DNA of 52,949 bases from Clostridia bacterium (GTDB taxonomy: Bacteria; Bacillota; Clostridia; Christensenellales; Aristaeellaceae). Of the stretch, positions 1 through 52,949 are shown in pieces. Each line of letters starts with the position of its first letter. The first letter of the stretch is position 1. The notes under the pieces are model-generated. The model was not told where the DNA came from, did not search any database, and saw nothing but the letters and a program-made list of their open reading frames with translations. A program made the translations under genes and the position numbers. The stretch lies in NCBI GenBank assembly GCA_017547805.1, contig JAFYOR010000112.1, forward strand, positions 1-52,949. Direction: 5' to 3'.

Positions 1-208
1 ACAGCCTGCTTTTGCTCGATAGGGAATTGAGGAAACTATCGGCCGCGTACGCAGAAGAAGCATGAATTGCAGCGTGTTTCGGATGGGGACGCGGGCACAG
101 CCCGCTTTTGCGCGATAGGGAATTGAGGAAACCATCGGCCGCGTACGCAGAAGAAGCATGAATTGCAGCGTGTTTCGGATGGGGACGCGGGCACGGCCCG
201 CTTTTTTT
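1..208 (+). repeat. Tandem 96-bp repeat (family E), about 2.2 copies
   Basis: Equivalent bases recur at 1, 97 and 193, and at 17 and 113, giving an exact 96-bp period. The window opens inside a copy, so the array may extend leftward. Each unit carries a GC-rich hairpin near its end (GCGGGC, short loop, GCCCGC) followed by T residues. The last unit has the longest T run and can act as a terminator. A diverged single copy lies at 9556-9635, also directly upstream of a promoter. A leftward open frame crosses the array, but its repeated peptide has no recognisable domain and I treat it as fortuitous. Confidence 0.85.
187..208 (+). terminator. Intrinsic terminator at the end of the tandem repeat
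   Basis: A perfect 6-bp stem (GCGGGC/GCCCGC) with a 3-base loop is followed by seven T residues. It should stop transcription entering from the left before the PyrE-like gene's own promoter. Confidence 0.75.
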
Positions 209-241
209 GAGTGGGGGCTTTTCTTTTGCTAAAGAATGCCG

Positions 242-247
242 TATAAT
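242..247 (+). promoter_or_regulatory. Probable -10 element of the PyrE-like gene
   Basis: A perfect TATAAT lies 37 bp upstream of the start codon. No good -35 hexamer is present at 17 bp; the sequence there is TTTTCT. Confidence 0.5.
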
Positions 248-283
248 TAACGATTGAAGAAAAACTATATGGAGGATGCAAAC

Positions 284-1153
284 ATGGAGAATCCGATCAT
301 TTCCTGGCTGTTTGAAACCGACGCCGTGCGCGTTTGCCCCGAGGGTCAGCCGTTCTGGTATACGTCCGGCAAGCTCGGCCCGTTCTACATCAATACCCAG
401 TTCCTCTATGGCAGCGAAGCGGCGGCCAACCGCCTGCTCGGCGTTATCGAGGAAGCCTGTGCCGGCGATAAGCTCGCGTTCTATGACAAGGTTTGGGCGG
501 ATATCTCCGCGCAGCTTGAGTCCTGCCCGATCTTCTCCCAGCTGATCGACCTCCTGTGCGAAGAAGCGAAGAAGATGGATGCGGACTTCATCTCCGGCGG
601 CGAGCGCCGCGACTACTTCTTCTCCATGCCCGTTGCGCGTAAGCTTGGCATGGGCCATCTGTCCATTTTCAAGGACCTGTCCACCGTCTATACCGACGCC
701 AACGGCGTGAGCATGCCTTCTGAGCAGGCGAACCTCGCCGGCAAGAAGTCCATCCATATCGCCGACCTGATCACCGTCGCTTCCTCTTATATCCGCGCGT
801 GGATTCCGGCGGTTGAGGCGCTGGGCGCGAAGATCGCTTATTCCCTCGCCGTGGTCGACCGCGATCAGGGCGGCAGCAAGATCCTCGGCGACGCCGGCTG
901 CCCGCTGACCACGCTGATCACCATCAAGCCGGAACTCTTCGTGACCGCGAAGCAGCTGGGCCGCGTGAACGATGAGCAGATCGCGCTGATCAATTCCTTC
1001 ATCGCCGATCCGGATAAGTTCGTGATCGATTTCCTGACCGCGCACCCGGACTTCCTCGCAAACGAAATCGCCAAGGGCGGCAAGAGCGCCCAGCGCGCCG
1101 AGCTGTGCATCGCCAGCGGCTTTGCGCCGGAATGCGCAATTCCCAAGAAGTAA
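284..1153 (+). CDS. Orotate phosphoribosyltransferase-like protein
   Basis: The predicted 289-residue cytoplasmic protein belongs to the PRPP-dependent phosphoribosyltransferase superfamily and most resembles PyrE, which converts orotate to OMP. Visible hallmarks are FWYTSGKLGPFYIN near residues 24-37, SGGERRDYFFS near 104-114, and a PRPP-loop-like stretch IADLITVASS near 159-168. In classical OPRT that loop reads V-D-D-x-I-T-x-G/A, so the first acidic residue is Ala160 here while Asp161 remains. The protein is also longer than the usual 210 residues. The ATG at 284 was chosen because GGAGGA lies 8 bases upstream; an in-frame TTG at 254 has no such site. It appears monocistronic. True OPRT activity is uncertain; a salvage-type or degenerate transferase is possible. 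Confidence 0.75.
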   Translation: MENPIISWLFETDAVRVCPEGQPFWYTSGKLGPFYINTQFLYGSEAAANRLLGVIEEACAGDKLAFYDKVWADISAQLESCPIFSQLIDLLCEEAKKMDADFISGGERRDYFFSMPVARKLGMGHLSIFKDLSTVYTDANGVSMPSEQANLAGKKSIHIADLITVASSYIRAWIPAVEALGAKIAYSLAVVDRDQGGSKILGDAGCPLTTLITIKPELFVTAKQLGRVNDEQIALINSFIADPDKFVIDFLTAHPDFLANEIAKGGKSAQRAELCIASGFAPECAIPKK

Positions 1154-1170
1154 GCAACAGCTGCTTTAAA

Positions 1171-1252
1171 CCGCGCGAAGCATGAAGGGAGTCTGAGGGA
1201 CAATGTCCCTCAGGCAGGGTTTCAGGGGCAGACGCCCCTATCGTTCTTTCCC
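1171..1252 (+). repeat. Dispersed repeat family A, copy 1
   Basis: Begins CCGCGCGAAG and holds two short inverted repeats (GAGGGACA/TGTCCCTC and AGGGGC/GCCCCT). Related copies lie at 16985, 26589, 26695 and 48511, all in this orientation and all after rightward genes. Confidence 0.7.
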
Positions 1253-1329
1253 AAAGCGCGAAGCGCCTCAGCCAGGAACCGGAGAGGAGCGAAGCGACAA
1301 TTCCGGTTCAGACCGGGCAGCTTACCTCT

Positions 1330-1364
1330 GCGCTCAGAAGGATCAAAGGTCCGATTCTGAGCGC
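1330..1364. repeat. 10-bp inverted repeat before the acetyltransferase gene
   Basis: GCGCTCAGAA at 1330-1339 pairs perfectly with TTCTGAGCGC at 1355-1364, with a further short inner stem. There is no T run, so it is not an obvious terminator. It lies 22 bp upstream of the start at 1386 and could fold in the mRNA leader. Confidence 0.5.
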
Positions 1365-1385
1365 TCCGTCATCAGGATGATCATC

Positions 1386-1727
1386 ATGAATTCCATTCAC
1401 ATAACCATCCAACACATCGGAAAAAGCGCAGACGACCTGCGCTTTTTCATTTATGAAGCCGGCAGCCACGCCGGCGGCATCACTGTGCACAGCGTGAGCG
1501 GCGACTGTTTTTCCTACGGGATTGCCGTCGCGCGGGAAAAAAGAAACAGGGGCGTCGCCAAGGCGGCGCTGCTCCTGCTCTATCAGCTTATGAAGGAACG
1601 CGGTTTTGCGCGCGCCCACGTTCAGATTGCGCCGGAAAACGCGGCGTCGCTTGCGCTGCATGCGGCGCTGGGTTTTGCCAAAACCGGGTGCGACGCGCAG
1701 GCAGTTATCATGGAAAAAAACTTATAA
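1386..1727 (+). CDS. Small GNAT-family N-acetyltransferase
   Basis: The predicted 113-residue protein has a truncated GNAT fold. The acetyl-CoA-binding region is EKRNRGVAKAALLLLYQLM (Q/RxxGxA/G type), followed by the typical ENAASLALHAALGF segment of the C-terminal half. Such enzymes transfer acetyl groups to amines; the substrate cannot be inferred. The ATG at 1386 is preferred to the in-frame ATG at 1377 because AGGA at 1373-1376 is well spaced only from 1386. The open frame extends back to 1203, but that part crosses repeat family A and is not protein-like. Its 3' end overlaps that of the convergent sirtuin gene by six bases. Pairing of an acetyltransferase with a deacetylase is suggestive but may be chance. 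Confidence 0.7.
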   Translation: MNSIHITIQHIGKSADDLRFFIYEAGSHAGGITVHSVSGDCFSYGIAVAREKRNRGVAKAALLLLYQLMKERGFARAHVQIAPENAASLALHAALGFAKTGCDAQAVIMEKNL

Positions 1728-2444
1728 CCGCTTCATCACATCCCCCAGCCGTTCATGCAGGACGAGATCGGCAATGTCGTCCTGCGGCGTGGGGGTTTTA
1801 TTGATGAGCGCGATGTGCTGCCCCTTAAATTCGTAGACATAGCTTGCCGCCGGATACACCGTCAGCGACGTGCCGGCGACGATCAGCAGATCCGCACGGC
1901 GAATGGCGTCAAGCGCGCCCAGCACCGTGTCCGTGTCAAGCGGCTCTTCGTAAAGCACCACGTCAGGCTTGACGCGCCCGCCGCAGCAGCGGCAGACCGG
2001 CACATCGCCAAGCGACAGGAATGCGTCGAGATCGTAAAACGCGCCGCATTCCTCGCACGCGTTGCGGTGAACGCTGCCGTGCAGCTCAAATACGTTTTTG
2101 CTGCCTGCCAGCTGGTGCAGGCCGTCGATGTTCTGCGTGACGACGGCGGAAAGCTTGCCTTCGCGCTCCCATCTTGCCAGCGTTTCGTGCGCGATGTTGG
2201 GCTTTGCATCCGGATAGAGCATGCGCGTGCGGTAGAACTCGAAGAAGGTTTCCGGCTTTTTGACGTAGTAGGAGTGGGAGATGATCGTCTCGGGCGGCTC
2301 TTTGAACTGCTGGTGATACAGTCCGTCCACGCCGCGGAAGTCCGGGATTCCCGACTCTGTGCTCACGCCCGCGCCGCCAAAGAAGACGATGCGCTTGGCC
2401 TCCGCGACCCACTTTTTCAGAAGAAAGATTTTCTGTTCATCCAT
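1722..2444 (-). CDS. cobB: NAD-dependent protein deacylase, sirtuin family
   Basis: The 240-residue protein removes acyl groups from lysines using NAD+, giving nicotinamide and O-acyl-ADP-ribose. Visible motifs are the NAD-binding [15 protein letters not shown] (24-38), TQNIDGLH (103-110), the catalytic His122 in ELHGS, a structural zinc site at Cys130, Cys133, Cys151 and Cys153 or 154, and GTSLTVYPA (191-199). The length fits bacterial class sirtuins. The ATG at 2444 has AAAGGAG eight bases upstream; the in-frame GTG at 2453 overlaps that site and is unlikely. The gene is alone on this strand and convergent with the small acetyltransferase gene. The gene symbol is by family, not demonstrated orthology. 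Confidence 0.95.
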
Positions 2445-2466
2445 CGTGTTCACTCCTTTGTTTTAC

Positions 2467-2524
2467 TACGCTTCGCTGCGGCTTGAATGGGATCGCACGC
2501 GCAGAGGGCGCTCCGATCCCTGAC
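2467..2524. repeat. Dispersed repeat family C, copy 1
   Basis: This 58-bp stretch is similar (estimated 85% or more by eye) to the reverse complement of 32042-32099. The conserved core is ATGGGATCGCACGC followed by GAGGGCGCTCCG. It lies between sirtuin and recO; no coding potential was seen. Confidence 0.65.
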
Positions 2525-2598
2525 TCTGCAGGCATACCCTTTTCCGGGAAACGAAACAGTCATGCGAGCACTTCGCCTGCGGGCTGACGGATGAGATC

Positions 2599-3342
2599 TT
2601 ATACCAGCAGCTTCCCCGACCTGACCGGCATGTCCACGCGCGCTTCGGCCATCTTTCGCAGCGCCTCAAAGAGCTCGTCCGAGCATTCGCCCGGGGATTT
2701 GAGCGATTCAAGCCCGGTTTTCATGATGGCCTGCATGTAAAGCACGTCGCTTTCTGAAAGCCGGCAGGTTTCTCCCGCGCGGCAGGCTGGACAGATCACG
2801 CCGCCCGTTTCCGGGTCAAACGACGCGGCGGGCGCGCCCTCCGGCGCGCGGCTGGGCAGCACCGGTTCTGCGCAGCGGGCGCAGCGCGCAACCTGCGGCC
2901 GGAAGCCAAGCAGCGACACAAAGCCCATCAGGAAGACTGCCGTCACGCGGCGGGGCGGCACGTCGCCGTAGCAAAGATGCGCAAGGGAACGCAGAAGGAG
3001 CAGGAAAAGCCGCTCGTTTTCCTGATCGGGCTGTACTGCCGCCGCGCAAAGCTCCAGCGCGTACATGCCGTGGGAGAGCTTTTCGTAGTCCGCGCGCAGG
3101 CCGTAATAGGTGTCCGTCACCTGACAGGAGACGACGGTCACGCGCTCGCGCGAGGTATACAGCACATATTCACCCGCGCAGAACAGCTCGCTCGCCGCCA
3201 TGAGCGGGCTTTTTTGCCGCCGGCAGCCCCGGCATAGCGCGTCAATGCGCCCCAGCGTCGGGGAAAAGAGGGTGATCATGCGGTCGTTGTCGCGGTAATC
3301 CGCGCGCCGCAGGACGATGGCGTTGGTGATGATCTGCGGCAT
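2599..3342 (-). CDS. recO: DNA repair protein RecO
   Basis: The 247-residue protein acts in RecF-pathway recombinational repair, annealing ssDNA and helping RecR load RecA on SSB-coated DNA. The N-terminal OB fold opens with the family-typical ITNAIVLRRADYRDNDRM and LFSPTLGR. A helical domain follows, and a zinc-binding site with Cys154, Cys157, Cys184 and Cys187 (CARC and CPAC) sits inside it, as in Gram-positive RecO. The start is 7 bases after the stop of the upstream membrane-protein gene, so the two are probably cotranscribed. The usual neighbours era and cdd are absent. Length is normal. Confidence 0.93.
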   Translation of the reverse strand: MPQIITNAIVLRRADYRDNDRMITLFSPTLGRIDALCRGCRRQKSPLMAASELFCAGEYVLYTSRERVTVVSCQVTDTYYGLRADYEKLSHGMYALELCAAAVQPDQENERLFLLLLRSLAHLCYGDVPPRRVTAVFLMGFVSLLGFRPQVARCARCAEPVLPSRAPEGAPAASFDPETGGVICPACRAGETCRLSESDVLYMQAIMKTGLESLKSPGECSDELFEALRKMAEARVDMPVRSGKLLV

Positions 3343-3349
3343 GGGTGTT

Positions 3350-4177
3350 TCACTCCTCTCTGCCCATCAGCTGCTTCACGCGCGGGATGAACCTCGCGGC
3401 GAAGCGGCCCTTGCCTTTTTGCTTGACGTAGAAATACCCGATGACGGAAAAGACCACCGCGCCGATGAAATTGACGATCAGGTCCTTCATCGTGTCGTGC
3501 AGACCGATATCAAGATATCCGCTGACCGGAATGACGGTCTGCGTGCCGTCGCCATGCACGGCGATGGCATAACGGATATCGCGGATGGCGGTGGATTTGT
3601 TGCCGCCCTGCGGATCAAGCATCACGGAGTGGATGGAGGAAACGACGGCGTCCTTCTGCATGTCCAGGCCAAGGAAGCAGTCCATGCCGTATTCAAAGAA
3701 CTCCCACATCACGCCCACCGTCATGGAAAAACAGAAGGCGACGATGGCCAGATACAGCGGCGAGAGCCTGAAGGAAAACACGTCGCTGCGGTTGAGCATA
3801 TCCACCAGCGCAAAGCCGATCGCCGCGCACAGAAAACCGTTGATGGTGTGGAGCATCGTGTCCCAGTTGGGCACGCGGACGTAGAAGCTGTTGATTTCCC
3901 CGAGGATTTCCGCCGCGAAGATGAACAGCAGGATGATGATTTCCAGCGTGCCGGGCAGCTCGACATTGAGCTTTCTGGTGATGACGCTGGGCAGGACAAG
4001 CAGAATCAGCGTCAGACCGCAGAGGAACACGCTCTCAAAATCGCGCCGGAAGACATGACGTACCAGCGTCAGCAGCACGAGAAGGCGCAGAAGAAGATAG
4101 ACGGTGAGCGTGGCTTTGTTCTTGTAAAAGGGCTGAGCATCCTTTTTCTCTTTTTTCTTAACCGGGTTTCGTTTCAT
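3350..4177 (-). CDS. Multipass membrane protein, YjdF/DUF2238-like
   Basis: The 275-residue protein has a Lys-rich N-terminus (about 1-20) and about seven predicted hydrophobic segments. The conserved-looking core WDTMLHTINGFLCAAIGFAL (near 104-123) and the later VGVMWEFFEYGMD resemble the DUF2238 (YjdF) family of integral membrane proteins with conserved His and Glu in helices. The function of that family is unknown. An insertion of about 50 hydrophilic residues (around 170-220) separates the last helices. The ATG is preceded by AGAGGTGA at good spacing. It is first in a two-gene unit with recO. Family assignment is moderate; membrane location is clear. Confidence 0.7.
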   Translation of the reverse strand: MKRNPVKKKEKKDAQPFYKNKATLTVYLLLRLLVLLTLVRHVFRRDFESVFLCGLTLILLVLPSVITRKLNVELPGTLEIIILLFIFAAEILGEINSFYVRVPNWDTMLHTINGFLCAAIGFALVDMLNRSDVFSFRLSPLYLAIVAFCFSMTVGVMWEFFEYGMDCFLGLDMQKDAVVSSIHSVMLDPQGGNKSTAIRDIRYAIAVHGDGTQTVIPVSGYLDIGLHDTMKDLIVNFIGAVVFSVIGYFYVKQKGKGRFAARFIPRVKQLMGREE

Positions 4178-4205
4178 CTATTTCACCTCTCGCATTATCG
4201 TACCC

Positions 4206-4234
4206 ATTATAGCACATGCGCACCCCGGGGAAAA
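4206..4234 (-). promoter_or_regulatory. Promoter of the membrane protein-recO unit
   Basis: Read leftward: TTTTCC, a 17-bp spacer, then TATAAT with an upstream TGC (extended -10). The -10 lies about 30 bp before the ATG at 4177. Confidence 0.6.
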
Positions 4235-4304
4235 GGCGGTTTGCGCCGGAGGAGATTGACCGGGAAAAAACTGCGCCATGCAGGAATAAAGGGCAGGATG
4301 AAAC

Positions 4305-4333
4305 TTGCTGGAAGCAAAGCGGCGTGGTATACT
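4305..4333 (+). promoter_or_regulatory. Sigma-A promoter of the Sel1-repeat gene
   Basis: TTGCTG at 4305-4310, a 17-bp spacer, then TATACT at 4328-4333 with a TGG extended -10. Confidence 0.7.
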
Positions 4334-4386
4334 GAAATCAGTGATTGAATACGCCCGGCGGGCATTGTTTTGAGGGGAGAAAAGCG

Positions 4387-5115
4387 ATGAAAAAGAAATG
4401 GATTGCGCTGCTTCTGGCTGCGATGGCGCTTCTTGGCACAGCGGCTCTGGCTGATTATGAACAGGGCGTGCAGGCGAAGGAGTCCGGGAATATCGAATTG
4501 GCGATCTCGTATTGGGAGGAGGCTGCCAAGCAGGGCGATGTGCAGTCGCTCTATGCGATTGGCCTGGAGTATTACCGCGGCAGCGACGTTGAGCAGGACT
4601 ATGAGAAGGCTGTACAGTACTTTTTGCAGGCGGCGGAGCAGAATGTTGTGGATGGGCTGTACGCCATGGGCACGCTGTGCTATAACGGCCAGGGCGTCGA
4701 GCAGGATTATGCAAAGGCGGCGGAATGGTATCTGAAGGCGGCAGAGCAGAATCATGTGAAGGCGCAGTTCTATCTGGGGCTGATGCACAGGCGCGGCTAC
4801 GGCGTCGTGCAGGATGATGCAAAGGCTGTGGAGTGGTATCTGAAGGCGGCACAGCAGGGGGATAAGGGCGCCCAGAACAACCTTGGCGTAATGTATAAAA
4901 ACGGCTATGGCGTCGAGCAGGATTACGCAAAAGCTATTGAGTGGTACATGAAGGCGGTAGAGCAGAATCATGCGGGCGCCCAGTACAACCTTGGCATGAT
5001 GTATGAGTACGGTCAGGGCGTTGAGCAGGATATGGCTGTGGCGCTTAAATGGTATAAAAAGGCTGCCGAGCAGGGATTGGAACGCGCGATCAGCGCGGTG
5101 GAGAGACTGCAGTAA
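4387..5115 (+). CDS. Exported Sel1-repeat protein
   Basis: The 242-residue protein starts with a Sec signal peptide (Lys-rich start, hydrophobic 6-21, ALAD cleavage region). About six tandem Sel1-like repeats of 36 residues follow, each with the pattern A-x-x-x-Y-x-x-G-x-x-x-G followed by a D-x-x-K-A-x-x-W-Y-x-K-A-A helix. Sel1 repeats form alpha-solenoids that mediate protein-protein contacts. The partner is unknown; exported forms often relate to envelope processes. There is no transmembrane anchor or lipobox. The ATG at 4387 has GAGGGGAG upstream. The gene is transcribed alone, with its own promoter and a strong terminator. Repeat units are very similar in DNA, suggesting recent internal duplication. 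Confidence 0.9.
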   Translation: MKKKWIALLLAAMALLGTAALADYEQGVQAKESGNIELAISYWEEAAKQGDVQSLYAIGLEYYRGSDVEQDYEKAVQYFLQAAEQNVVDGLYAMGTLCYNGQGVEQDYAKAAEWYLKAAEQNHVKAQFYLGLMHRRGYGVVQDDAKAVEWYLKAAQQGDKGAQNNLGVMYKNGYGVEQDYAKAIEWYMKAVEQNHAGAQYNLGMMYEYGQGVEQDMAVALKWYKKAAEQGLERAISAVERLQ

Positions 5116-5156
5116 GCGGGTTTTCTGATACAACGGAAATATTGCGATGAATACAG

Positions 5157-5200
5157 AGCCCCCGCGGATGTGTCTGTGCATCTGCGGGGGCTGTCTTTTA
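5157..5200 (+). terminator. Intrinsic terminator after the Sel1-repeat gene
   Basis: A 14-bp stem with one mismatch (AGCCCCCGC... with ...GCGGGGGCT) and an 8-base loop, followed by GTCTTTTA. Confidence 0.85.
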
Positions 5201-5253
5201 TGCGGAAGACAGATGGCAAAAGGGCGAATCTGTCCGCCGGGAATGCGCAGCCG

Positions 5254-5282
5254 TTGACCGGATATGGGGGAAGTGTTATAAT
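5254..5282 (+). promoter_or_regulatory. Sigma-A promoter of the gtrA-to-rpiB block
   Basis: TTGACC at 5254-5259, a 17-bp spacer, TATAAT at 5277-5282: near-consensus. It probably drives the closely spaced genes up to rpiB. Confidence 0.85.
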
Positions 5283-5368
5283 ATCAGTCTGACTGGTGTT
5301 TCGCGCGGCTTTGCATGAAGCGGCAGTACATGAATGTACATCAACAGAACAATCATGAGGATAAGCAT

Positions 5369-5875
5369 ATGAAAACCATCTGGAAATGGATCGACGCGCT
5401 TGCGCGTGCGGTCATCGCGCTGATCGGCAAGGTTTCGCCAAAGCTTGAAAAGCTGTGCCTGAAAATCTGGAACAATACCGAGCTGGTCAGCTATCTGTTT
5501 GCCGGCGTGGCGACCACGCTGGTCAATTACGTCGTGTACTTCATCGTCACCCGTCCCTTTGGCAGCCTGATTGCCCCGGAAATGCTCACCAGCGTGGGCA
5601 CGAGCGTGGCGTGGCTGGTGGCGGTGCTCTTTGGCTACGTCGTCAACAAGGTGTTCGTCTTCCATACCAAGAGCGAAACCGCGGCGGCGCTGCTCAAAGA
5701 GATGATGAGCTTCATCGCCATGCGCCTTGTCTCCTTCGGCATGGAGCTGGTGCTGATGTTCTTGACGGTCGACGTGCTGGGCATGCACGACCTGGTGATG
5801 AAGCTGCTCATCAACATTCTGGTCATCATCGCCAACTACGTGTTTTCCAAGCTTTTCATCTTTAAGAAAAAGTAA
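5369..5875 (+). CDS. GtrA-like membrane protein
   Basis: The 168-residue protein of the GtrA/DPMS family has four transmembrane segments. GtrA proteins are thought to help move polyprenyl-linked sugars across the membrane for cell-surface glycosylation. The core starts at YLFAGVATTLVNYVVYF, and the family-typical ending NYVFSKLFIFKKK is present, as is VAVLFGYVVNKVFVF. The ATG at 5369 follows GAGG at modest spacing; in-frame ATGs at 5315 and 5333 would add an unusual His/Asn-rich extension. It is first in a rightward set with an LCP-like protein and a polysaccharide deacetylase, which fits envelope polysaccharide work. No glycosyltransferase partner is adjacent. Confidence 0.88.
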   Translation: MKTIWKWIDALARAVIALIGKVSPKLEKLCLKIWNNTELVSYLFAGVATTLVNYVVYFIVTRPFGSLIAPEMLTSVGTSVAWLVAVLFGYVVNKVFVFHTKSETAAALLKEMMSFIAMRLVSFGMELVLMFLTVDVLGMHDLVMKLLINILVIIANYVFSKLFIFKKK

Positions 5876-5899
5876 TGCCGTAAGATAAGGAGAAAACAG

Positions 5900-6715
5900 A
5901 TGACGAAGAGAATTGCGCTCATCGCGCTTGCGCTCCTGCTGACGCTTTCCTGCGTGACTGCGCTGGCGGAGATCAGCATCACCCGGAAGGACCTGAATGT
6001 CGTCAAGGGCCTTGATCAGAACGTGACCAACGTGCTGATTCTTCTGCAGGACGGCGATCAGACGGATACCATTATGCTCGCGGGCATCAACTCCAAGACG
6101 GGCCGCGCGGTCATGACGCGCCTTGACGGCAATATGATCGTCAATGTCACCAAGGGCGGCGAGGCTGCGCTCAAGGACGTCTACATGATGGGCGACAAAA
6201 AGAGCAAGGGTCTGCTGGCGGTTTCCACGATCAACAGCCTGCTTTCCCTGAATATCAACACGTATGTTGCGCTGGACATCAACGTTCTGCCGGAACTTGT
6301 TGAAAACGTCGGCACGCTCAATATGCAGTACGACGCGCAGGAAGCCGCTGCGCTGGGCACGTGGGAGGGCATCAACCACCTGACCGGCGAGGATATCCTG
6401 ACCTATATCCGCCTGCGCCTTGACAGCGACAGCCCGGCGCGCAGCCGCGGCTACGATGCGCTGATGCAGCTGCTCTATCAGGGGCTGCACAGCGGCAACA
6501 TCACGGACATGATGGGCCTTGGCTCAAAGCTGCTCAAGTCCATGGATACCAACCTCAACGCGCTCAATGCCGTGACGCTGGTCAGCGCCGTGCAGGGCGG
6601 CAGCGACAGGCGCGAGCTGCTTCTGCCCGCTGAGGAGCAGATCGTAACGACCGATCCGCTGACCGCGGACGCGGAGGCCATGCGCGCTTTGCTGCATGCG
6701 AACCTGTATGAGTAA
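5900..6715 (+). CDS. Exported LytR-CpsA-Psr (LCP)-like protein
   Basis: The 271-residue protein has a signal peptide or N-terminal anchor (about 1-24). It shows a divergent LCP domain: TDTIMLAGINSKTGRAVMTRL matches in spirit the DTLM-x-x-S-I-N-P-K-T...I-P-R-D segment, and LTGEDILTYIRLRLDSDSPA with SRGYDALMQLL matches the L-x-G-E-Q-A-L-x-Y-x-R-x-R...D-x-x-R-x-x-R-Q-Q-x-L end. LCP enzymes attach teichoic acids or capsule to peptidoglycan from polyprenyl-phosphate carriers. The usual PRD is replaced by TRLDG, so catalysis is uncertain. AAGGAG precedes the ATG. Its last bases overlap the start of proA. Its GtrA neighbour also handles polyprenyl-linked glycans. Confidence 0.75.
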   Translation: MTKRIALIALALLLTLSCVTALAEISITRKDLNVVKGLDQNVTNVLILLQDGDQTDTIMLAGINSKTGRAVMTRLDGNMIVNVTKGGEAALKDVYMMGDKKSKGLLAVSTINSLLSLNINTYVALDINVLPELVENVGTLNMQYDAQEAAALGTWEGINHLTGEDILTYIRLRLDSDSPARSRGYDALMQLLYQGLHSGNITDMMGLGSKLLKSMDTNLNALNAVTLVSAVQGGSDRRELLLPAEEQIVTTDPLTADAEAMRALLHANLYE

Positions 6716-8006
6716 TATATCGGCGAAAGAGATTGCCGCTTGCGCAAAGGAAGCCAGCTTCCTGCTTGCTGCCTCGCCGGCGGAAATGAGAAATGCGGCG
6801 CTTCTTGCTGCGGCGGATGCGCTGGAGGGACGCGCGCAGGAGATCTTTGACGCCAACGCGCAGGATATGGCGCAGGCACAGGCGGAAGGGCTTGCCGCGC
6901 CGAGCCTCAAGCGCCTGAAATTCGACGCAGGAAAGCTGCGCGACGTGTGCGCGGGTCTTCGCGATCTGGCGGCGATGGAGGATCCGGTCGGCAAGGTGCA
7001 GCTGAAAACCGAGCTGGCCGAGGGCATGACGCTCACGCGCGTTGCCTGCCCGATGGGCGTGGTCGGCGTGATCTTTGAGTCCCGGCCGGATGCGCTGGTG
7101 CAGATCGCCGGCCTTTGCATCAAGAGCGGCAATGCCGTTGTGCTCAAGGGCGGCCGCGAGGCGATGCGCTCCAATCAGATCCTGTTTGAAACGATGGAGG
7201 CGGCGGCGGTGAAGGCCGGTCTGCCCGAAGGGTTCATGGGTCTTTTGACCTCCCGCGAGGAAGTGTCCCAGATGCTCTCCATGGATGAGTACATCGACCT
7301 CATCATTCCGCGTGGCTCCAACGCCTTTGTGCGCTATATCATGGACAACAGCCGCATTCCTGTGCTCGGGCACAGCGACGGCGTGTGCCATCTGTATCTG
7401 GACGCCGGATGCGACGCGCAGATGGCGGCGAGAATCGCCGTGGACGCCAAGACGCAGTATGTCGCCGCGTGCAATTCGATTGAAACGCTGCTTGTCCATA
7501 AGGACGCCGCGCAGCATGCGCTGCCTGCCGTCGCTGCCGCGCTGCATGTTGCGGGCGTCGCGCTGCGTGCGGATGCGCGCGCACAGACGCTCATGCCGGG
7601 CATTCCCTGTCAGGCTGCGGCGGATGAGGACTGGCGGGCGGAGTATTCCGACAAAATCCTCGCCGTGAAGATCGTCGATTCCATCGAGGAAGCCATCGCC
7701 CACATCAACCGCTTTGGCTCCCACCATACCGATGCGATTGTGACGGAGAACGACGCAGCGGCGGAGAAATTCGCTGCGCTGGTCGATTCCGCGGGCGTAT
7801 ACCGCAATTGCTCCACGCGCTTTGCCGACGGCTACCGCTACGGCTTCGGCGCGGAGGTCGGCATCGCCACCGGCAAGCTTCACGCGCGCGGCCCGATGGG
7901 GCTGGAGGGACTGTGTTCCTATAAATACCTGCTCAGCGGCAGCGGCGATATCGTTGCGGACTTTGCCGCAGGAAAGCGGACATTCACGCATAAGAAGCTG
8001 CTTTAA
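6708..8006 (+). CDS. proA: Glutamate-5-semialdehyde dehydrogenase (gamma-glutamyl phosphate reductase)
   Basis: The 432-residue cytoplasmic enzyme reduces gamma-glutamyl phosphate with NADPH in the second step of proline synthesis. It has an aldehyde-dehydrogenase fold, with the family signatures VGVIFESRPDALVQIAGLC (119-137), LIIPRGSNAFVRYI (198-211), the catalytic Cys255 in AACNSIETLLVH, and the conserved FGAEVGIATGKLHARGPMGL near the end. The ATG at 6708 overlaps the LCP stop; an in-frame ATG at 6696 is an alternative, and neither has a strong ribosome site, suggesting translational coupling. The partner kinase gene proB is not adjacent. The protein is slightly longer than the usual 415-420 residues. 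Confidence 0.96.
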   Translation: MSNISAKEIAACAKEASFLLAASPAEMRNAALLAAADALEGRAQEIFDANAQDMAQAQAEGLAAPSLKRLKFDAGKLRDVCAGLRDLAAMEDPVGKVQLKTELAEGMTLTRVACPMGVVGVIFESRPDALVQIAGLCIKSGNAVVLKGGREAMRSNQILFETMEAAAVKAGLPEGFMGLLTSREEVSQMLSMDEYIDLIIPRGSNAFVRYIMDNSRIPVLGHSDGVCHLYLDAGCDAQMAARIAVDAKTQYVAACNSIETLLVHKDAAQHALPAVAAALHVAGVALRADARAQTLMPGIPCQAAADEDWRAEYSDKILAVKIVDSIEEAIAHINRFGSHHTDAIVTENDAAAEKFAALVDSAGVYRNCSTRFADGYRYGFGAEVGIATGKLHARGPMGLEGLCSYKYLLSGSGDIVADFAAGKRTFTHKKLL

Positions 8007-8024
8007 CGCGCAGAAAAGAGGCGG

Positions 8025-8762
8025 ATGAGAATGAAGCGGATTGTGTGCGCGGCGCTTGCGGTGCTGCTTGCGGTCTTTGCCTGCGCGGCGCTTGCGCAGA
8101 TGCCGCGGAAGGTCGTGTACCTCACCTTTGACGACGGGCCCAAGGCGGATACGCCTGAGCTGCTGGAGATACTCAAAAGGGAAAACGTCCCGGCGACGTT
8201 CTTCTTCGTGGGACAGAAGGTGCGCACCTTTCCGCAGGAGGCGCGCATGGTCTATGACGCGGGCTATGCGATCGGCTGCCATTCGGTGTATCATTCTGTC
8301 AGCTCGCTCAAGACGCATAACGATACCGTCAGCCGAGACTACATCGGGTTTTTGAAGATCATGCGGGAGTATGTCGATCCGGCGTTTGAGACGGATCTGT
8401 ATCGTTTCCCTGGCGGCAGCACGGGCTATAAGCCGAAGATGCGGGATGCGATTGTGGAGGCAGGGTGCGCATGGTTTGACTGGAATGCGCAGACGTCGGA
8501 CACAGACGGCAGTAAGAATGCTAAGGAGCTGTATGAGAAGGCCGTCAAAACGACGGGCGACCAGGAGGTTGTCATCCTCCTTGCGCATGAGGGCATCAAG
8601 CGCACGCGCTGGATGCTGCCCGATCTGATCGCGTTCTACCGTGAGAACGGTTACGAATTCCGCGCGCTTTCCACCCGGGCGGAAGACCGGGAGATTTACG
8701 AGCGATGCAGCGCGAGGATGAAACTTCCGCCGATGGCGGATGAACAGGAGGAAAGCCTATGA
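8025..8762 (+). CDS. Exported polysaccharide deacetylase (NodB homology domain)
   Basis: The 245-residue protein has a signal peptide (1-24, ALA end) and then a carbohydrate esterase 4 domain. Catalytic and metal motifs are visible: TFDDGP (34-39), metal ligands H86 and H90 in HSVYH, RFPGG with Arg127, and a C-terminal LLAHEG with His188. Such enzymes N-deacetylate peptidoglycan or other N-acetylhexosamine polymers outside the membrane, often giving lysozyme resistance. The usual H-T-x-x-H is HSxxH here, a common variant. The start at 8025 or 8031 (both ATG) gives almost the same protein. It sits 18 bp after proA, and its stop overlaps the start of the next gene (ATGA), implying coupled translation. 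Confidence 0.93.
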   Translation: MRMKRIVCAALAVLLAVFACAALAQMPRKVVYLTFDDGPKADTPELLEILKRENVPATFFFVGQKVRTFPQEARMVYDAGYAIGCHSVYHSVSSLKTHNDTVSRDYIGFLKIMREYVDPAFETDLYRFPGGSTGYKPKMRDAIVEAGCAWFDWNAQTSDTDGSKNAKELYEKAVKTTGDQEVVILLAHEGIKRTRWMLPDLIAFYRENGYEFRALSTRAEDREIYERCSARMKLPPMADEQEESL

Positions 8763-9007
8763 GATGCGGATGCCCCGAATGCGGCGCCTATATGATTCAG
8801 TCCGAAGGAATTCGTATTGCCTGCGTCTGTCCGGAATGCCTGTTCCGCTGCAGCGCATGCATGGGTACAAATACCGTCGTCAGCCGTGAGCAGCTGAAAA
8901 ACCTCGTCTTCACGGATCATACCGCCGAGCATGAGGCACAGGAGGAATCGGGCGATACCGAGTCCATGCGCCGCCAGCCGCTGCGCCCGGAAGATTTCAT
9001 CGATTAA
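8759..9007 (+). CDS. Small Cys-rich zinc-ribbon-like protein
   Basis: The 82-residue protein carries Cys clusters in its first 35 residues (CGCPEC, CVCPEC, CSAC), consistent with one or two zinc ribbons. An acidic, probably disordered C-terminal half follows, ending PEDFID. No signal peptide or membrane segment is present, so it is cytoplasmic. I recognise no family and assign no function. It starts within the stop codon of the deacetylase gene (ATGA overlap) and has AGGAGGAAA upstream, so it is translated with that gene and is unlikely to be spurious. rpiB follows 32 bp later with its own ribosome site. Confidence 0.7.
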   Translation: MRCGCPECGAYMIQSEGIRIACVCPECLFRCSACMGTNTVVSREQLKNLVFTDHTAEHEAQEESGDTESMRRQPLRPEDFID

Positions 9008-9039
9008 CATCAAGCTTACATGATACAGGAGGAAAGACC

Positions 9040-9489
9040 ATGATTGCACTTGGAAGCGACCACGCGGGACTCCCGCTCAAGAAGGAAATCATCGCCCTTC
9101 TTGAAGAAATGAACCTTGAATACAAGGACTATGGCACCTACACCACCGACAGCTGCGACTATGCCGTCTTTGCCCAGCGCGCGGCGAGCGCCGTTTCCAG
9201 CGGCGAATGCGAGCGCGGCATCCTGTGCTGCGGCACGGGCATCGGCATCTCCATGGCAGCCAATAAGGTGGAAGGCATCCGCTGCGCCTGCTGCTCCGAT
9301 TGCTACAGCGCGAAGATGACCCGCAAGCACAACGACGCCAACATGCTCGCCATGGGCGCGCGCGTGGTCGGCGTGGATCTTGGCCGCATGATTGCCGAGA
9401 TCTTCCTGACGACGGAATTTGAGGGCGGCCGCCATCAGCGCCGCATCGACCAGATCATGGCGATTGAGGCGGGCGAAATCCTCAGCTGA
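9040..9489 (+). CDS. rpiB: Ribose-5-phosphate isomerase B
   Basis: The 149-residue enzyme interconverts ribose 5-phosphate and ribulose 5-phosphate in the pentose phosphate pathway. RpiB/LacAB features are clear: GSDHAGLPLKK at the N-terminus, the catalytic Cys in GILCCGTGIGISMAANK (near 63-79), and RKHNDANMLAMGAR with the His that assists ring opening. The length matches the family. AGGAGG precedes the ATG. It is the last gene before a terminator. The allose or galactose isomerase variants of this fold cannot be excluded from sequence reading alone, but the motifs fit RpiB best. Confidence 0.95.
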   Translation: MIALGSDHAGLPLKKEIIALLEEMNLEYKDYGTYTTDSCDYAVFAQRAASAVSSGECERGILCCGTGIGISMAANKVEGIRCACCSDCYSAKMTRKHNDANMLAMGARVVGVDLGRMIAEIFLTTEFEGGRHQRRIDQIMAIEAGEILS

Positions 9490-9508
9490 TTCCCCAAACA
9501 GCACATTC

Positions 9509-9540
9509 AGCCTTCCCGTTAAGGGGAAGGCTTATTTTCT
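9509..9540 (+). terminator. Intrinsic terminator after rpiB
   Basis: AGCCTTCCC pairs with GGGAAGGCT around a 6-base loop, followed by TATTTTCT. The stem resembles the palindrome core of repeat family B, which may have supplied it. Confidence 0.75.
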
Positions 9541-9555
9541 ATAAAAAATTGCGTG

Positions 9556-9635
9556 AAAACCATCGGCCGCGTACGCAGCAGAAACAGGGGGCGCGGAGTG
9601 CTTCGGGTATAGGGACGTGCACAGCCCGCTTTTTT
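9556..9635 (+). repeat. Dispersed copy of the 96-bp repeat (family E)
   Basis: It shares the CATCGGCCGCGTACGCAG block and the ending GCACAGCCCGC plus T run with the tandem array at 1-208, with a diverged middle. As at the window start, it lies just upstream of a gene's promoter. Confidence 0.7.
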
Positions 9636-9637
9636 TC

Positions 9638-9666
9638 TTGTTCTTCCCGAATGGATGTCGTATAAT
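9638..9666 (+). promoter_or_regulatory. Sigma-A promoter of the MBL-fold gene
   Basis: TTGTTC, a 17-bp spacer, TATAAT at 9661-9666. Confidence 0.75.
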
Positions 9667-9706
9667 GTATCTGAAATTCTGCATTTATGCCAATGGAGGT
9701 ATCCCC

Positions 9707-10510
9707 ATGGAAAAGCTGCACGTTCTGGGTACGGGCTATGCGCTGGCGACCCGATGCTATAATACCTGCTTTGCGATTGAAAACGATGCGTCCATCCTGC
9801 TGGTGGACGCCGGCGGCGGCAATGGCATCCTGCGCCAGATGGAGGATGCAAACCTGAGCTTTGCGCGCGTTCACGATCTGTTCATCACCCATGCCCATCC
9901 CGATCACCTCAACGGCGTCGTGTGGGTGCTGCGCAAGATCATGACGATGATGAATGCCGGCAAATACGAGGGCGAGCTCCACATCTACTGCCATGCGTCC
10001 GTGCGCGAGGGCATTGAAATGATCTCAAAGCTCATGCTGCAAAAGAAGATGCTTGTGCATATGGGCAAGCGCATCTTCATGCATGATATTGAGGACGGCA
10101 TGAAGGCGACGCTTGCGGGCTATGAAACGACGTTCTTTGACATCCATTCCACGAAGCTTTTGCAGTTTGGCTTCACCCTCACGCTTGAAAGCGGGAAGAA
10201 GCTGACCTGCCTTGGCGACGAGCCGTATAACCCGGTGACCAAGCCGTATGTCGAGGGAAGCGATTGGCTGCTGTGCGAGGCGTTTTGCCTGCTTGCGCAT
10301 GCGGATATCTTCAAGCCCTACGAAAAGAACCACTCCACCGTAGCCGACGCGGCGAAGCTGGCGGCGGAGCTTTCCATTCCGCATGTCGTTTTGTGGCATA
10401 CGGAGGACCGCAACTATGCGCAGCGCAAGGCGCTGTATACCGCCGAGGCGCGGGAAAGCTATGACGGCGATCTCTACGTCCCCAACGATCTTGAAGTGAT
10501 TGTGCTGTAA
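9707..10510 (+). CDS. Metallo-beta-lactamase-fold hydrolase
   Basis: The 267-residue cytoplasmic protein opens with LHVLGTGYALATRCYNTCF and has the diagnostic metal motif THAHPDHLNG near residues 63-72. Further ligands are likely in the CLGDEP and VLWHTEDRN segments. It resembles the RNase Z-like or general MBL-fold hydrolases. The phosphodiesterase or esterase substrate cannot be told from sequence. The ATG at 9707 is chosen because GGAGG lies 7 bases upstream; the open frame extends to 9617, but this part overlaps the promoter. It stands alone, with its own promoter and a pair of family B repeats downstream. Confidence 0.85.
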   Translation: MEKLHVLGTGYALATRCYNTCFAIENDASILLVDAGGGNGILRQMEDANLSFARVHDLFITHAHPDHLNGVVWVLRKIMTMMNAGKYEGELHIYCHASVREGIEMISKLMLQKKMLVHMGKRIFMHDIEDGMKATLAGYETTFFDIHSTKLLQFGFTLTLESGKKLTCLGDEPYNPVTKPYVEGSDWLLCEAFCLLAHADIFKPYEKNHSTVADAAKLAAELSIPHVVLWHTEDRNYAQRKALYTAEARESYDGDLYVPNDLEVIVL

Positions 10511-10530
10511 ATATAGACTGGCGCGGCGCG

Positions 10531-10692
10531 GGGACCTCATCCGTCTTTGCCTTCGGCAAATCCACCTTCCCCAAAGGGGAAGGCATGTGTTGCGGTTTTA
10601 AGCGAGTTTGTGTACTTTCATATTTTCTGTAAAGCGCTCATTAAGCCTTCCCCTTTGGGGAAGGTGGCACGGCGTAGCCGTGACGGATGAGG
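10531..10692. repeat. Family B palindromic repeat pair (head to head)
   Basis: Two inverted half-elements, 10531-10584 and 10645-10692, flank a 60-bp AT-richer spacer. Outer ends read CCTCATCCGTC and GACGGATGAGG; inner ends carry the palindrome CCTTCCCC-aaa-GGGGAAGG. Each arm also has a small hairpin. The same layout occurs at 15484-15600. It fills most of the gap between the MBL-fold gene and tex. It looks like a non-autonomous MITE-type or REP-type element; no transposase is present. Confidence 0.75.
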
Positions 10693-10749
10693 TTTTTAGC
10701 TGCGGTGTGCGCAACACCTACTGGAGCAGTATCTGATAAAGGAGTCACC

Positions 10750-12897
10750 ATGAATATCTCATCCATTCTCTCAACCGAGTTTTCGGTTGAGTTGTCCATT
10801 ATCAACAACATCATCGAAATGCTCGACGAGGGCAATACCATCCCGTTCATCGCGCGATACAGAAAAGAGCGCCATAACGCCATGGACGACCAGAAGCTGC
10901 GCGAGATCGGCGAACGGCTTGAATACCTGCGCAGCCTGGATAAGCGCCGCGAGCAGATTGAAAAGGCGATTGAGGAGCAGGGAAAGCTGACGCCGGAAAT
11001 CACCGCCGCGCTTTCCGCCTGCGCGACGCTGGCAGAGCTGGAGGATATCTACCGCCCGTACAAGCAAAAGCGCCGCACCCGCGCCATGATCGCCCGGGAA
11101 AAGGGCGCAGGACCGCTGGCGGAGGCGATCTTTGCCCAGCGCGACCGCGACGATCCCTTTGTGCTTGCGCAGGCATATATCAATCCCGAACAGGATATCC
11201 CCGACGCGGAGACCGCGCTGCAGCTGGCGCGCGATATCATCGCCGAGCAGATCAGCGACGACGCGAATATCCGCGCGTCCCTGCGTGCGCTGGTTCGCCG
11301 CGTGGGCGTGCTGCGCAGCGTGGAAGCAAAAGAAGGCGAGCACGTTTACGGACAGTATAAGGATTATAAGGAGCCGGTCATGCGCGCCGCGGGGCATCGT
11401 GTGCTGGCGCTTAACCGCGGCGAACGCGAGGAATGGCTCAGAGTGTCCGTGGAAATCGACGAGGCGCTGGCGCACCAGACGATCTGCCGCGCGGTGATCG
11501 ACCCGCCGGGCAAGTGCTGCGAACAGGTGCGCGAGGCGGCGAAGGATGCATGGAAGCGGCTGATCGAGCCGTCTTTGGAACGCGAAATCCGCAGCGAACT
11601 GACCGATAAGGCCAATGAGGGCGCCATCCGCGTTTTCGGCGAAAACCTTGCGCAGCTGCTCATGCAGCCGCCCATCAGCGGTCATGTGACGCTGGGCGTC
11701 GATCCGGGCTATCGCACGGGCTGTAAGCTCGCCGTCGTGGATGCGACGGGCAAGGTGCTGGAAACCGGCGTCGGCCATTTCACCCTCCCCGGACAGGACC
11801 GCGCGAAGGAAGCGGCGAAGCGGCAGATTCTTTCCATGATCCGCCGCCACCATGTCACCGCGATTGCCATCGGCAACGGCACGGCCTCCCGGGAGAGCGA
11901 GGCGTTTATTGCGGAACTCATCAGGGAAACGCCAGGCGTTAAGTACATGATCGTCAGCGAGGCCGGCGCAAGCGTCTATTCCGCCAGCAAGCTGGCGGTG
12001 AAGGAATTCCCGGATTACGACCTGACGCTGCGCAGCGCGATCTCCATCGCAAGGCGCATGCAGGATCCGCTGGCGGAGCTGGTGAAGATCGATCCCAAGG
12101 CCATCGGCGTGGGGCAGTACCAGCATGATCTCAAGCAGGCGGAGCTGGAAAGGACGCTGTCCGGCGTGGTGGAAAGCTGCGTTTCCAGCGTCGGTGTGGA
12201 TGTTGAAACCGCGTCCGCGCAGCTTTTAACCCATGTCGCGGGCATCGGGGAAAAGCTGGCGGAAAACATCGTCGCCTATCGCGATGAAAACGGCATCGCC
12301 TCCCGCGCCCAGCTCAAGAAGGTGCCCAAGCTTGGCCCCAAGGCCTTTGAGCAGTGCGCCGGCTTCCTGCGCGTGCGCGGAAGCAATCCGCTGGACGCGA
12401 CGGCGGTGCATCCGGAGAGCTATCCCGCGGCGAAGGCGCTGATGGAGCGCCTTGGCTATGATGTGAAGGATTTAAGGCGCGGCGGCATCGACGGCATTGC
12501 TGCCCGCGTTGAAGGCGAGGGCGCGGATAAGCTGGCGCAGGAGCTGGGCATCGGCGTGATGACGCTTGAGGATATCGCGCGAGAGCTTGAAAAGCCCGGA
12601 CGCGATCCGCGAGAGGATCTGCCTGCGCCGGTGCTGCGCAGCGATGTGCTGGACATGAACGACCTGAAGCCGGGGATGGAATTGACCGGCACCGTGCGCA
12701 ACGTGATCGATTTCGGCGCGTTTGTGGATATCGGCGTCCATCAGGACGGTCTGGTGCATATTTCCCGCATGGCAGAGCGCTTCATTAAGCATCCCAGCGA
12801 GGCGGTATCCGTGGGCGACGTGGTGACTGTGTGGGTGGTCGACGTGGATGTAAAGAAAAAGCGCATCGCGCTTTCCATGGTGAAGGACAGAAAATAA
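10750..12897 (+). CDS. tex: RNA-binding transcription accessory protein Tex
   Basis: The 715-residue protein has the Tex layout. An N-terminal helical domain contains TIPFIARYRKERHNAMDD-type residues near 33-50. A YqgF/RNase H-like domain opens GVDPGYRTGCKLAVVD near 316-331. A helix-hairpin-helix region (THVAGIGEKLAENIVAYR, near 496-513) follows, and a C-terminal S1 RNA-binding domain (about 640-712) contains FGAFVDIGVHQDGLVHIS. Tex binds RNA and associates with transcription; in pathogens it affects toxin or virulence gene expression. GGAG precedes the ATG. It appears monocistronic. Length and domain order are normal. Confidence 0.96.
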   Translation: MNISSILSTEFSVELSIINNIIEMLDEGNTIPFIARYRKERHNAMDDQKLREIGERLEYLRSLDKRREQIEKAIEEQGKLTPEITAALSACATLAELEDIYRPYKQKRRTRAMIAREKGAGPLAEAIFAQRDRDDPFVLAQAYINPEQDIPDAETALQLARDIIAEQISDDANIRASLRALVRRVGVLRSVEAKEGEHVYGQYKDYKEPVMRAAGHRVLALNRGEREEWLRVSVEIDEALAHQTICRAVIDPPGKCCEQVREAAKDAWKRLIEPSLEREIRSELTDKANEGAIRVFGENLAQLLMQPPISGHVTLGVDPGYRTGCKLAVVDATGKVLETGVGHFTLPGQDRAKEAAKRQILSMIRRHHVTAIAIGNGTASRESEAFIAELIRETPGVKYMIVSEAGASVYSASKLAVKEFPDYDLTLRSAISIARRMQDPLAELVKIDPKAIGVGQYQHDLKQAELERTLSGVVESCVSSVGVDVETASAQLLTHVAGIGEKLAENIVAYRDENGIASRAQLKKVPKLGPKAFEQCAGFLRVRGSNPLDATAVHPESYPAAKALMERLGYDVKDLRRGGIDGIAARVEGEGADKLAQELGIGVMTLEDIARELEKPGRDPREDLPAPVLRSDVLDMNDLKPGMELTGTVRNVIDFGAFVDIGVHQDGLVHISRMAERFIKHPSEAVSVGDVVTVWVVDVDVKKKRIALSMVKDRK

Positions 12898-12909
12898 AGA
12901 CAAATAGAA

Positions 12910-12943
12910 AACCGGCTGCACATTGATTGGTGTGCGGCCGGTT
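12910..12943 (-). terminator. Terminator between tex and bioY
   Basis: A GC-rich stem (AACCGGC... with ...GCCGGTT) whose T-rich tail (TTTCTATTT) lies on the leftward strand. It is therefore best read as the bioY terminator, possibly bidirectional. Confidence 0.6.
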
Positions 12944-13030
12944 GCCGTTCTATGGTTATTCATCAGTGAGTTTTTCGGTCTTTGCCCGCAGGCTGCCATT
13001 TCATCAGACTTGATTCTACTCTGCAAAGAA

Positions 13031-13570
13031 TCACAGCCCAAGGCGTCTGAGCGGCCCGCGCAGCCGGCGGGATAATGCGACGGCAAGAAGAATCTTGAGC
13101 AAATCCCCGGGCAGATATACCAGCCACCAGAGGAAAAAGGAGACGGATGGCGCTGTGCCGGAATAGAGCATGAACCATGGAATGCCGACGGCGGCGCACA
13201 CAAGCATGCCGGCCAGCGCGGCGGAAGACGCCCGAAGCGCGGAGCAGTCCGCCCGGCGGGAAAGGAAGCCCGTGAGCAGCGCGCACAGCGGATAGGACAG
13301 AAGAAAGCCGCCCGTCGGGCCAAGCAGCGCCGCGGGTCCGGAGGCAAAACCGGCAAACACCGGCACGCCGCACGCGCCCAGCGCCAGATATGTCAGTGTG
13401 GACGCCGCTGCGCACCCGGAACCCAGCAGCAGCGCGGAAAGATGCACCGCGAAGAGCGCCATGTTGACCGGAACGCCCGGAAACGGGAGCATGATCTGGG
13501 AACAAACGCAAAGCAGCGCGCACATCAGCGCGCAGGAAGAAAGGCGGTTGCTGCCTGTGCGTTGCTTCAT
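13031..13570 (-). CDS. bioY: Biotin transporter substrate-binding component BioY
   Basis: The 179-residue membrane protein has six predicted transmembrane segments. BioY is the S-component of the biotin ECF transporter and works with the shared EcfA/A'/T energy-coupling module, which is not in this window. Family signatures include PFPGVPVNM near the start and GPTGGFLLSYPLCALLTG near the middle. An A-rich ribosome site (AAAGGGG) precedes the ATG. The gene is solitary and divergent from argS, with its own promoter. I saw no BirA-type operator (TTGTTAAC-like palindrome) in the promoter region, so biotin repression is not supported by sequence. Confidence 0.93.
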   Translation of the reverse strand: MKQRTGSNRLSSCALMCALLCVCSQIMLPFPGVPVNMALFAVHLSALLLGSGCAAASTLTYLALGACGVPVFAGFASGPAALLGPTGGFLLSYPLCALLTGFLSRRADCSALRASSAALAGMLVCAAVGIPWFMLYSGTAPSVSFFLWWLVYLPGDLLKILLAVALSRRLRGPLRRLGL

Positions 13571-13616
13571 GCCGGATGCCCCTTTCCTTCTTGACTTGCA
13601 AAAACGAATTGAACAC

Positions 13617-13646
13617 AGGATAACATGGCGCGGCGCTGCTTGTCAA
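13617..13646 (-). promoter_or_regulatory. Sigma-A promoter of bioY
   Basis: Read leftward: TTGACA at 13646-13641, an 18-bp spacer, TATCCT. Confidence 0.65.
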
Positions 13647-13661
13647 TGCGACGCTGCGCCC

Positions 13662-13690
13662 TTGTGTTTTTCCGCTTCTTCTGTTACAAT
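13662..13690 (+). promoter_or_regulatory. Sigma-A promoter of argS
   Basis: TTGTGT, a 17-bp spacer, TACAAT at 13685-13690. No T-box leader is present: only 55 bp separate the -10 from the start codon. Confidence 0.65.
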
Positions 13691-13744
13691 AAAATGTAAA
13701 CCTTTATCCAATGACGATTATATGTGCAAGGAGAGATCCCTTAT

Positions 13745-15469
13745 ATGGATATGAAACAGATCATCGCCAAGGCGATTGCCGACGCTGCGCTCGAGTGCTT
13801 TGAGGGCTGCAGCCTGACCTGCGAGGAAATCGCTGCGATGCTGGAACTGCCGCCGGATAAGAAGATGGGCGATTTTGCGCTGCCGTGCTTCCGTCTTGCC
13901 AAGACCCTGCGCAAGGGCCCGCCGATGATCGCGGCGGCGCTCGCGCCCAAGTGCGCGTGCGAGACGATCGATCACGTCGAGGTGGTCGGCGGCTATCTCA
14001 ATATCTTCCTGAGCCGCAGCTGTCTGGCCAAGAACATCGTGGAAGCCGTGCTGGCGAATCCGGGCCGCTGGGGCTCCAGCACCGTGGGAGAGGGCAAGAC
14101 GGTCTGCCTTGACTATTCCTCCATCAATATCGCCAAGCGCTTCCACATCGGCCATCTGTCCACGACGATGATCGGCCATGCGCTCAAGCGCATCTACGAT
14201 TTCAACGGCTATAAGACCGTGGGCATCAACCATCTGGGCGACTGGGGCAGCCAGTTCGGCAAGATGGTTGCGGCGTATAAGCTCTGGGGCAACCGTGAAG
14301 AGGTTGAGCGCGGCGGCGTGCAGGCGATGGTCGATCTGTATGTCAGGTTCCACGCTGAAGCGGAAAAGGATCCCAGCCTTGACGATCTGGGCCGCTCCTG
14401 GTTTAAGAAGATCGAGGATGGCGACGCGGAAGCGCTGGAGATCTTCTCCTGGTTCAAGGCGGTCACCCTCAAGGATACCCAGCGCGTGTACGACCTGCTG
14501 GGCGTGAGCTTTGATTCCTACAACGGCGAAGCGTTCTACAACGACAAGATGGAACCGGTTGTCGCCGAGCTGCGCGAAAAGAACCTGCTGGTTGAATCTC
14601 AGGGCGCGCAGGTCGTCAATCTCGACTCCTACAACATGCCCCCGGCGCTGGTGCTGCGCAGCGACGGCGCGACGCTCTATATCACCCGCGATCTTGCCGC
14701 CGCGTTCTACCGCCACAACGAATACAAGTTTGATAAGTGCCTTTACGTCGTCGCCTACCAGCAGAACCTGCACTTCAAGCAGCTCTTCAAGATCCTTGAC
14801 CTGATGGGTCACGGCGACTGGAGCAAGGGCATGGAGCATGTGGCGTTCGGCATGGTTTCCTACGAAGGCCGCGCGCTGTCCACCCGCGAGGGCTTTGTCG
14901 TCTATCTTGAGGATCTGCTCAACAAGGCGATTGAAAAGGCGCGCGAGATCATCGAAGAGAAGAGCCCGAACCTGCCCAACAAGGACGAGGTTGCCCGCCA
15001 GATCGGCGTGGGCGCCGTTGTGTATTTCGATCTGCACAACGACCGCATCAAGGATATCGACTTCTGCTGGGATCGTGCGCTCAGCTTTGAGGGCGAGACC
15101 GGTCCGTATGTGCAGTACACCCACGCGCGCTGCTGCTCTGTGCTGCGCAAGGCGGAGGCGGCCAGCATGACCATGGAGAATGCGGACTTCTCCGGCATGA
15201 CCGACGACGAGGCGCTGGATGTGCTGATGCTCATCGCCCGCTTCCCGGAGATTGTGCGCAAGGCCATGGACGCCAACGAGCCGTCCATGATTACCCGCCA
15301 CACCACCTCCCTTGCACAGGCGTACAACAAGTATTACTTCGAGCACCGCATCATGGATGAAAACGACGCTGCCGGCACGGCTGCGCGCCTTGCGCTGACG
15401 AGCGCTGTGCGCGACGTGATCAAGACGGGTCTTTACCTCATCGGTGTGGAGGCGCCTGAGCGTATGTAA
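13745..15469 (+). CDS. argS: Arginyl-tRNA synthetase
   Basis: The 574-residue class I synthetase charges tRNA-Arg. It has an N-terminal Add-1-like domain (about 1-110), the HIGH motif in FHIGHL near 133-138, and NHLGDWGSQFGK near 161-172. The KMSKS counterpart has the degenerate form RALSTREG near residue 380, usual for ArgS, and the DALR anticodon-binding domain ends in AQAYNKYYFEHRI. AAGGAGAG sits 8 bases before the ATG at 13745. The gene is monocistronic between its promoter and a family B repeat pair. Length is typical for the clostridial enzyme. Confidence 0.96.
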   Translation: MDMKQIIAKAIADAALECFEGCSLTCEEIAAMLELPPDKKMGDFALPCFRLAKTLRKGPPMIAAALAPKCACETIDHVEVVGGYLNIFLSRSCLAKNIVEAVLANPGRWGSSTVGEGKTVCLDYSSINIAKRFHIGHLSTTMIGHALKRIYDFNGYKTVGINHLGDWGSQFGKMVAAYKLWGNREEVERGGVQAMVDLYVRFHAEAEKDPSLDDLGRSWFKKIEDGDAEALEIFSWFKAVTLKDTQRVYDLLGVSFDSYNGEAFYNDKMEPVVAELREKNLLVESQGAQVVNLDSYNMPPALVLRSDGATLYITRDLAAAFYRHNEYKFDKCLYVVAYQQNLHFKQLFKILDLMGHGDWSKGMEHVAFGMVSYEGRALSTREGFVVYLEDLLNKAIEKAREIIEEKSPNLPNKDEVARQIGVGAVVYFDLHNDRIKDIDFCWDRALSFEGETGPYVQYTHARCCSVLRKAEAASMTMENADFSGMTDDEALDVLMLIARFPEIVRKAMDANEPSMITRHTTSLAQAYNKYYFEHRIMDENDAAGTAARLALTSAVRDVIKTGLYLIGVEAPERM

Positions 15470-15483
15470 TGTCGCCTGCGGGC

Positions 15484-15600
15484 GGGACCTCATCCGTCTC
15501 GCCTTCGGCGATCCACCTTCCCCAAAGGGGAAGGCTTGGGCTTTGCGGAATAAAAGCCTTCCCCTTTGGGGAAGGTGCCCCGTCAGGGGCGGATGAGGTC
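15484..15600. repeat. Family B palindromic repeat pair, second copy
   Basis: Half-elements at 15484-15534 and 15556-15600 face each other around a 21-bp spacer. They have the same outer (CCTCATCCGTC/GCGGATGAGG) and inner (CCTTCCCC/GGGGAAGG) ends as the pair at 10531-10692. The long hairpin could terminate argS transcription. A reading frame runs through it into the next gene but is not credible as coding. Confidence 0.75.
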
Positions 15601-15657
15601 TCCGGCCGCAGCCGGAGGCGTCTCACGCTCATACTCAAAGATAAAGAGGAATATCTT

Positions 15658-16956
15658 ATGGACATTCACGAGCTGCGCGAACTGGAGATGGATCTCAAGT
15701 GCATGACTGCGCTGCGTCATGTCTGGAAAAACCCTGCGCTGGACGCGCTGAGCACGCTGCTTTGCGCCTGCGCCAAGGACGGCTGCGATCCCGAGTGGCT
15801 GACGCAGGCCTACTGCGCGGTCTATGAGGCGTGGCTGACGTCTGCGGCGAAGGGACGCGGCGGATTTGTGCGCGAGGCGCTGGAGGCTGTGCTTTATGAA
15901 GACAGCGCGGCGGCGCGCATGTGCGCCCGCCTTGATGCGGGTGAACTGCCCTACAGCCTGATGAACGCGCTTTCTCACGATCTTGAGGCGCTGGGGCGCA
16001 TGGTAGCCATCGAACCGGCGATGCTGCTGCTCCTTTGCGAGCGCGCCGGGCTTTCCGGCAAGATGGCGGCGCGCCTGCCCATGTGGGAACCGGCGATGGA
16101 CGACGCGAGGTTTGATCCGCGCGCAAAGCTGTGCATGCTCTCGCACGGCGGCGCACGGGATGTCGCGGCGTTTTTCCGCCGTCACGGCAGCGGATTGTTT
16201 GCGCGCTGTCCGGGCAGCACATGGGTCGGCGTGAGCGAAAAATACCCGCTGGGTCTGCGCGGCATCGATAAGCCCGACCCCATCCGCCTTGAAGACATGG
16301 TGCTCTATGAGCGCGAGCGCGGCGTGCTGGTGGAAAACACGCGCCGGCTGCTCGACGGCAAACAGGCGTGCAACGTTTTGCTTTACGGCGACAAGGGAAC
16401 GGGCAAGAGCGCGACGGTCAAGGCGCTGCTGCAGAACTTCTGGCTGGAGGGACTGCGCATTGTCGAGGTGCCGCTGGCGCATCTGACCAACCTGCCGACG
16501 ATCTTTTCCATCCTGCGCGAGCAGCCGGGCAAGTTCATCGTCTTCGTGGACGATCTTGCCTTCAACGATTCCTGCCCGGAATACACGGCGCTTAAGACGG
16601 TGCTGGAGGGCGGGCTGGAATCCCGCCCGCAGAACGTCGTGGTCTATGCGACGAGCAACCGGCGCAACATCGTCCGCCAGCGCTTTTCCGAGCGGCAGGA
16701 CGATGTCAACGAGCGAGACACGCTGGAAGAAAAGTTCTCCCTTGCCGACCGCTTCGATCTGCGATTGACGTTCGCCGCGCCCACGCAGGAGGAATACTTC
16801 ACCATCTGCCGCGCGCTGCTTGACGCCAGGGGCATTGAATACGACTGGGAAGAGCTCATGCCCAAGGCCCGCGCGTGGACGGTCAGCCACAACGGCTGCT
16901 CCCCGCGCATTGCGCGCCAGTTCGCCGATTATGTGGCGGGAGAGAAAACGGAATAA
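15658..16956 (+). CDS. DUF815-family AAA+ ATPase
   Basis: The 432-residue protein has a poorly conserved helical N-terminal half and a C-terminal AAA+ domain. The Walker A motif is GDKGTGKS near 244-251, followed by the Walker B-like FIVFVDDLAF near 291-300. The family-typical YATSNRRNIV and the LADRFDLRLTF segment (sensor region) follow. DUF815 ATPases resemble DnaC/MoxR-like remodelling ATPases, but their cellular role is not established. The ATG at 15658 has AGAGGA upstream; the frame is open back through the repeat to 15469, which I reject. No partner gene is linked. Confidence 0.88.
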   Translation: MDIHELRELEMDLKCMTALRHVWKNPALDALSTLLCACAKDGCDPEWLTQAYCAVYEAWLTSAAKGRGGFVREALEAVLYEDSAAARMCARLDAGELPYSLMNALSHDLEALGRMVAIEPAMLLLLCERAGLSGKMAARLPMWEPAMDDARFDPRAKLCMLSHGGARDVAAFFRRHGSGLFARCPGSTWVGVSEKYPLGLRGIDKPDPIRLEDMVLYERERGVLVENTRRLLDGKQACNVLLYGDKGTGKSATVKALLQNFWLEGLRIVEVPLAHLTNLPTIFSILREQPGKFIVFVDDLAFNDSCPEYTALKTVLEGGLESRPQNVVVYATSNRRNIVRQRFSERQDDVNERDTLEEKFSLADRFDLRLTFAAPTQEEYFTICRALLDARGIEYDWEELMPKARAWTVSHNGCSPRIARQFADYVAGEKTE

Positions 16957-16984
16957 ATCCGTTTGATGCCAACCTTTCTTAATA

Positions 16985-17050
16985 CCGCGCGAAGCGAAGA
17001 AGGGTCAAGGGATAATGTCCCTTGCAGGGGCTTAGGGACAACGTCCCCGA
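16985..17050 (+). repeat. Dispersed repeat family A, copy 2
   Basis: Begins CCGCGCGAAGCGA and contains two inverted repeats (AAGGGATA/TGTCCCTT and GGGACA/ACGTCCC-like). It is diverged relative to the 26.6-kb copies. Confidence 0.65.
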
Positions 17051-17089
17051 GCAGATTGCAGCGGCAGCCCAATTGCTGAAATAAAAAAC

Positions 17090-17146
17090 CAGACGGTTGA
17101 TTCGCGCCCGATTTGAAAGCGGGGTGACTCGGCCGTCTGTTTTTTT
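17090..17146 (+). terminator. Intrinsic terminator before the 17252 gene
   Basis: CAGACGG at 17090-17096 pairs with CCGTCTG at 17133-17139 across a structured loop, followed by a run of seven T. It ends transcription from the DUF815 gene. Confidence 0.7.
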
Positions 17147-17203
17147 GCTTTGCATCTGCCGAACAATTTCGTCCTGCTGATGCAAGCAAAGGGAAATCTG
17201 TGG

Positions 17204-17209
17204 TATACT
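17204..17209 (+). promoter_or_regulatory. Extended -10 promoter of the 17252-17831 pair
   Basis: TATACT preceded by TGTGG (extended -10). The -35 position is poor. Confidence 0.5.
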
Positions 17210-17251
17210 GGTTCATATTGATGGAATTTCTCCTGCAAAGGGGCTGTGATC

Positions 17252-17794
17252 ATGAAAAAGAGGAAGAAACGCGGTCTGGCATGGGCGCTTTCCGTTGCGC
17301 TGGGCTTTGTCTGTGCGCTGGTGCTGGGCGTGCTGTTCTACGGGGTGATGGTCTATCAGCTGGGCGGCCAGGTCGTGGAGGCGGCGCCGGCGCAGCAGGC
17401 GACCGCCGCGCCGCTGGGCTCTTCGGCGGAAACGGCTTCGCTCTTTCCGGGGCCGCTGCTTTCGCTCCCCGGCGAAGCGCAGGAGGAAAGCGTTCGGGAC
17501 GAGCTGCGCGGCGGAGAGCTTTGCCGCGTGGTTTCGCGGACGTATGTGGTGGAAAATACGCAGGTGACGGCGGTGAGCGCGTTTCCCGCCGCGTATCTGG
17601 CGATGCTGGCGGAGGAAAGCTTTTCCCCGCAGCTGGTTACGGGATTTTCTCTTGCCGGACTGGATGCCGTTCTGGAAAGAAAGGGCGAGGTGAGCATGCT
17701 GGCTGCGCGGGAGGGGAACAGGGTCTACCTGCTTGCGGCGCAGGCGGACGAACAGACGCTGTATTCGCTGGGCGCGGCGGCGATGCTTGAATAA
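17252..17794 (+). CDS. Membrane-anchored protein of unknown function
   Basis: The 180-residue protein has a basic start (KKRKKRG) and one transmembrane segment (about 9-33). An Ala/Pro-rich linker to about residue 75 and an extracytoplasmic domain of about 100 residues follow. No family was recognised. Topology is N-in, C-out by the positive-inside rule. The ATG at 17252 has AAAGGGG eight bases upstream; the in-frame GTG at 17246 is too close to it. The next gene, a polytopic membrane protein, starts 36 bp after its stop with its own AGGAGG, so they likely form an operon and may act together. Confidence 0.65.
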   Translation: MKKRKKRGLAWALSVALGFVCALVLGVLFYGVMVYQLGGQVVEAAPAQQATAAPLGSSAETASLFPGPLLSLPGEAQEESVRDELRGGELCRVVSRTYVVENTQVTAVSAFPAAYLAMLAEESFSPQLVTGFSLAGLDAVLERKGEVSMLAAREGNRVYLLAAQADEQTLYSLGAAAMLE

Positions 17795-17830
17795 GGGAGA
17801 AGACAATCTGAAATACGCAGGAGGATGCAA

Positions 17831-18664
17831 ATGGATTTCTTTATGAATATGATGGCTTGGGTCACAAAGTACGGCGTGCACAAAGGCATACTGTTTCTGG
17901 GGCTGGTGCTTCTTCTTCTGGGATTGTTTCGTACCTTTGGCTTAAAGCTGAAGGGTCTGGGTGAAAGCGCAAAATCGGCGCTGTGGCTGATCATCCTGGT
18001 CATTGTGCTCATGTGGGTTGCACCGGTGCATACGGCGGCAAACTGGCTGGCGCAGAGTATTCCTTTTGTCGGAGACATGATGGATTATGGTTCGATCATC
18101 ATTCTGATTGAGAATAAACCGTGGGATGCGCTGGTGAACTTTGTGGATTGCTATCTGCTGATGGTGATGAGCGAAGTGCTGGGCAAGCTGTTTTTCAAGG
18201 TTGCCAATTGGGTGGTCAGGATCATGACGGGATGGGGAGACGAGGATCTGCTGGCCAATGTAAAGAGTATCGTAACGAAGATTCTGCTGGAAATGGTCTT
18301 CATGATTGCATGTATTCTGCTGCTTGAGAAGTTCAAGAGCTGGGAGGGCTATGATAAGATTGATGAAATCTTATATATTGGTACGGGAATCGTGCTTGGT
18401 ATCGGCGTAATTGGGCTGATTTCGACAAGCCTCTTTGGCGGCGGTGTATTACCGCCGATCATGATGCTGATTCCAGGCGTACTGGTAAAGCCGCTGTTTT
18501 CCACAACGTTGTATATTGTGCTCCTCTTCACCCTCGGAATGTGTGAATTTGATCTGAGCGGAGCGGCAGAGGGGGTTGTTGGCATCGTTGGTGCGTTCGC
18601 TCCGGCGGCAATTGTGATTATTTCGCTGATTATACTGATTATCGGCATACTTAAGATGGTGTAA
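17831..18664 (+). CDS. Polytopic membrane protein of unknown function
   Basis: The 277-residue, very hydrophobic protein has about seven or eight predicted transmembrane segments. A short charged loop (GWGDEDLLANVKS, near 136-148) sits in the middle. No transporter or enzyme motif was recognised. AGGAGG at 17819-17824 favours the ATG at 17831 over the in-frame ATG at 17825. It is the second gene of a probable two-gene unit and is followed by a strong terminator. It separates rpoB from any upstream ribosomal-protein gene, which is unusual for that locus. Base composition is slightly lower in GC than its neighbours. Confidence 0.65.
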   Translation: MDFFMNMMAWVTKYGVHKGILFLGLVLLLLGLFRTFGLKLKGLGESAKSALWLIILVIVLMWVAPVHTAANWLAQSIPFVGDMMDYGSIIILIENKPWDALVNFVDCYLLMVMSEVLGKLFFKVANWVVRIMTGWGDEDLLANVKSIVTKILLEMVFMIACILLLEKFKSWEGYDKIDEILYIGTGIVLGIGVIGLISTSLFGGGVLPPIMMLIPGVLVKPLFSTTLYIVLLFTLGMCEFDLSGAAEGVVGIVGAFAPAAIVIISLIILIIGILKMV

Positions 18665-18667
18665 TTG

Positions 18668-18720
18668 AAACAGGCGTCCTTTCTTCCCGCTGCCTATGGG
18701 AAAGAGGACGCCTGTTTTTT
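18668..18720 (+). terminator. Strong intrinsic terminator upstream of rpoB
   Basis: A stem of about 20 bp (AAACAGGCGTCC... with ...GGACGCCTGTTT, one small bulge) and a run of six T. It isolates rpoBC from upstream transcription. Confidence 0.92.
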
Positions 18721-18823
18721 CAGGAATAATTAAAAAAGCCGCTTGTCAAGCGGTGAAAATCGATGAAATCTTACGAAAATGTACAGAGTTCAGAAAAAAA
18801 CCGAAGAAAATGAACGGAAATGC

Positions 18824-18852
18824 TTGACAGGACTTTCAAAAGAGGATACAAT
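18824..18852 (+). promoter_or_regulatory. Sigma-A promoter of rpoBC
   Basis: TTGACA, a 17-bp spacer, TACAAT: one mismatch to consensus. The leader to the rpoB start is about 165 nt. Between 18721 and 19024 I see no gene; the leader has no recognised L10 or other riboregulator, and a short open frame at 18779-18994 starts upstream of the promoter and is rejected. Confidence 0.88.
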
Positions 18853-19024
18853 ACTATATTGCATCAGTATGCACAATAGGCAACGTGCGTCCGCTCGACG
18901 GGCGATGCGTCCTATCGTCATTGTACAACGCTTTGGGCTGTTTGGCAATGGGCAGTTCAAGGCGGATTGCTTGTTGCTGCATATACCTTTGTAAGGCTTA
19001 GATAAGTTAGGGGTGATGGCATTC

Positions 19025-22843
<3,819 letters not shown>

Positions 22844-22937
22844 TTGCGTCGCCGGTAATTGAGTAACAATGCCCTGCCGCGCGTTTTTTGAGGCGCGCGG
22901 CGGCGGCTGATTGAAAGAAGAAGGGAGTGTACACCCT

Positions 22938-26504
<3,567 letters not shown>

Positions 26505-26530
26505 TGATGAGAACCGCATAAAAGCATTCA

Positions 26531-26563
26531 CCCCCGCATGGAGCAATCCGTGCGGGTTTTTTT
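26531..26563 (+). terminator. Intrinsic terminator after rpoC
   Basis: CCCGCA pairs with TGCGGG around a 12-base loop, followed by TTTTTTT. Confidence 0.88.
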
Positions 26564-26588
26564 GGGTTAATAAGGAAATCACATTAAG

Positions 26589-26667
26589 CCGCGCGAAGCG
26601 ATGAAGGGAGTTTGAGGGATGAAATCCCTCAAGCGGGATTATAAGGGCGGCAGCCCTTAACGTTCCC
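26589..26667 (+). repeat. Dispersed repeat family A, copy 3
   Basis: A full-length copy beginning CCGCGCGAAGCGATGAAGGG, with hairpins GAGGGAT/ATCCCTC and AAGGGC/GCCCTT. It is nearly identical to the copy 106 bp downstream. Confidence 0.85.
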
Positions 26668-26694
26668 AACAAGTTTAGCGAAACTTTCTTTGAT

Positions 26695-26773
26695 CCGCGC
26701 GAAGCGATGAAGGGAGTTTGAGGGATGAAATCCCTCAAGCGGGATCATAAGGGCGGTAGCCCTTAACGTTCCT
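26695..26773 (+). repeat. Dispersed repeat family A, copy 4
   Basis: Direct repeat of 26589-26667, differing at only a few positions. The pair fills most of the 378-bp gap between rpoC and the GyrI-like gene. Confidence 0.85.
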
Positions 26774-26818
26774 TGACTGTGAAACGCATGCCGGTTCAGT
26801 CTTGTGGTTGGGGCGTTC

Positions 26819-26847
26819 TTGCATATCTAACGGAGGAATGATAGAAT
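26819..26847 (+). promoter_or_regulatory. Probable promoter of the GyrI-like gene
   Basis: TTGCAT, a 17-bp spacer, TAGAAT. A GGAGGA-ATG within the spacer is not used as a ribosome site if this promoter is correct. Confidence 0.5.
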
Positions 26848-26882
26848 AATAAAATAGTAAATTTGAATTGGCTAGGTACCTT

Positions 26883-27347
26883 ATGAAAATTGAAAAACGT
26901 GTAAAACCCTCGTTCTCGGTAATTGGTAAAGAAGGCTCAACCATGGATGGCCAAGGCTTTATTCAGAAACTATGGGAGGGTGCAAATTCCCATTTCAATG
27001 AAGTCCAGTCATTAGCCAAGAAGGATGAAAATGGCAATTTGGTTGGTGCTTGGGGTGCAATGTCCGATTGTTCCCGTTCTTTCAAGCCTTGGGAAGAAAA
27101 CTTCAGCAAGGGATTATACCTTGCCGGCGTTGAATGTGCGGATGATGCGCAGGCGCCGGAAGGATGGACAAAATGGACAATTCCGGGTTATGTGTATCTT
27201 TGTGCAGAGGTCGAAAGCGGAAGCACGTTCTCGGATGTCATAAACTATATGAATGAAAACAATATCGCCTTAGCTGGCGCTGTCCATGACTTCACTTGCC
27301 CATCGAGCGGCAGGAATTATATGTTTTTTCCGATAAGAGCAATTTGA
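26883..27347 (+). CDS. GyrI-like/AraC effector-binding domain protein
   Basis: The 154-residue stand-alone ligand-binding domain has the two-fold SHS2-type layout of the GyrI-like superfamily. KRVKPSFSVIGKEG starts the first strand, SFKPWEENFSKGLYLAGVE lies in the middle, WTKWTIPGYVYLCAEVE follows, and the typical ending is YMFFPIRAI. Such proteins bind small hydrophobic or cationic molecules; some hydrolyse toxins or act as transcription effectors. There is no DNA-binding domain. The ATG at 26883 has a weak AGG six bases upstream; a TTG at 26868 is an alternative. The gene is visibly more AT-rich than all neighbours, suggesting later acquisition. Confidence 0.8.
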   Translation: MKIEKRVKPSFSVIGKEGSTMDGQGFIQKLWEGANSHFNEVQSLAKKDENGNLVGAWGAMSDCSRSFKPWEENFSKGLYLAGVECADDAQAPEGWTKWTIPGYVYLCAEVESGSTFSDVINYMNENNIALAGAVHDFTCPSSGRNYMFFPIRAI

Positions 27348-27418
27348 TCAATTCTAATTTCATAAAAAGAAGGCATAGATCTTCATACGCCTTTGGCCTT
27401 CGGCATAATAGCAACAAA

Positions 27419-27456
27419 AATCCGACCTATGATCAAAACCATAGGTCGGATTCATT
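27419..27456. terminator. Bidirectional terminator between the GyrI-like gene and pepT
   Basis: A perfect 12-bp stem (AATCCGACCTAT/ATAGGTCGGATT) with a 10-base loop, flanked by T-rich sequence on the right and A-rich sequence on the left. It serves the two convergent genes. Confidence 0.85.
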
Positions 27457-27469
27457 ATTGAATCGGTTT

Positions 27470-28678
27470 TTACGCCATCATCAGGTATTCGACCATCTTC
27501 GCGCAGCGCTCAAGGCTTTCCATCGTGACATGCTCAAACTTACCATGGCACGCGAAGCCGCCGGTCGGCAGGTTCGGCGTCGGCAGGCCCATATAGGACA
27601 GGCGGCTTCCGTCCGTACCGCCGCGCACGGCGATGGTATACGGCTCCATGCCGGCCTTACGACAAGCTTCAAACGCATTATCGATCAGATGCATATGCGG
27701 CTTGATCATCTCCGCCATGTTGTAATAAGTATCCGTCAGCGTCAGCGTGACGATCTCGCTGCCGTAGCGTGCATTGATCGCGGCGACCGCGCGGCGCATG
27801 GTTTCCTTGCGCTGCTCGAAGATCTCACGGCTGTGATCGCGGATGATGTAGAACATCTCCGCATTGGAACAATCGCCCTTGACGGCGTGCAGGTGGAAGA
27901 AGCCTTCGTAGTTGTCCGTCTGGCGCGGGGTATCCATCGGCGGGAGCAGGGCGTTTAATTCCATCGCGACGAGCGCGGCGTTGATCATCGTGTCCTTCGA
28001 GCTGCCCGGATGCACGCTCAGGCCCTTGATGTGAATGTCCGCGCTGCAGGCGTTGAAGGTCTCATACGCGATTTCCCCGTCGTAGCCGCCGTCCACCGTG
28101 TAGGCAAACTTCGCGCCGAACTTCGCGACGTCAAAGTGATCCACGCCCGCGCCGACCTCCTCGTCCGGGGTGAAGGCGATGCAGATCTTGCCGTGCGGCG
28201 CGCCGGAGGCGATGATTTCCTCCGCGGCGGTCATGATTTCCGCGATGCCGGCCTTGTCGTCGCCGCCCAGCAGCGTCGTGCCGTCGGTGGTGATGAGCGT
28301 CTGACTGACGAGCTGCTTGAGCGAGGGGAACTGCGCTACGGTCAACATGTCGCCGCTGCCGGCGAGCAGCACGTCGCCGCCGTCGTAGTTTTCAAAAATC
28401 TGCGGCTTCACGTTTTCGCCGCTGTAGTCGGGGGAGGTGTCCATATGCGCGATGAAGCCGAGGGCATCCTTGTCCTCGCAGCCCGGGGTGGCGGGAATCC
28501 AGCCATAAACCACGCCGAACTCGTCGACGTGCGCGTCGCTTACGCCGATCTCGGTCAGCTCTTTGACCAGCATGTGCGCAAGATCGAACTGGATTGCCGA
28601 GGACGGCGCGCTCGTGCAGGCCGGATCGGAGGTGGTGTGCACCTTGATATAGCGAAGGAAGCGATCTACGGTTTTCAT
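27470..28678 (-). CDS. pepT: Peptidase T (tripeptide aminopeptidase)
   Basis: The 402-residue M20-family metallopeptidase removes N-terminal residues from tripeptides in the cytoplasm. Zinc ligands and catalytic residues are visible in GFIAHMDTSPD, LLGGDDKAGIAE, FTPDEEVGAG and TVDGG, and the final His lies in FACHGKFEHV. The PepT-typical AVRGGTDGSRLSYMGLPTPN is present. AAAGGAG precedes the ATG. It is monocistronic, between its own promoter and the shared terminator. Length is normal for PepT. Confidence 0.96.
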   Translation of the reverse strand: MKTVDRFLRYIKVHTTSDPACTSAPSSAIQFDLAHMLVKELTEIGVSDAHVDEFGVVYGWIPATPGCEDKDALGFIAHMDTSPDYSGENVKPQIFENYDGGDVLLAGSGDMLTVAQFPSLKQLVSQTLITTDGTTLLGGDDKAGIAEIMTAAEEIIASGAPHGKICIAFTPDEEVGAGVDHFDVAKFGAKFAYTVDGGYDGEIAYETFNACSADIHIKGLSVHPGSSKDTMINAALVAMELNALLPPMDTPRQTDNYEGFFHLHAVKGDCSNAEMFYIIRDHSREIFEQRKETMRRAVAAINARYGSEIVTLTLTDTYYNMAEMIKPHMHLIDNAFEACRKAGMEPYTIAVRGGTDGSRLSYMGLPTPNLPTGGFACHGKFEHVTMESLERCAKMVEYLMMA

Positions 28679-28713
28679 ATGTCAATCTCCTTTGGCGGTT
28701 TATTGTTAAGGGT

Positions 28714-28742
28714 ATTATAGCACCTTTGGTGTGCGAAAACAA
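28714..28742 (-). promoter_or_regulatory. Sigma-A promoter of pepT
   Basis: Read leftward: TTGTTT, a 17-bp spacer, TATAAT. Confidence 0.8.
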
Positions 28743-28776
28743 GAAAGCGACGGCAGGCGCGATCTTTTGCAGCCGG

Positions 28777-28805
28777 TTGTCATTCTTCCCGTTTTGTGAT
28801 AGACT
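28777..28805 (+). promoter_or_regulatory. Sigma-A promoter of dnaX
   Basis: TTGTCA, a 17-bp spacer, TAGACT, preceded by TGTGA. It is divergent from the pepT promoter. Confidence 0.65.
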
Positions 28806-28840
28806 GAATCCGATATGATTGATTTTCCTGGAGGCTGACT

Positions 28841-30499
28841 ATGGGTTATCAGGCGCTGTACCGCCGGTATCGTCCGGCAACTTTTGACGATTTCGTAGGG
28901 CAGGAGGCTGTGATCAGGACGCTGCGCTCGCAGGTGGCGAGCGGGCGTATTGCGCATGCGTATCTGTTTACAGGCACGCGCGGCACGGGCAAAACCTCAA
29001 CGGCGAAGGTCTTCGCCCGCGCGGTCAACTGCGAAACGCCGGAAAATGGCGACGCCTGCGGAAATTGTCCCACCTGCCGTGCGCTTGCGGAAGAAAACAG
29101 CCTCGATATTCTGGAGATCGACGCGGCGAGCAACAACGGCGTGGATGAGATCCGCGATCTGCGCGAAAAGGTCAAGTATCCGCCGCAGACGGGAAAATAC
29201 CGCGTGTACATCATCGACGAGGTGCATATGCTTTCCGCCGGCGCGTTCAACGCGCTGCTCAAGACGCTGGAAGAGCCGCCGTCCTACGTCGTCTTCATCC
29301 TCGCCACGACGGAGCCGCAGAAGCTCCCGGCGACGATCCTCTCCCGCTGCCAGCGGTTTGATTTCCACCGCATTCCCTCCGCCCAGATCGTTGCGCGCCT
29401 TCGCGTGGCGCTTGCCGAGGGCGGGATTGAAGCCAACGACGCCGCGCTTTCGCGCATTGCCCGCGCGGCGGAAGGCGGCATGCGCGACGCATGGTCGATC
29501 ATGGACATGTGTCTTGGCTACGCGCAGGAGGACGATCACGGCCTGACGGAGGCGCTTGTGCTCAGCGTGCTGGGCGCGTCGGACAGGCAGTTCCTGTTCA
29601 ATTTTGCCGACATGCTCATCGGCGCGGATGCGGCGGGTGCGCTGGGGCTGATTGACGAGATGATGCGCATGGGCCGCGAGGTGCAGGTTTTTGTGCGCGA
29701 TGTGAGCGCGCATCTTCGCGCGCTGATGCTGGCGGAGGTCTGCGGCGAAGCGAGCGCGGCGGAGCTGCTGGAGGTGACGAAGGAGGACGCAAAGGCATAC
29801 GTTGAACAGGCAAGGCGTACCTCGCGCGTGCGGCTGATGCGCATGCTGGATCTCTTCCTTGAAAGCGAGACGGATATGAAGTGGTCCGCGCAGCCGCGTT
29901 TTGCGCTGGAGACAGCGGCGCTGCGTGCGTGCGAGCCGGAGGAAAGCCTGCAGTTGGAGGCGCTGATCGCGCGTGTGGACGAGCTGGAGCGCAGGATCCG
30001 CGAGGGTGTGGTGACCGCCGCGCCGGCGAAGGCGCAGGGCGCCAAGCAAACGGCGCCCGCGCAGCAGGAAGCCGAAGCACAGGCCGCGCCAAGGCAGACT
30101 GCGCTGCATGCGCCGCAGGGGCCCGCGCCGGAGGCGCAGCGCGTGTGGCAGGAGACGGTGCGCCTGCTCAAGCAGAAGCCGATGATTTTCGGCTTTGCCA
30201 AGCTGGGACGCGTTGCCACGGCGGAAAACGGCCTGTTTACCATCGTCTTTGACAAGGCGACGGGCAGCATGGCGGTACGCATGCTGAACATGGAGGACAA
30301 GAAGCAGGAGATCGAAGCGCTGCTTTCACAGGCGGCGGGCTATCCCTGCACGTTCCGCGCAGCGATCGAGGGCACGGTTGGCGAGGGAGACCAGACGGTG
30401 CTGGCGGCGCAGAAGGAAGCGGAAAAGCAGCGGCAGGAAAACCTTGGGAAGGTGTTTGATGTCTTTGGCCGGGAAAACGTTCGCGTGCTGGACGAATAA
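28841..30499 (+). CDS. dnaX: DNA polymerase III subunits gamma/tau
   Basis: The 552-residue clamp-loader ATPase of the replisome opens with the signature ALYRRYRPATFDDFVGQE. Walker A is GTRGTGKT (45-52), a four-Cys zinc module lies near 64-79, Walker B with sensor is IIDEVHML, and the SRC arginine finger is in LSRCQRFDF. An Ala/Gln-rich linker (about 385-430) precedes a short tau C-terminal domain. No slippery run that would give a separate gamma product was noticed. ybaB and recR, which usually follow dnaX in Firmicutes, are absent; an unrelated gene starts 16 bp downstream. Confidence 0.96.
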   Translation: MGYQALYRRYRPATFDDFVGQEAVIRTLRSQVASGRIAHAYLFTGTRGTGKTSTAKVFARAVNCETPENGDACGNCPTCRALAEENSLDILEIDAASNNGVDEIRDLREKVKYPPQTGKYRVYIIDEVHMLSAGAFNALLKTLEEPPSYVVFILATTEPQKLPATILSRCQRFDFHRIPSAQIVARLRVALAEGGIEANDAALSRIARAAEGGMRDAWSIMDMCLGYAQEDDHGLTEALVLSVLGASDRQFLFNFADMLIGADAAGALGLIDEMMRMGREVQVFVRDVSAHLRALMLAEVCGEASAAELLEVTKEDAKAYVEQARRTSRVRLMRMLDLFLESETDMKWSAQPRFALETAALRACEPEESLQLEALIARVDELERRIREGVVTAAPAKAQGAKQTAPAQQEAEAQAAPRQTALHAPQGPAPEAQRVWQETVRLLKQKPMIFGFAKLGRVATAENGLFTIVFDKATGSMAVRMLNMEDKKQEIEALLSQAAGYPCTFRAAIEGTVGEGDQTVLAAQKEAEKQRQENLGKVFDVFGRENVRVLDE

Positions 30500-30515
30500 A
30501 CGGGAGGATATCCCC

Positions 30516-31433
30516 ATGATGAACAAAGCACGGCAATTCATGCTGCGCAATGCGCGACCGCTGGATCTTGCCCGCTGGATGTTCCACTTTGAAAACGGCA
30601 GCCGCGAGGCTGTGCTTTGCGCGTTGTCCGCATATCAGAATGCGGACGGCGGCTTTGGGCATGCGCTTGAAGCGGATTGCTTTAATCCCGATTCTTCCCC
30701 GATACAGACATGGACGGCGACGGAGATCCTGCGCGAAATCGGCATGAGCGATGCGGCGCATCCGCTGGTTAAGGGAATTGTGCGGTATTTGTCCTCTGGC
30801 GCGGCGTTTGACGGCCACATGTATCACAGAACGGTTCCCACGAACGATCTGCATCCCCGGGCACCGTGGTGGACGCATGGACCGCATCCTGAGAATGAAT
30901 ACAACCCGACGGCGTCGCTGGCGGGCTTTCTGGTGCGCTTTGCGCAGGAGGGGAGCGAGGCACACGGCCTTGGCGAGCGGCTTGTCCGGGAGGCGTATGC
31001 TTATTTTGCCGTGCATGCGCCGCTTTCCGACATGCACACGGCGGCATGCTTCGTCCAGATGTACGAGGATTTGCTGGCGGCCAACAGGCGCGATCTCGTC
31101 GACATGGATGCGTTTGAAACGCTCCTTGGCACGCAGATCGACGCGCTGATTGAAAAGGATTCGGAGAAGTGGGCGACGCAGTACGTCTGCAAACCGTCCC
31201 AGCTGATCCGGATGGGAAGTCCGTTCTATTCCCGCTTTGAAGCGCTGTGCGCCGGGGAATGCGATATGCTTCGCCGCGAACAGGAAGAAGACGGTTCATG
31301 GCGCGTGACATGGAACTGGATGGAATATCTGCAGGAGTGGGGAGTGGCGCGCTGCTGGTGGAAGGGCGACATCATCGTCAAAAACATGCGGTTTATCCGC
31401 TGTATCTGCAAAAAAACTGAAATCATGTCTTGA
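30516..31433 (+). CDS. Alpha/alpha-toroid (terpenoid cyclase/prenyltransferase-like) protein
   Basis: The 305-residue cytoplasmic protein is rich in Trp and aromatic residues. It has two QW-like motifs of the terpene cyclase/prenyltransferase toroid fold: YQNADGGFGHALEAD near 41-55 and RREQEEDGSWRVTWNW near 255-270. No DxDD or DCTAE catalytic motif was seen, so an enzymatic cyclase role is unlikely; similar clostridial proteins are uncharacterised. The ATG at 30516 follows GGGAGGA. It is probably cotranscribed with dnaX. The final codon overlaps the -35 element of the 5S rRNA promoter. Confidence 0.65.
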   Translation: MMNKARQFMLRNARPLDLARWMFHFENGSREAVLCALSAYQNADGGFGHALEADCFNPDSSPIQTWTATEILREIGMSDAAHPLVKGIVRYLSSGAAFDGHMYHRTVPTNDLHPRAPWWTHGPHPENEYNPTASLAGFLVRFAQEGSEAHGLGERLVREAYAYFAVHAPLSDMHTAACFVQMYEDLLAANRRDLVDMDAFETLLGTQIDALIEKDSEKWATQYVCKPSQLIRMGSPFYSRFEALCAGECDMLRREQEEDGSWRVTWNWMEYLQEWGVARCWWKGDIIVKNMRFIRCICKKTEIMS

Positions 31434-31458
31434 CAAGACGCCTGTAAATCCGTATAAT
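31430..31458 (+). promoter_or_regulatory. Consensus sigma-A promoter of the 5S rRNA gene
   Basis: TTGACA at 31430-31435, a 17-bp spacer, TATAAT at 31453-31458: a perfect match. The -35 overlaps the TGA stop of the preceding gene. Confidence 0.93.
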
Positions 31459-31471
31459 ACTCCGGCAAGGC

Positions 31472-31590
<119 letters not shown>

Positions 31591-31599
31591 TCCAAATAG

Positions 31600-31634
31600 A
31601 AAAGATCCCACAAATGTGGGGTCTTTTCTTTTTG
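31600..31634 (+). terminator. Intrinsic terminator of the 5S rRNA gene
   Basis: AAAAGATCCCACA pairs with TGTGGGGTCTTTT, followed by CTTTTT. Confidence 0.9.
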
Positions 31635-31928
31635 TCCCGGCTGCCGCCCACTTACCCGGGCAGCCTCAGTCAAATACATGCAATGTATTTGGCTAGGTTC
31701 GGACCTCTTCGCCGCCAGTGGGATCGAAGCCTGCCGCTGCCTGTGGCAGAAACAGGCAGGCGGAGCATCGGGAATCGCAAGGAGCGCTTGCGCGACTATG
31801 CGAGTTCCCCGGAGTGAAAGAGAGGAGAGCGCGGACTGTGAACTGTCCGGGAGCGGATACTGATTAACCATCATCCAATAGATCGCTTCTGTATCCAGCC
31901 ACACTTCCGGGAAATTACAGGAAAAACA

Positions 31929-31980
31929 AGCCTTCCCCTTTGGGGAAGGTGGATCGCCGTTAGGCGAGACGGCTGAGGTC
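31929..31980. repeat. Family B half-element, single copy
   Basis: The GCCTTCCCC/GGGGAAGG palindrome is followed by a small hairpin and GGCTGAGGTC, as in the right arm of the pairs at 10.6 and 15.5 kb. No facing partner is present. Confidence 0.65.
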
Positions 31981-32041
31981 CCACCCGCAGGCGGGGTGAT
32001 CGCACGACGACTAATTTACCGGAGAAAGGTGTATCTGCAAA

Positions 32042-32099
32042 GTCAGGGTTCGGAGCGCCCTCCGCGTGCGATCCCATTTAAGCTGCAGCGAAGCGCAGT
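32042..32099. repeat. Dispersed repeat family C, copy 2
   Basis: Inverted relative to the copy at 2467-2524. It contains GCGTGCGATCCCAT. Confidence 0.65.
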
Positions 32100-32145
32100 G
32101 GATGAGGACCCTGACAATCTCCGTACCGACGCAGCATTTCGATGA

Positions 32146-32174
32146 TTGATGGCAAAGCGCGTTCGTGCTATACT
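32146..32174 (+). promoter_or_regulatory. Promoter of the GNAT/C_GCAxxG_C_C pair
   Basis: TTGATG, a 17-bp spacer, TATACT with a TGC extended -10. Confidence 0.65.
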
Positions 32175-32202
32175 GAAAAAAACGGTCATCGGAGGAAGCG
32201 GC

Positions 32203-32718
32203 ATGAGACTGGAAACCAAACGCCTGATTCTGCGTCCCATAGAGGAAAGCGACATGGAGCAGCTGCTTGCCCTGCTTAAAAACGACGTCATCAAGCAAAC
32301 ATACATGATTCCCGATTTTTCCACCGAGGAGGAGGCGCTCCGCCTTGCGCGGCGGTTTATGGCGCTTTCGCAGGGGGAAGAAAAGCTCGTCGTGGGCATT
32401 GCGCTGGACGGAAGGCTGATCGGCTTTCTCAACGAGACGGAAAAGACGGCGGAGGAGATTGAGGTCGGCTACGCGCTGCATCCGGATTTTCACGGCAGAG
32501 GTTATATGACGGAGGCATTCGGCGCGGTGATTGACCATCTGCTGCGCTTGGGGTTTGCGCGTGTGATTGCCGGCGCGTTTGAAGAAAACACGGCCAGCAT
32601 CCGCGTGATGGAAAAATGCGGCATGAAGCGCAGCGACAGGACGGAAATGCTTTCCTACAGAATGAAAGAGCATCGCTGCGTGTACCATACGATCGGGAAA
32701 GAGGAGGAGCAGGCATGA
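32203..32718 (+). CDS. RimJ/RimL-type GNAT acetyltransferase
   Basis: The 171-residue protein starts with the family signature MRLETKRLILRPIEESD. Acetyl-CoA-binding loop residues follow in HGRGYMTEAFGAVIDHLL, then the end segment ENTASIRVMEKCGMKR. Such enzymes acetylate protein N-termini or small amines; the substrate is unknown. GGAGGA lies before the ATG at 32203. Its stop overlaps the start of the next gene, so translation is coupled. A normal, complete GNAT protein. Confidence 0.9.
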   Translation: MRLETKRLILRPIEESDMEQLLALLKNDVIKQTYMIPDFSTEEEALRLARRFMALSQGEEKLVVGIALDGRLIGFLNETEKTAEEIEVGYALHPDFHGRGYMTEAFGAVIDHLLRLGFARVIAGAFEENTASIRVMEKCGMKRSDRTEMLSYRMKEHRCVYHTIGKEEEQA

Positions 32719-33164
32719 CGCATGCTGAAAGAGCACGGGAATTGTTTTTGTCGGGCTGCAGCTGTTCGCAGGCGGTTTTTGGCGCGTTCGCGCTGGAACT
32801 GGGAATTGATCATGAGACGGCGATGCGGCTGACTTCTTCTTTCGGCGGAGGATTGGGCGGTGCGCGTGAGTTATGCGGCGCGGTTTCGGGCATGCTGATG
32901 GTGGCGGGACTCAAGTGGGGGTATGCCGACGGGCAGAACCTTGAGGCAAAGACGGCGCATTACGCCCGCACCCGCGAATTGCTTGAAGGATTCAGGGCGG
33001 CGCACGGCACGCTTATCTGCCGGGAACTGCTGGAAGGACTCAATCCCGGAGAAAATCCTTCGGCGCGTACGCAGACATATTATGCTGAGCGTCCGTGCGT
33101 GCGCTTTGTGCAGAGCGCGGCGGCGCTGCTTGACGCCATGCAGGAAGAACAGATGGGAAAATAA
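32715..33164 (+). CDS. C_GCAxxG_C_C family (putative redox) protein
   Basis: The 149-residue protein has the family's defining pattern. GCSCSQAVFGAF lies near residues 14-25, followed by a GGGLGGARELCGAVSG stretch near 45-60, ICRELLEGL near 102-110 and RPCVRFVQSAAALLD near 126-140. The conserved Cys residues suggest a redox-active or metal-binding membrane-associated helical bundle. The biochemical role of the family is not established. Its ATG overlaps the GNAT stop codon (ATGA), with GGAGGAG upstream. Confidence 0.92.
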   Translation: MTHAERARELFLSGCSCSQAVFGAFALELGIDHETAMRLTSSFGGGLGGARELCGAVSGMLMVAGLKWGYADGQNLEAKTAHYARTRELLEGFRAAHGTLICRELLEGLNPGENPSARTQTYYAERPCVRFVQSAAALLDAMQEEQMGK

Positions 33165-33258
33165 CGAACTTTTTCGCGAAAAAAAGCGGGATTATCCGCA
33201 TAATTCCGCAGAAAACATCAGAATATGCAAAAAAAGAAGCGCTAAAGAAAGTTTTTGT

Positions 33259-33287
33259 TTTACATCCTCCCTTGGTTGATGTATAAT
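33259..33287 (+). promoter_or_regulatory. Sigma-A promoter of the CofE-like gene
   Basis: TTTACA, a 17-bp spacer, TATAAT. The leader is about 68 nt. Confidence 0.85.
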
Positions 33288-33361
33288 ATTGAAGTGATAG
33301 CGAAATGAGAAGAGAGAAAATTGACAGGTAAGTCATAAGCAAACTTTAGGAGTGTTGATAT

Positions 33362-34558
33362 ATGAGCCGCATGATCGGTACCGTATCCATGGGCGTTCGC
33401 GCCCCCATCATCCGTGAAGGAGACGACCTGGTTGAGATCGTTTCCGGCTGCATCGCTGAGGCGATCAAGACGGGTGAAATTACGCCGCGCAACCGCGACG
33501 TGGTCTGCATGACTGAGGCGATCGTCGCCCGCGCGCAGGGCAACTATGCGTCTGTTGATGACATTGCCAAGGACGTCCGCGCAAAGCTGGGCGGAGAAAC
33601 CATCGGCGTGATTTTCCCGATTCTCAGCCGCAATCGTTTCGCCATCTGCCTGCGCGGCATCGCCAAGGGCGCCAAGAAGATCGTCCTGATGCTCAGCTAT
33701 CCGTCCGACGAGGTGGGCAACCATCTGCTGGATCTGGATCTGCTGGACGCCAAGGGCGTCAATCCCTACAGCGACGTGCTCACCCTTGAGCGCTATCACG
33801 AGCTGTTCGGCGCGCCGAAGCACACCTTCACCGGCGTTGACTATGTCGAATATTATTCCCAGCTGATCCGCGAGAGCGGCGCTGAGGTTGAGGTGATCTT
33901 CGCCAACGATCCGCGCGCCATTCTGGCCTACACCAAGAATGTCCTGACCTGTGATATTCACAGCCGTCAGCGCACCAAGCGTCTGCTCAAGGCGGCCGGC
34001 GCCGAGCGTGTCTGCGGTCTTGACGATATTCTGACCGAATCCATCGACGGCAGCGGCTGCAACGAGCGCTATGGCCTGCTGGGCTCCAACAAGTCCACCG
34101 AGGACAAGGTCAAGCTCTTCCCGCGCGAGTGTCAGGATCTGGTTGAAGCGATCCAGGCGCGTCTGCTGGAGATCACCGGCAAGCACATCGAGGTCATGGT
34201 CTATGGCGACGGCGCGTTCAAGGATCCGGTCGGCAAGATCTGGGAGCTGGCTGACCCGGTCGTTTCCCCCGCGTACACCGCCGGCCTTGAGGGCACCCCG
34301 AACGAGCTGAAGCTCAAGTATCTGGCCGACAACGACTTCGCCGCGCTTTCCGGCGAAGAGCTGCGCGACGCGATCAAGAGCAAGATTCAGCAGAAGGACG
34401 GCTCCTCCCTCGTGGGCAATATGGCTGCGCAGGGCACCACGCCGCGCCGCCTGACCGACCTGATCGGCTCTCTGTGCGACCTGACCTCCGGTTCCGGCGA
34501 CAAGGGCACCCCGATCGTCTACATTCAGGGCTATTTTGACAACTACACCAACGATTGA
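33362..34558 (+). CDS. CofE-like (F420-0:gamma-glutamyl ligase family) protein
   Basis: The 398-residue protein has the ligase family's N-terminal IGTVSMGVRAPIIREGDDL and the later metal/GTP-site-like VMVYGDGAFKDPVGKIWELADP. CofE adds glutamate residues to F420-0 in methanogens and actinobacteria. Clostridia are not known to make F420, and no other F420 gene (cofC, cofD, cofG/H) is in the window. The true substrate is therefore unknown, and the protein is longer than archaeal CofE (about 250). AGGAG precedes the ATG. It is monocistronic, with a strong promoter and terminator, so it is probably well expressed. Confidence 0.78.
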   Translation: MSRMIGTVSMGVRAPIIREGDDLVEIVSGCIAEAIKTGEITPRNRDVVCMTEAIVARAQGNYASVDDIAKDVRAKLGGETIGVIFPILSRNRFAICLRGIAKGAKKIVLMLSYPSDEVGNHLLDLDLLDAKGVNPYSDVLTLERYHELFGAPKHTFTGVDYVEYYSQLIRESGAEVEVIFANDPRAILAYTKNVLTCDIHSRQRTKRLLKAAGAERVCGLDDILTESIDGSGCNERYGLLGSNKSTEDKVKLFPRECQDLVEAIQARLLEITGKHIEVMVYGDGAFKDPVGKIWELADPVVSPAYTAGLEGTPNELKLKYLADNDFAALSGEELRDAIKSKIQQKDGSSLVGNMAAQGTTPRRLTDLIGSLCDLTSGSGDKGTPIVYIQGYFDNYTND

Positions 34559-34565
34559 TGTTCAT

Positions 34566-34596
34566 GAAGCTCCGGCGAAGGCCGGAGCTTCTTTTC
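34566..34596 (+). terminator. Intrinsic terminator after the CofE-like gene
   Basis: An 11-bp stem GAAGCTCCGGC/GCCGGAGCTTC with a 4-base loop, then TTTT. Confidence 0.85.
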
Positions 34597-34685
34597 ATCG
34601 CGCCGGCAGGAAATGCGCATCGCCGGGGCGAATACGATATGCATAGAATCTGGATGATTATGCGTGAAAGGATAATTCTGCGCCG

Positions 34686-35525
34686 ATGAGATTTACAAAA
34701 ATGCACGGACTTGGCAACGACTACATCTATATCAATGCCTTTGAAGAGACGGTTGGCGATCCGTCCGCGCTGGCAAAGCGCCTGAGCGACCGCCATTTTG
34801 GCGTGGGCAGCGACGGACTGGTGCTGATTGCGCCCAGCAGCGTTGCCGATTTTCAGATGATCATGTTCAACGCCGACGGTTCGCAGGGCGAGATGTGCGG
34901 CAACGCGAGCCGGTGCGTCGCCAAATATGTTTATGACCGCGGGCTGACGGACAAGACGGTTGTGACGCTGGAAACGCTGGGCGGCATCAAGGTGCTGCAT
35001 ATGATCATTCAAGACGGAGCGGTTCAAGCCGTGCGCGTTGACATGGGCGCGCCGAAGCTGAACTGCGAAGACGTTCCCTGCCTGCTGGGCAGCGGCGTGG
35101 TGAAGAGGGCGAAAATCTCCGTGCTTGACAGGGAGTTTGAAATCACGCCGGTCAATACCGGCAATCCGCATGGCGTCATCTTCCTTGACGAGCCGGTGGA
35201 GAAATTTGATATATACAAATACGGTCCGGCGCTGGAGGCGCATCCGGCGTTCCCGAAGAAGGCGAATATCGAGTTTGTGAATGTGCTTTCCCCCGAACGC
35301 CTGCGCATGCGCGTATGGGAGCGCGGCAGCGGCGTGACGCTCGCCTGCGGCACAGGCTCCTGCGCGGTGCTTGTCGCGGCGAATCTGTGCGGCCTTGCAG
35401 GCAGGAAGGCGGCCGTCGTGCTGGACGGCGGAGAACTGAATAACGAGTGGGACGAAGCGACGGGGCATGTCTTCATGACCGGCCCGGCAACGTTTGTGTT
35501 TGACGGAGAAGTGAACGCTGACTGA
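34686..35525 (+). CDS. dapF: Diaminopimelate epimerase
   Basis: The 279-residue enzyme converts LL- to meso-diaminopimelate for lysine and peptidoglycan synthesis. It is PLP-independent and uses two Cys acid/base residues, seen in MCGNASRC (near Cys71) and ACGTGSC (near Cys220). The opening FTKMHGLGNDYIYIN and the NTGNPHGVIF segment are typical. A weak ribosome site precedes the ATG. An HD-domain gene follows after 25 bp and an overlapping MmcQ gene after that, probably in one operon. No other lysine gene is linked. Confidence 0.96.
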   Translation: MRFTKMHGLGNDYIYINAFEETVGDPSALAKRLSDRHFGVGSDGLVLIAPSSVADFQMIMFNADGSQGEMCGNASRCVAKYVYDRGLTDKTVVTLETLGGIKVLHMIIQDGAVQAVRVDMGAPKLNCEDVPCLLGSGVVKRAKISVLDREFEITPVNTGNPHGVIFLDEPVEKFDIYKYGPALEAHPAFPKKANIEFVNVLSPERLRMRVWERGSGVTLACGTGSCAVLVAANLCGLAGRKAAVVLDGGELNNEWDEATGHVFMTGPATFVFDGEVNAD

Positions 35526-35550
35526 CGGATGAGGAAAGCGAGGAACGCCC

Positions 35551-36141
35551 ATGACGCGACTGTCCGAAGCCATACTCTTTGCCGCGCGCTGCCATGACGG
35601 CATGCTGCGCAAGGGAACCGAGACGCCGTACATTGTCCATCCCATGGAAGCCACGGCGATTGCCGCAGCGCTGACGCAGGATGAGGACATCCTGTGCGCC
35701 TGCATGCTGCACGACGTTGCAGAGGATTGCGGCGTGACGGAGGAGGAGCTTGCCGCCCGCTTCGGCGCGCGCACAGCGCAGCTGGTGATGAGCGAAACAC
35801 AGCTTTGCGATGGCGATCCCCGGCTGACATGGGAACGGCGCAAGCGCAGCGCGCTTGAACGGATCCAAAATGGCGACAGGGCAGTCAAGCTGATTGCGCT
35901 TGCGGATAAGCTGAGCAACCTGCGGGCAATCCGCAGGGACTTTGAACGCGACGCGGAGGCGATGTTTTCCCGCTTCCATCAGCACGACAAGCGCAAGCAT
36001 GCCTGGTATTATCTGAGCGTGGTCGAGCTGCTGCGCGATGAGTTTTCCCAGACGCGCGAATGGCAGGAAATGCGCATGCATGCGCAGTATGTATTCTGCG
36101 GCGAAGCGCAGGAGGAAGGGGAGACGGCCTGTGTCGTATGA
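35551..36141 (+). CDS. HD-domain protein, small alarmone hydrolase (MESH1-like) type
   Basis: The 196-residue single-domain protein has the SpoT-hydrolase-type motifs: TPYIVHPMEA with His30, LHDVAEDC with His54-Asp55 and Glu58-Asp59, and ALADKLSNLRAI with Asp119 and Asn123. There is no synthetase, TGS or ACT domain. Family members hydrolyse (p)ppGpp; some act on NADPH or other nucleotides. Its precise substrate is inferred. It lies between dapF and an mmcQ-like gene, whose GTG start lies inside its 3' end, implying coupling. GAGGAA lies upstream of the ATG. Confidence 0.85.
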   Translation: MTRLSEAILFAARCHDGMLRKGTETPYIVHPMEATAIAAALTQDEDILCACMLHDVAEDCGVTEEELAARFGARTAQLVMSETQLCDGDPRLTWERRKRSALERIQNGDRAVKLIALADKLSNLRAIRRDFERDAEAMFSRFHQHDKRKHAWYYLSVVELLRDEFSQTREWQEMRMHAQYVFCGEAQEEGETACVV

Positions 36142-36493
36142 GTGGAAGGACAGCTTTCTTCTCTCGCTGCCCGGCGTATGCAAGGATTTTAAGGCGGAAT
36201 GGAACTGGACGCGGTACATGGTCGGCGGAAAGCTCTTCTGCGCCGTGTGTCACGACGAGCGCGGCGGCGAGGTCTTCATCACGATGAAGCTGGAGCCGCT
36301 GCGCGGAGAATTCCTGCGCGGGCAATATGCGGATATTCTTCCCGGATATTATATGAACAAGGTGCATTGGAACTCCGTCGGGGCGGAGGGAAGCGTGCCG
36401 CAGGAGCTTCTGCGGGACATGCTTGAGGAATCCTATCGTCTGGTTGCCGGCGGTCTTGCCAAAAAGACGCGCGCGGCGCTTGGCTTGCTCTGA
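36131..36493 (+). CDS. MmcQ/YjbR family protein
   Basis: The 120-residue protein has a CyaY-like fold with probable DNA-binding character (MmcQ/YjbR, DUF419). Matching segments are SYEWKDSFLLSLPGVCKDFK at the start, the LEPLRGEFLRGQY stretch, DILPGYYMNKVHWNSV and ESYRLVAGGLAKKTR. The role of the family is not well defined. The start is a GTG at 36131, chosen because VSYEW aligns with the family N-terminus; it overlaps the preceding gene by 11 bases and GGGGAGA lies about 8 bases upstream. The frame continues upstream only as an out-of-frame shadow of the HD gene. Confidence 0.87.
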   Translation: MSYEWKDSFLLSLPGVCKDFKAEWNWTRYMVGGKLFCAVCHDERGGEVFITMKLEPLRGEFLRGQYADILPGYYMNKVHWNSVGAEGSVPQELLRDMLEESYRLVAGGLAKKTRAALGLL

Positions 36494-36538
36494 TTCTGAT
36501 AAAGATTGGGAAGGGATGTCCGAAACGTTCGCTTCCCC

Positions 36539-36567
36539 TTGACAGATGCAGAGAATTCCTGTAAGAT
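36539..36567 (+). promoter_or_regulatory. Sigma-A promoter of the carAB leader
   Basis: TTGACA, a 17-bp spacer, TAAGAT. Predicted start near 36574, giving a leader of about 230 nt to carA. Confidence 0.8.
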
Positions 36568-36650
36568 TAACGGATGAAGTCGGTGATTGTTCGGATTTGG
36601 ACGATCCCGGATACATACGATACACAAGTGAAAAGGAAGGGGAAGTCAGC

Positions 36651-36710
36651 ATGAACCAGAGCGCTTGTCAGATGCAGCTGTCTTCGTCTTTTTCTTTTGT
36701 GATTGCGTGA
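36651..36710 (+). CDS. Leader peptide of carAB (19 residues)
   Basis: A short ORF with a strong ribosome site (AAGGAAGGGGAAG, then 4-5 bases, then ATG) encodes MNQSACQMQLSSSFSFVIA. Codons 11-16 form a pyrimidine-only, U-rich tract except for one G (36681-36698). The TGA at 36708-36710 is one base before a terminator hairpin. The peptide has no runs of Arg codons, arguing against arginine attenuation. By analogy with E. coli pyrL, translation would be used as a timing device: a ribosome keeping close to a UTP-starved, paused polymerase would block the hairpin. The role is inferred. Confidence 0.7.
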   Translation: MNQSACQMQLSSSFSFVIA

Positions 36711-36742
36711 CAGCCGCCTTTTTGGCGGTTTTCTTTTTCTTG
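36711..36742 (+). terminator. Attenuator (intrinsic terminator) in the carAB leader
   Basis: AGCCGCC at 36712-36718 pairs with GGCGGTT at 36724-36730 (one G-U), with a TTTTT loop and a following TTCTTTTTCTT tail. It lies between the leader peptide and carA with no promoter of comparable quality after it, so readthrough is required for carAB expression. Confidence 0.8.
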
Positions 36743-36806
36743 ACGCGCATGCGGCGCTGCCTGTAACGCTGCGCTGCGTGCGGATTCGATTAAAAGGAGA
36801 GATACA

Positions 36807-37859
36807 ATGGCTACTCTGATCCTTGAGGATGGTTCCCGCTTTGAAGGAACGCTGTTCGGGCATAAGGCTGCCGCTGCCGGCGAGGTTGTCTTTACCACCG
36901 GCATGATCGGCTATCAGGAGGTCGTCACCGATCCCAGCTACGCCGGACAGATCGTGTGCATGACCTATCCGCTGATCGGTAATGTGGGCATCAACGATCT
37001 GGACTTCCAGAGCGCCGGCGCGCACATGAAGGGAATGGTTGTTTCCGAGCTGTGCGATCTGCCCAGCAACTGGCAGACGAAGGATTCGCTGGAAAGCTAC
37101 CTCGATGCGCAGGGCGTGACTGCGCTCTATGGCGTGGATACCCGTGCGCTGACCCGCCATATCCGTGCTGTGGGCGCTATCCGCGGCATGATCGTGGAAG
37201 GCGAAGGCACTCAGGAGGATATTGATGCGCTCAAGGCGCTTAAGGTTGAGAATCCCACGATGGACGTCACCTGCAGGGAAGCGTATGAAGCGGGTGAGGG
37301 CGATGTGACCGTTGCGCTGCTTGATATGGGCACGACGCGCGCGGTGGTCAATAGCCTCACAAAGCGCGGCTGCCGCGTGAAGGTGTATCCGGCGGATACG
37401 GCCGCAGAGGAAATCCTTGCCGCCGGCTGCGACGGCGTGTTTGTTTCCGGCGGCCCCGGCGATCCGGCGGCGCTGCCCGCGGTGATTGAAAATGTGAAGA
37501 AGCTCATGGACGCAAAGCCCACCATGGGCGTGTGTATGGGTCATCTGCTCATGGCGCGCGCCATGGGCGGCAATACCGTGCGCATGAGCTACGGCCATCA
37601 CGGCGGCAATCAGCCGGTGAAGGATATTGCCCGCGGCACCTGCGTGGTGACCAGCCAGAGCCATCTGTATCTGGTGGATAAGGACAACCTGCCGGTAAAC
37701 GCCGAGGTCAGCCATATCAACTGGAACGACAGGACCATCGCCGGTCTTCGCTATACCGACCGCGCTGCGTTCTCCGTGCAGTTCGTGCCGGACGGCGGCA
37801 AATGCCCCAGCGGCACGCATTATCTCTATGACGCGTTCATCGCAGGTCTGAAGAAGTAA
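36807..37859 (+). CDS. carA: Carbamoyl-phosphate synthase small subunit with a degenerate glutaminase site
   Basis: The 350-residue protein matches CarA end to end: an N-terminal domain (GYQEVVTDPSY, VDTRALTRHIR) and a class I glutamine amidotransferase domain with SGGPGDP and the nucleophile Cys243 in GVCMGH. However, the catalytic His and Glu (HPE in other CarA, His353/Glu355 in E. coli) are replaced by Val327 and Asp329 in FVPD. Gln273, Asn311 and Gly313 counterparts, which bind glutamine, are Leu247, Ser285 and Leu287. Glutaminase activity is therefore probably lost, while the subunit may still support CarB. AAAGGAGAG precedes the ATG; carB follows after 14 bp. Expression is probably controlled by the leader attenuator. 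Confidence 0.93.
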   Translation: MATLILEDGSRFEGTLFGHKAAAAGEVVFTTGMIGYQEVVTDPSYAGQIVCMTYPLIGNVGINDLDFQSAGAHMKGMVVSELCDLPSNWQTKDSLESYLDAQGVTALYGVDTRALTRHIRAVGAIRGMIVEGEGTQEDIDALKALKVENPTMDVTCREAYEAGEGDVTVALLDMGTTRAVVNSLTKRGCRVKVYPADTAAEEILAAGCDGVFVSGGPGDPAALPAVIENVKKLMDAKPTMGVCMGHLLMARAMGGNTVRMSYGHHGGNQPVKDIARGTCVVTSQSHLYLVDKDNLPVNAEVSHINWNDRTIAGLRYTDRAAFSVQFVPDGGKCPSGTHYLYDAFIAGLKK

Positions 37860-37873
37860 GGGGGGAGTTCATC

Positions 37874-40800
37874 ATGCCGAAGAAGGAATGGATTAAGAAG
37901 GTACTGGTGATCGGCTCCGGCCCGATCGTTATCGGTCAGGCGGCCGAGTTTGACTATGCCGGCACGCAGGCCTGCCGCGTCCTCAAGGAAGAGGGCATCG
38001 AGGTCGTGCTTGTCAACTCCAACCCGGCGACCATCATGACCGACACGAGCATCGCGGACAAGGTGTATCTTGAGCCGCTGACCCTCGAGTCGATGGAAAA
38101 GATCATCGCCCGCGAGCGTCCGGACAGCCTGCTTGCGTCCCTTGGCGGACAGACGGGCCTCAACATGGCGATGGAACTGGACGAAAAGGGCATCCTTGAA
38201 AAGTACAACGTTCAGCTGCTGGGCACGAAGATCGACTCCATCCGCCGCGCGGAGGATCGTGAGGACTTCAAGAACAGCATGATCGAGATTGGCGAGCCGT
38301 GCATCGACTCCGTCATCGTTCACGACGTGCAGTCCTCTGTCGACTTTGCCAATGAGGTGGGCTATCCGGTCATCGTGCGTCCGGCGTATACGCTGGGCGG
38401 CACGGGCGGCGGCATCGCTGAGGACGAGAAGCAGCTGCGCGAAATCTGCGCGGACGGTCTGCGTTCTTCCCGTGTGCATGAAAACCTGATCGAGCGCAGC
38501 GTCGCCGGCTGGAAGGAAATCGAATACGAAGTTATCCGCGACGGCGCCGGCAACAGCATCGTCGTGTGCAACATGGAAAACATGGACCCGGTCGGCGTCC
38601 ACACGGGCGACTCCATCGTCGTCGCGCCGACGCAGACCCTGCGCCTTGAGGAGCACGAGATGCTGCGCACCTCCGCGCTGTCCATCATCGAGGCGCTGGG
38701 CATCGAGGGAGGCTGTAACGTGCAGTATGCGCTGGATCCGAATTCCATGAAGTATTACCTTATCGAGGTCAACCCGCGCGTTTCCCGCTCCTCCGCGCTG
38801 GCCTCCAAGGCGACCGGCTATCCGATTGCCAAGGTCACGACCCGCATCGCGCTGGGCTATAACCTGGATGAAATTGAAAACGGCGTGACCGGCTGCACCT
38901 ACGCCTGCGCCGAGCCGACGATTGACTATGTGGTGCTCAAGTTCCCGCGCTGGCCGTTTGATAAGTTTGTCTACGCCGATAAGCATATCGGCACCAAGAT
39001 GAAGGCCACGGGCGAGATCATGTCCATCGGCAATACGTTCGAAAGCGCGATGCTCAAGGCTGTGCGCTCCCTTGAAATGGGCATGGACAGCCTCGTTGTG
39101 CCGGCGCTGGAGGCGCTGTCCGATGAGGAGATCGAGCACCGCCTGCATGAAATCAACACCGAGCGTTCCTTCGTCGTTGCCGAGGCGCTGCGCCGCGGCG
39201 TGACCATGGAGCACATCCATGACATCACGAAGATCGACCTCTGGTTCCTGAAAAAGGTGCTCAATATCGTCTCCACCGAGCAGAAGCTGCGCGCTCTGCC
39301 GGGCAAGGAGGCGCTGACGTACGATCTGCTGCTTGCGGTCAAGAAGATGGGCATGGCGGATAAGGCCATCGCGCGCTTCGTCGGCTGCGAGGAGGGCGAG
39401 ATCCGCGCCATGCGCAAGGAGATGAGCATTCTTCCGGCGTTCCGTCTGGTCGATACCTGCGCGGGCGAGTTTGACGCGGTTTCTCCGTATTTCTACAGCG
39501 TGTACGGCACGAAGACCGAGTCCTTTAATACCGGCAAGAAGACCGTCGTGGTGCTGGGCTCCGGCCCGATCCGCATCGGTCAGGGCATCGAGTTTGACTA
39601 TTGCTCGGTGCACTGCGTCTGGGCGCTGAAGAAGGCCGGTTTTGACACCGTCATCATCAATAACAACCCGGAAACCGTTTCCACCGACTTTGACACCGCG
39701 GATCGCCTCTACTTTGAGCCGCTGACCCCGGAAGACGTGTGGAACGTGCTGGAGATTGAGCAGCCGGTCGGCGTCGTCTGCCAGTTCGGCGGACAGACGG
39801 CCATCAAGCTGGCCAAGGCTGTGCGTCAGGCGGGCTACCCGATTCTGGGCACCGACCTTGCGGATATCGACGCTGCCGAGGACCGCGAGCTGTTTAACGC
39901 CCTGCTCAACAAGCTGGGCATCCCGCAGCCCAAGGGCACGACCGTCTTCACCGCGGACGAGGCCGTCGCCGCCGCCAATGAGCTGGGCTACCCGGTTCTG
40001 GTCCGTCCCAGCTACGTGCTTGGCGGTCAGGGCATGGAAATCGCGTATGATGAAAAGCACATCCGCGAGTACATGCAGATCATCAACATGAACATTCAGG
40101 AGCATCCGATCCTCGTTGACAAGTATCTGCTCGGCCGCGAAATTGAGGTCGACGCGATCTGTGACGGCGAAAATGTGCTCATCCCGGGCATCATGGAGCA
40201 TATCGAGCGCGCGGGCATCCACTCCGGCGACTCCATCTCCGTTTATCCGCCGCAGCATCTTGCCCCGCGCATCCAGCGCATGGTGACCGATTACACGATC
40301 AACATTGCGCGCAGCCTGCACGTCAAGGGTCTGGTGAACATCCAGTTCATCGAGTATGCGGGCGATCTGTACATCATCGAGGTCAACCCGCGCTCTTCCC
40401 GCACGGTGCCCTACATCTCCAAGGTCACGGGCATTCCGATCGTCGAGCTGGGCGTGCGCGCGTCCCTGGGCGAGAGCGTCCCGGCGATGGGCTTTGGCAC
40501 GGGTCTTTACCCGCCGGCCCCGACCGTCGCGGTCAAGATGCCGGTCTTCTCCTTTGAAAAGCTGCCGGAGGTCGAGGTTTCCCTTGGACCGGAAATGAAG
40601 TCCACCGGCGAAGCGCTCGGCCTTGCCGAAACCGCCGAGGAAGCGTACCTCAAGGGCTTTGCCTCCACGAAGATGGCGATCCCGAAGCCGGAAGAGGGCG
40701 GCGTGCTTTTCGCCATCGCCAACCACGACAAGCGCGAGGCGCTTGCCCTGGCGGAGACCTTCGCCGCGCTGGGCTTTGAGATCTATGCTACGGGCGGCAC

Positions 40801-41095
40801 GGCGCATATGCTCAACCACAACTATGTCGGCGCGCACAGCGTGCCGCGCCCGGGCGAGGATACGGACGCGCTTGCCAAGCTCTTTGACTCCGGCAAGATC
40901 CGCCTGATCATCACCACTCCGACGCATGGCCGCGATCCGCTGCGCGCGGGCTTCCGTCTGCGCCGCATGGCGGTTGAGTACGGCATCGCCTGCGTCACCA
41001 GCATTGACACGGCGAAGCTGCTGATGAAGTGCGTGAAGCTGGGCAAGAAGGAGAGCGAGATTCCGGCGCTGGGCCTGCACGAGCTGATTCTGTAA
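37874..41095 (+). CDS. carB: Carbamoyl-phosphate synthase large subunit
   Basis: The 1073-residue protein makes carbamoyl phosphate from bicarbonate, ammonia and two ATP, for pyrimidine and arginine synthesis. Two homologous ATP-grasp halves are seen: VLVIGSGPIVIGQAAEFDYAG near residue 10 and VVVLGSGPIRIGQGIEFDY near 557. Each carries a glycine-rich loop (TLGGTGGG and VLGGQG) and EVNPR metal sites, and the last 130 residues form the MGS-like allosteric domain. All looks intact. GGGGGGAG precedes the ATG. In normal CarB, ammonia arrives through a tunnel from CarA; with this CarA's altered glutaminase, free ammonia may be the nitrogen source. Confidence 0.97.
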   Translation: MPKKEWIKKVLVIGSGPIVIGQAAEFDYAGTQACRVLKEEGIEVVLVNSNPATIMTDTSIADKVYLEPLTLESMEKIIARERPDSLLASLGGQTGLNMAMELDEKGILEKYNVQLLGTKIDSIRRAEDREDFKNSMIEIGEPCIDSVIVHDVQSSVDFANEVGYPVIVRPAYTLGGTGGGIAEDEKQLREICADGLRSSRVHENLIERSVAGWKEIEYEVIRDGAGNSIVVCNMENMDPVGVHTGDSIVVAPTQTLRLEEHEMLRTSALSIIEALGIEGGCNVQYALDPNSMKYYLIEVNPRVSRSSALASKATGYPIAKVTTRIALGYNLDEIENGVTGCTYACAEPTIDYVVLKFPRWPFDKFVYADKHIGTKMKATGEIMSIGNTFESAMLKAVRSLEMGMDSLVVPALEALSDEEIEHRLHEINTERSFVVAEALRRGVTMEHIHDITKIDLWFLKKVLNIVSTEQKLRALPGKEALTYDLLLAVKKMGMADKAIARFVGCEEGEIRAMRKEMSILPAFRLVDTCAGEFDAVSPYFYSVYGTKTESFNTGKKTVVVLGSGPIRIGQGIEFDYCSVHCVWALKKAGFDTVIINNNPETVSTDFDTADRLYFEPLTPEDVWNVLEIEQPVGVVCQFGGQTAIKLAKAVRQAGYPILGTDLADIDAAEDRELFNALLNKLGIPQPKGTTVFTADEAVAAANELGYPVLVRPSYVLGGQGMEIAYDEKHIREYMQIINMNIQEHPILVDKYLLGREIEVDAICDGENVLIPGIMEHIERAGIHSGDSISVYPPQHLAPRIQRMVTDYTINIARSLHVKGLVNIQFIEYAGDLYIIEVNPRSSRTVPYISKVTGIPIVELGVRASLGESVPAMGFGTGLYPPAPTVAVKMPVFSFEKLPEVEVSLGPEMKSTGEALGLAETAEEAYLKGFASTKMAIPKPEEGGVLFAIANHDKREALALAETFAALGFEIYATGGTAHMLNHNYVGAHSVPRPGEDTDALAKLFDSGKIRLIITTPTHGRDPLRAGFRLRRMAVEYGIACVTSIDTAKLLMKCVKLGKKESEIPALGLHELIL

Positions 41096-41113
41096 GAAGC
41101 GGCTGAAAAGAGA

Positions 41114-41155
41114 ATATGAAGAGACGAATCCTGCGGGGTTCGTCTCTTTTCATAT
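41114..41155 (+). terminator. Intrinsic terminator after carB
   Basis: GAAGAGACGAA pairs with TTCGTCTCTTTT, within a longer ATATGAA/TTCATAT symmetry; T-rich 3' side. Confidence 0.82.
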
Positions 41156-41189
41156 GGACGAAAGCGTACGAACAAAGCAGCATCTGCGC

Positions 41190-41430
41190 CCGCCTGCTCC
41201 CTCAGTCAGCTTCGCTGCCAGCTCCCTCCCGGAGGGAGCTTCGTCGCGTGCAGCGCTTATAGATCACTGTGTTTAGTGTTCAAAGCGTCGCTTGCCTGAA
41301 CCTTCCTCCCGGAGGAAGGCATAAAAAGCGCTGCCCGGGAGAGGAAAGCTGCCGATGCGCAGAAGATGCGTATACAAAAGGGCTTCCTCCGGGAGGAAGC
41401 TGCCCCGAAGGGGCTGAAGGAGCCCGCGGG
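41190..41430. repeat. Family D palindromic repeat cluster
   Basis: Three palindromes with a CTCC[CG]GGAG-type core occur at 41221-41239, 41301-41319 and 41382-41400. They lie among GC-rich blocks such as CTCCCTCAGTCAGCTTCGC. Stems such as GCTTCCTCC/GGAGGAAGC are complementary between units, so several folds are possible. No gene was seen in 41156-41520. The cluster resembles family B in design but differs in sequence. Confidence 0.65.
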
Positions 41431-41520
41431 CGCGCAAGAATGGGCATAGTGAAAGCTGCGTTCCTGTAAAAGGGTTTGATGAGCATTTCACGAATACTCA
41501 TATTGATTGGAGATGATCTT

Positions 41521-41889
41521 GTGTCTCTTGAATATAACAAGAACATGATTCCGCGAGCAAAATCCATGCGCCAGCCAATGACAAAACAGGAACGACATTT
41601 GTGGTATGACTTTTTGAGCGGTTATTCTCCACGCTTCCAGCGCCAGAAGACCATCGGCAGCTACATCGTCGATTTCTACTGCCATGAAGCAAAGCTGGTC
41701 ATTGAGCTGGACGGCGCACAGCACTACGAGGAAAACACAATGGAATATGATGCGGTGCGAACGGAGTGTCTCAACGCGGCGGGGATTGAAGTGCTGCGCT
41801 TTCCCAATGCGGCGGTAGATCGGGATTTTACAGCTGTATGCGCGATGGTAGAGCAATGCGTAAAGAAGAGAATGAAAAAGGGGGAGTGA
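41521..41889 (+). CDS. DUF559 endonuclease-like protein
   Basis: The 122-residue protein has the DUF559 fold of very-short-patch-repair/restriction-like endonucleases. SLEYNKNMIPRAKSMRQPMT starts it; TKQERHLWYDFL and RFQRQKTIGSYIVDFYC follow, then the catalytic-type AKLVIELDGAQHYEE. The GTG at 41521 is chosen because GGAGA lies 8 bases upstream and the following residues match the family start; the frame is open to 41476. The nuclease role is inferred from the fold. A Nudix gene starts 5 bp after its stop. Confidence 0.85.
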   Translation: MSLEYNKNMIPRAKSMRQPMTKQERHLWYDFLSGYSPRFQRQKTIGSYIVDFYCHEAKLVIELDGAQHYEENTMEYDAVRTECLNAAGIEVLRFPNAAVDRDFTAVCAMVEQCVKKRMKKGE

Positions 41890-41894
41890 TCAGC

Positions 41895-42395
41895 ATGGAA
41901 CTCTGGGATGCACGAACGCGCGATGGCGCGCTTACCGGCGGCACGCTTGTGCGCGGGGAGCCGATTCCCGAAGGGCTGTATCATCTGGTGTGCGAGGTGC
42001 TTGTGCGCCATAGGGACGGCAGCATTCTCGCCATGAAGCGGGATGAACACAAGGACGTCTTTCCCGGCTGGTGGGAGACGACGGCGGGCGGCAGCGCGCT
42101 TGCCGGAGAGTCCTCGCTCGATTGCGCGAGGCGTGAACTGCTGGAGGAAACGGGCATCGTCTGCGATGCGTTTGAGCTGATCGGACGGTTTATCGGACCG
42201 GAATATATCTTTGACTCCTATCTGTGCGTGGTGGACTGCGATAAGGATGCGGTGCGCCTGCAGCCGGGAGAAACGGGCGGATACCGCTGGATGAGCGAAG
42301 CGGAGTTTGCGGCATTTGCTGCATCGCAGCGGATGATTCCGTGGCAGAAGCAGCGGCTTGAGCCGTATCTGAAAAGGGCGGGATACCTGAAATGA
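41895..42395 (+). CDS. Nudix hydrolase
   Basis: The 166-residue protein has a complete Nudix box at residues 66-88 fitting G-x5-E-x7-R-E-U-x-E-E-x-G-U (Gly66, Glu72, Arg80, Glu81, Glu84, Glu85, Gly87). An N-terminal WDARTRDG and an EGLYHLVCEVLVRHRDGSIL strand precede it, as in IDI-like/YfcD-type Nudix proteins. Such enzymes cleave nucleoside diphosphate derivatives; the substrate is not deducible. GGGGAG lies 8 bases before the ATG. It is probably cotranscribed with the DUF559 gene. Confidence 0.92.
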   Translation: MELWDARTRDGALTGGTLVRGEPIPEGLYHLVCEVLVRHRDGSILAMKRDEHKDVFPGWWETTAGGSALAGESSLDCARRELLEETGIVCDAFELIGRFIGPEYIFDSYLCVVDCDKDAVRLQPGETGGYRWMSEAEFAAFAASQRMIPWQKQRLEPYLKRAGYLK

Positions 42396-42401
42396 GTGAG
42401 G

Positions 42402-42427
42402 GGAGGCTTCGGCCTCCTTTTATTTTC
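42402..42427 (+). terminator. Intrinsic terminator after the Nudix gene
   Basis: GGAGGC, a TTCG tetraloop, GCCTCC, then TTTTATTTT. Confidence 0.88.
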
Positions 42428-42508
42428 TCCGTATGCGAATCAACCGATCTGCTATTGCGTCTAATCAGCGTAAAAGATCTTTTATAAGCAAAACAATGGA
42501 GGCTGAAC

Positions 42509-42960
42509 GTGGACAAGGAAACCTTTGCTCGGCGCGTGACGCAGATGCAGGAAAGCCTTTACCGCGTGGCGGCGAACACGACCGATTGGACGCCATATCC
42601 GAGGCGATATGCAGGGCGTGGGAAAAACAAGAGTCGCTGCGGGATGAGCGGTATTTTGGCACATGGCTTACGCGCATTCTCATCCGGGAATGCGTGAATA
42701 TCCAGTGCAGGCAGAAGCGCATGACACCGATGGAAGCCCTGCCGGAAGGGGCGGCGGACGAGCCTGACGAGGCTGTTGCCGCGCTGCGTGCTGCGCTTGA
42801 CCGGCTGCCGCAGCGGCTTCGCACGATGGCGGTGCTGCATTACATGGAAGGCTATGATGCCAAAGAAATTGCGAAGATGATGGGCACAACGAAAAGCGCC
42901 GTTTGCGCAGGGCTCTTCCGCGCACGGGGCAAGCTGCGCGCGTTTATCGAGGAGGAATGA
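42509..42960 (+). pseudogene. ECF-type sigma factor gene with an apparent -1 frameshift
   Basis: A GTG at 42509 with TGGAGG upstream begins MDKETFARRVTQMQESLYRVA, a typical ECF sigma region 2 start, but this frame soon reads nonsense and closes at 42697. From about 42580 the sigma sequence continues in the -1 frame: DRLDAISEAICRAWEKQ, RYFGTWLTRILIREC, then region 4 (LPQRLRTMAVLHYMEGYDAKEIAKMMGTTKSAV) to the stop at 42960. The join lacks about five residues relative to related proteins, consistent with a loss of about 16 nt. No slippery heptamer is present. It is either a decayed gene, a strain-specific mutation or an assembly error. The anti-sigma-like gene follows after 2 bp. Confidence 0.72.
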
Positions 42961-42962
42961 AC

Positions 42963-43886
42963 ATGAAGCGAGAAGAGTGGCAGAAGGTCTACCGGCCTGA
43001 GACGGGCGCGCTTGATATCCGGGTGAAAAACACGCTGGCCTCCCTCCCTAACGACACAAGGAGGACAGAAATGAAGAAAGTATTGTCTTTTGCGCTGGTC
43101 TGCGTGCTGGCGCTGGCTTCGGTTGTTGCGCTGGCGGCAGGTGTGCTGGTATCCGACGCGGTAGATGCGGTGACACTGGCGGAAAAGGCGCTTGAGGAAA
43201 AGTACGGCATCACCAAGGAGATGCATACATATTTCCATCGCGAAATCATGGAAGCGGAGAATCACTGCACCGTGGTGACGTATACGGGTTTTGCGGATTT
43301 TGCGTATGTGCTGGGAACATATACCGTAACCGTGAAAGGAACGGACGCGGATGCCGTCTGGAGCCGTGACGGAGAGGATACCTCCGGCGGGCTGGAAGCG
43401 CCGGCGTGGGGCGCGCAGCAGCTTGAGACGGCGCTTGAAATCAACGCGCAGACAAACAGCTTTGGCGATGTGTATCTCAGGGCAATGGAGCATGCGCTGG
43501 CGGCAGGCGTAAGCGCATGGGAAGCGCCGGTTCCTGAGGACAACCCTGTGCCGGAGGGCTATCAGTCATGGGCGCATTATTACAGGGCGCAGGCGCTGCC
43601 TGTCATGGAAATTGCCCCGAAGGAAGCGCTTTCTCTGGCGAAAACGGCGATTGTCGAGCGCTATGGCCTTGCGCGGGAACAGGCGGGTCAGATGGAGTGG
43701 CACGACACATGGACGGACTTTGGCATGCATGACGGCACGCCTGTACTGTGCGTCTGGTATAGTCTCTGTCAGAATCCTGACGGCGGCTGGACGCTTGGCG
43801 ACGGGCTGTACGGCGCGGAGGTGAATGTTCAAACCGGCGTCATCGAGGCGATTTACTACGACTCTACGCTTGCGGGCAACGGCTGA
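42963..43886 (+). CDS. Putative anti-sigma factor, single-pass membrane protein
   Basis: The 307-residue protein has a cytoplasmic N-terminus of about 38 residues and one transmembrane segment (about 40-61). A 245-residue extracytoplasmic part contains two similar segments (TLAEKALEEKYGITKE and SLAKTAIVERYGLARE), possibly a duplicated PepSY-like unit. Its position 2 bp after the ECF sigma gene and its topology suggest the cognate anti-sigma factor; no zinc ZAS motif was found. GAGGAA precedes the ATG. If the sigma gene is really broken, this protein may be an orphan. Confidence 0.68.
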   Translation: MKREEWQKVYRPETGALDIRVKNTLASLPNDTRRTEMKKVLSFALVCVLALASVVALAAGVLVSDAVDAVTLAEKALEEKYGITKEMHTYFHREIMEAENHCTVVTYTGFADFAYVLGTYTVTVKGTDADAVWSRDGEDTSGGLEAPAWGAQQLETALEINAQTNSFGDVYLRAMEHALAAGVSAWEAPVPEDNPVPEGYQSWAHYYRAQALPVMEIAPKEALSLAKTAIVERYGLAREQAGQMEWHDTWTDFGMHDGTPVLCVWYSLCQNPDGGWTLGDGLYGAEVNVQTGVIEAIYYDSTLAGNG

Positions 43887-43894
43887 TCATTGCG

Positions 43895-43924
43895 GAAGAA
43901 GGCTTCGGCCTTCTTCTTTTTTTG
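43895..43924 (+). terminator. Intrinsic terminator after the anti-sigma-like gene
   Basis: A perfect 9-bp stem GAAGAAGGC/GCCTTCTTC with a TTCG tetraloop, then seven or more T. Confidence 0.93.
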
Positions 43925-43957
43925 CCGTCTGTTTCATACCATCTCCCGGGTGATAAC

Positions 43958-44542
43958 ATGAACATCGTGTTTTGCGTGATGCTTCTTTCCGGCGTCGTTT
44001 ACGCCGCAACGACCGGCAATCTCTCCGCTGCGCAGGACGCGCTTTTGTCCGGCGCAGGCGAGGCAGTGAGCCTATGCCTGTCTCTTGCGGGCGCATATGC
44101 GTTCTTTGGCGGCCTGCTTGCCGTGCTTCGGGAGAGCGGTGCGGCGGATGCGCTCTCGCGCTGCCTGCGTCCGCTGCTTTCCCGGCTGCTGCCCTTTGCG
44201 CCGGGAGAAGAAAAGGCGATGGGGGACATCTGCATCAATCTGTCCTGCAACATGCTGGGCATGGGCAGCGCAGCGACGCCGGCGGGCCTTGCGGCGATGA
44301 AGACGATGGCGGCGGCAGGCGGCAATACGGGCGTGGCAAGCGATGCGATGATCCTCTTTTTTGTGCTCAATTCCGCCTGCCCTGAAATCCTTCCGACGAC
44401 GATGATCGCCCTGCGCGCGCAGCATGGCGCGGTGAATCCGGCGGATATCGTCCTGCCGGTGCTGCTGTCCACGGGGATTTCTGCGATGGCGGGGATCGCG
44501 CTGTGCCGGCTGCTGGTGCGCGGCGGGGAGGAATGCGCATGA
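43958..44542 (+). CDS. spmA: Spore maturation protein A
   Basis: The 194-residue membrane protein has a nucleoside-recognition (Gate) domain and about five hydrophobic segments. The conserved NMLGMGSAATPAGLAAM lies near 102-118 and is followed by MILFFVLNSACPEILPTTMIA. In Bacillus, SpmA and SpmB are needed for spore core dehydration and heat resistance. The ATG at 43958 has a weak GGGTGAT upstream. spmB overlaps by four bases. dacF/dacB, a common neighbour, is absent. The pair implies a spore-forming lineage. Confidence 0.9.
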   Translation: MNIVFCVMLLSGVVYAATTGNLSAAQDALLSGAGEAVSLCLSLAGAYAFFGGLLAVLRESGAADALSRCLRPLLSRLLPFAPGEEKAMGDICINLSCNMLGMGSAATPAGLAAMKTMAAAGGNTGVASDAMILFFVLNSACPEILPTTMIALRAQHGAVNPADIVLPVLLSTGISAMAGIALCRLLVRGGEECA

Positions 44543-45039
44543 CGGCGCTGCTTCTGCCGTCGCTGGTGACGGCGGTGATTCTGTATGGGCTTTGCCGACG
44601 GGTGAACGTATATGAAGCATTTGTACGCGGCGCGCGGGAGGGGCTTTTGACGCTCTGCGCCATCGCGCCGTATCTGGCGGCGATTCTTACGGCGACGGCG
44701 CTGCTGCGCGCCTGCAGGGCGATGGACGCGCTGATCGTGCTGCTGCAACCCGTTTTTTCTGCGCTGGGACTACCGGCCGAGGTGGCGGGCGTGGTGCTGC
44801 TTCGTCCGTTGTCCGGATCCGCCGCGCTGGCTGCGGTGGGCGATGTGCTGCGCGCCTGCGGGCCGGACAGCCGGGCGGGTTTTCTGGCCTGCGTCATCAG
44901 CGGCGCGGGGGAGACGGTGTTTTTTACCGCCTCGCTGTATCTCGGCGCCGCGGGCGTGCGCCGTTCGCGCCATGCGCTGGGCGCGGCGCTTGCAGCCTAT
45001 GCCTGCGGCGTGCTGGCGGCGGGCATCCTCTGCCGCTAG
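44539..45039 (+). CDS. spmB: Spore maturation protein B
   Basis: The 166-residue membrane protein is the SpmA partner, also with a Gate-type domain. Typical segments are REGLLTLCAIAPYLAAIL, the LLRPLSGSAALAAVGD stretch and SGAGETVFFTASLYLGAAGV. The ATG at 44539 overlaps the spmA stop (ATGA), with GGGGAGG 8 bases upstream, so the two are translationally coupled. Length is normal. No sporulation-specific promoter could be assigned with confidence. Confidence 0.9.
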   Translation: MTALLLPSLVTAVILYGLCRRVNVYEAFVRGAREGLLTLCAIAPYLAAILTATALLRACRAMDALIVLLQPVFSALGLPAEVAGVVLLRPLSGSAALAAVGDVLRACGPDSRAGFLACVISGAGETVFFTASLYLGAAGVRRSRHALGAALAAYACGVLAAGILCR

Positions 45040-45169
45040 GAGGGGAAATTTTCTGGCCTGTACAGGCATGGTTTGGCCGGACTGATTCGTTATGATCATA
45101 TGCAGATGAAAAGGACGCGGCTCCGCGCTGTAAAATGGCGTCGAATCATCAGGCGCAATCCGCCGAAGC

Positions 45170-45198
45170 TTGACAGATGCGGGGTTATCGTCTACAAT
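45170..45198 (+). promoter_or_regulatory. Sigma-A promoter of the surface-protein gene
   Basis: TTGACA, a 17-bp spacer, TACAAT: near-consensus. Confidence 0.82.
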
Positions 45199-45237
45199 AA
45201 AACCAAAGTGGATACGTATATTCTTTTGACAACGAAC

Positions 45238-45286
45238 CGGCGGACAACTCCGCCGTGGAAGGGAGGCAGGGCCTTTTCCGGCCCTG
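45238..45286 (+). promoter_or_regulatory. Two leader hairpins flanking the ribosome binding site
   Basis: Hairpin 1 is CGGCGGA/TCCGCCG (45238-45255, 4-base loop). Next comes GGGAGG (45261-45266). Hairpin 2 is CAGGGCC/GGCCCTG (45267-45286, 6-base loop). Hairpin 2 lies exactly between the ribosome site and the start codon; if folded, it brings GGGAGG to 10 bases from the ATG at 45297. Confidence 0.65.
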
Positions 45287-45296
45287 AATGCAGATT

Positions 45297-47462
45297 ATGA
45301 TCAATCGCGCAAATGGTATTCGCCTCGCAATGCTGTTTTTGACGCTGGTGATGATGCTCTCTGCTGCCGTGGGTTTTGCTGCGGAGGCGAACCCCATCCG
45401 CGTTTCCTCGCTCAGCGAGCCGCAGTCTGTGATTTCCCCGCAGGAAGTGGACATTACCATCAAGGTCTACAACAGCGGCCAGATGGATATGCAGGAGAAG
45501 ATCACGCTGTACAATCCCGCCGGAGCGCCGGTGGAAACGTACGAAGGGCTCAAGGCTGAGCAGAGCGTGACCTATCAGGGCGTGTGGAATGTGACGGCTG
45601 AGGAAATCAAGAAGGGCAAGATCAGCTATTACATTCAGTATTTCCTTGAAACGGAAAACGGTCTTGAAAAGACGCTCAACTCCGTCCCGGTTACCATCCA
45701 GACGGAAGCGGCTGCGCCGCAGCTGACGGCGGTTTACACCGTTTCCCCGCAGAGCGCGCGCACCGGTCAGACGGTCAATGTGGCGTACACGCTGTCCAAT
45801 ACCGGCAACATCGAGCTGCGCAACATCGTGATTGAAAACGATGGCATCTCCAAGGAAGCTGTGAAGGCGGTTTCTCTTTCCGTCGGCGAAAAGCTGACCC
45901 TTGAAAGCAGCTTTACCATGGGCAAGAAGGAACTTGTCAGCAAGCCGACCATCACCTATCAGGCGGCGGGATCGGATAAGAAGCTGACCATTTCGGACCT
46001 TGCCAAGAAGACCATCACGGTCGCGGAAGACGGTCTGGAAGTGGCCATTGAAGCCAAGCAGACCGAGAACATCTATCCGGGCGAGAAGGCCAAGATGACC
46101 CTCAAGCTCAAGAACAGCGGCAACCGTGCCTATACCGGACTGACGGCTGTGGGCAGTGATGGCGCGCAGATCGTTTCCGGCGTGGAGCTTGCGCCCGGCG
46201 CGACGCACGATACTGCTTTTGAAACGACGGTCACGCAGGATATGGGCTTCAGCGTCACCGTTTCCGGCAGGGATTCCGAGGGCGAAACCATCGGCGTGAC
46301 GTCCGAAATGGTCGAGCTCAAGACGCAGGATGCGTCCAATGCGCTGGTGCTCAACATCCTTGCGCAGGCGGAGCAGACCACCATTTACAGCGAACCGGCG
46401 GTCGTGCGCATGGCGGTGCTGGTGGAGAACATCGGCCAGACCGACGCTACTGCGCTGACCGTCAAGGAAGCGGGCACCACCGTTGCGGCGATTCCTGCCC
46501 TGCCCGCCGGCACAAGCCGTACGCTTGTCTTTGATGTGGAGACGAGCATCGCCGGCAAGCTGCAGTTCACCGTAACCGGCAAGGATGCCACCGGCACTTC
46601 CCGCACGTACGAGTCCAACATCATTCAGATCAATTACATCGAGCCGACGCCGGTGCCCACGCCCGCGCCCACGCCCGTGCCGACCCCGACGCCCACGCCT
46701 GTGCCGCCGACCCCGACGCCGGAACCGACGCTTCAGGAAGTGGTCATGGACAAGATCGGCGCGATCAATCCGGTCGTGCTCTGGTCCAGCGCCGGCGTGC
46801 TTGGCGCGCTGCTGGTTGTGCTCGTGCTGGTCAATGTGATTACCTCTGCACAGCGCAAAAAGCGCATTGCGCAGGCGATTGATACCATTGAGATCGACAG
46901 GGATTACAGCCCGCGCGACCATCGCGGCGCGCGCAAGGGCGGCAAGAAGGTGAAGACGGAGAAAAAGCCGGCGGACGCCCGCGAGCAGGAGATCGATCCC
47001 AAGAAGGAACTGACCGACGAGCGGGCCGCGCAGATGAAGGCGGAAGCGAGAAGCGAACAGCCCGCGCGCGAGGACGGACGCCGCCGCCGGATGCAGGAAC
47101 GCGAAGTTCCGGCTGACCGCACGCTGCGCGTGGCGCCGGTTGATGAGCGCCCGGAATTCATCGCGCAGGGTCAGGTAGACGATTCCCAGACCCGTATTTT
47201 CAGCCCGATCGACGATGCTGAGCCGGAAGCGCCGGCACAGGAGCCGAGCGAACCGACCATCCGCATCAATGCCGAGCAGGTGGAGGAAATCCGCGAGGGC
47301 GAGAAGAAGGCTGCCAAGAAGAAGCAGCGCGAGGAACTCAAGAAAAAGAAGGGCCTGTTCTCCTTCGGCGGCAAGAAGAAAAAGAAGGAAAAGGAAGAGG
47401 ACGACTTCATCGATGACGAATACGACGACATCGATGGCGACGAGGACGATTTCTTCGAGTAA
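45297..47462 (+). CDS. Large surface protein with CARDB/Ig-like repeats, one TM and a charged tail
   Basis: The 721-residue protein has a signal peptide (1-28) and about four Ig-like/CARDB-type domains (about 30-445) with repeated Y-T-L-S-N-T-G-N and L-K-N-S-G-N motifs. A Pro/Thr-rich linker (about 448-478) and a transmembrane segment (about 495-518) follow, then a cytoplasmic tail of about 200 residues that is very rich in Lys, Glu and Asp and ends in an acidic stretch. The topology is that of a receptor-like or scaffold protein, not a sortase substrate. No family function is known to me. The ATG at 45297 is preferred over 45288 (see the leader hairpins). Confidence 0.75.
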   Translation: MINRANGIRLAMLFLTLVMMLSAAVGFAAEANPIRVSSLSEPQSVISPQEVDITIKVYNSGQMDMQEKITLYNPAGAPVETYEGLKAEQSVTYQGVWNVTAEEIKKGKISYYIQYFLETENGLEKTLNSVPVTIQTEAAAPQLTAVYTVSPQSARTGQTVNVAYTLSNTGNIELRNIVIENDGISKEAVKAVSLSVGEKLTLESSFTMGKKELVSKPTITYQAAGSDKKLTISDLAKKTITVAEDGLEVAIEAKQTENIYPGEKAKMTLKLKNSGNRAYTGLTAVGSDGAQIVSGVELAPGATHDTAFETTVTQDMGFSVTVSGRDSEGETIGVTSEMVELKTQDASNALVLNILAQAEQTTIYSEPAVVRMAVLVENIGQTDATALTVKEAGTTVAAIPALPAGTSRTLVFDVETSIAGKLQFTVTGKDATGTSRTYESNIIQINYIEPTPVPTPAPTPVPTPTPTPVPPTPTPEPTLQEVVMDKIGAINPVVLWSSAGVLGALLVVLVLVNVITSAQRKKRIAQAIDTIEIDRDYSPRDHRGARKGGKKVKTEKKPADAREQEIDPKKELTDERAAQMKAEARSEQPAREDGRRRRMQEREVPADRTLRVAPVDERPEFIAQGQVDDSQTRIFSPIDDAEPEAPAQEPSEPTIRINAEQVEEIREGEKKAAKKKQREELKKKKGLFSFGGKKKKKEKEEDDFIDDEYDDIDGDEDDFFE

Positions 47463-47493
47463 CCGGCGGGCGGTGCCCGCACCCACTTCGCTT

Positions 47494-47523
47494 CGCGGCG
47501 GTTTGAACGCTGCGTTCGCGCGG
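47494..47523. repeat. Left arm of a 30-bp inverted repeat flanking the DUF2461 gene
   Basis: It matches the reverse complement of 48486-48515 at 28 of 30 positions by eye. The shared core is TTGAACGCTGCGTTCGCGCGG. It overlaps a degenerate, leftward family A start. Confidence 0.7.
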
Positions 47524-47583
47524 TGGGCGCTCCGCAGTCTGCTATGCAGAAAGCCCTCACCCTACAGCAGAAACAAGCAGAAA

Positions 47584-47619
47584 AGAAGCTGACGGATGAT
47601 TCCGACAGCTTCTTTTTTT
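47584..47619 (+). terminator. Intrinsic terminator after the surface-protein gene
   Basis: A long hairpin, AGAAGCTG-a-CGGA with TCCG-a-CAGCTTCT, then seven T. Confidence 0.9.
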
Positions 47620-47632
47620 CGGCGCGGCATGC

Positions 47633-47638
47633 TATAAT
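47633..47638 (+). promoter_or_regulatory. Extended -10 promoter of the DUF2461 gene
   Basis: TATAAT preceded by TGC. The -35 position (TTCTTT) overlaps the terminator tail. Confidence 0.6.
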
Positions 47639-47661
47639 GCTATGGACAAGGAGGGAAGTGC

Positions 47662-48453
47662 GTGTTTCAGGGATTTACGACGGAGGCCGATCGTTTTCTG
47701 AGCGACATCCGTTTTTGCAATACACAGCAGTTCTATGACGAGAACCGGGAGCGGTATGAAAAATACGTGAAAGCGCCGCTGCAGCTGCTCAGCGACGAGA
47801 TGACGCCGGTGGTGCAGCTGATTGACAGCAGGCTGGATACGCGTCCGGCGCGAACGATGTCGCGCATCCGGCGCGATACGCGCTTTACGAAGGACAAGTC
47901 GCCCTTCCGGGATCATGTGTGGCTGGGGTGGCGCTATCCGGGCGAGAGCCGCAGCGAAGGTTTTGGCATGTGGTGGGGATTCGGACCGGACTGGATGAGC
48001 TGGGGCTGCGGCTGCTATGCGGGAGACAAGCCGCTGATGGATGCGCTGCGCCTGCAGATCCGCAAGGATCCGGACAGCGTGCGGGAAGTATTTGCGCATC
48101 CGCGCATCCGGGGCCGGTTTGATATATACGGCGAGGCGTACAGAAAGCTGAAAGTACCGGAGGATGTGCCGGAGGATCTTGCGTTTCTTTACATCAAAAA
48201 AGGCTTTGGCATCGAGCACAATGCGACCCGGGAAGAATGGGCGGCACTGCGCACGCATGAAATGGCGGATATCCTTGCTGCGGATCTGGCGGCGATGGCG
48301 CCGCTGCAGCAGCTGATGCAGCGCATGCGCGTCAATGCAGAGCATGCGCAGGCGCAGGCCGTGCGCGAGCGGGAGGAAGCGCAGCGCGTGCCGCAGGAGC
48401 AGTCCAGACCGGAGAAGCTTGCCGTGCGAAGCGCGGACGAATTCGAATTCTGA
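47662..48453 (+). CDS. DUF2461 (TIGR02453) family protein
   Basis: The 263-residue protein starts with a GTG (MFQGFTTEADRFLSDI) after GGAGGGA. It has the family motifs NRERYEKYVKAPL, the SRIRRDTRFTKDKSPFRDHVW stretch and later GCGCYAG and RKLKVPEDVPEDL. The biochemical function of the family is unknown. A Gln/Glu/Arg-rich, probably helical C-terminal extension of about 60 residues (from about 205) is beyond the usual domain. It is monocistronic and lies between inverted 30-bp repeats. Confidence 0.85.
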   Translation: MFQGFTTEADRFLSDIRFCNTQQFYDENRERYEKYVKAPLQLLSDEMTPVVQLIDSRLDTRPARTMSRIRRDTRFTKDKSPFRDHVWLGWRYPGESRSEGFGMWWGFGPDWMSWGCGCYAGDKPLMDALRLQIRKDPDSVREVFAHPRIRGRFDIYGEAYRKLKVPEDVPEDLAFLYIKKGFGIEHNATREEWAALRTHEMADILAADLAAMAPLQQLMQRMRVNAEHAQAQAVREREEAQRVPQEQSRPEKLAVRSADEFEF

Positions 48454-48485
48454 GCGACGTATCGCCAGAATGCTGCGGAGCGTTT

Positions 48486-48515
48486 CCGCGCGAACGCAGC
48501 GTTCAAGCTGCCGCG
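48486..48515. repeat. Right arm of the 30-bp inverted repeat
   Basis: Partner of 47494-47523. It runs directly into family A copy 5. Confidence 0.7.
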
Positions 48516-48576
48516 AAACGATGAAGGGGTATGGGGATGAAATCCCCGCGCGGGTTTCAGGGCGGCAGCCCTGAGA
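48511..48576 (+). repeat. Dispersed repeat family A, copy 5
   Basis: Begins CCGCGAAACGATGAAGGGG, with hairpins GGGGAT/ATCCCC and AGGGC/GCCCT. It ends about 16 bp before the uppP start, so it forms part of the uppP leader. Confidence 0.7.
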
Positions 48577-48592
48577 AGAAAGGAATGTATAC

Positions 48593-49435
48593 ATGAATCT
48601 TTTGATTGAAACGCTCAAAGCGGTGCTCTTTGGCATCGTGGAGGGCGTGACCGAATGGCTGCCGATTTCTTCGACCGGCCATATGATTTTGCTGGATGAA
48701 TTTGTGAAGCTGCAGATGAGCGATGCGTTCAAGGAAATGTTCAACGTCGTCATCCAGCTGGGCGCGATTCTGGCGGTTGTCGTGCTGTATTTCCCCAAGC
48801 TCTGGCCGTTTAAGATGAAGGCGGAGGGCGAGGGGATTGAAGGATACCTGAAAAAGGAAACGTGGCTGCTGTGGTTCAAGGTCATTGCGGCGATCCTGCC
48901 CAGCGCGCTGATCGGCATTCCCTTTGACGATTGGATGGATGCGCATCTGCATACGCCGGTCGTCGTCGCGGCGATGCTGATTATTTACGGCGCGGCGTTT
49001 ATTTTCATCGAGCGCAGCGACCGCATGCGCGCGCAGACCGACGTGCGCGATGTGTCCGCGATCGGTTTTAGGCTGGCGATTTTCATCGGCTGCTTCCAGG
49101 CGCTTTCTCTCGTTCCGGGCACGAGCCGATCCGGCGCGACGATTCTGGGCGGCATTCTGCTGGGCTGCTCCCGCGCGGCGGCGAGCGAGTTCAGCTTCTT
49201 CATGGCAATTCCCACGATGGCCGGCGCGAGCCTGCTCAAGATCCTCAAGTTCGGCCTTGGCTTCACGGGCAGTGAGCTGCTTATCCTGCTGGTCGGCTGC
49301 GCGACGGCGTTTGTCGTGTCAATCGTGGCGATCAAGACGTTCATTGATTACATCAAGCGCAACAGCTTCACGGCGTTCGGCTGGTATCGCATTGTGCTTG
49401 GCGCATTGGTAGCGGTGTATTTTCTGTTCTTCTGA
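48593..49435 (+). CDS. uppP: Undecaprenyl-diphosphatase (BacA type)
   Basis: The 280-residue polytopic membrane enzyme dephosphorylates undecaprenyl pyrophosphate, recycling the lipid carrier for peptidoglycan; overproduction gives bacitracin resistance. The signature motifs are present: EGVTEWLPISSTGH (17-30, with catalytic Glu17, Glu21, Ser27 and His30) and PGTSRSGATI near 174-183. AAAGGAA precedes the ATG. An acyltransferase gene follows after 15 bp. Length and motifs are normal. It fits with the other lipid-carrier genes (GtrA, LCP-like) at the left of the window. Confidence 0.96.
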   Translation: MNLLIETLKAVLFGIVEGVTEWLPISSTGHMILLDEFVKLQMSDAFKEMFNVVIQLGAILAVVVLYFPKLWPFKMKAEGEGIEGYLKKETWLLWFKVIAAILPSALIGIPFDDWMDAHLHTPVVVAAMLIIYGAAFIFIERSDRMRAQTDVRDVSAIGFRLAIFIGCFQALSLVPGTSRSGATILGGILLGCSRAAASEFSFFMAIPTMAGASLLKILKFGLGFTGSELLILLVGCATAFVVSIVAIKTFIDYIKRNSFTAFGWYRIVLGALVAVYFLFF

Positions 49436-49450
49436 TCGGGGAGTTGACGG

Positions 49451-50527
49451 ATGAAGAAAAACGATCTGTGGCGTACGCCGCTGGAGCTGGTCAGCTGCTA
49501 CCGCTCTGCAATCATGGGCGCAGCGGCGCTGATGATCCTACTGTATCACTGCTGGATCAAACAGAACCTGCAGCTGTGGATTCTGCCGCTGGTGGAGGCG
49601 CGTCTGGTTGCGCTGGGCTTCATCGGGGTGGAGATGTTCCTCTTCCTCTCCGGTATGGGGCTGACCAGCGCGATAGACAAATACGACAGCATCTGGACGT
49701 TTTATGCCAAGCGGATCCGCAGGATGGCGCCCGCGTATCTGTTTGCGGTGCTGCTGTATACGTGGCGCAGGGGACACGGCATCAAAGAATACCTGATGCT
49801 GGCAACGGGATACGTCCATGTGACGGAATCGATCACGGCGCTGCTGTGGTATGTGCCGGCGGCGATGATACTTTATGCGGTGTTTCCGCTGTATCATCGT
49901 TTCCTGACGCGCGCGAAACATGAGACGGTATTCACGCTCAATTGCATCGGCGTATGGATGCTCCTGACGCTGGCGTTTCAGGATGCTGTTCGCAGCGACC
50001 TGTGGGTGTTTTTAAACCGCGTGCCTGTTTTCCTGCTGGGCGTTCTTGCCGGGCGCCTGCGCCGGACGCGGCAGGTGACGTTTTCCGGCGCGCACTGGTT
50101 TGGCGTCGTGATTGCGTTTGTCCTCGGATTTGAAATGACCCGCATGGCGGCCATCGGCAAGATCACGCTCTTCCCCGAGGCAGTCTATAGCCTTGAGGCG
50201 GCGATGATGGGCATTGCGCTGGTACTGCTGCTGGCGCTGCTTTGCTGGCTGATGGAGGCCTGCGCGGGTCTGGCTGGCAGGGCGCTGCGCCTGTGCGTCG
50301 CTGCGCTGTCGCAGATCGGACGATTCTCGCTTGAACTGTACTGTATCCATCAATGGCTGAACGGCGAAATTTACCGCTGTCTTGACGGCAGAATGAGCAC
50401 GCTGATGATCAATGCGGTGACGATTCTTTGCAACCTGCTTGCTGCGTGGCTTCTGCTTGGCGCGCAGAATGCGCTGCTGAAGGGGATTGACAATGCGGCG
50501 GGCGCGGTCAGGAAGAAAGCATCCTGA
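49451..50527 (+). CDS. Acyltransferase family 3 membrane protein
   Basis: The 358-residue protein has about ten transmembrane segments. It carries the acyltransferase-3 pattern: ILLYHCW with the catalytic-type His near 32, the FIGVEMFLFLSGMGLTSAI helix and FYAKRIRRMAPAYLFAVLL. Such proteins O-acetylate surface polysaccharides or antibiotics. Its position directly after uppP and probable cotranscription suggest envelope glycan modification. A ribosome site (GGGGAG) lies 6 bases upstream of the ATG. Confidence 0.92.
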   Translation: MKKNDLWRTPLELVSCYRSAIMGAAALMILLYHCWIKQNLQLWILPLVEARLVALGFIGVEMFLFLSGMGLTSAIDKYDSIWTFYAKRIRRMAPAYLFAVLLYTWRRGHGIKEYLMLATGYVHVTESITALLWYVPAAMILYAVFPLYHRFLTRAKHETVFTLNCIGVWMLLTLAFQDAVRSDLWVFLNRVPVFLLGVLAGRLRRTRQVTFSGAHWFGVVIAFVLGFEMTRMAAIGKITLFPEAVYSLEAAMMGIALVLLLALLCWLMEACAGLAGRALRLCVAALSQIGRFSLELYCIHQWLNGEIYRCLDGRMSTLMINAVTILCNLLAAWLLLGAQNALLKGIDNAAGAVRKKAS

Positions 50528-50537
50528 AGAGAATAAA

Positions 50538-50580
50538 GAAAACCATGGTTTCCCGTGAGTGGAGAAGCCATGGTTTTTTC
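50538..50580. terminator. Bidirectional terminator between the acyltransferase and TraX genes
   Basis: GAAAACCATGG pairs with CCATGGTTTTTTC, with T runs on both strands. Confidence 0.85.
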
Positions 50581-50610
50581 CATATGAAGGGAATTGTAAA
50601 GCCCAAGCCG

Positions 50611-51312
50611 TCAATGCAGGAAATTCGGCGGGATGATGCGCAGCATGCGCAGAAGAAAAAGCGCGAGCATGTGCAGCGGATAAGCCGAGTAGAAGAGCAG
50701 CGACAGCAGCGGCGTGGCTGTGCCGCGCCTGCCGCTGTACAGGAAGAGGAAGGGCAGCGCCAGCAGCGAACACAGCGACACCAGCACCCAGCTCAGCGCG
50801 ACGCCGGAAAGCTGCAGGCTCATGGAATAGACGGCGAGGATCAGCCCGGCGCAAAAGCTCATGTGCAGGCGGTTGTTTCTGTAATAATAGAAGCACAGGC
50901 ACAGCGCGATGGACAGCCAGCCAAAGCTTACGCGGATGCTCATCGCAATCATCATCAGAAGCACCGTATAGATCGTAATCTGCTCTGGCTTCTTTCTGAG
51001 CGTGCGCGCGCCGTAGAGGGCCAGCAGACCCAGCAGTAGCGAAAAGAGCCCGTTCTGCTCCAGCATACTGACATGACCGAACGTCAGCAGATCAAATGGG
51101 ATTTCGGAGAGAATCGCAAAGAGCGTGAGCCGGCGCATGTAGGCGCGCAGATCCCGCGTGTGAAGGAAGCCCTGCGTGAGAAGAAAACAGAAAACCGGGA
51201 AGGCGAGCCGCCCGACGCAGCGGAATGCGCCGATATTGGGGAAGAGCGCAAGGCCTGCATGATCGACAAGCATGCATAGCAGCGCAAGGCAGCGCAGCGC
51301 GAGTGATGACAC
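50611..51312 (-). CDS. TraX family membrane protein
   Basis: The 233-residue polytopic protein has a TraX-like pattern: ALRCLALLCMLVDHAGLALF (Asp-His in the first helix), GRLAFPVFCFLLTQGFLHT and LTLFAILSEIPFDLLTFG. TraX acetylates F-pilin in enterobacterial plasmids. Chromosomal Firmicutes homologues have no conjugation context and are probably acyltransferases of other targets; no conjugation genes are near. The start is GTG at 51312 with AAGGGGG about 8 bases upstream; the frame is open to 51387, but that overlaps the promoter. Confidence 0.87.
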   Translation of the reverse strand: MSSLALRCLALLCMLVDHAGLALFPNIGAFRCVGRLAFPVFCFLLTQGFLHTRDLRAYMRRLTLFAILSEIPFDLLTFGHVSMLEQNGLFSLLLGLLALYGARTLRKKPEQITIYTVLLMMIAMSIRVSFGWLSIALCLCFYYYRNNRLHMSFCAGLILAVYSMSLQLSGVALSWVLVSLCSLLALPFLFLYSGRRGTATPLLSLLFYSAYPLHMLALFLLRMLRIIPPNFLH

Positions 51313-51357
51313 CGGCAGTTCCCCCTTTCCAGCGTGGATCCGACAAAAACATTCTAT

Positions 51358-51387
51358 ACTATACAGCAAATGCGCGGGAAATGTCAA
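51358..51387 (-). promoter_or_regulatory. Promoter of the TraX gene
   Basis: Read leftward: TTGACA, an 18-bp spacer, TATAGT. Confidence 0.7.
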
Positions 51388-51462
51388 CGCTTACGGGAAA
51401 GTGTGCAGCATTGCCCAAAAGGGGAAAAGAAGGAAAAACGGCGGCGCGTGATTTGGTTCTGA

Positions 51463-51491
51463 TTGCATTGTTGTGTGTAAGATGGTATAAT
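51463..51491 (+). promoter_or_regulatory. Sigma-A promoter of purL
   Basis: TTGCAT, a 17-bp spacer, TATAAT with a TGG extended -10. The leader (about 85 nt) carries two overlapping inverted repeats near 51519-51548; no purine riboswitch core was recognised. Confidence 0.75.
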
Positions 51492-51582
51492 TGCGATGTA
51501 GTTTTGTCTTTTTGGGTTGCGGAGCGCCTCAGGCTCTCCGCCAGGCGCTGTGTGCGCGAAAACATGAGGAGGATATTTACCG

Positions 51583-52949
51583 ATGAGCAGTCAGGTCAGA
51601 AGAATCTATGCGGAAAAGCGCCCGGGCTATGATATCGCGGCGCAGCAGCTTGCGCGTGAACTTTGCGATGCGCTGGGCACGGAAGCGATTGAAAACGTCC
51701 GCATTTTCCAGCGTTACGACGTTGAAGGCATCTCTGCGAAGGCTTTTGACAGCGCGCGCGGCATCATCTTCTCCGAACCGAATGTCGATGTGCTTTATGA
51801 TGAAACCCTGCCTGAGATGGAAGCCCGCCTGCTGGCAGTGGAATATCTCCCGGGCCAGTATGATCAGCGCGCTGACAGCGCCAGCCAGTGCCTGCAGCTG
51901 CTCAGTCCCGACCAGCCGCGTCCCAAGGTTGTCTGCGCGAAGGTGTATGCCATCGAGGGCGCGGACGTGAGCGTGCAGATGATGGACGCCGTCGCTGCGC
52001 ATCTGATCAACCCGGTGGAAGCGCGCCGCGCGTCCATGGACAAGCCGGAAACGCTGGAGATGAAGACCGATGTTCCGGCGGACGTTGCCGTGGTCGAAGG
52101 CTTTATCACCATGGAGGACAAGGCTCTTCAGGCGATGGTCCGCGATCTTGGCATGGCGATGAGCGCGGAGGACCTCTGCTTCTGCCGGGATTATTTCCGC
52201 GACACCGAGAAGCGCGACCCGTCCATCACCGAGCTGCGCGCGATCGATACCTACTGGTCCGATCACTGCCGCCACACCACGTTCCTCACCGCGATCGACG
52301 AAATTGAGTTTGCTGAGGGCGAATTCTCCGCGCCGGTCCGCGCTGCGTATGAGTTGTACATCGACACCCGCAAGGAGGTCTACGGCGAGCGCAGGAAGGA
52401 CGTTTCCCTGATGGATATGGCGACGCTGGGCGCCAAGGCGCTGCGCAGGATGGGCAAGCTTGATGACCTTGATGCGTCCGATGAGATTAACGCCTGCTCC
52501 ATCGTCGTCACCGCGAATGTCGATGGCCGCGAAGAGCCGTGGCTCATCATGTTCAAGAACGAAACCCATAACCACCCGACCGAGATCGAAGGCTTCGGCG
52601 GCGCGGCGACCTGTCTGGGCGGCGCGATCCGCGACCCGCTCTCCGGCCGCAGCTATGTCTATCAGGCGATGCGCATCACCGGCTCCGGCGATCCGCGCAT
52701 GCCCTACAGCCGTACCCGCAAGGGTAAGCTGCCCCAGCGCCGCATCACCCAGACCGCGGCGGCGGGCTATTCTTCCTACGGCAACCAGATCGGTCTGGCT
52801 GCTGGTAAGGTTCAGGAATACTATCATCCGGGCTTTGTTGCCAAGCGCATGGAGCTGGGCGCGGTCATTGCCGCGACCCCGCGCGACCATGTCCGCCGCG
52901 CGCAGCCTGCTCCGGGCGACGTCGTGATGCTGCTGGGCGGCCGCACCGG
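51583..52949 (+). CDS. purL: Phosphoribosylformylglycinamidine synthase (partial, runs off the window)
   Basis: The first 455 residues of the large single-chain FGAM synthase are seen; the full protein is usually over 1200 residues. It makes FGAM from FGAR, glutamine and ATP in purine synthesis. The linker-domain signature DTYWSDHCRHTTF near 224-236 and the ATP-site FKNETHNHPTEIEGFGG near 325-341, followed by CLGGAIRDPLSGR, are clear. The N-terminal segment is the PurS-like domain. GAGGAGGAT lies 8 bases before the ATG at 51583. No stop occurs before the window ends. Confidence 0.96.
   Translation, partial: MSSQVRRIYAEKRPGYDIAAQQLARELCDALGTEAIENVRIFQRYDVEGISAKAFDSARGIIFSEPNVDVLYDETLPEMEARLLAVEYLPGQYDQRADSASQCLQLLSPDQPRPKVVCAKVYAIEGADVSVQMMDAVAAHLINPVEARRASMDKPETLEMKTDVPADVAVVEGFITMEDKALQAMVRDLGMAMSAEDLCFCRDYFRDTEKRDPSITELRAIDTYWSDHCRHTTFLTAIDEIEFAEGEFSAPVRAAYELYIDTRKEVYGERRKDVSLMDMATLGAKALRRMGKLDDLDASDEINACSIVVTANVDGREEPWLIMFKNETHNHPTEIEGFGGAATCLGGAIRDPLSGRSYVYQAMRITGSGDPRMPYSRTRKGKLPQRRITQTAAAGYSSYGNQIGLAAGKVQEYYHPGFVAKRMELGAVIAATPRDHVRRAQPAPGDVVMLLGGRT

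Follow-up and report, generated by a model that had tools for sequence, protein, structure and literature searches.

How is carAB, which encodes the two subunits of carbamoyl-phosphate synthase, controlled in a clostridial lineage that also has PyrR? The pyrimidine genes of Gram-positive bacteria are said to be PyrR-controlled, and nucleotide-responsive premature termination or start-site switching is given as the commoner Gram-negative way (PMC13328217, excerpt). The window, by which we mean the whole stretch of 52,949 nucleotides that was analysed (contig C110 of genome G000; genome of 2.67 Mb, 83% complete), has a short leader in front of carAB. A first-pass annotation had read this leader as a UTP-sensing attenuator resembling that of E. 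coli pyrBI. We arrived at a related reading, which we hold to be fairly probable: the carAB leader is a translation-coupled pyrBI-like attenuator plus a gate on the leader's own ribosome site, with UTP as the presumed signal. carAB is then probably switched on when UTP is scarce, and a PyrR-bearing genome appears to govern carAB by a pyrBI-like translated leader instead. What is new is a pyrBI-like attenuator at carAB, beside PyrR, with a predicted helix (the lid) over the leader's SD and AUG. No such attenuator, for carAB or in this lineage, was among the matches listed when titles and abstract openings of the open-licence PMC literature were searched.

Table 1. Parts of the carAB leader and the genes behind it (window coordinates)
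Feature	Position	Strand	Basis or detail
Promoter P1, TTGACA-17-TAAGAT	36539..36567	+	10/12 consensus matches
Lid helix 5' arm: SD AAGGAAGGGGAAG and leader ORF start codon	36630..36654	+	predicted pairing with 36674-36699
Leader ORF, 19 codons, peptide MNQSACQMQLSSSFSFVIA	36651..36710	+	ATG 36651, TGA 36708-36710
U/C-rich tract	36674..36699	+	predicted anti-SD arm, presumed UTP-sensitive pause region
Intrinsic terminator (attenuator)	36712..36740	+	stem AGCCGCC-TTTTT-GGCGGTT 36712-36730
Possible promoter P2 remnant	36740..36768	+	TTGACG retained, -10 unusable
carA RBS	36793..36801	+	sequence
carA, carbamoyl-phosphate synthase small subunit	36807..37859	+	NCBIfam NF009475, 408 bits, cut-off 221
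carB, carbamoyl-phosphate synthase large subunit	37874..41095	+	NCBIfam NF003671, 1477 bits, cut-off 599

A sigma-70/sigma-A-like promoter, the leader ORF with its RBS, U-rich 3' part, terminator and carA follow one another just as the first-pass annotation had placed them (Table 1). The sequence AAAAGGAAGGGGAAG lies directly 5' of the leader ORF. The terminator stem has seven pairs, five of them G-C; a single base separates it from the leader TGA, and its T-tail is TTCTTTTTCT (36731-36740). We infer that the P1 transcript starts near position 36574. In a 2-kb stretch around the leader, a promoter scan gave two sites where 0.8 were expected by chance, and a terminator scan gave five where 1.6 were expected. 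The scans alone leave function unproven, and it is the relatives that supply the proof.

Rfam scans of the leader were in keeping with the earlier statement that neither a PyrR element nor a T-box is present there. No family reached its gathering score at the leader in the window scan, and a permissive scan of positions 36400-36900 returned a single weak match on the opposite strand (sucC, 17.1 bits; gathering score 50, E 0.6). A T-box or riboswitch leader was rejected on this basis, as no Rfam family matched at the window leader or at the loci of four relatives. The window's only Rfam match above gathering score was a 5S rRNA gene at 31474-31590 (102.7 bits), which has no 16S or 23S rRNA Rfam match beside it.

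A carA match was obtained in 26 of the 29 genomes of the genus, and 18 of these genomes have a carA of the type seen in the window. Besides the window's own genome, the 17 with this type show 58-64% identity (best match), and the remaining eight carA genomes 41-46%. The leader precedes carA in 16 of the 18 (loci L001, L005-L009, L011, L012, L015-L021 and L056). L013 has no leader, only a bare hairpin one base after the purA stop. L010 is unjudgeable, its contig beginning 19 nt before carA, and L014 comes from the same genome as L056; neither was counted. The leader was also found in three genomes of a second genus (L034-L036), giving a total of 19, and carA without leader was found in two further genera (L037 and L038). 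The leaderless carA loci used for comparison were L013, L037 and L038.

A model of the leader, R1, was built from 12 of the 19 leaders, a set without L009, L011, L015, L056 and the three second-genus leaders. At the carA loci L022-L055 (apart from L034-L038), presence of the leader was judged by R1 alone. R1 matched 15 of 308 family genomes, once each and always at carA, and three of these were outside the model. It missed G025 (leader L011) and all genomes outside the genus, though three of them carry known leaders. No other gene under the same leader was found by R1 in the 308 genomes with strict filters. A search of named genomes gave three distant carA genes only. The hairpin-plus-tail pattern by itself has a single occurrence in each of 11 of the 29 genus genomes, in every case ahead of carA, and is absent from the other 18.

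In an alignment of the 19 leaders, run as the first-pass annotation had suggested, start codon, U-tract, stop-hairpin distance and hairpin pairing are kept and the peptide is variable. Every leader has a purine-rich RBS and an ATG. The distance from ATG to stem is 61-89 nt across the set and 70-77 nt in 15 of the 19. The leader frame ends at most 8 nt before the stem in 11 leaders, on the first bases of the stem in one and runs through the stem in seven; in none does it stop earlier than 8 nt before the hairpin (the stop of L009 was read directly from the sequence). All 19 thus have an RBS-bearing leader ORF that reaches or crosses the terminator, with a promoter directly upstream in eight, the window included. 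The peptides are dissimilar among the 19, and the leader alignment has no invariant column between ATG and hairpin. In shuffles that ignore kinship, the chance of a leader frame open to the hairpin in all 19 was about 1e-5. A second frame without stops up to the hairpin exists in 15 of the 19, so openness of the ORF alone carries little information.

The position of the leader relative to its neighbours differs among relatives. purA lies upstream in 11 of the 19 (L005, L007-L009, L011, L012, L021, L034-L036 and L056), and within 250 nt before the ORF no P1 was found in any of these 11. All eight leader loci that do not follow purA have P1 in the form TTGACA-17-TA(N3)T. The 11 leaders without P1 would rely on read-through from purA. 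purA is also found upstream, on the same strand, in the leaderless loci L013 and L037. Where P1 is lacking, transcription from purA could also extend into carAB and so link purine synthesis with that of pyrimidines or arginine. In E. coli rph-pyrE, an intercistronic attenuator uses the end of the upstream gene. The order purA-leader-carAB of the 11 leaders is like this arrangement, in that an attenuator separates a pyrimidine gene from the gene upstream of it, and unlike it in having a dedicated leader ORF.

The proximity of purA raises the question of whether the hairpin merely ends the upstream gene, the ORF being there by chance. Both the purA linkage and the bare hairpin of L013, one base past the purA stop, are what such a terminator would give. 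We regard this explanation as very improbable in view of the RBS and ATG found throughout, of the frame that is open in all leaders against the odds of the kinship-blind shuffles, and of the leader being kept in eight genomes without purA directly upstream, where P1 is found instead.

To place these arrangements in order, we used a tree of carA (23 rows, midpoint root, several long branches). The eight P1 leaders fall together in a single clade (98/97), with the purA-linked leaders outside it, and the leader has been retained with carAB where the purA linkage is gone. The tree suggests that the leader arose first between purA and carAB and that the purA linkage was lost once, with the gain of P1. 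A second promoter, P2 (TTGAC(A/G)-17/18-TATAAT-like), lies between terminator and carA in 17 of the 19 leader loci, the window and L015 being without it; the tree separates these two losses and suggests that the window has lost its P2. It thereby gives a readable history: a leader between purA and carAB, the gain of its own promoter and two losses of P2. The earlier remark that carA has no comparable second promoter is accordingly right for the window genome and wrong for most of the relatives that have the leader. Behind 17 of the 19 leaders, the attenuator would govern only part of carAB transcription because of P2.

Palindromes of the TGTATAATTATACA type, resembling the ARG-box motif, lie just behind P2, 45-150 nt before carA, in L006, L016, L017 and L019. 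P2 as an ARG-box promoter throughout was rejected: a 10-of-10 palindrome was present in just four of the 19 P2 regions scored (17 leader loci plus the leaderless L013 and L037). Of the other regions, six scored 0.007-0.033 against single-base shuffles and nine did not reach 0.05. By eye, repeated ATATNCA-like half-sites were seen behind P2 in several other relatives. ArgR was found in 25 of the 29 genus genomes. By analogy with E. coli, P2 may be an arginine-controlled promoter. E. coli carAB has tandem promoters, P1 responding to pyrimidines and P2 to ArgR (PMC6245113, excerpt). The resemblance extends to the two promoters of six P1-bearing relatives and the palindromes behind P2 in four; the difference is that in the present case an attenuator apparently serves as the pyrimidine arm, and that the window and L015 have P1 only.

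The terminator stem varies in a way that preserves pairing. Within the genus, stem pair 2 is A-U or G-C, and it is G-U in the window, with changes on both sides. In the second genus the core CCGCC/GGCGG has become GGCGG/CCGCC, so that all five core pairs are flipped. The terminator was present in the predicted fold of 18 of the 19 full leaders; in the exception, L015, its arm pairs upstream. An antiterminator for the CCGCC arm was tried and rejected: the pairing of the terminator 5' arm with its own leader was equal to that with swapped leaders (-9.26 versus -9.33 kcal/mol). This test used all 19 full leaders; the lid folds described below were made without the terminator.

These results bear on attenuation by an amino acid, of the trp/his or arginine type, in which a short ORF would likewise precede a terminator. 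Some leaders do contain several codons for Cys, for Phe or, near the start, for Arg. Arg is absent from the window peptide, which has a single Cys, and no codon run is common to the 19 leaders, which upholds the earlier view that arginine attenuation is unlikely. The residues late in the leaders are S (42), F (39), C (23), A (19) and V (17), with Pro and Leu also present; late residues and codons fit no single amino acid, and arginine, cysteine and phenylalanine attenuation were rejected. There is no competing antiterminator arm, and the terminator folds in nearly every leader. Amino-acid attenuators keep more than 20 bp between stop and terminator, and in pyrBI the leader gene contains the terminator (PMC4824070, excerpt); the stop-to-stem distance here is too short for the amino-acid class. 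We therefore consider amino-acid attenuation scarcely credible. Experiments in E. coli show that the ribosome represses a terminator located a few bp after a stop codon (PMC4824070, excerpt). Since the leader stop codon adjoins the stem, as in these ribosome-repressed terminators, the layout is of the pyrBI kind.

What, then, could the ribosome respond to? The T fraction in the last 30 nt before the terminator is 0.40-0.60 in 18 leaders and 0.57 in L005, compared with a background of 0.19 upstream of the leaders. A terminator scan of the window, L005-L055 and L074-L080 yielded 42 terminators, 17 of them carA leaders (the stems of L009 and L056 were missed); the T fraction of the preceding 30 nt was at least 0.40 in all 17 and in two of the 25 others. 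Codon choice shows the same excess. T occupies the third position of 103 of the 197 codons in the last 36 nt, while 29.7 were expected from carAB usage for the same amino acids. Cys codons were TGT:TGC = 19:4 in this stretch versus 17:268 in carAB. The z-values for the late-leader T excess were 16.7 and 16.3, with independence overstated as the sequences are related; with the amino acids given, z was 7.2 before the last 36 nt versus 16.3 within them. Even at more than 60 nt from the hairpin, third-position T was found in 23 of 69 codons (5.3 expected). Judged from these sequence counts, late-leader U-richness exceeds what the amino acids need and is selected at the nucleotide level, partly confounded with SD pairing: part of the U/C-richness of the tract can be put down to its pairing with the A/G-rich SD.

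A pyrimidine-rich tract might instead be an entry site for Rho, which would then exert control when the leader is untranslated. Rho was above cut-off in 18 of the 29 genus genomes, the window's own included, and in species with runaway transcription Rho is drawn to RNA rich in pyrimidines (PMC13323073, excerpt). The tract, though, is short and predicted to be paired, U exceeds C behind the lid, and a strong intrinsic terminator follows at once. We give Rho control little credence.

The tract has a second property. In the predicted fold of the window leader, the RBS is joined to the U-rich tract, and in all 19 leaders the SD/AUG region is paired with the tract, over 7 to 23 nt. The first-pass annotation had taken the tract for a UTP pause region; the U-rich tract is indeed kept, and its complementarity to its own SD and AUG had been missed. 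When the pairing was compared with that of shuffled tracts, it scored at or below 0.05 in 12 leaders and above 0.05 in seven. The leader RBS pairs with the tract better than the carA RBS does in 18 of the 19. For the tract-swap and both-side-change tests, the near copies L036 and L017 were omitted. Over the 17 leaders left, the pairing of each RBS with its own tract summed to -394.2 kcal/mol versus -336.6 (sd 13.8) for permuted tracts (p = 5e-5; 1 of 20,000 permutations), and pair types differed on both sides at 22 of 26 helix offsets, the helices having been chosen by prediction. RBS and tract are thus complementary beyond swapped controls over the set. Among single leaders, support against swapped tracts was strong in L005, L007, L009, L012, L015 and L035. 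In five of the 17 (the window, L019, L021, L034 and L056) the lid showed no advantage over pairing with swapped tracts: in the window it has -20.8 against a swapped mean of -20.9, and that of L056 is clearly worse (-17.6 versus -25.1).

This complementarity also suits a ribosome-gated attenuator with a signal other than UTP (a protein, a small RNA, ribosome supply or something related to arginine), whose tract would be U/C-rich only for SD pairing. carAB also supplies arginine synthesis, in a genus where ArgR is widespread. If pairing were the whole reason, however, the stretch between lid helix and terminator, where the lid has no need of it, should not be as U-rich as it is (T 0.49, C 0.16), and in the lid itself 46 of 173 partners of G are U, not C. 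The lack of an invariant column between ATG and hairpin leaves nothing that resembles a ligand pocket, and in a scan of the P2 regions the four palindromes most like an ARG box were located downstream of P2. We judge a non-UTP signal unlikely.

For the UTP-dependent attenuator, which we prefer, the following sequence of events can be envisaged. Transcription would start at P1; the first part to appear would be the leader SD and AUG, on which a ribosome may load, and RNA polymerase would go on to make the U-rich tract. With ample UTP, polymerase would pass the tract fast and the finished tract would pair with SD and AUG. With the lid closed no ribosome would follow, the terminator would fold and transcription would end after ~165 nt. 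At low UTP, polymerase would linger in the U-rich stretch, and a ribosome could load before the lid closes and catch up. Having reached the stop codon, a single base short of the stem, this ribosome would cover the terminator 5' arm and keep the terminator from folding, and carAB would be transcribed. The pyrBI-like layout of the first-pass annotation thus stands, by its conservation in 19 leaders; UTP as the signal, pausing, masking by the ribosome and the lid's role in timing we infer.

The U-rich tract may, on the predicted folds, be a lid as well as a clock. Slow synthesis at low UTP would delay the very sequence that closes the ribosome site, setting up a race with ribosome loading. Such a device may function even in cells whose polymerase normally runs ahead of the ribosomes, and pyrL of E. 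coli and Klebsiella may be a weak instance of it. We offer this extension tentatively and think it rather less than an even bet. In E. coli pyrL (L116:278-415), the SD CGGGAGGA is predicted to pair with the U-tract UCUUCCCG, not better than single-base shuffles (0.24-0.37), and a similar SD:U-tract pairing is predicted for Klebsiella pyrL (L117:60-200, one record).

Bacillota have been classed as having runaway transcription, with polymerase outrunning ribosomes (PMC13323073, excerpt), as described for B. subtilis (PMC7858274, excerpt). The weak coupling expected in Bacillota counts against a coupled attenuator. Coupling measures for the lineage, taken at nine terminators, were stop-to-terminator distances of 7, 7, 7, 14, 18, 19, 28, 61 and 92 nt and a purine excess of 0.04. 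If the carAB leader works in a runaway-transcription lineage, it would show under which conditions coupling can be regained, a question that the lid makes directly testable.

E. coli pyrBI has a leader gene with an RBS and a U/C-rich tract ~20-40 nt before an intrinsic terminator that is masked by the ribosome (PMC5021804 and PMC4824070, excerpts). The carAB leader shares the RBS-bearing ORF, the U/C-rich tract and the intrinsic terminator with pyrBI (pyrL). In E. coli pyrL (L116) the distance from ATG to stem is 90 nt, and the T fraction in the last 30 nt is 0.40. The carAB leader differs from pyrBI in its target, in an unrelated peptide and in a stop codon that usually lies just before the stem (behind it in pyrBI). 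Its predicted lid over SD and AUG is longer, and the lineage also has PyrR. Another RNA element upstream of carA is the carA motif of Polynucleobacter: in betaproteobacteria it forms an extended imperfect hairpin that adjoins the carA RBS (PMC8632094, excerpt); neither a leader ORF nor a terminator is among its features described in the excerpt of PMC8632094. The PyrR/RF00515 attenuation of Gram-positive pyr operons also governs pyrimidine genes by termination, whereas the carAB leader has no PyrR box, appears to be translated and has no antiterminator.

PyrR itself was above cut-off in 20 of the 29 genus genomes, the window's own included. An RF00515-like element was found at E <= 0.001 in 19 of the 29, above gathering score in five. 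The sole match of the window's own genome (G000:C38:42635-42742; 46.8 bits, below the gathering score of 54) precedes pyrR, ending 47 nt before the PyrR match, and no RF00515 match was found at the carAB leader. The cluster behind this element consists of pyrR, pyrB, pyrC, pyrF, a pyrK-like gene (168 bits, below the cut-off of 314) and pyrD, and is separate from carAB. The first-pass annotation had seen no PyrR element at the carAB leader; it had missed that the genome has PyrR and a PyrR-box-like element on other pyrimidine genes.

By eye, a PyrR-box-like element lies near apparent pyrK, pyrD, pyrF and pyrE genes in L075 (G010:C43) and near apparent pyrC, carB and pyrF genes in L077 (G021:C17). 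In both cases element and pyrR are on different contigs, and G010 and G021 gave no carA match. The assigned genus may be heterogeneous. G003, G006-G009, G020 and G027 (3.4-5.0 Mb) are assigned to it; they have neither PyrR nor Rho above cut-off, and their carA, where found, is of another type. In G003, G007, G008, G009 and G027, carA lies, by eye, directly behind an apparent ornithine carbamoyltransferase gene.
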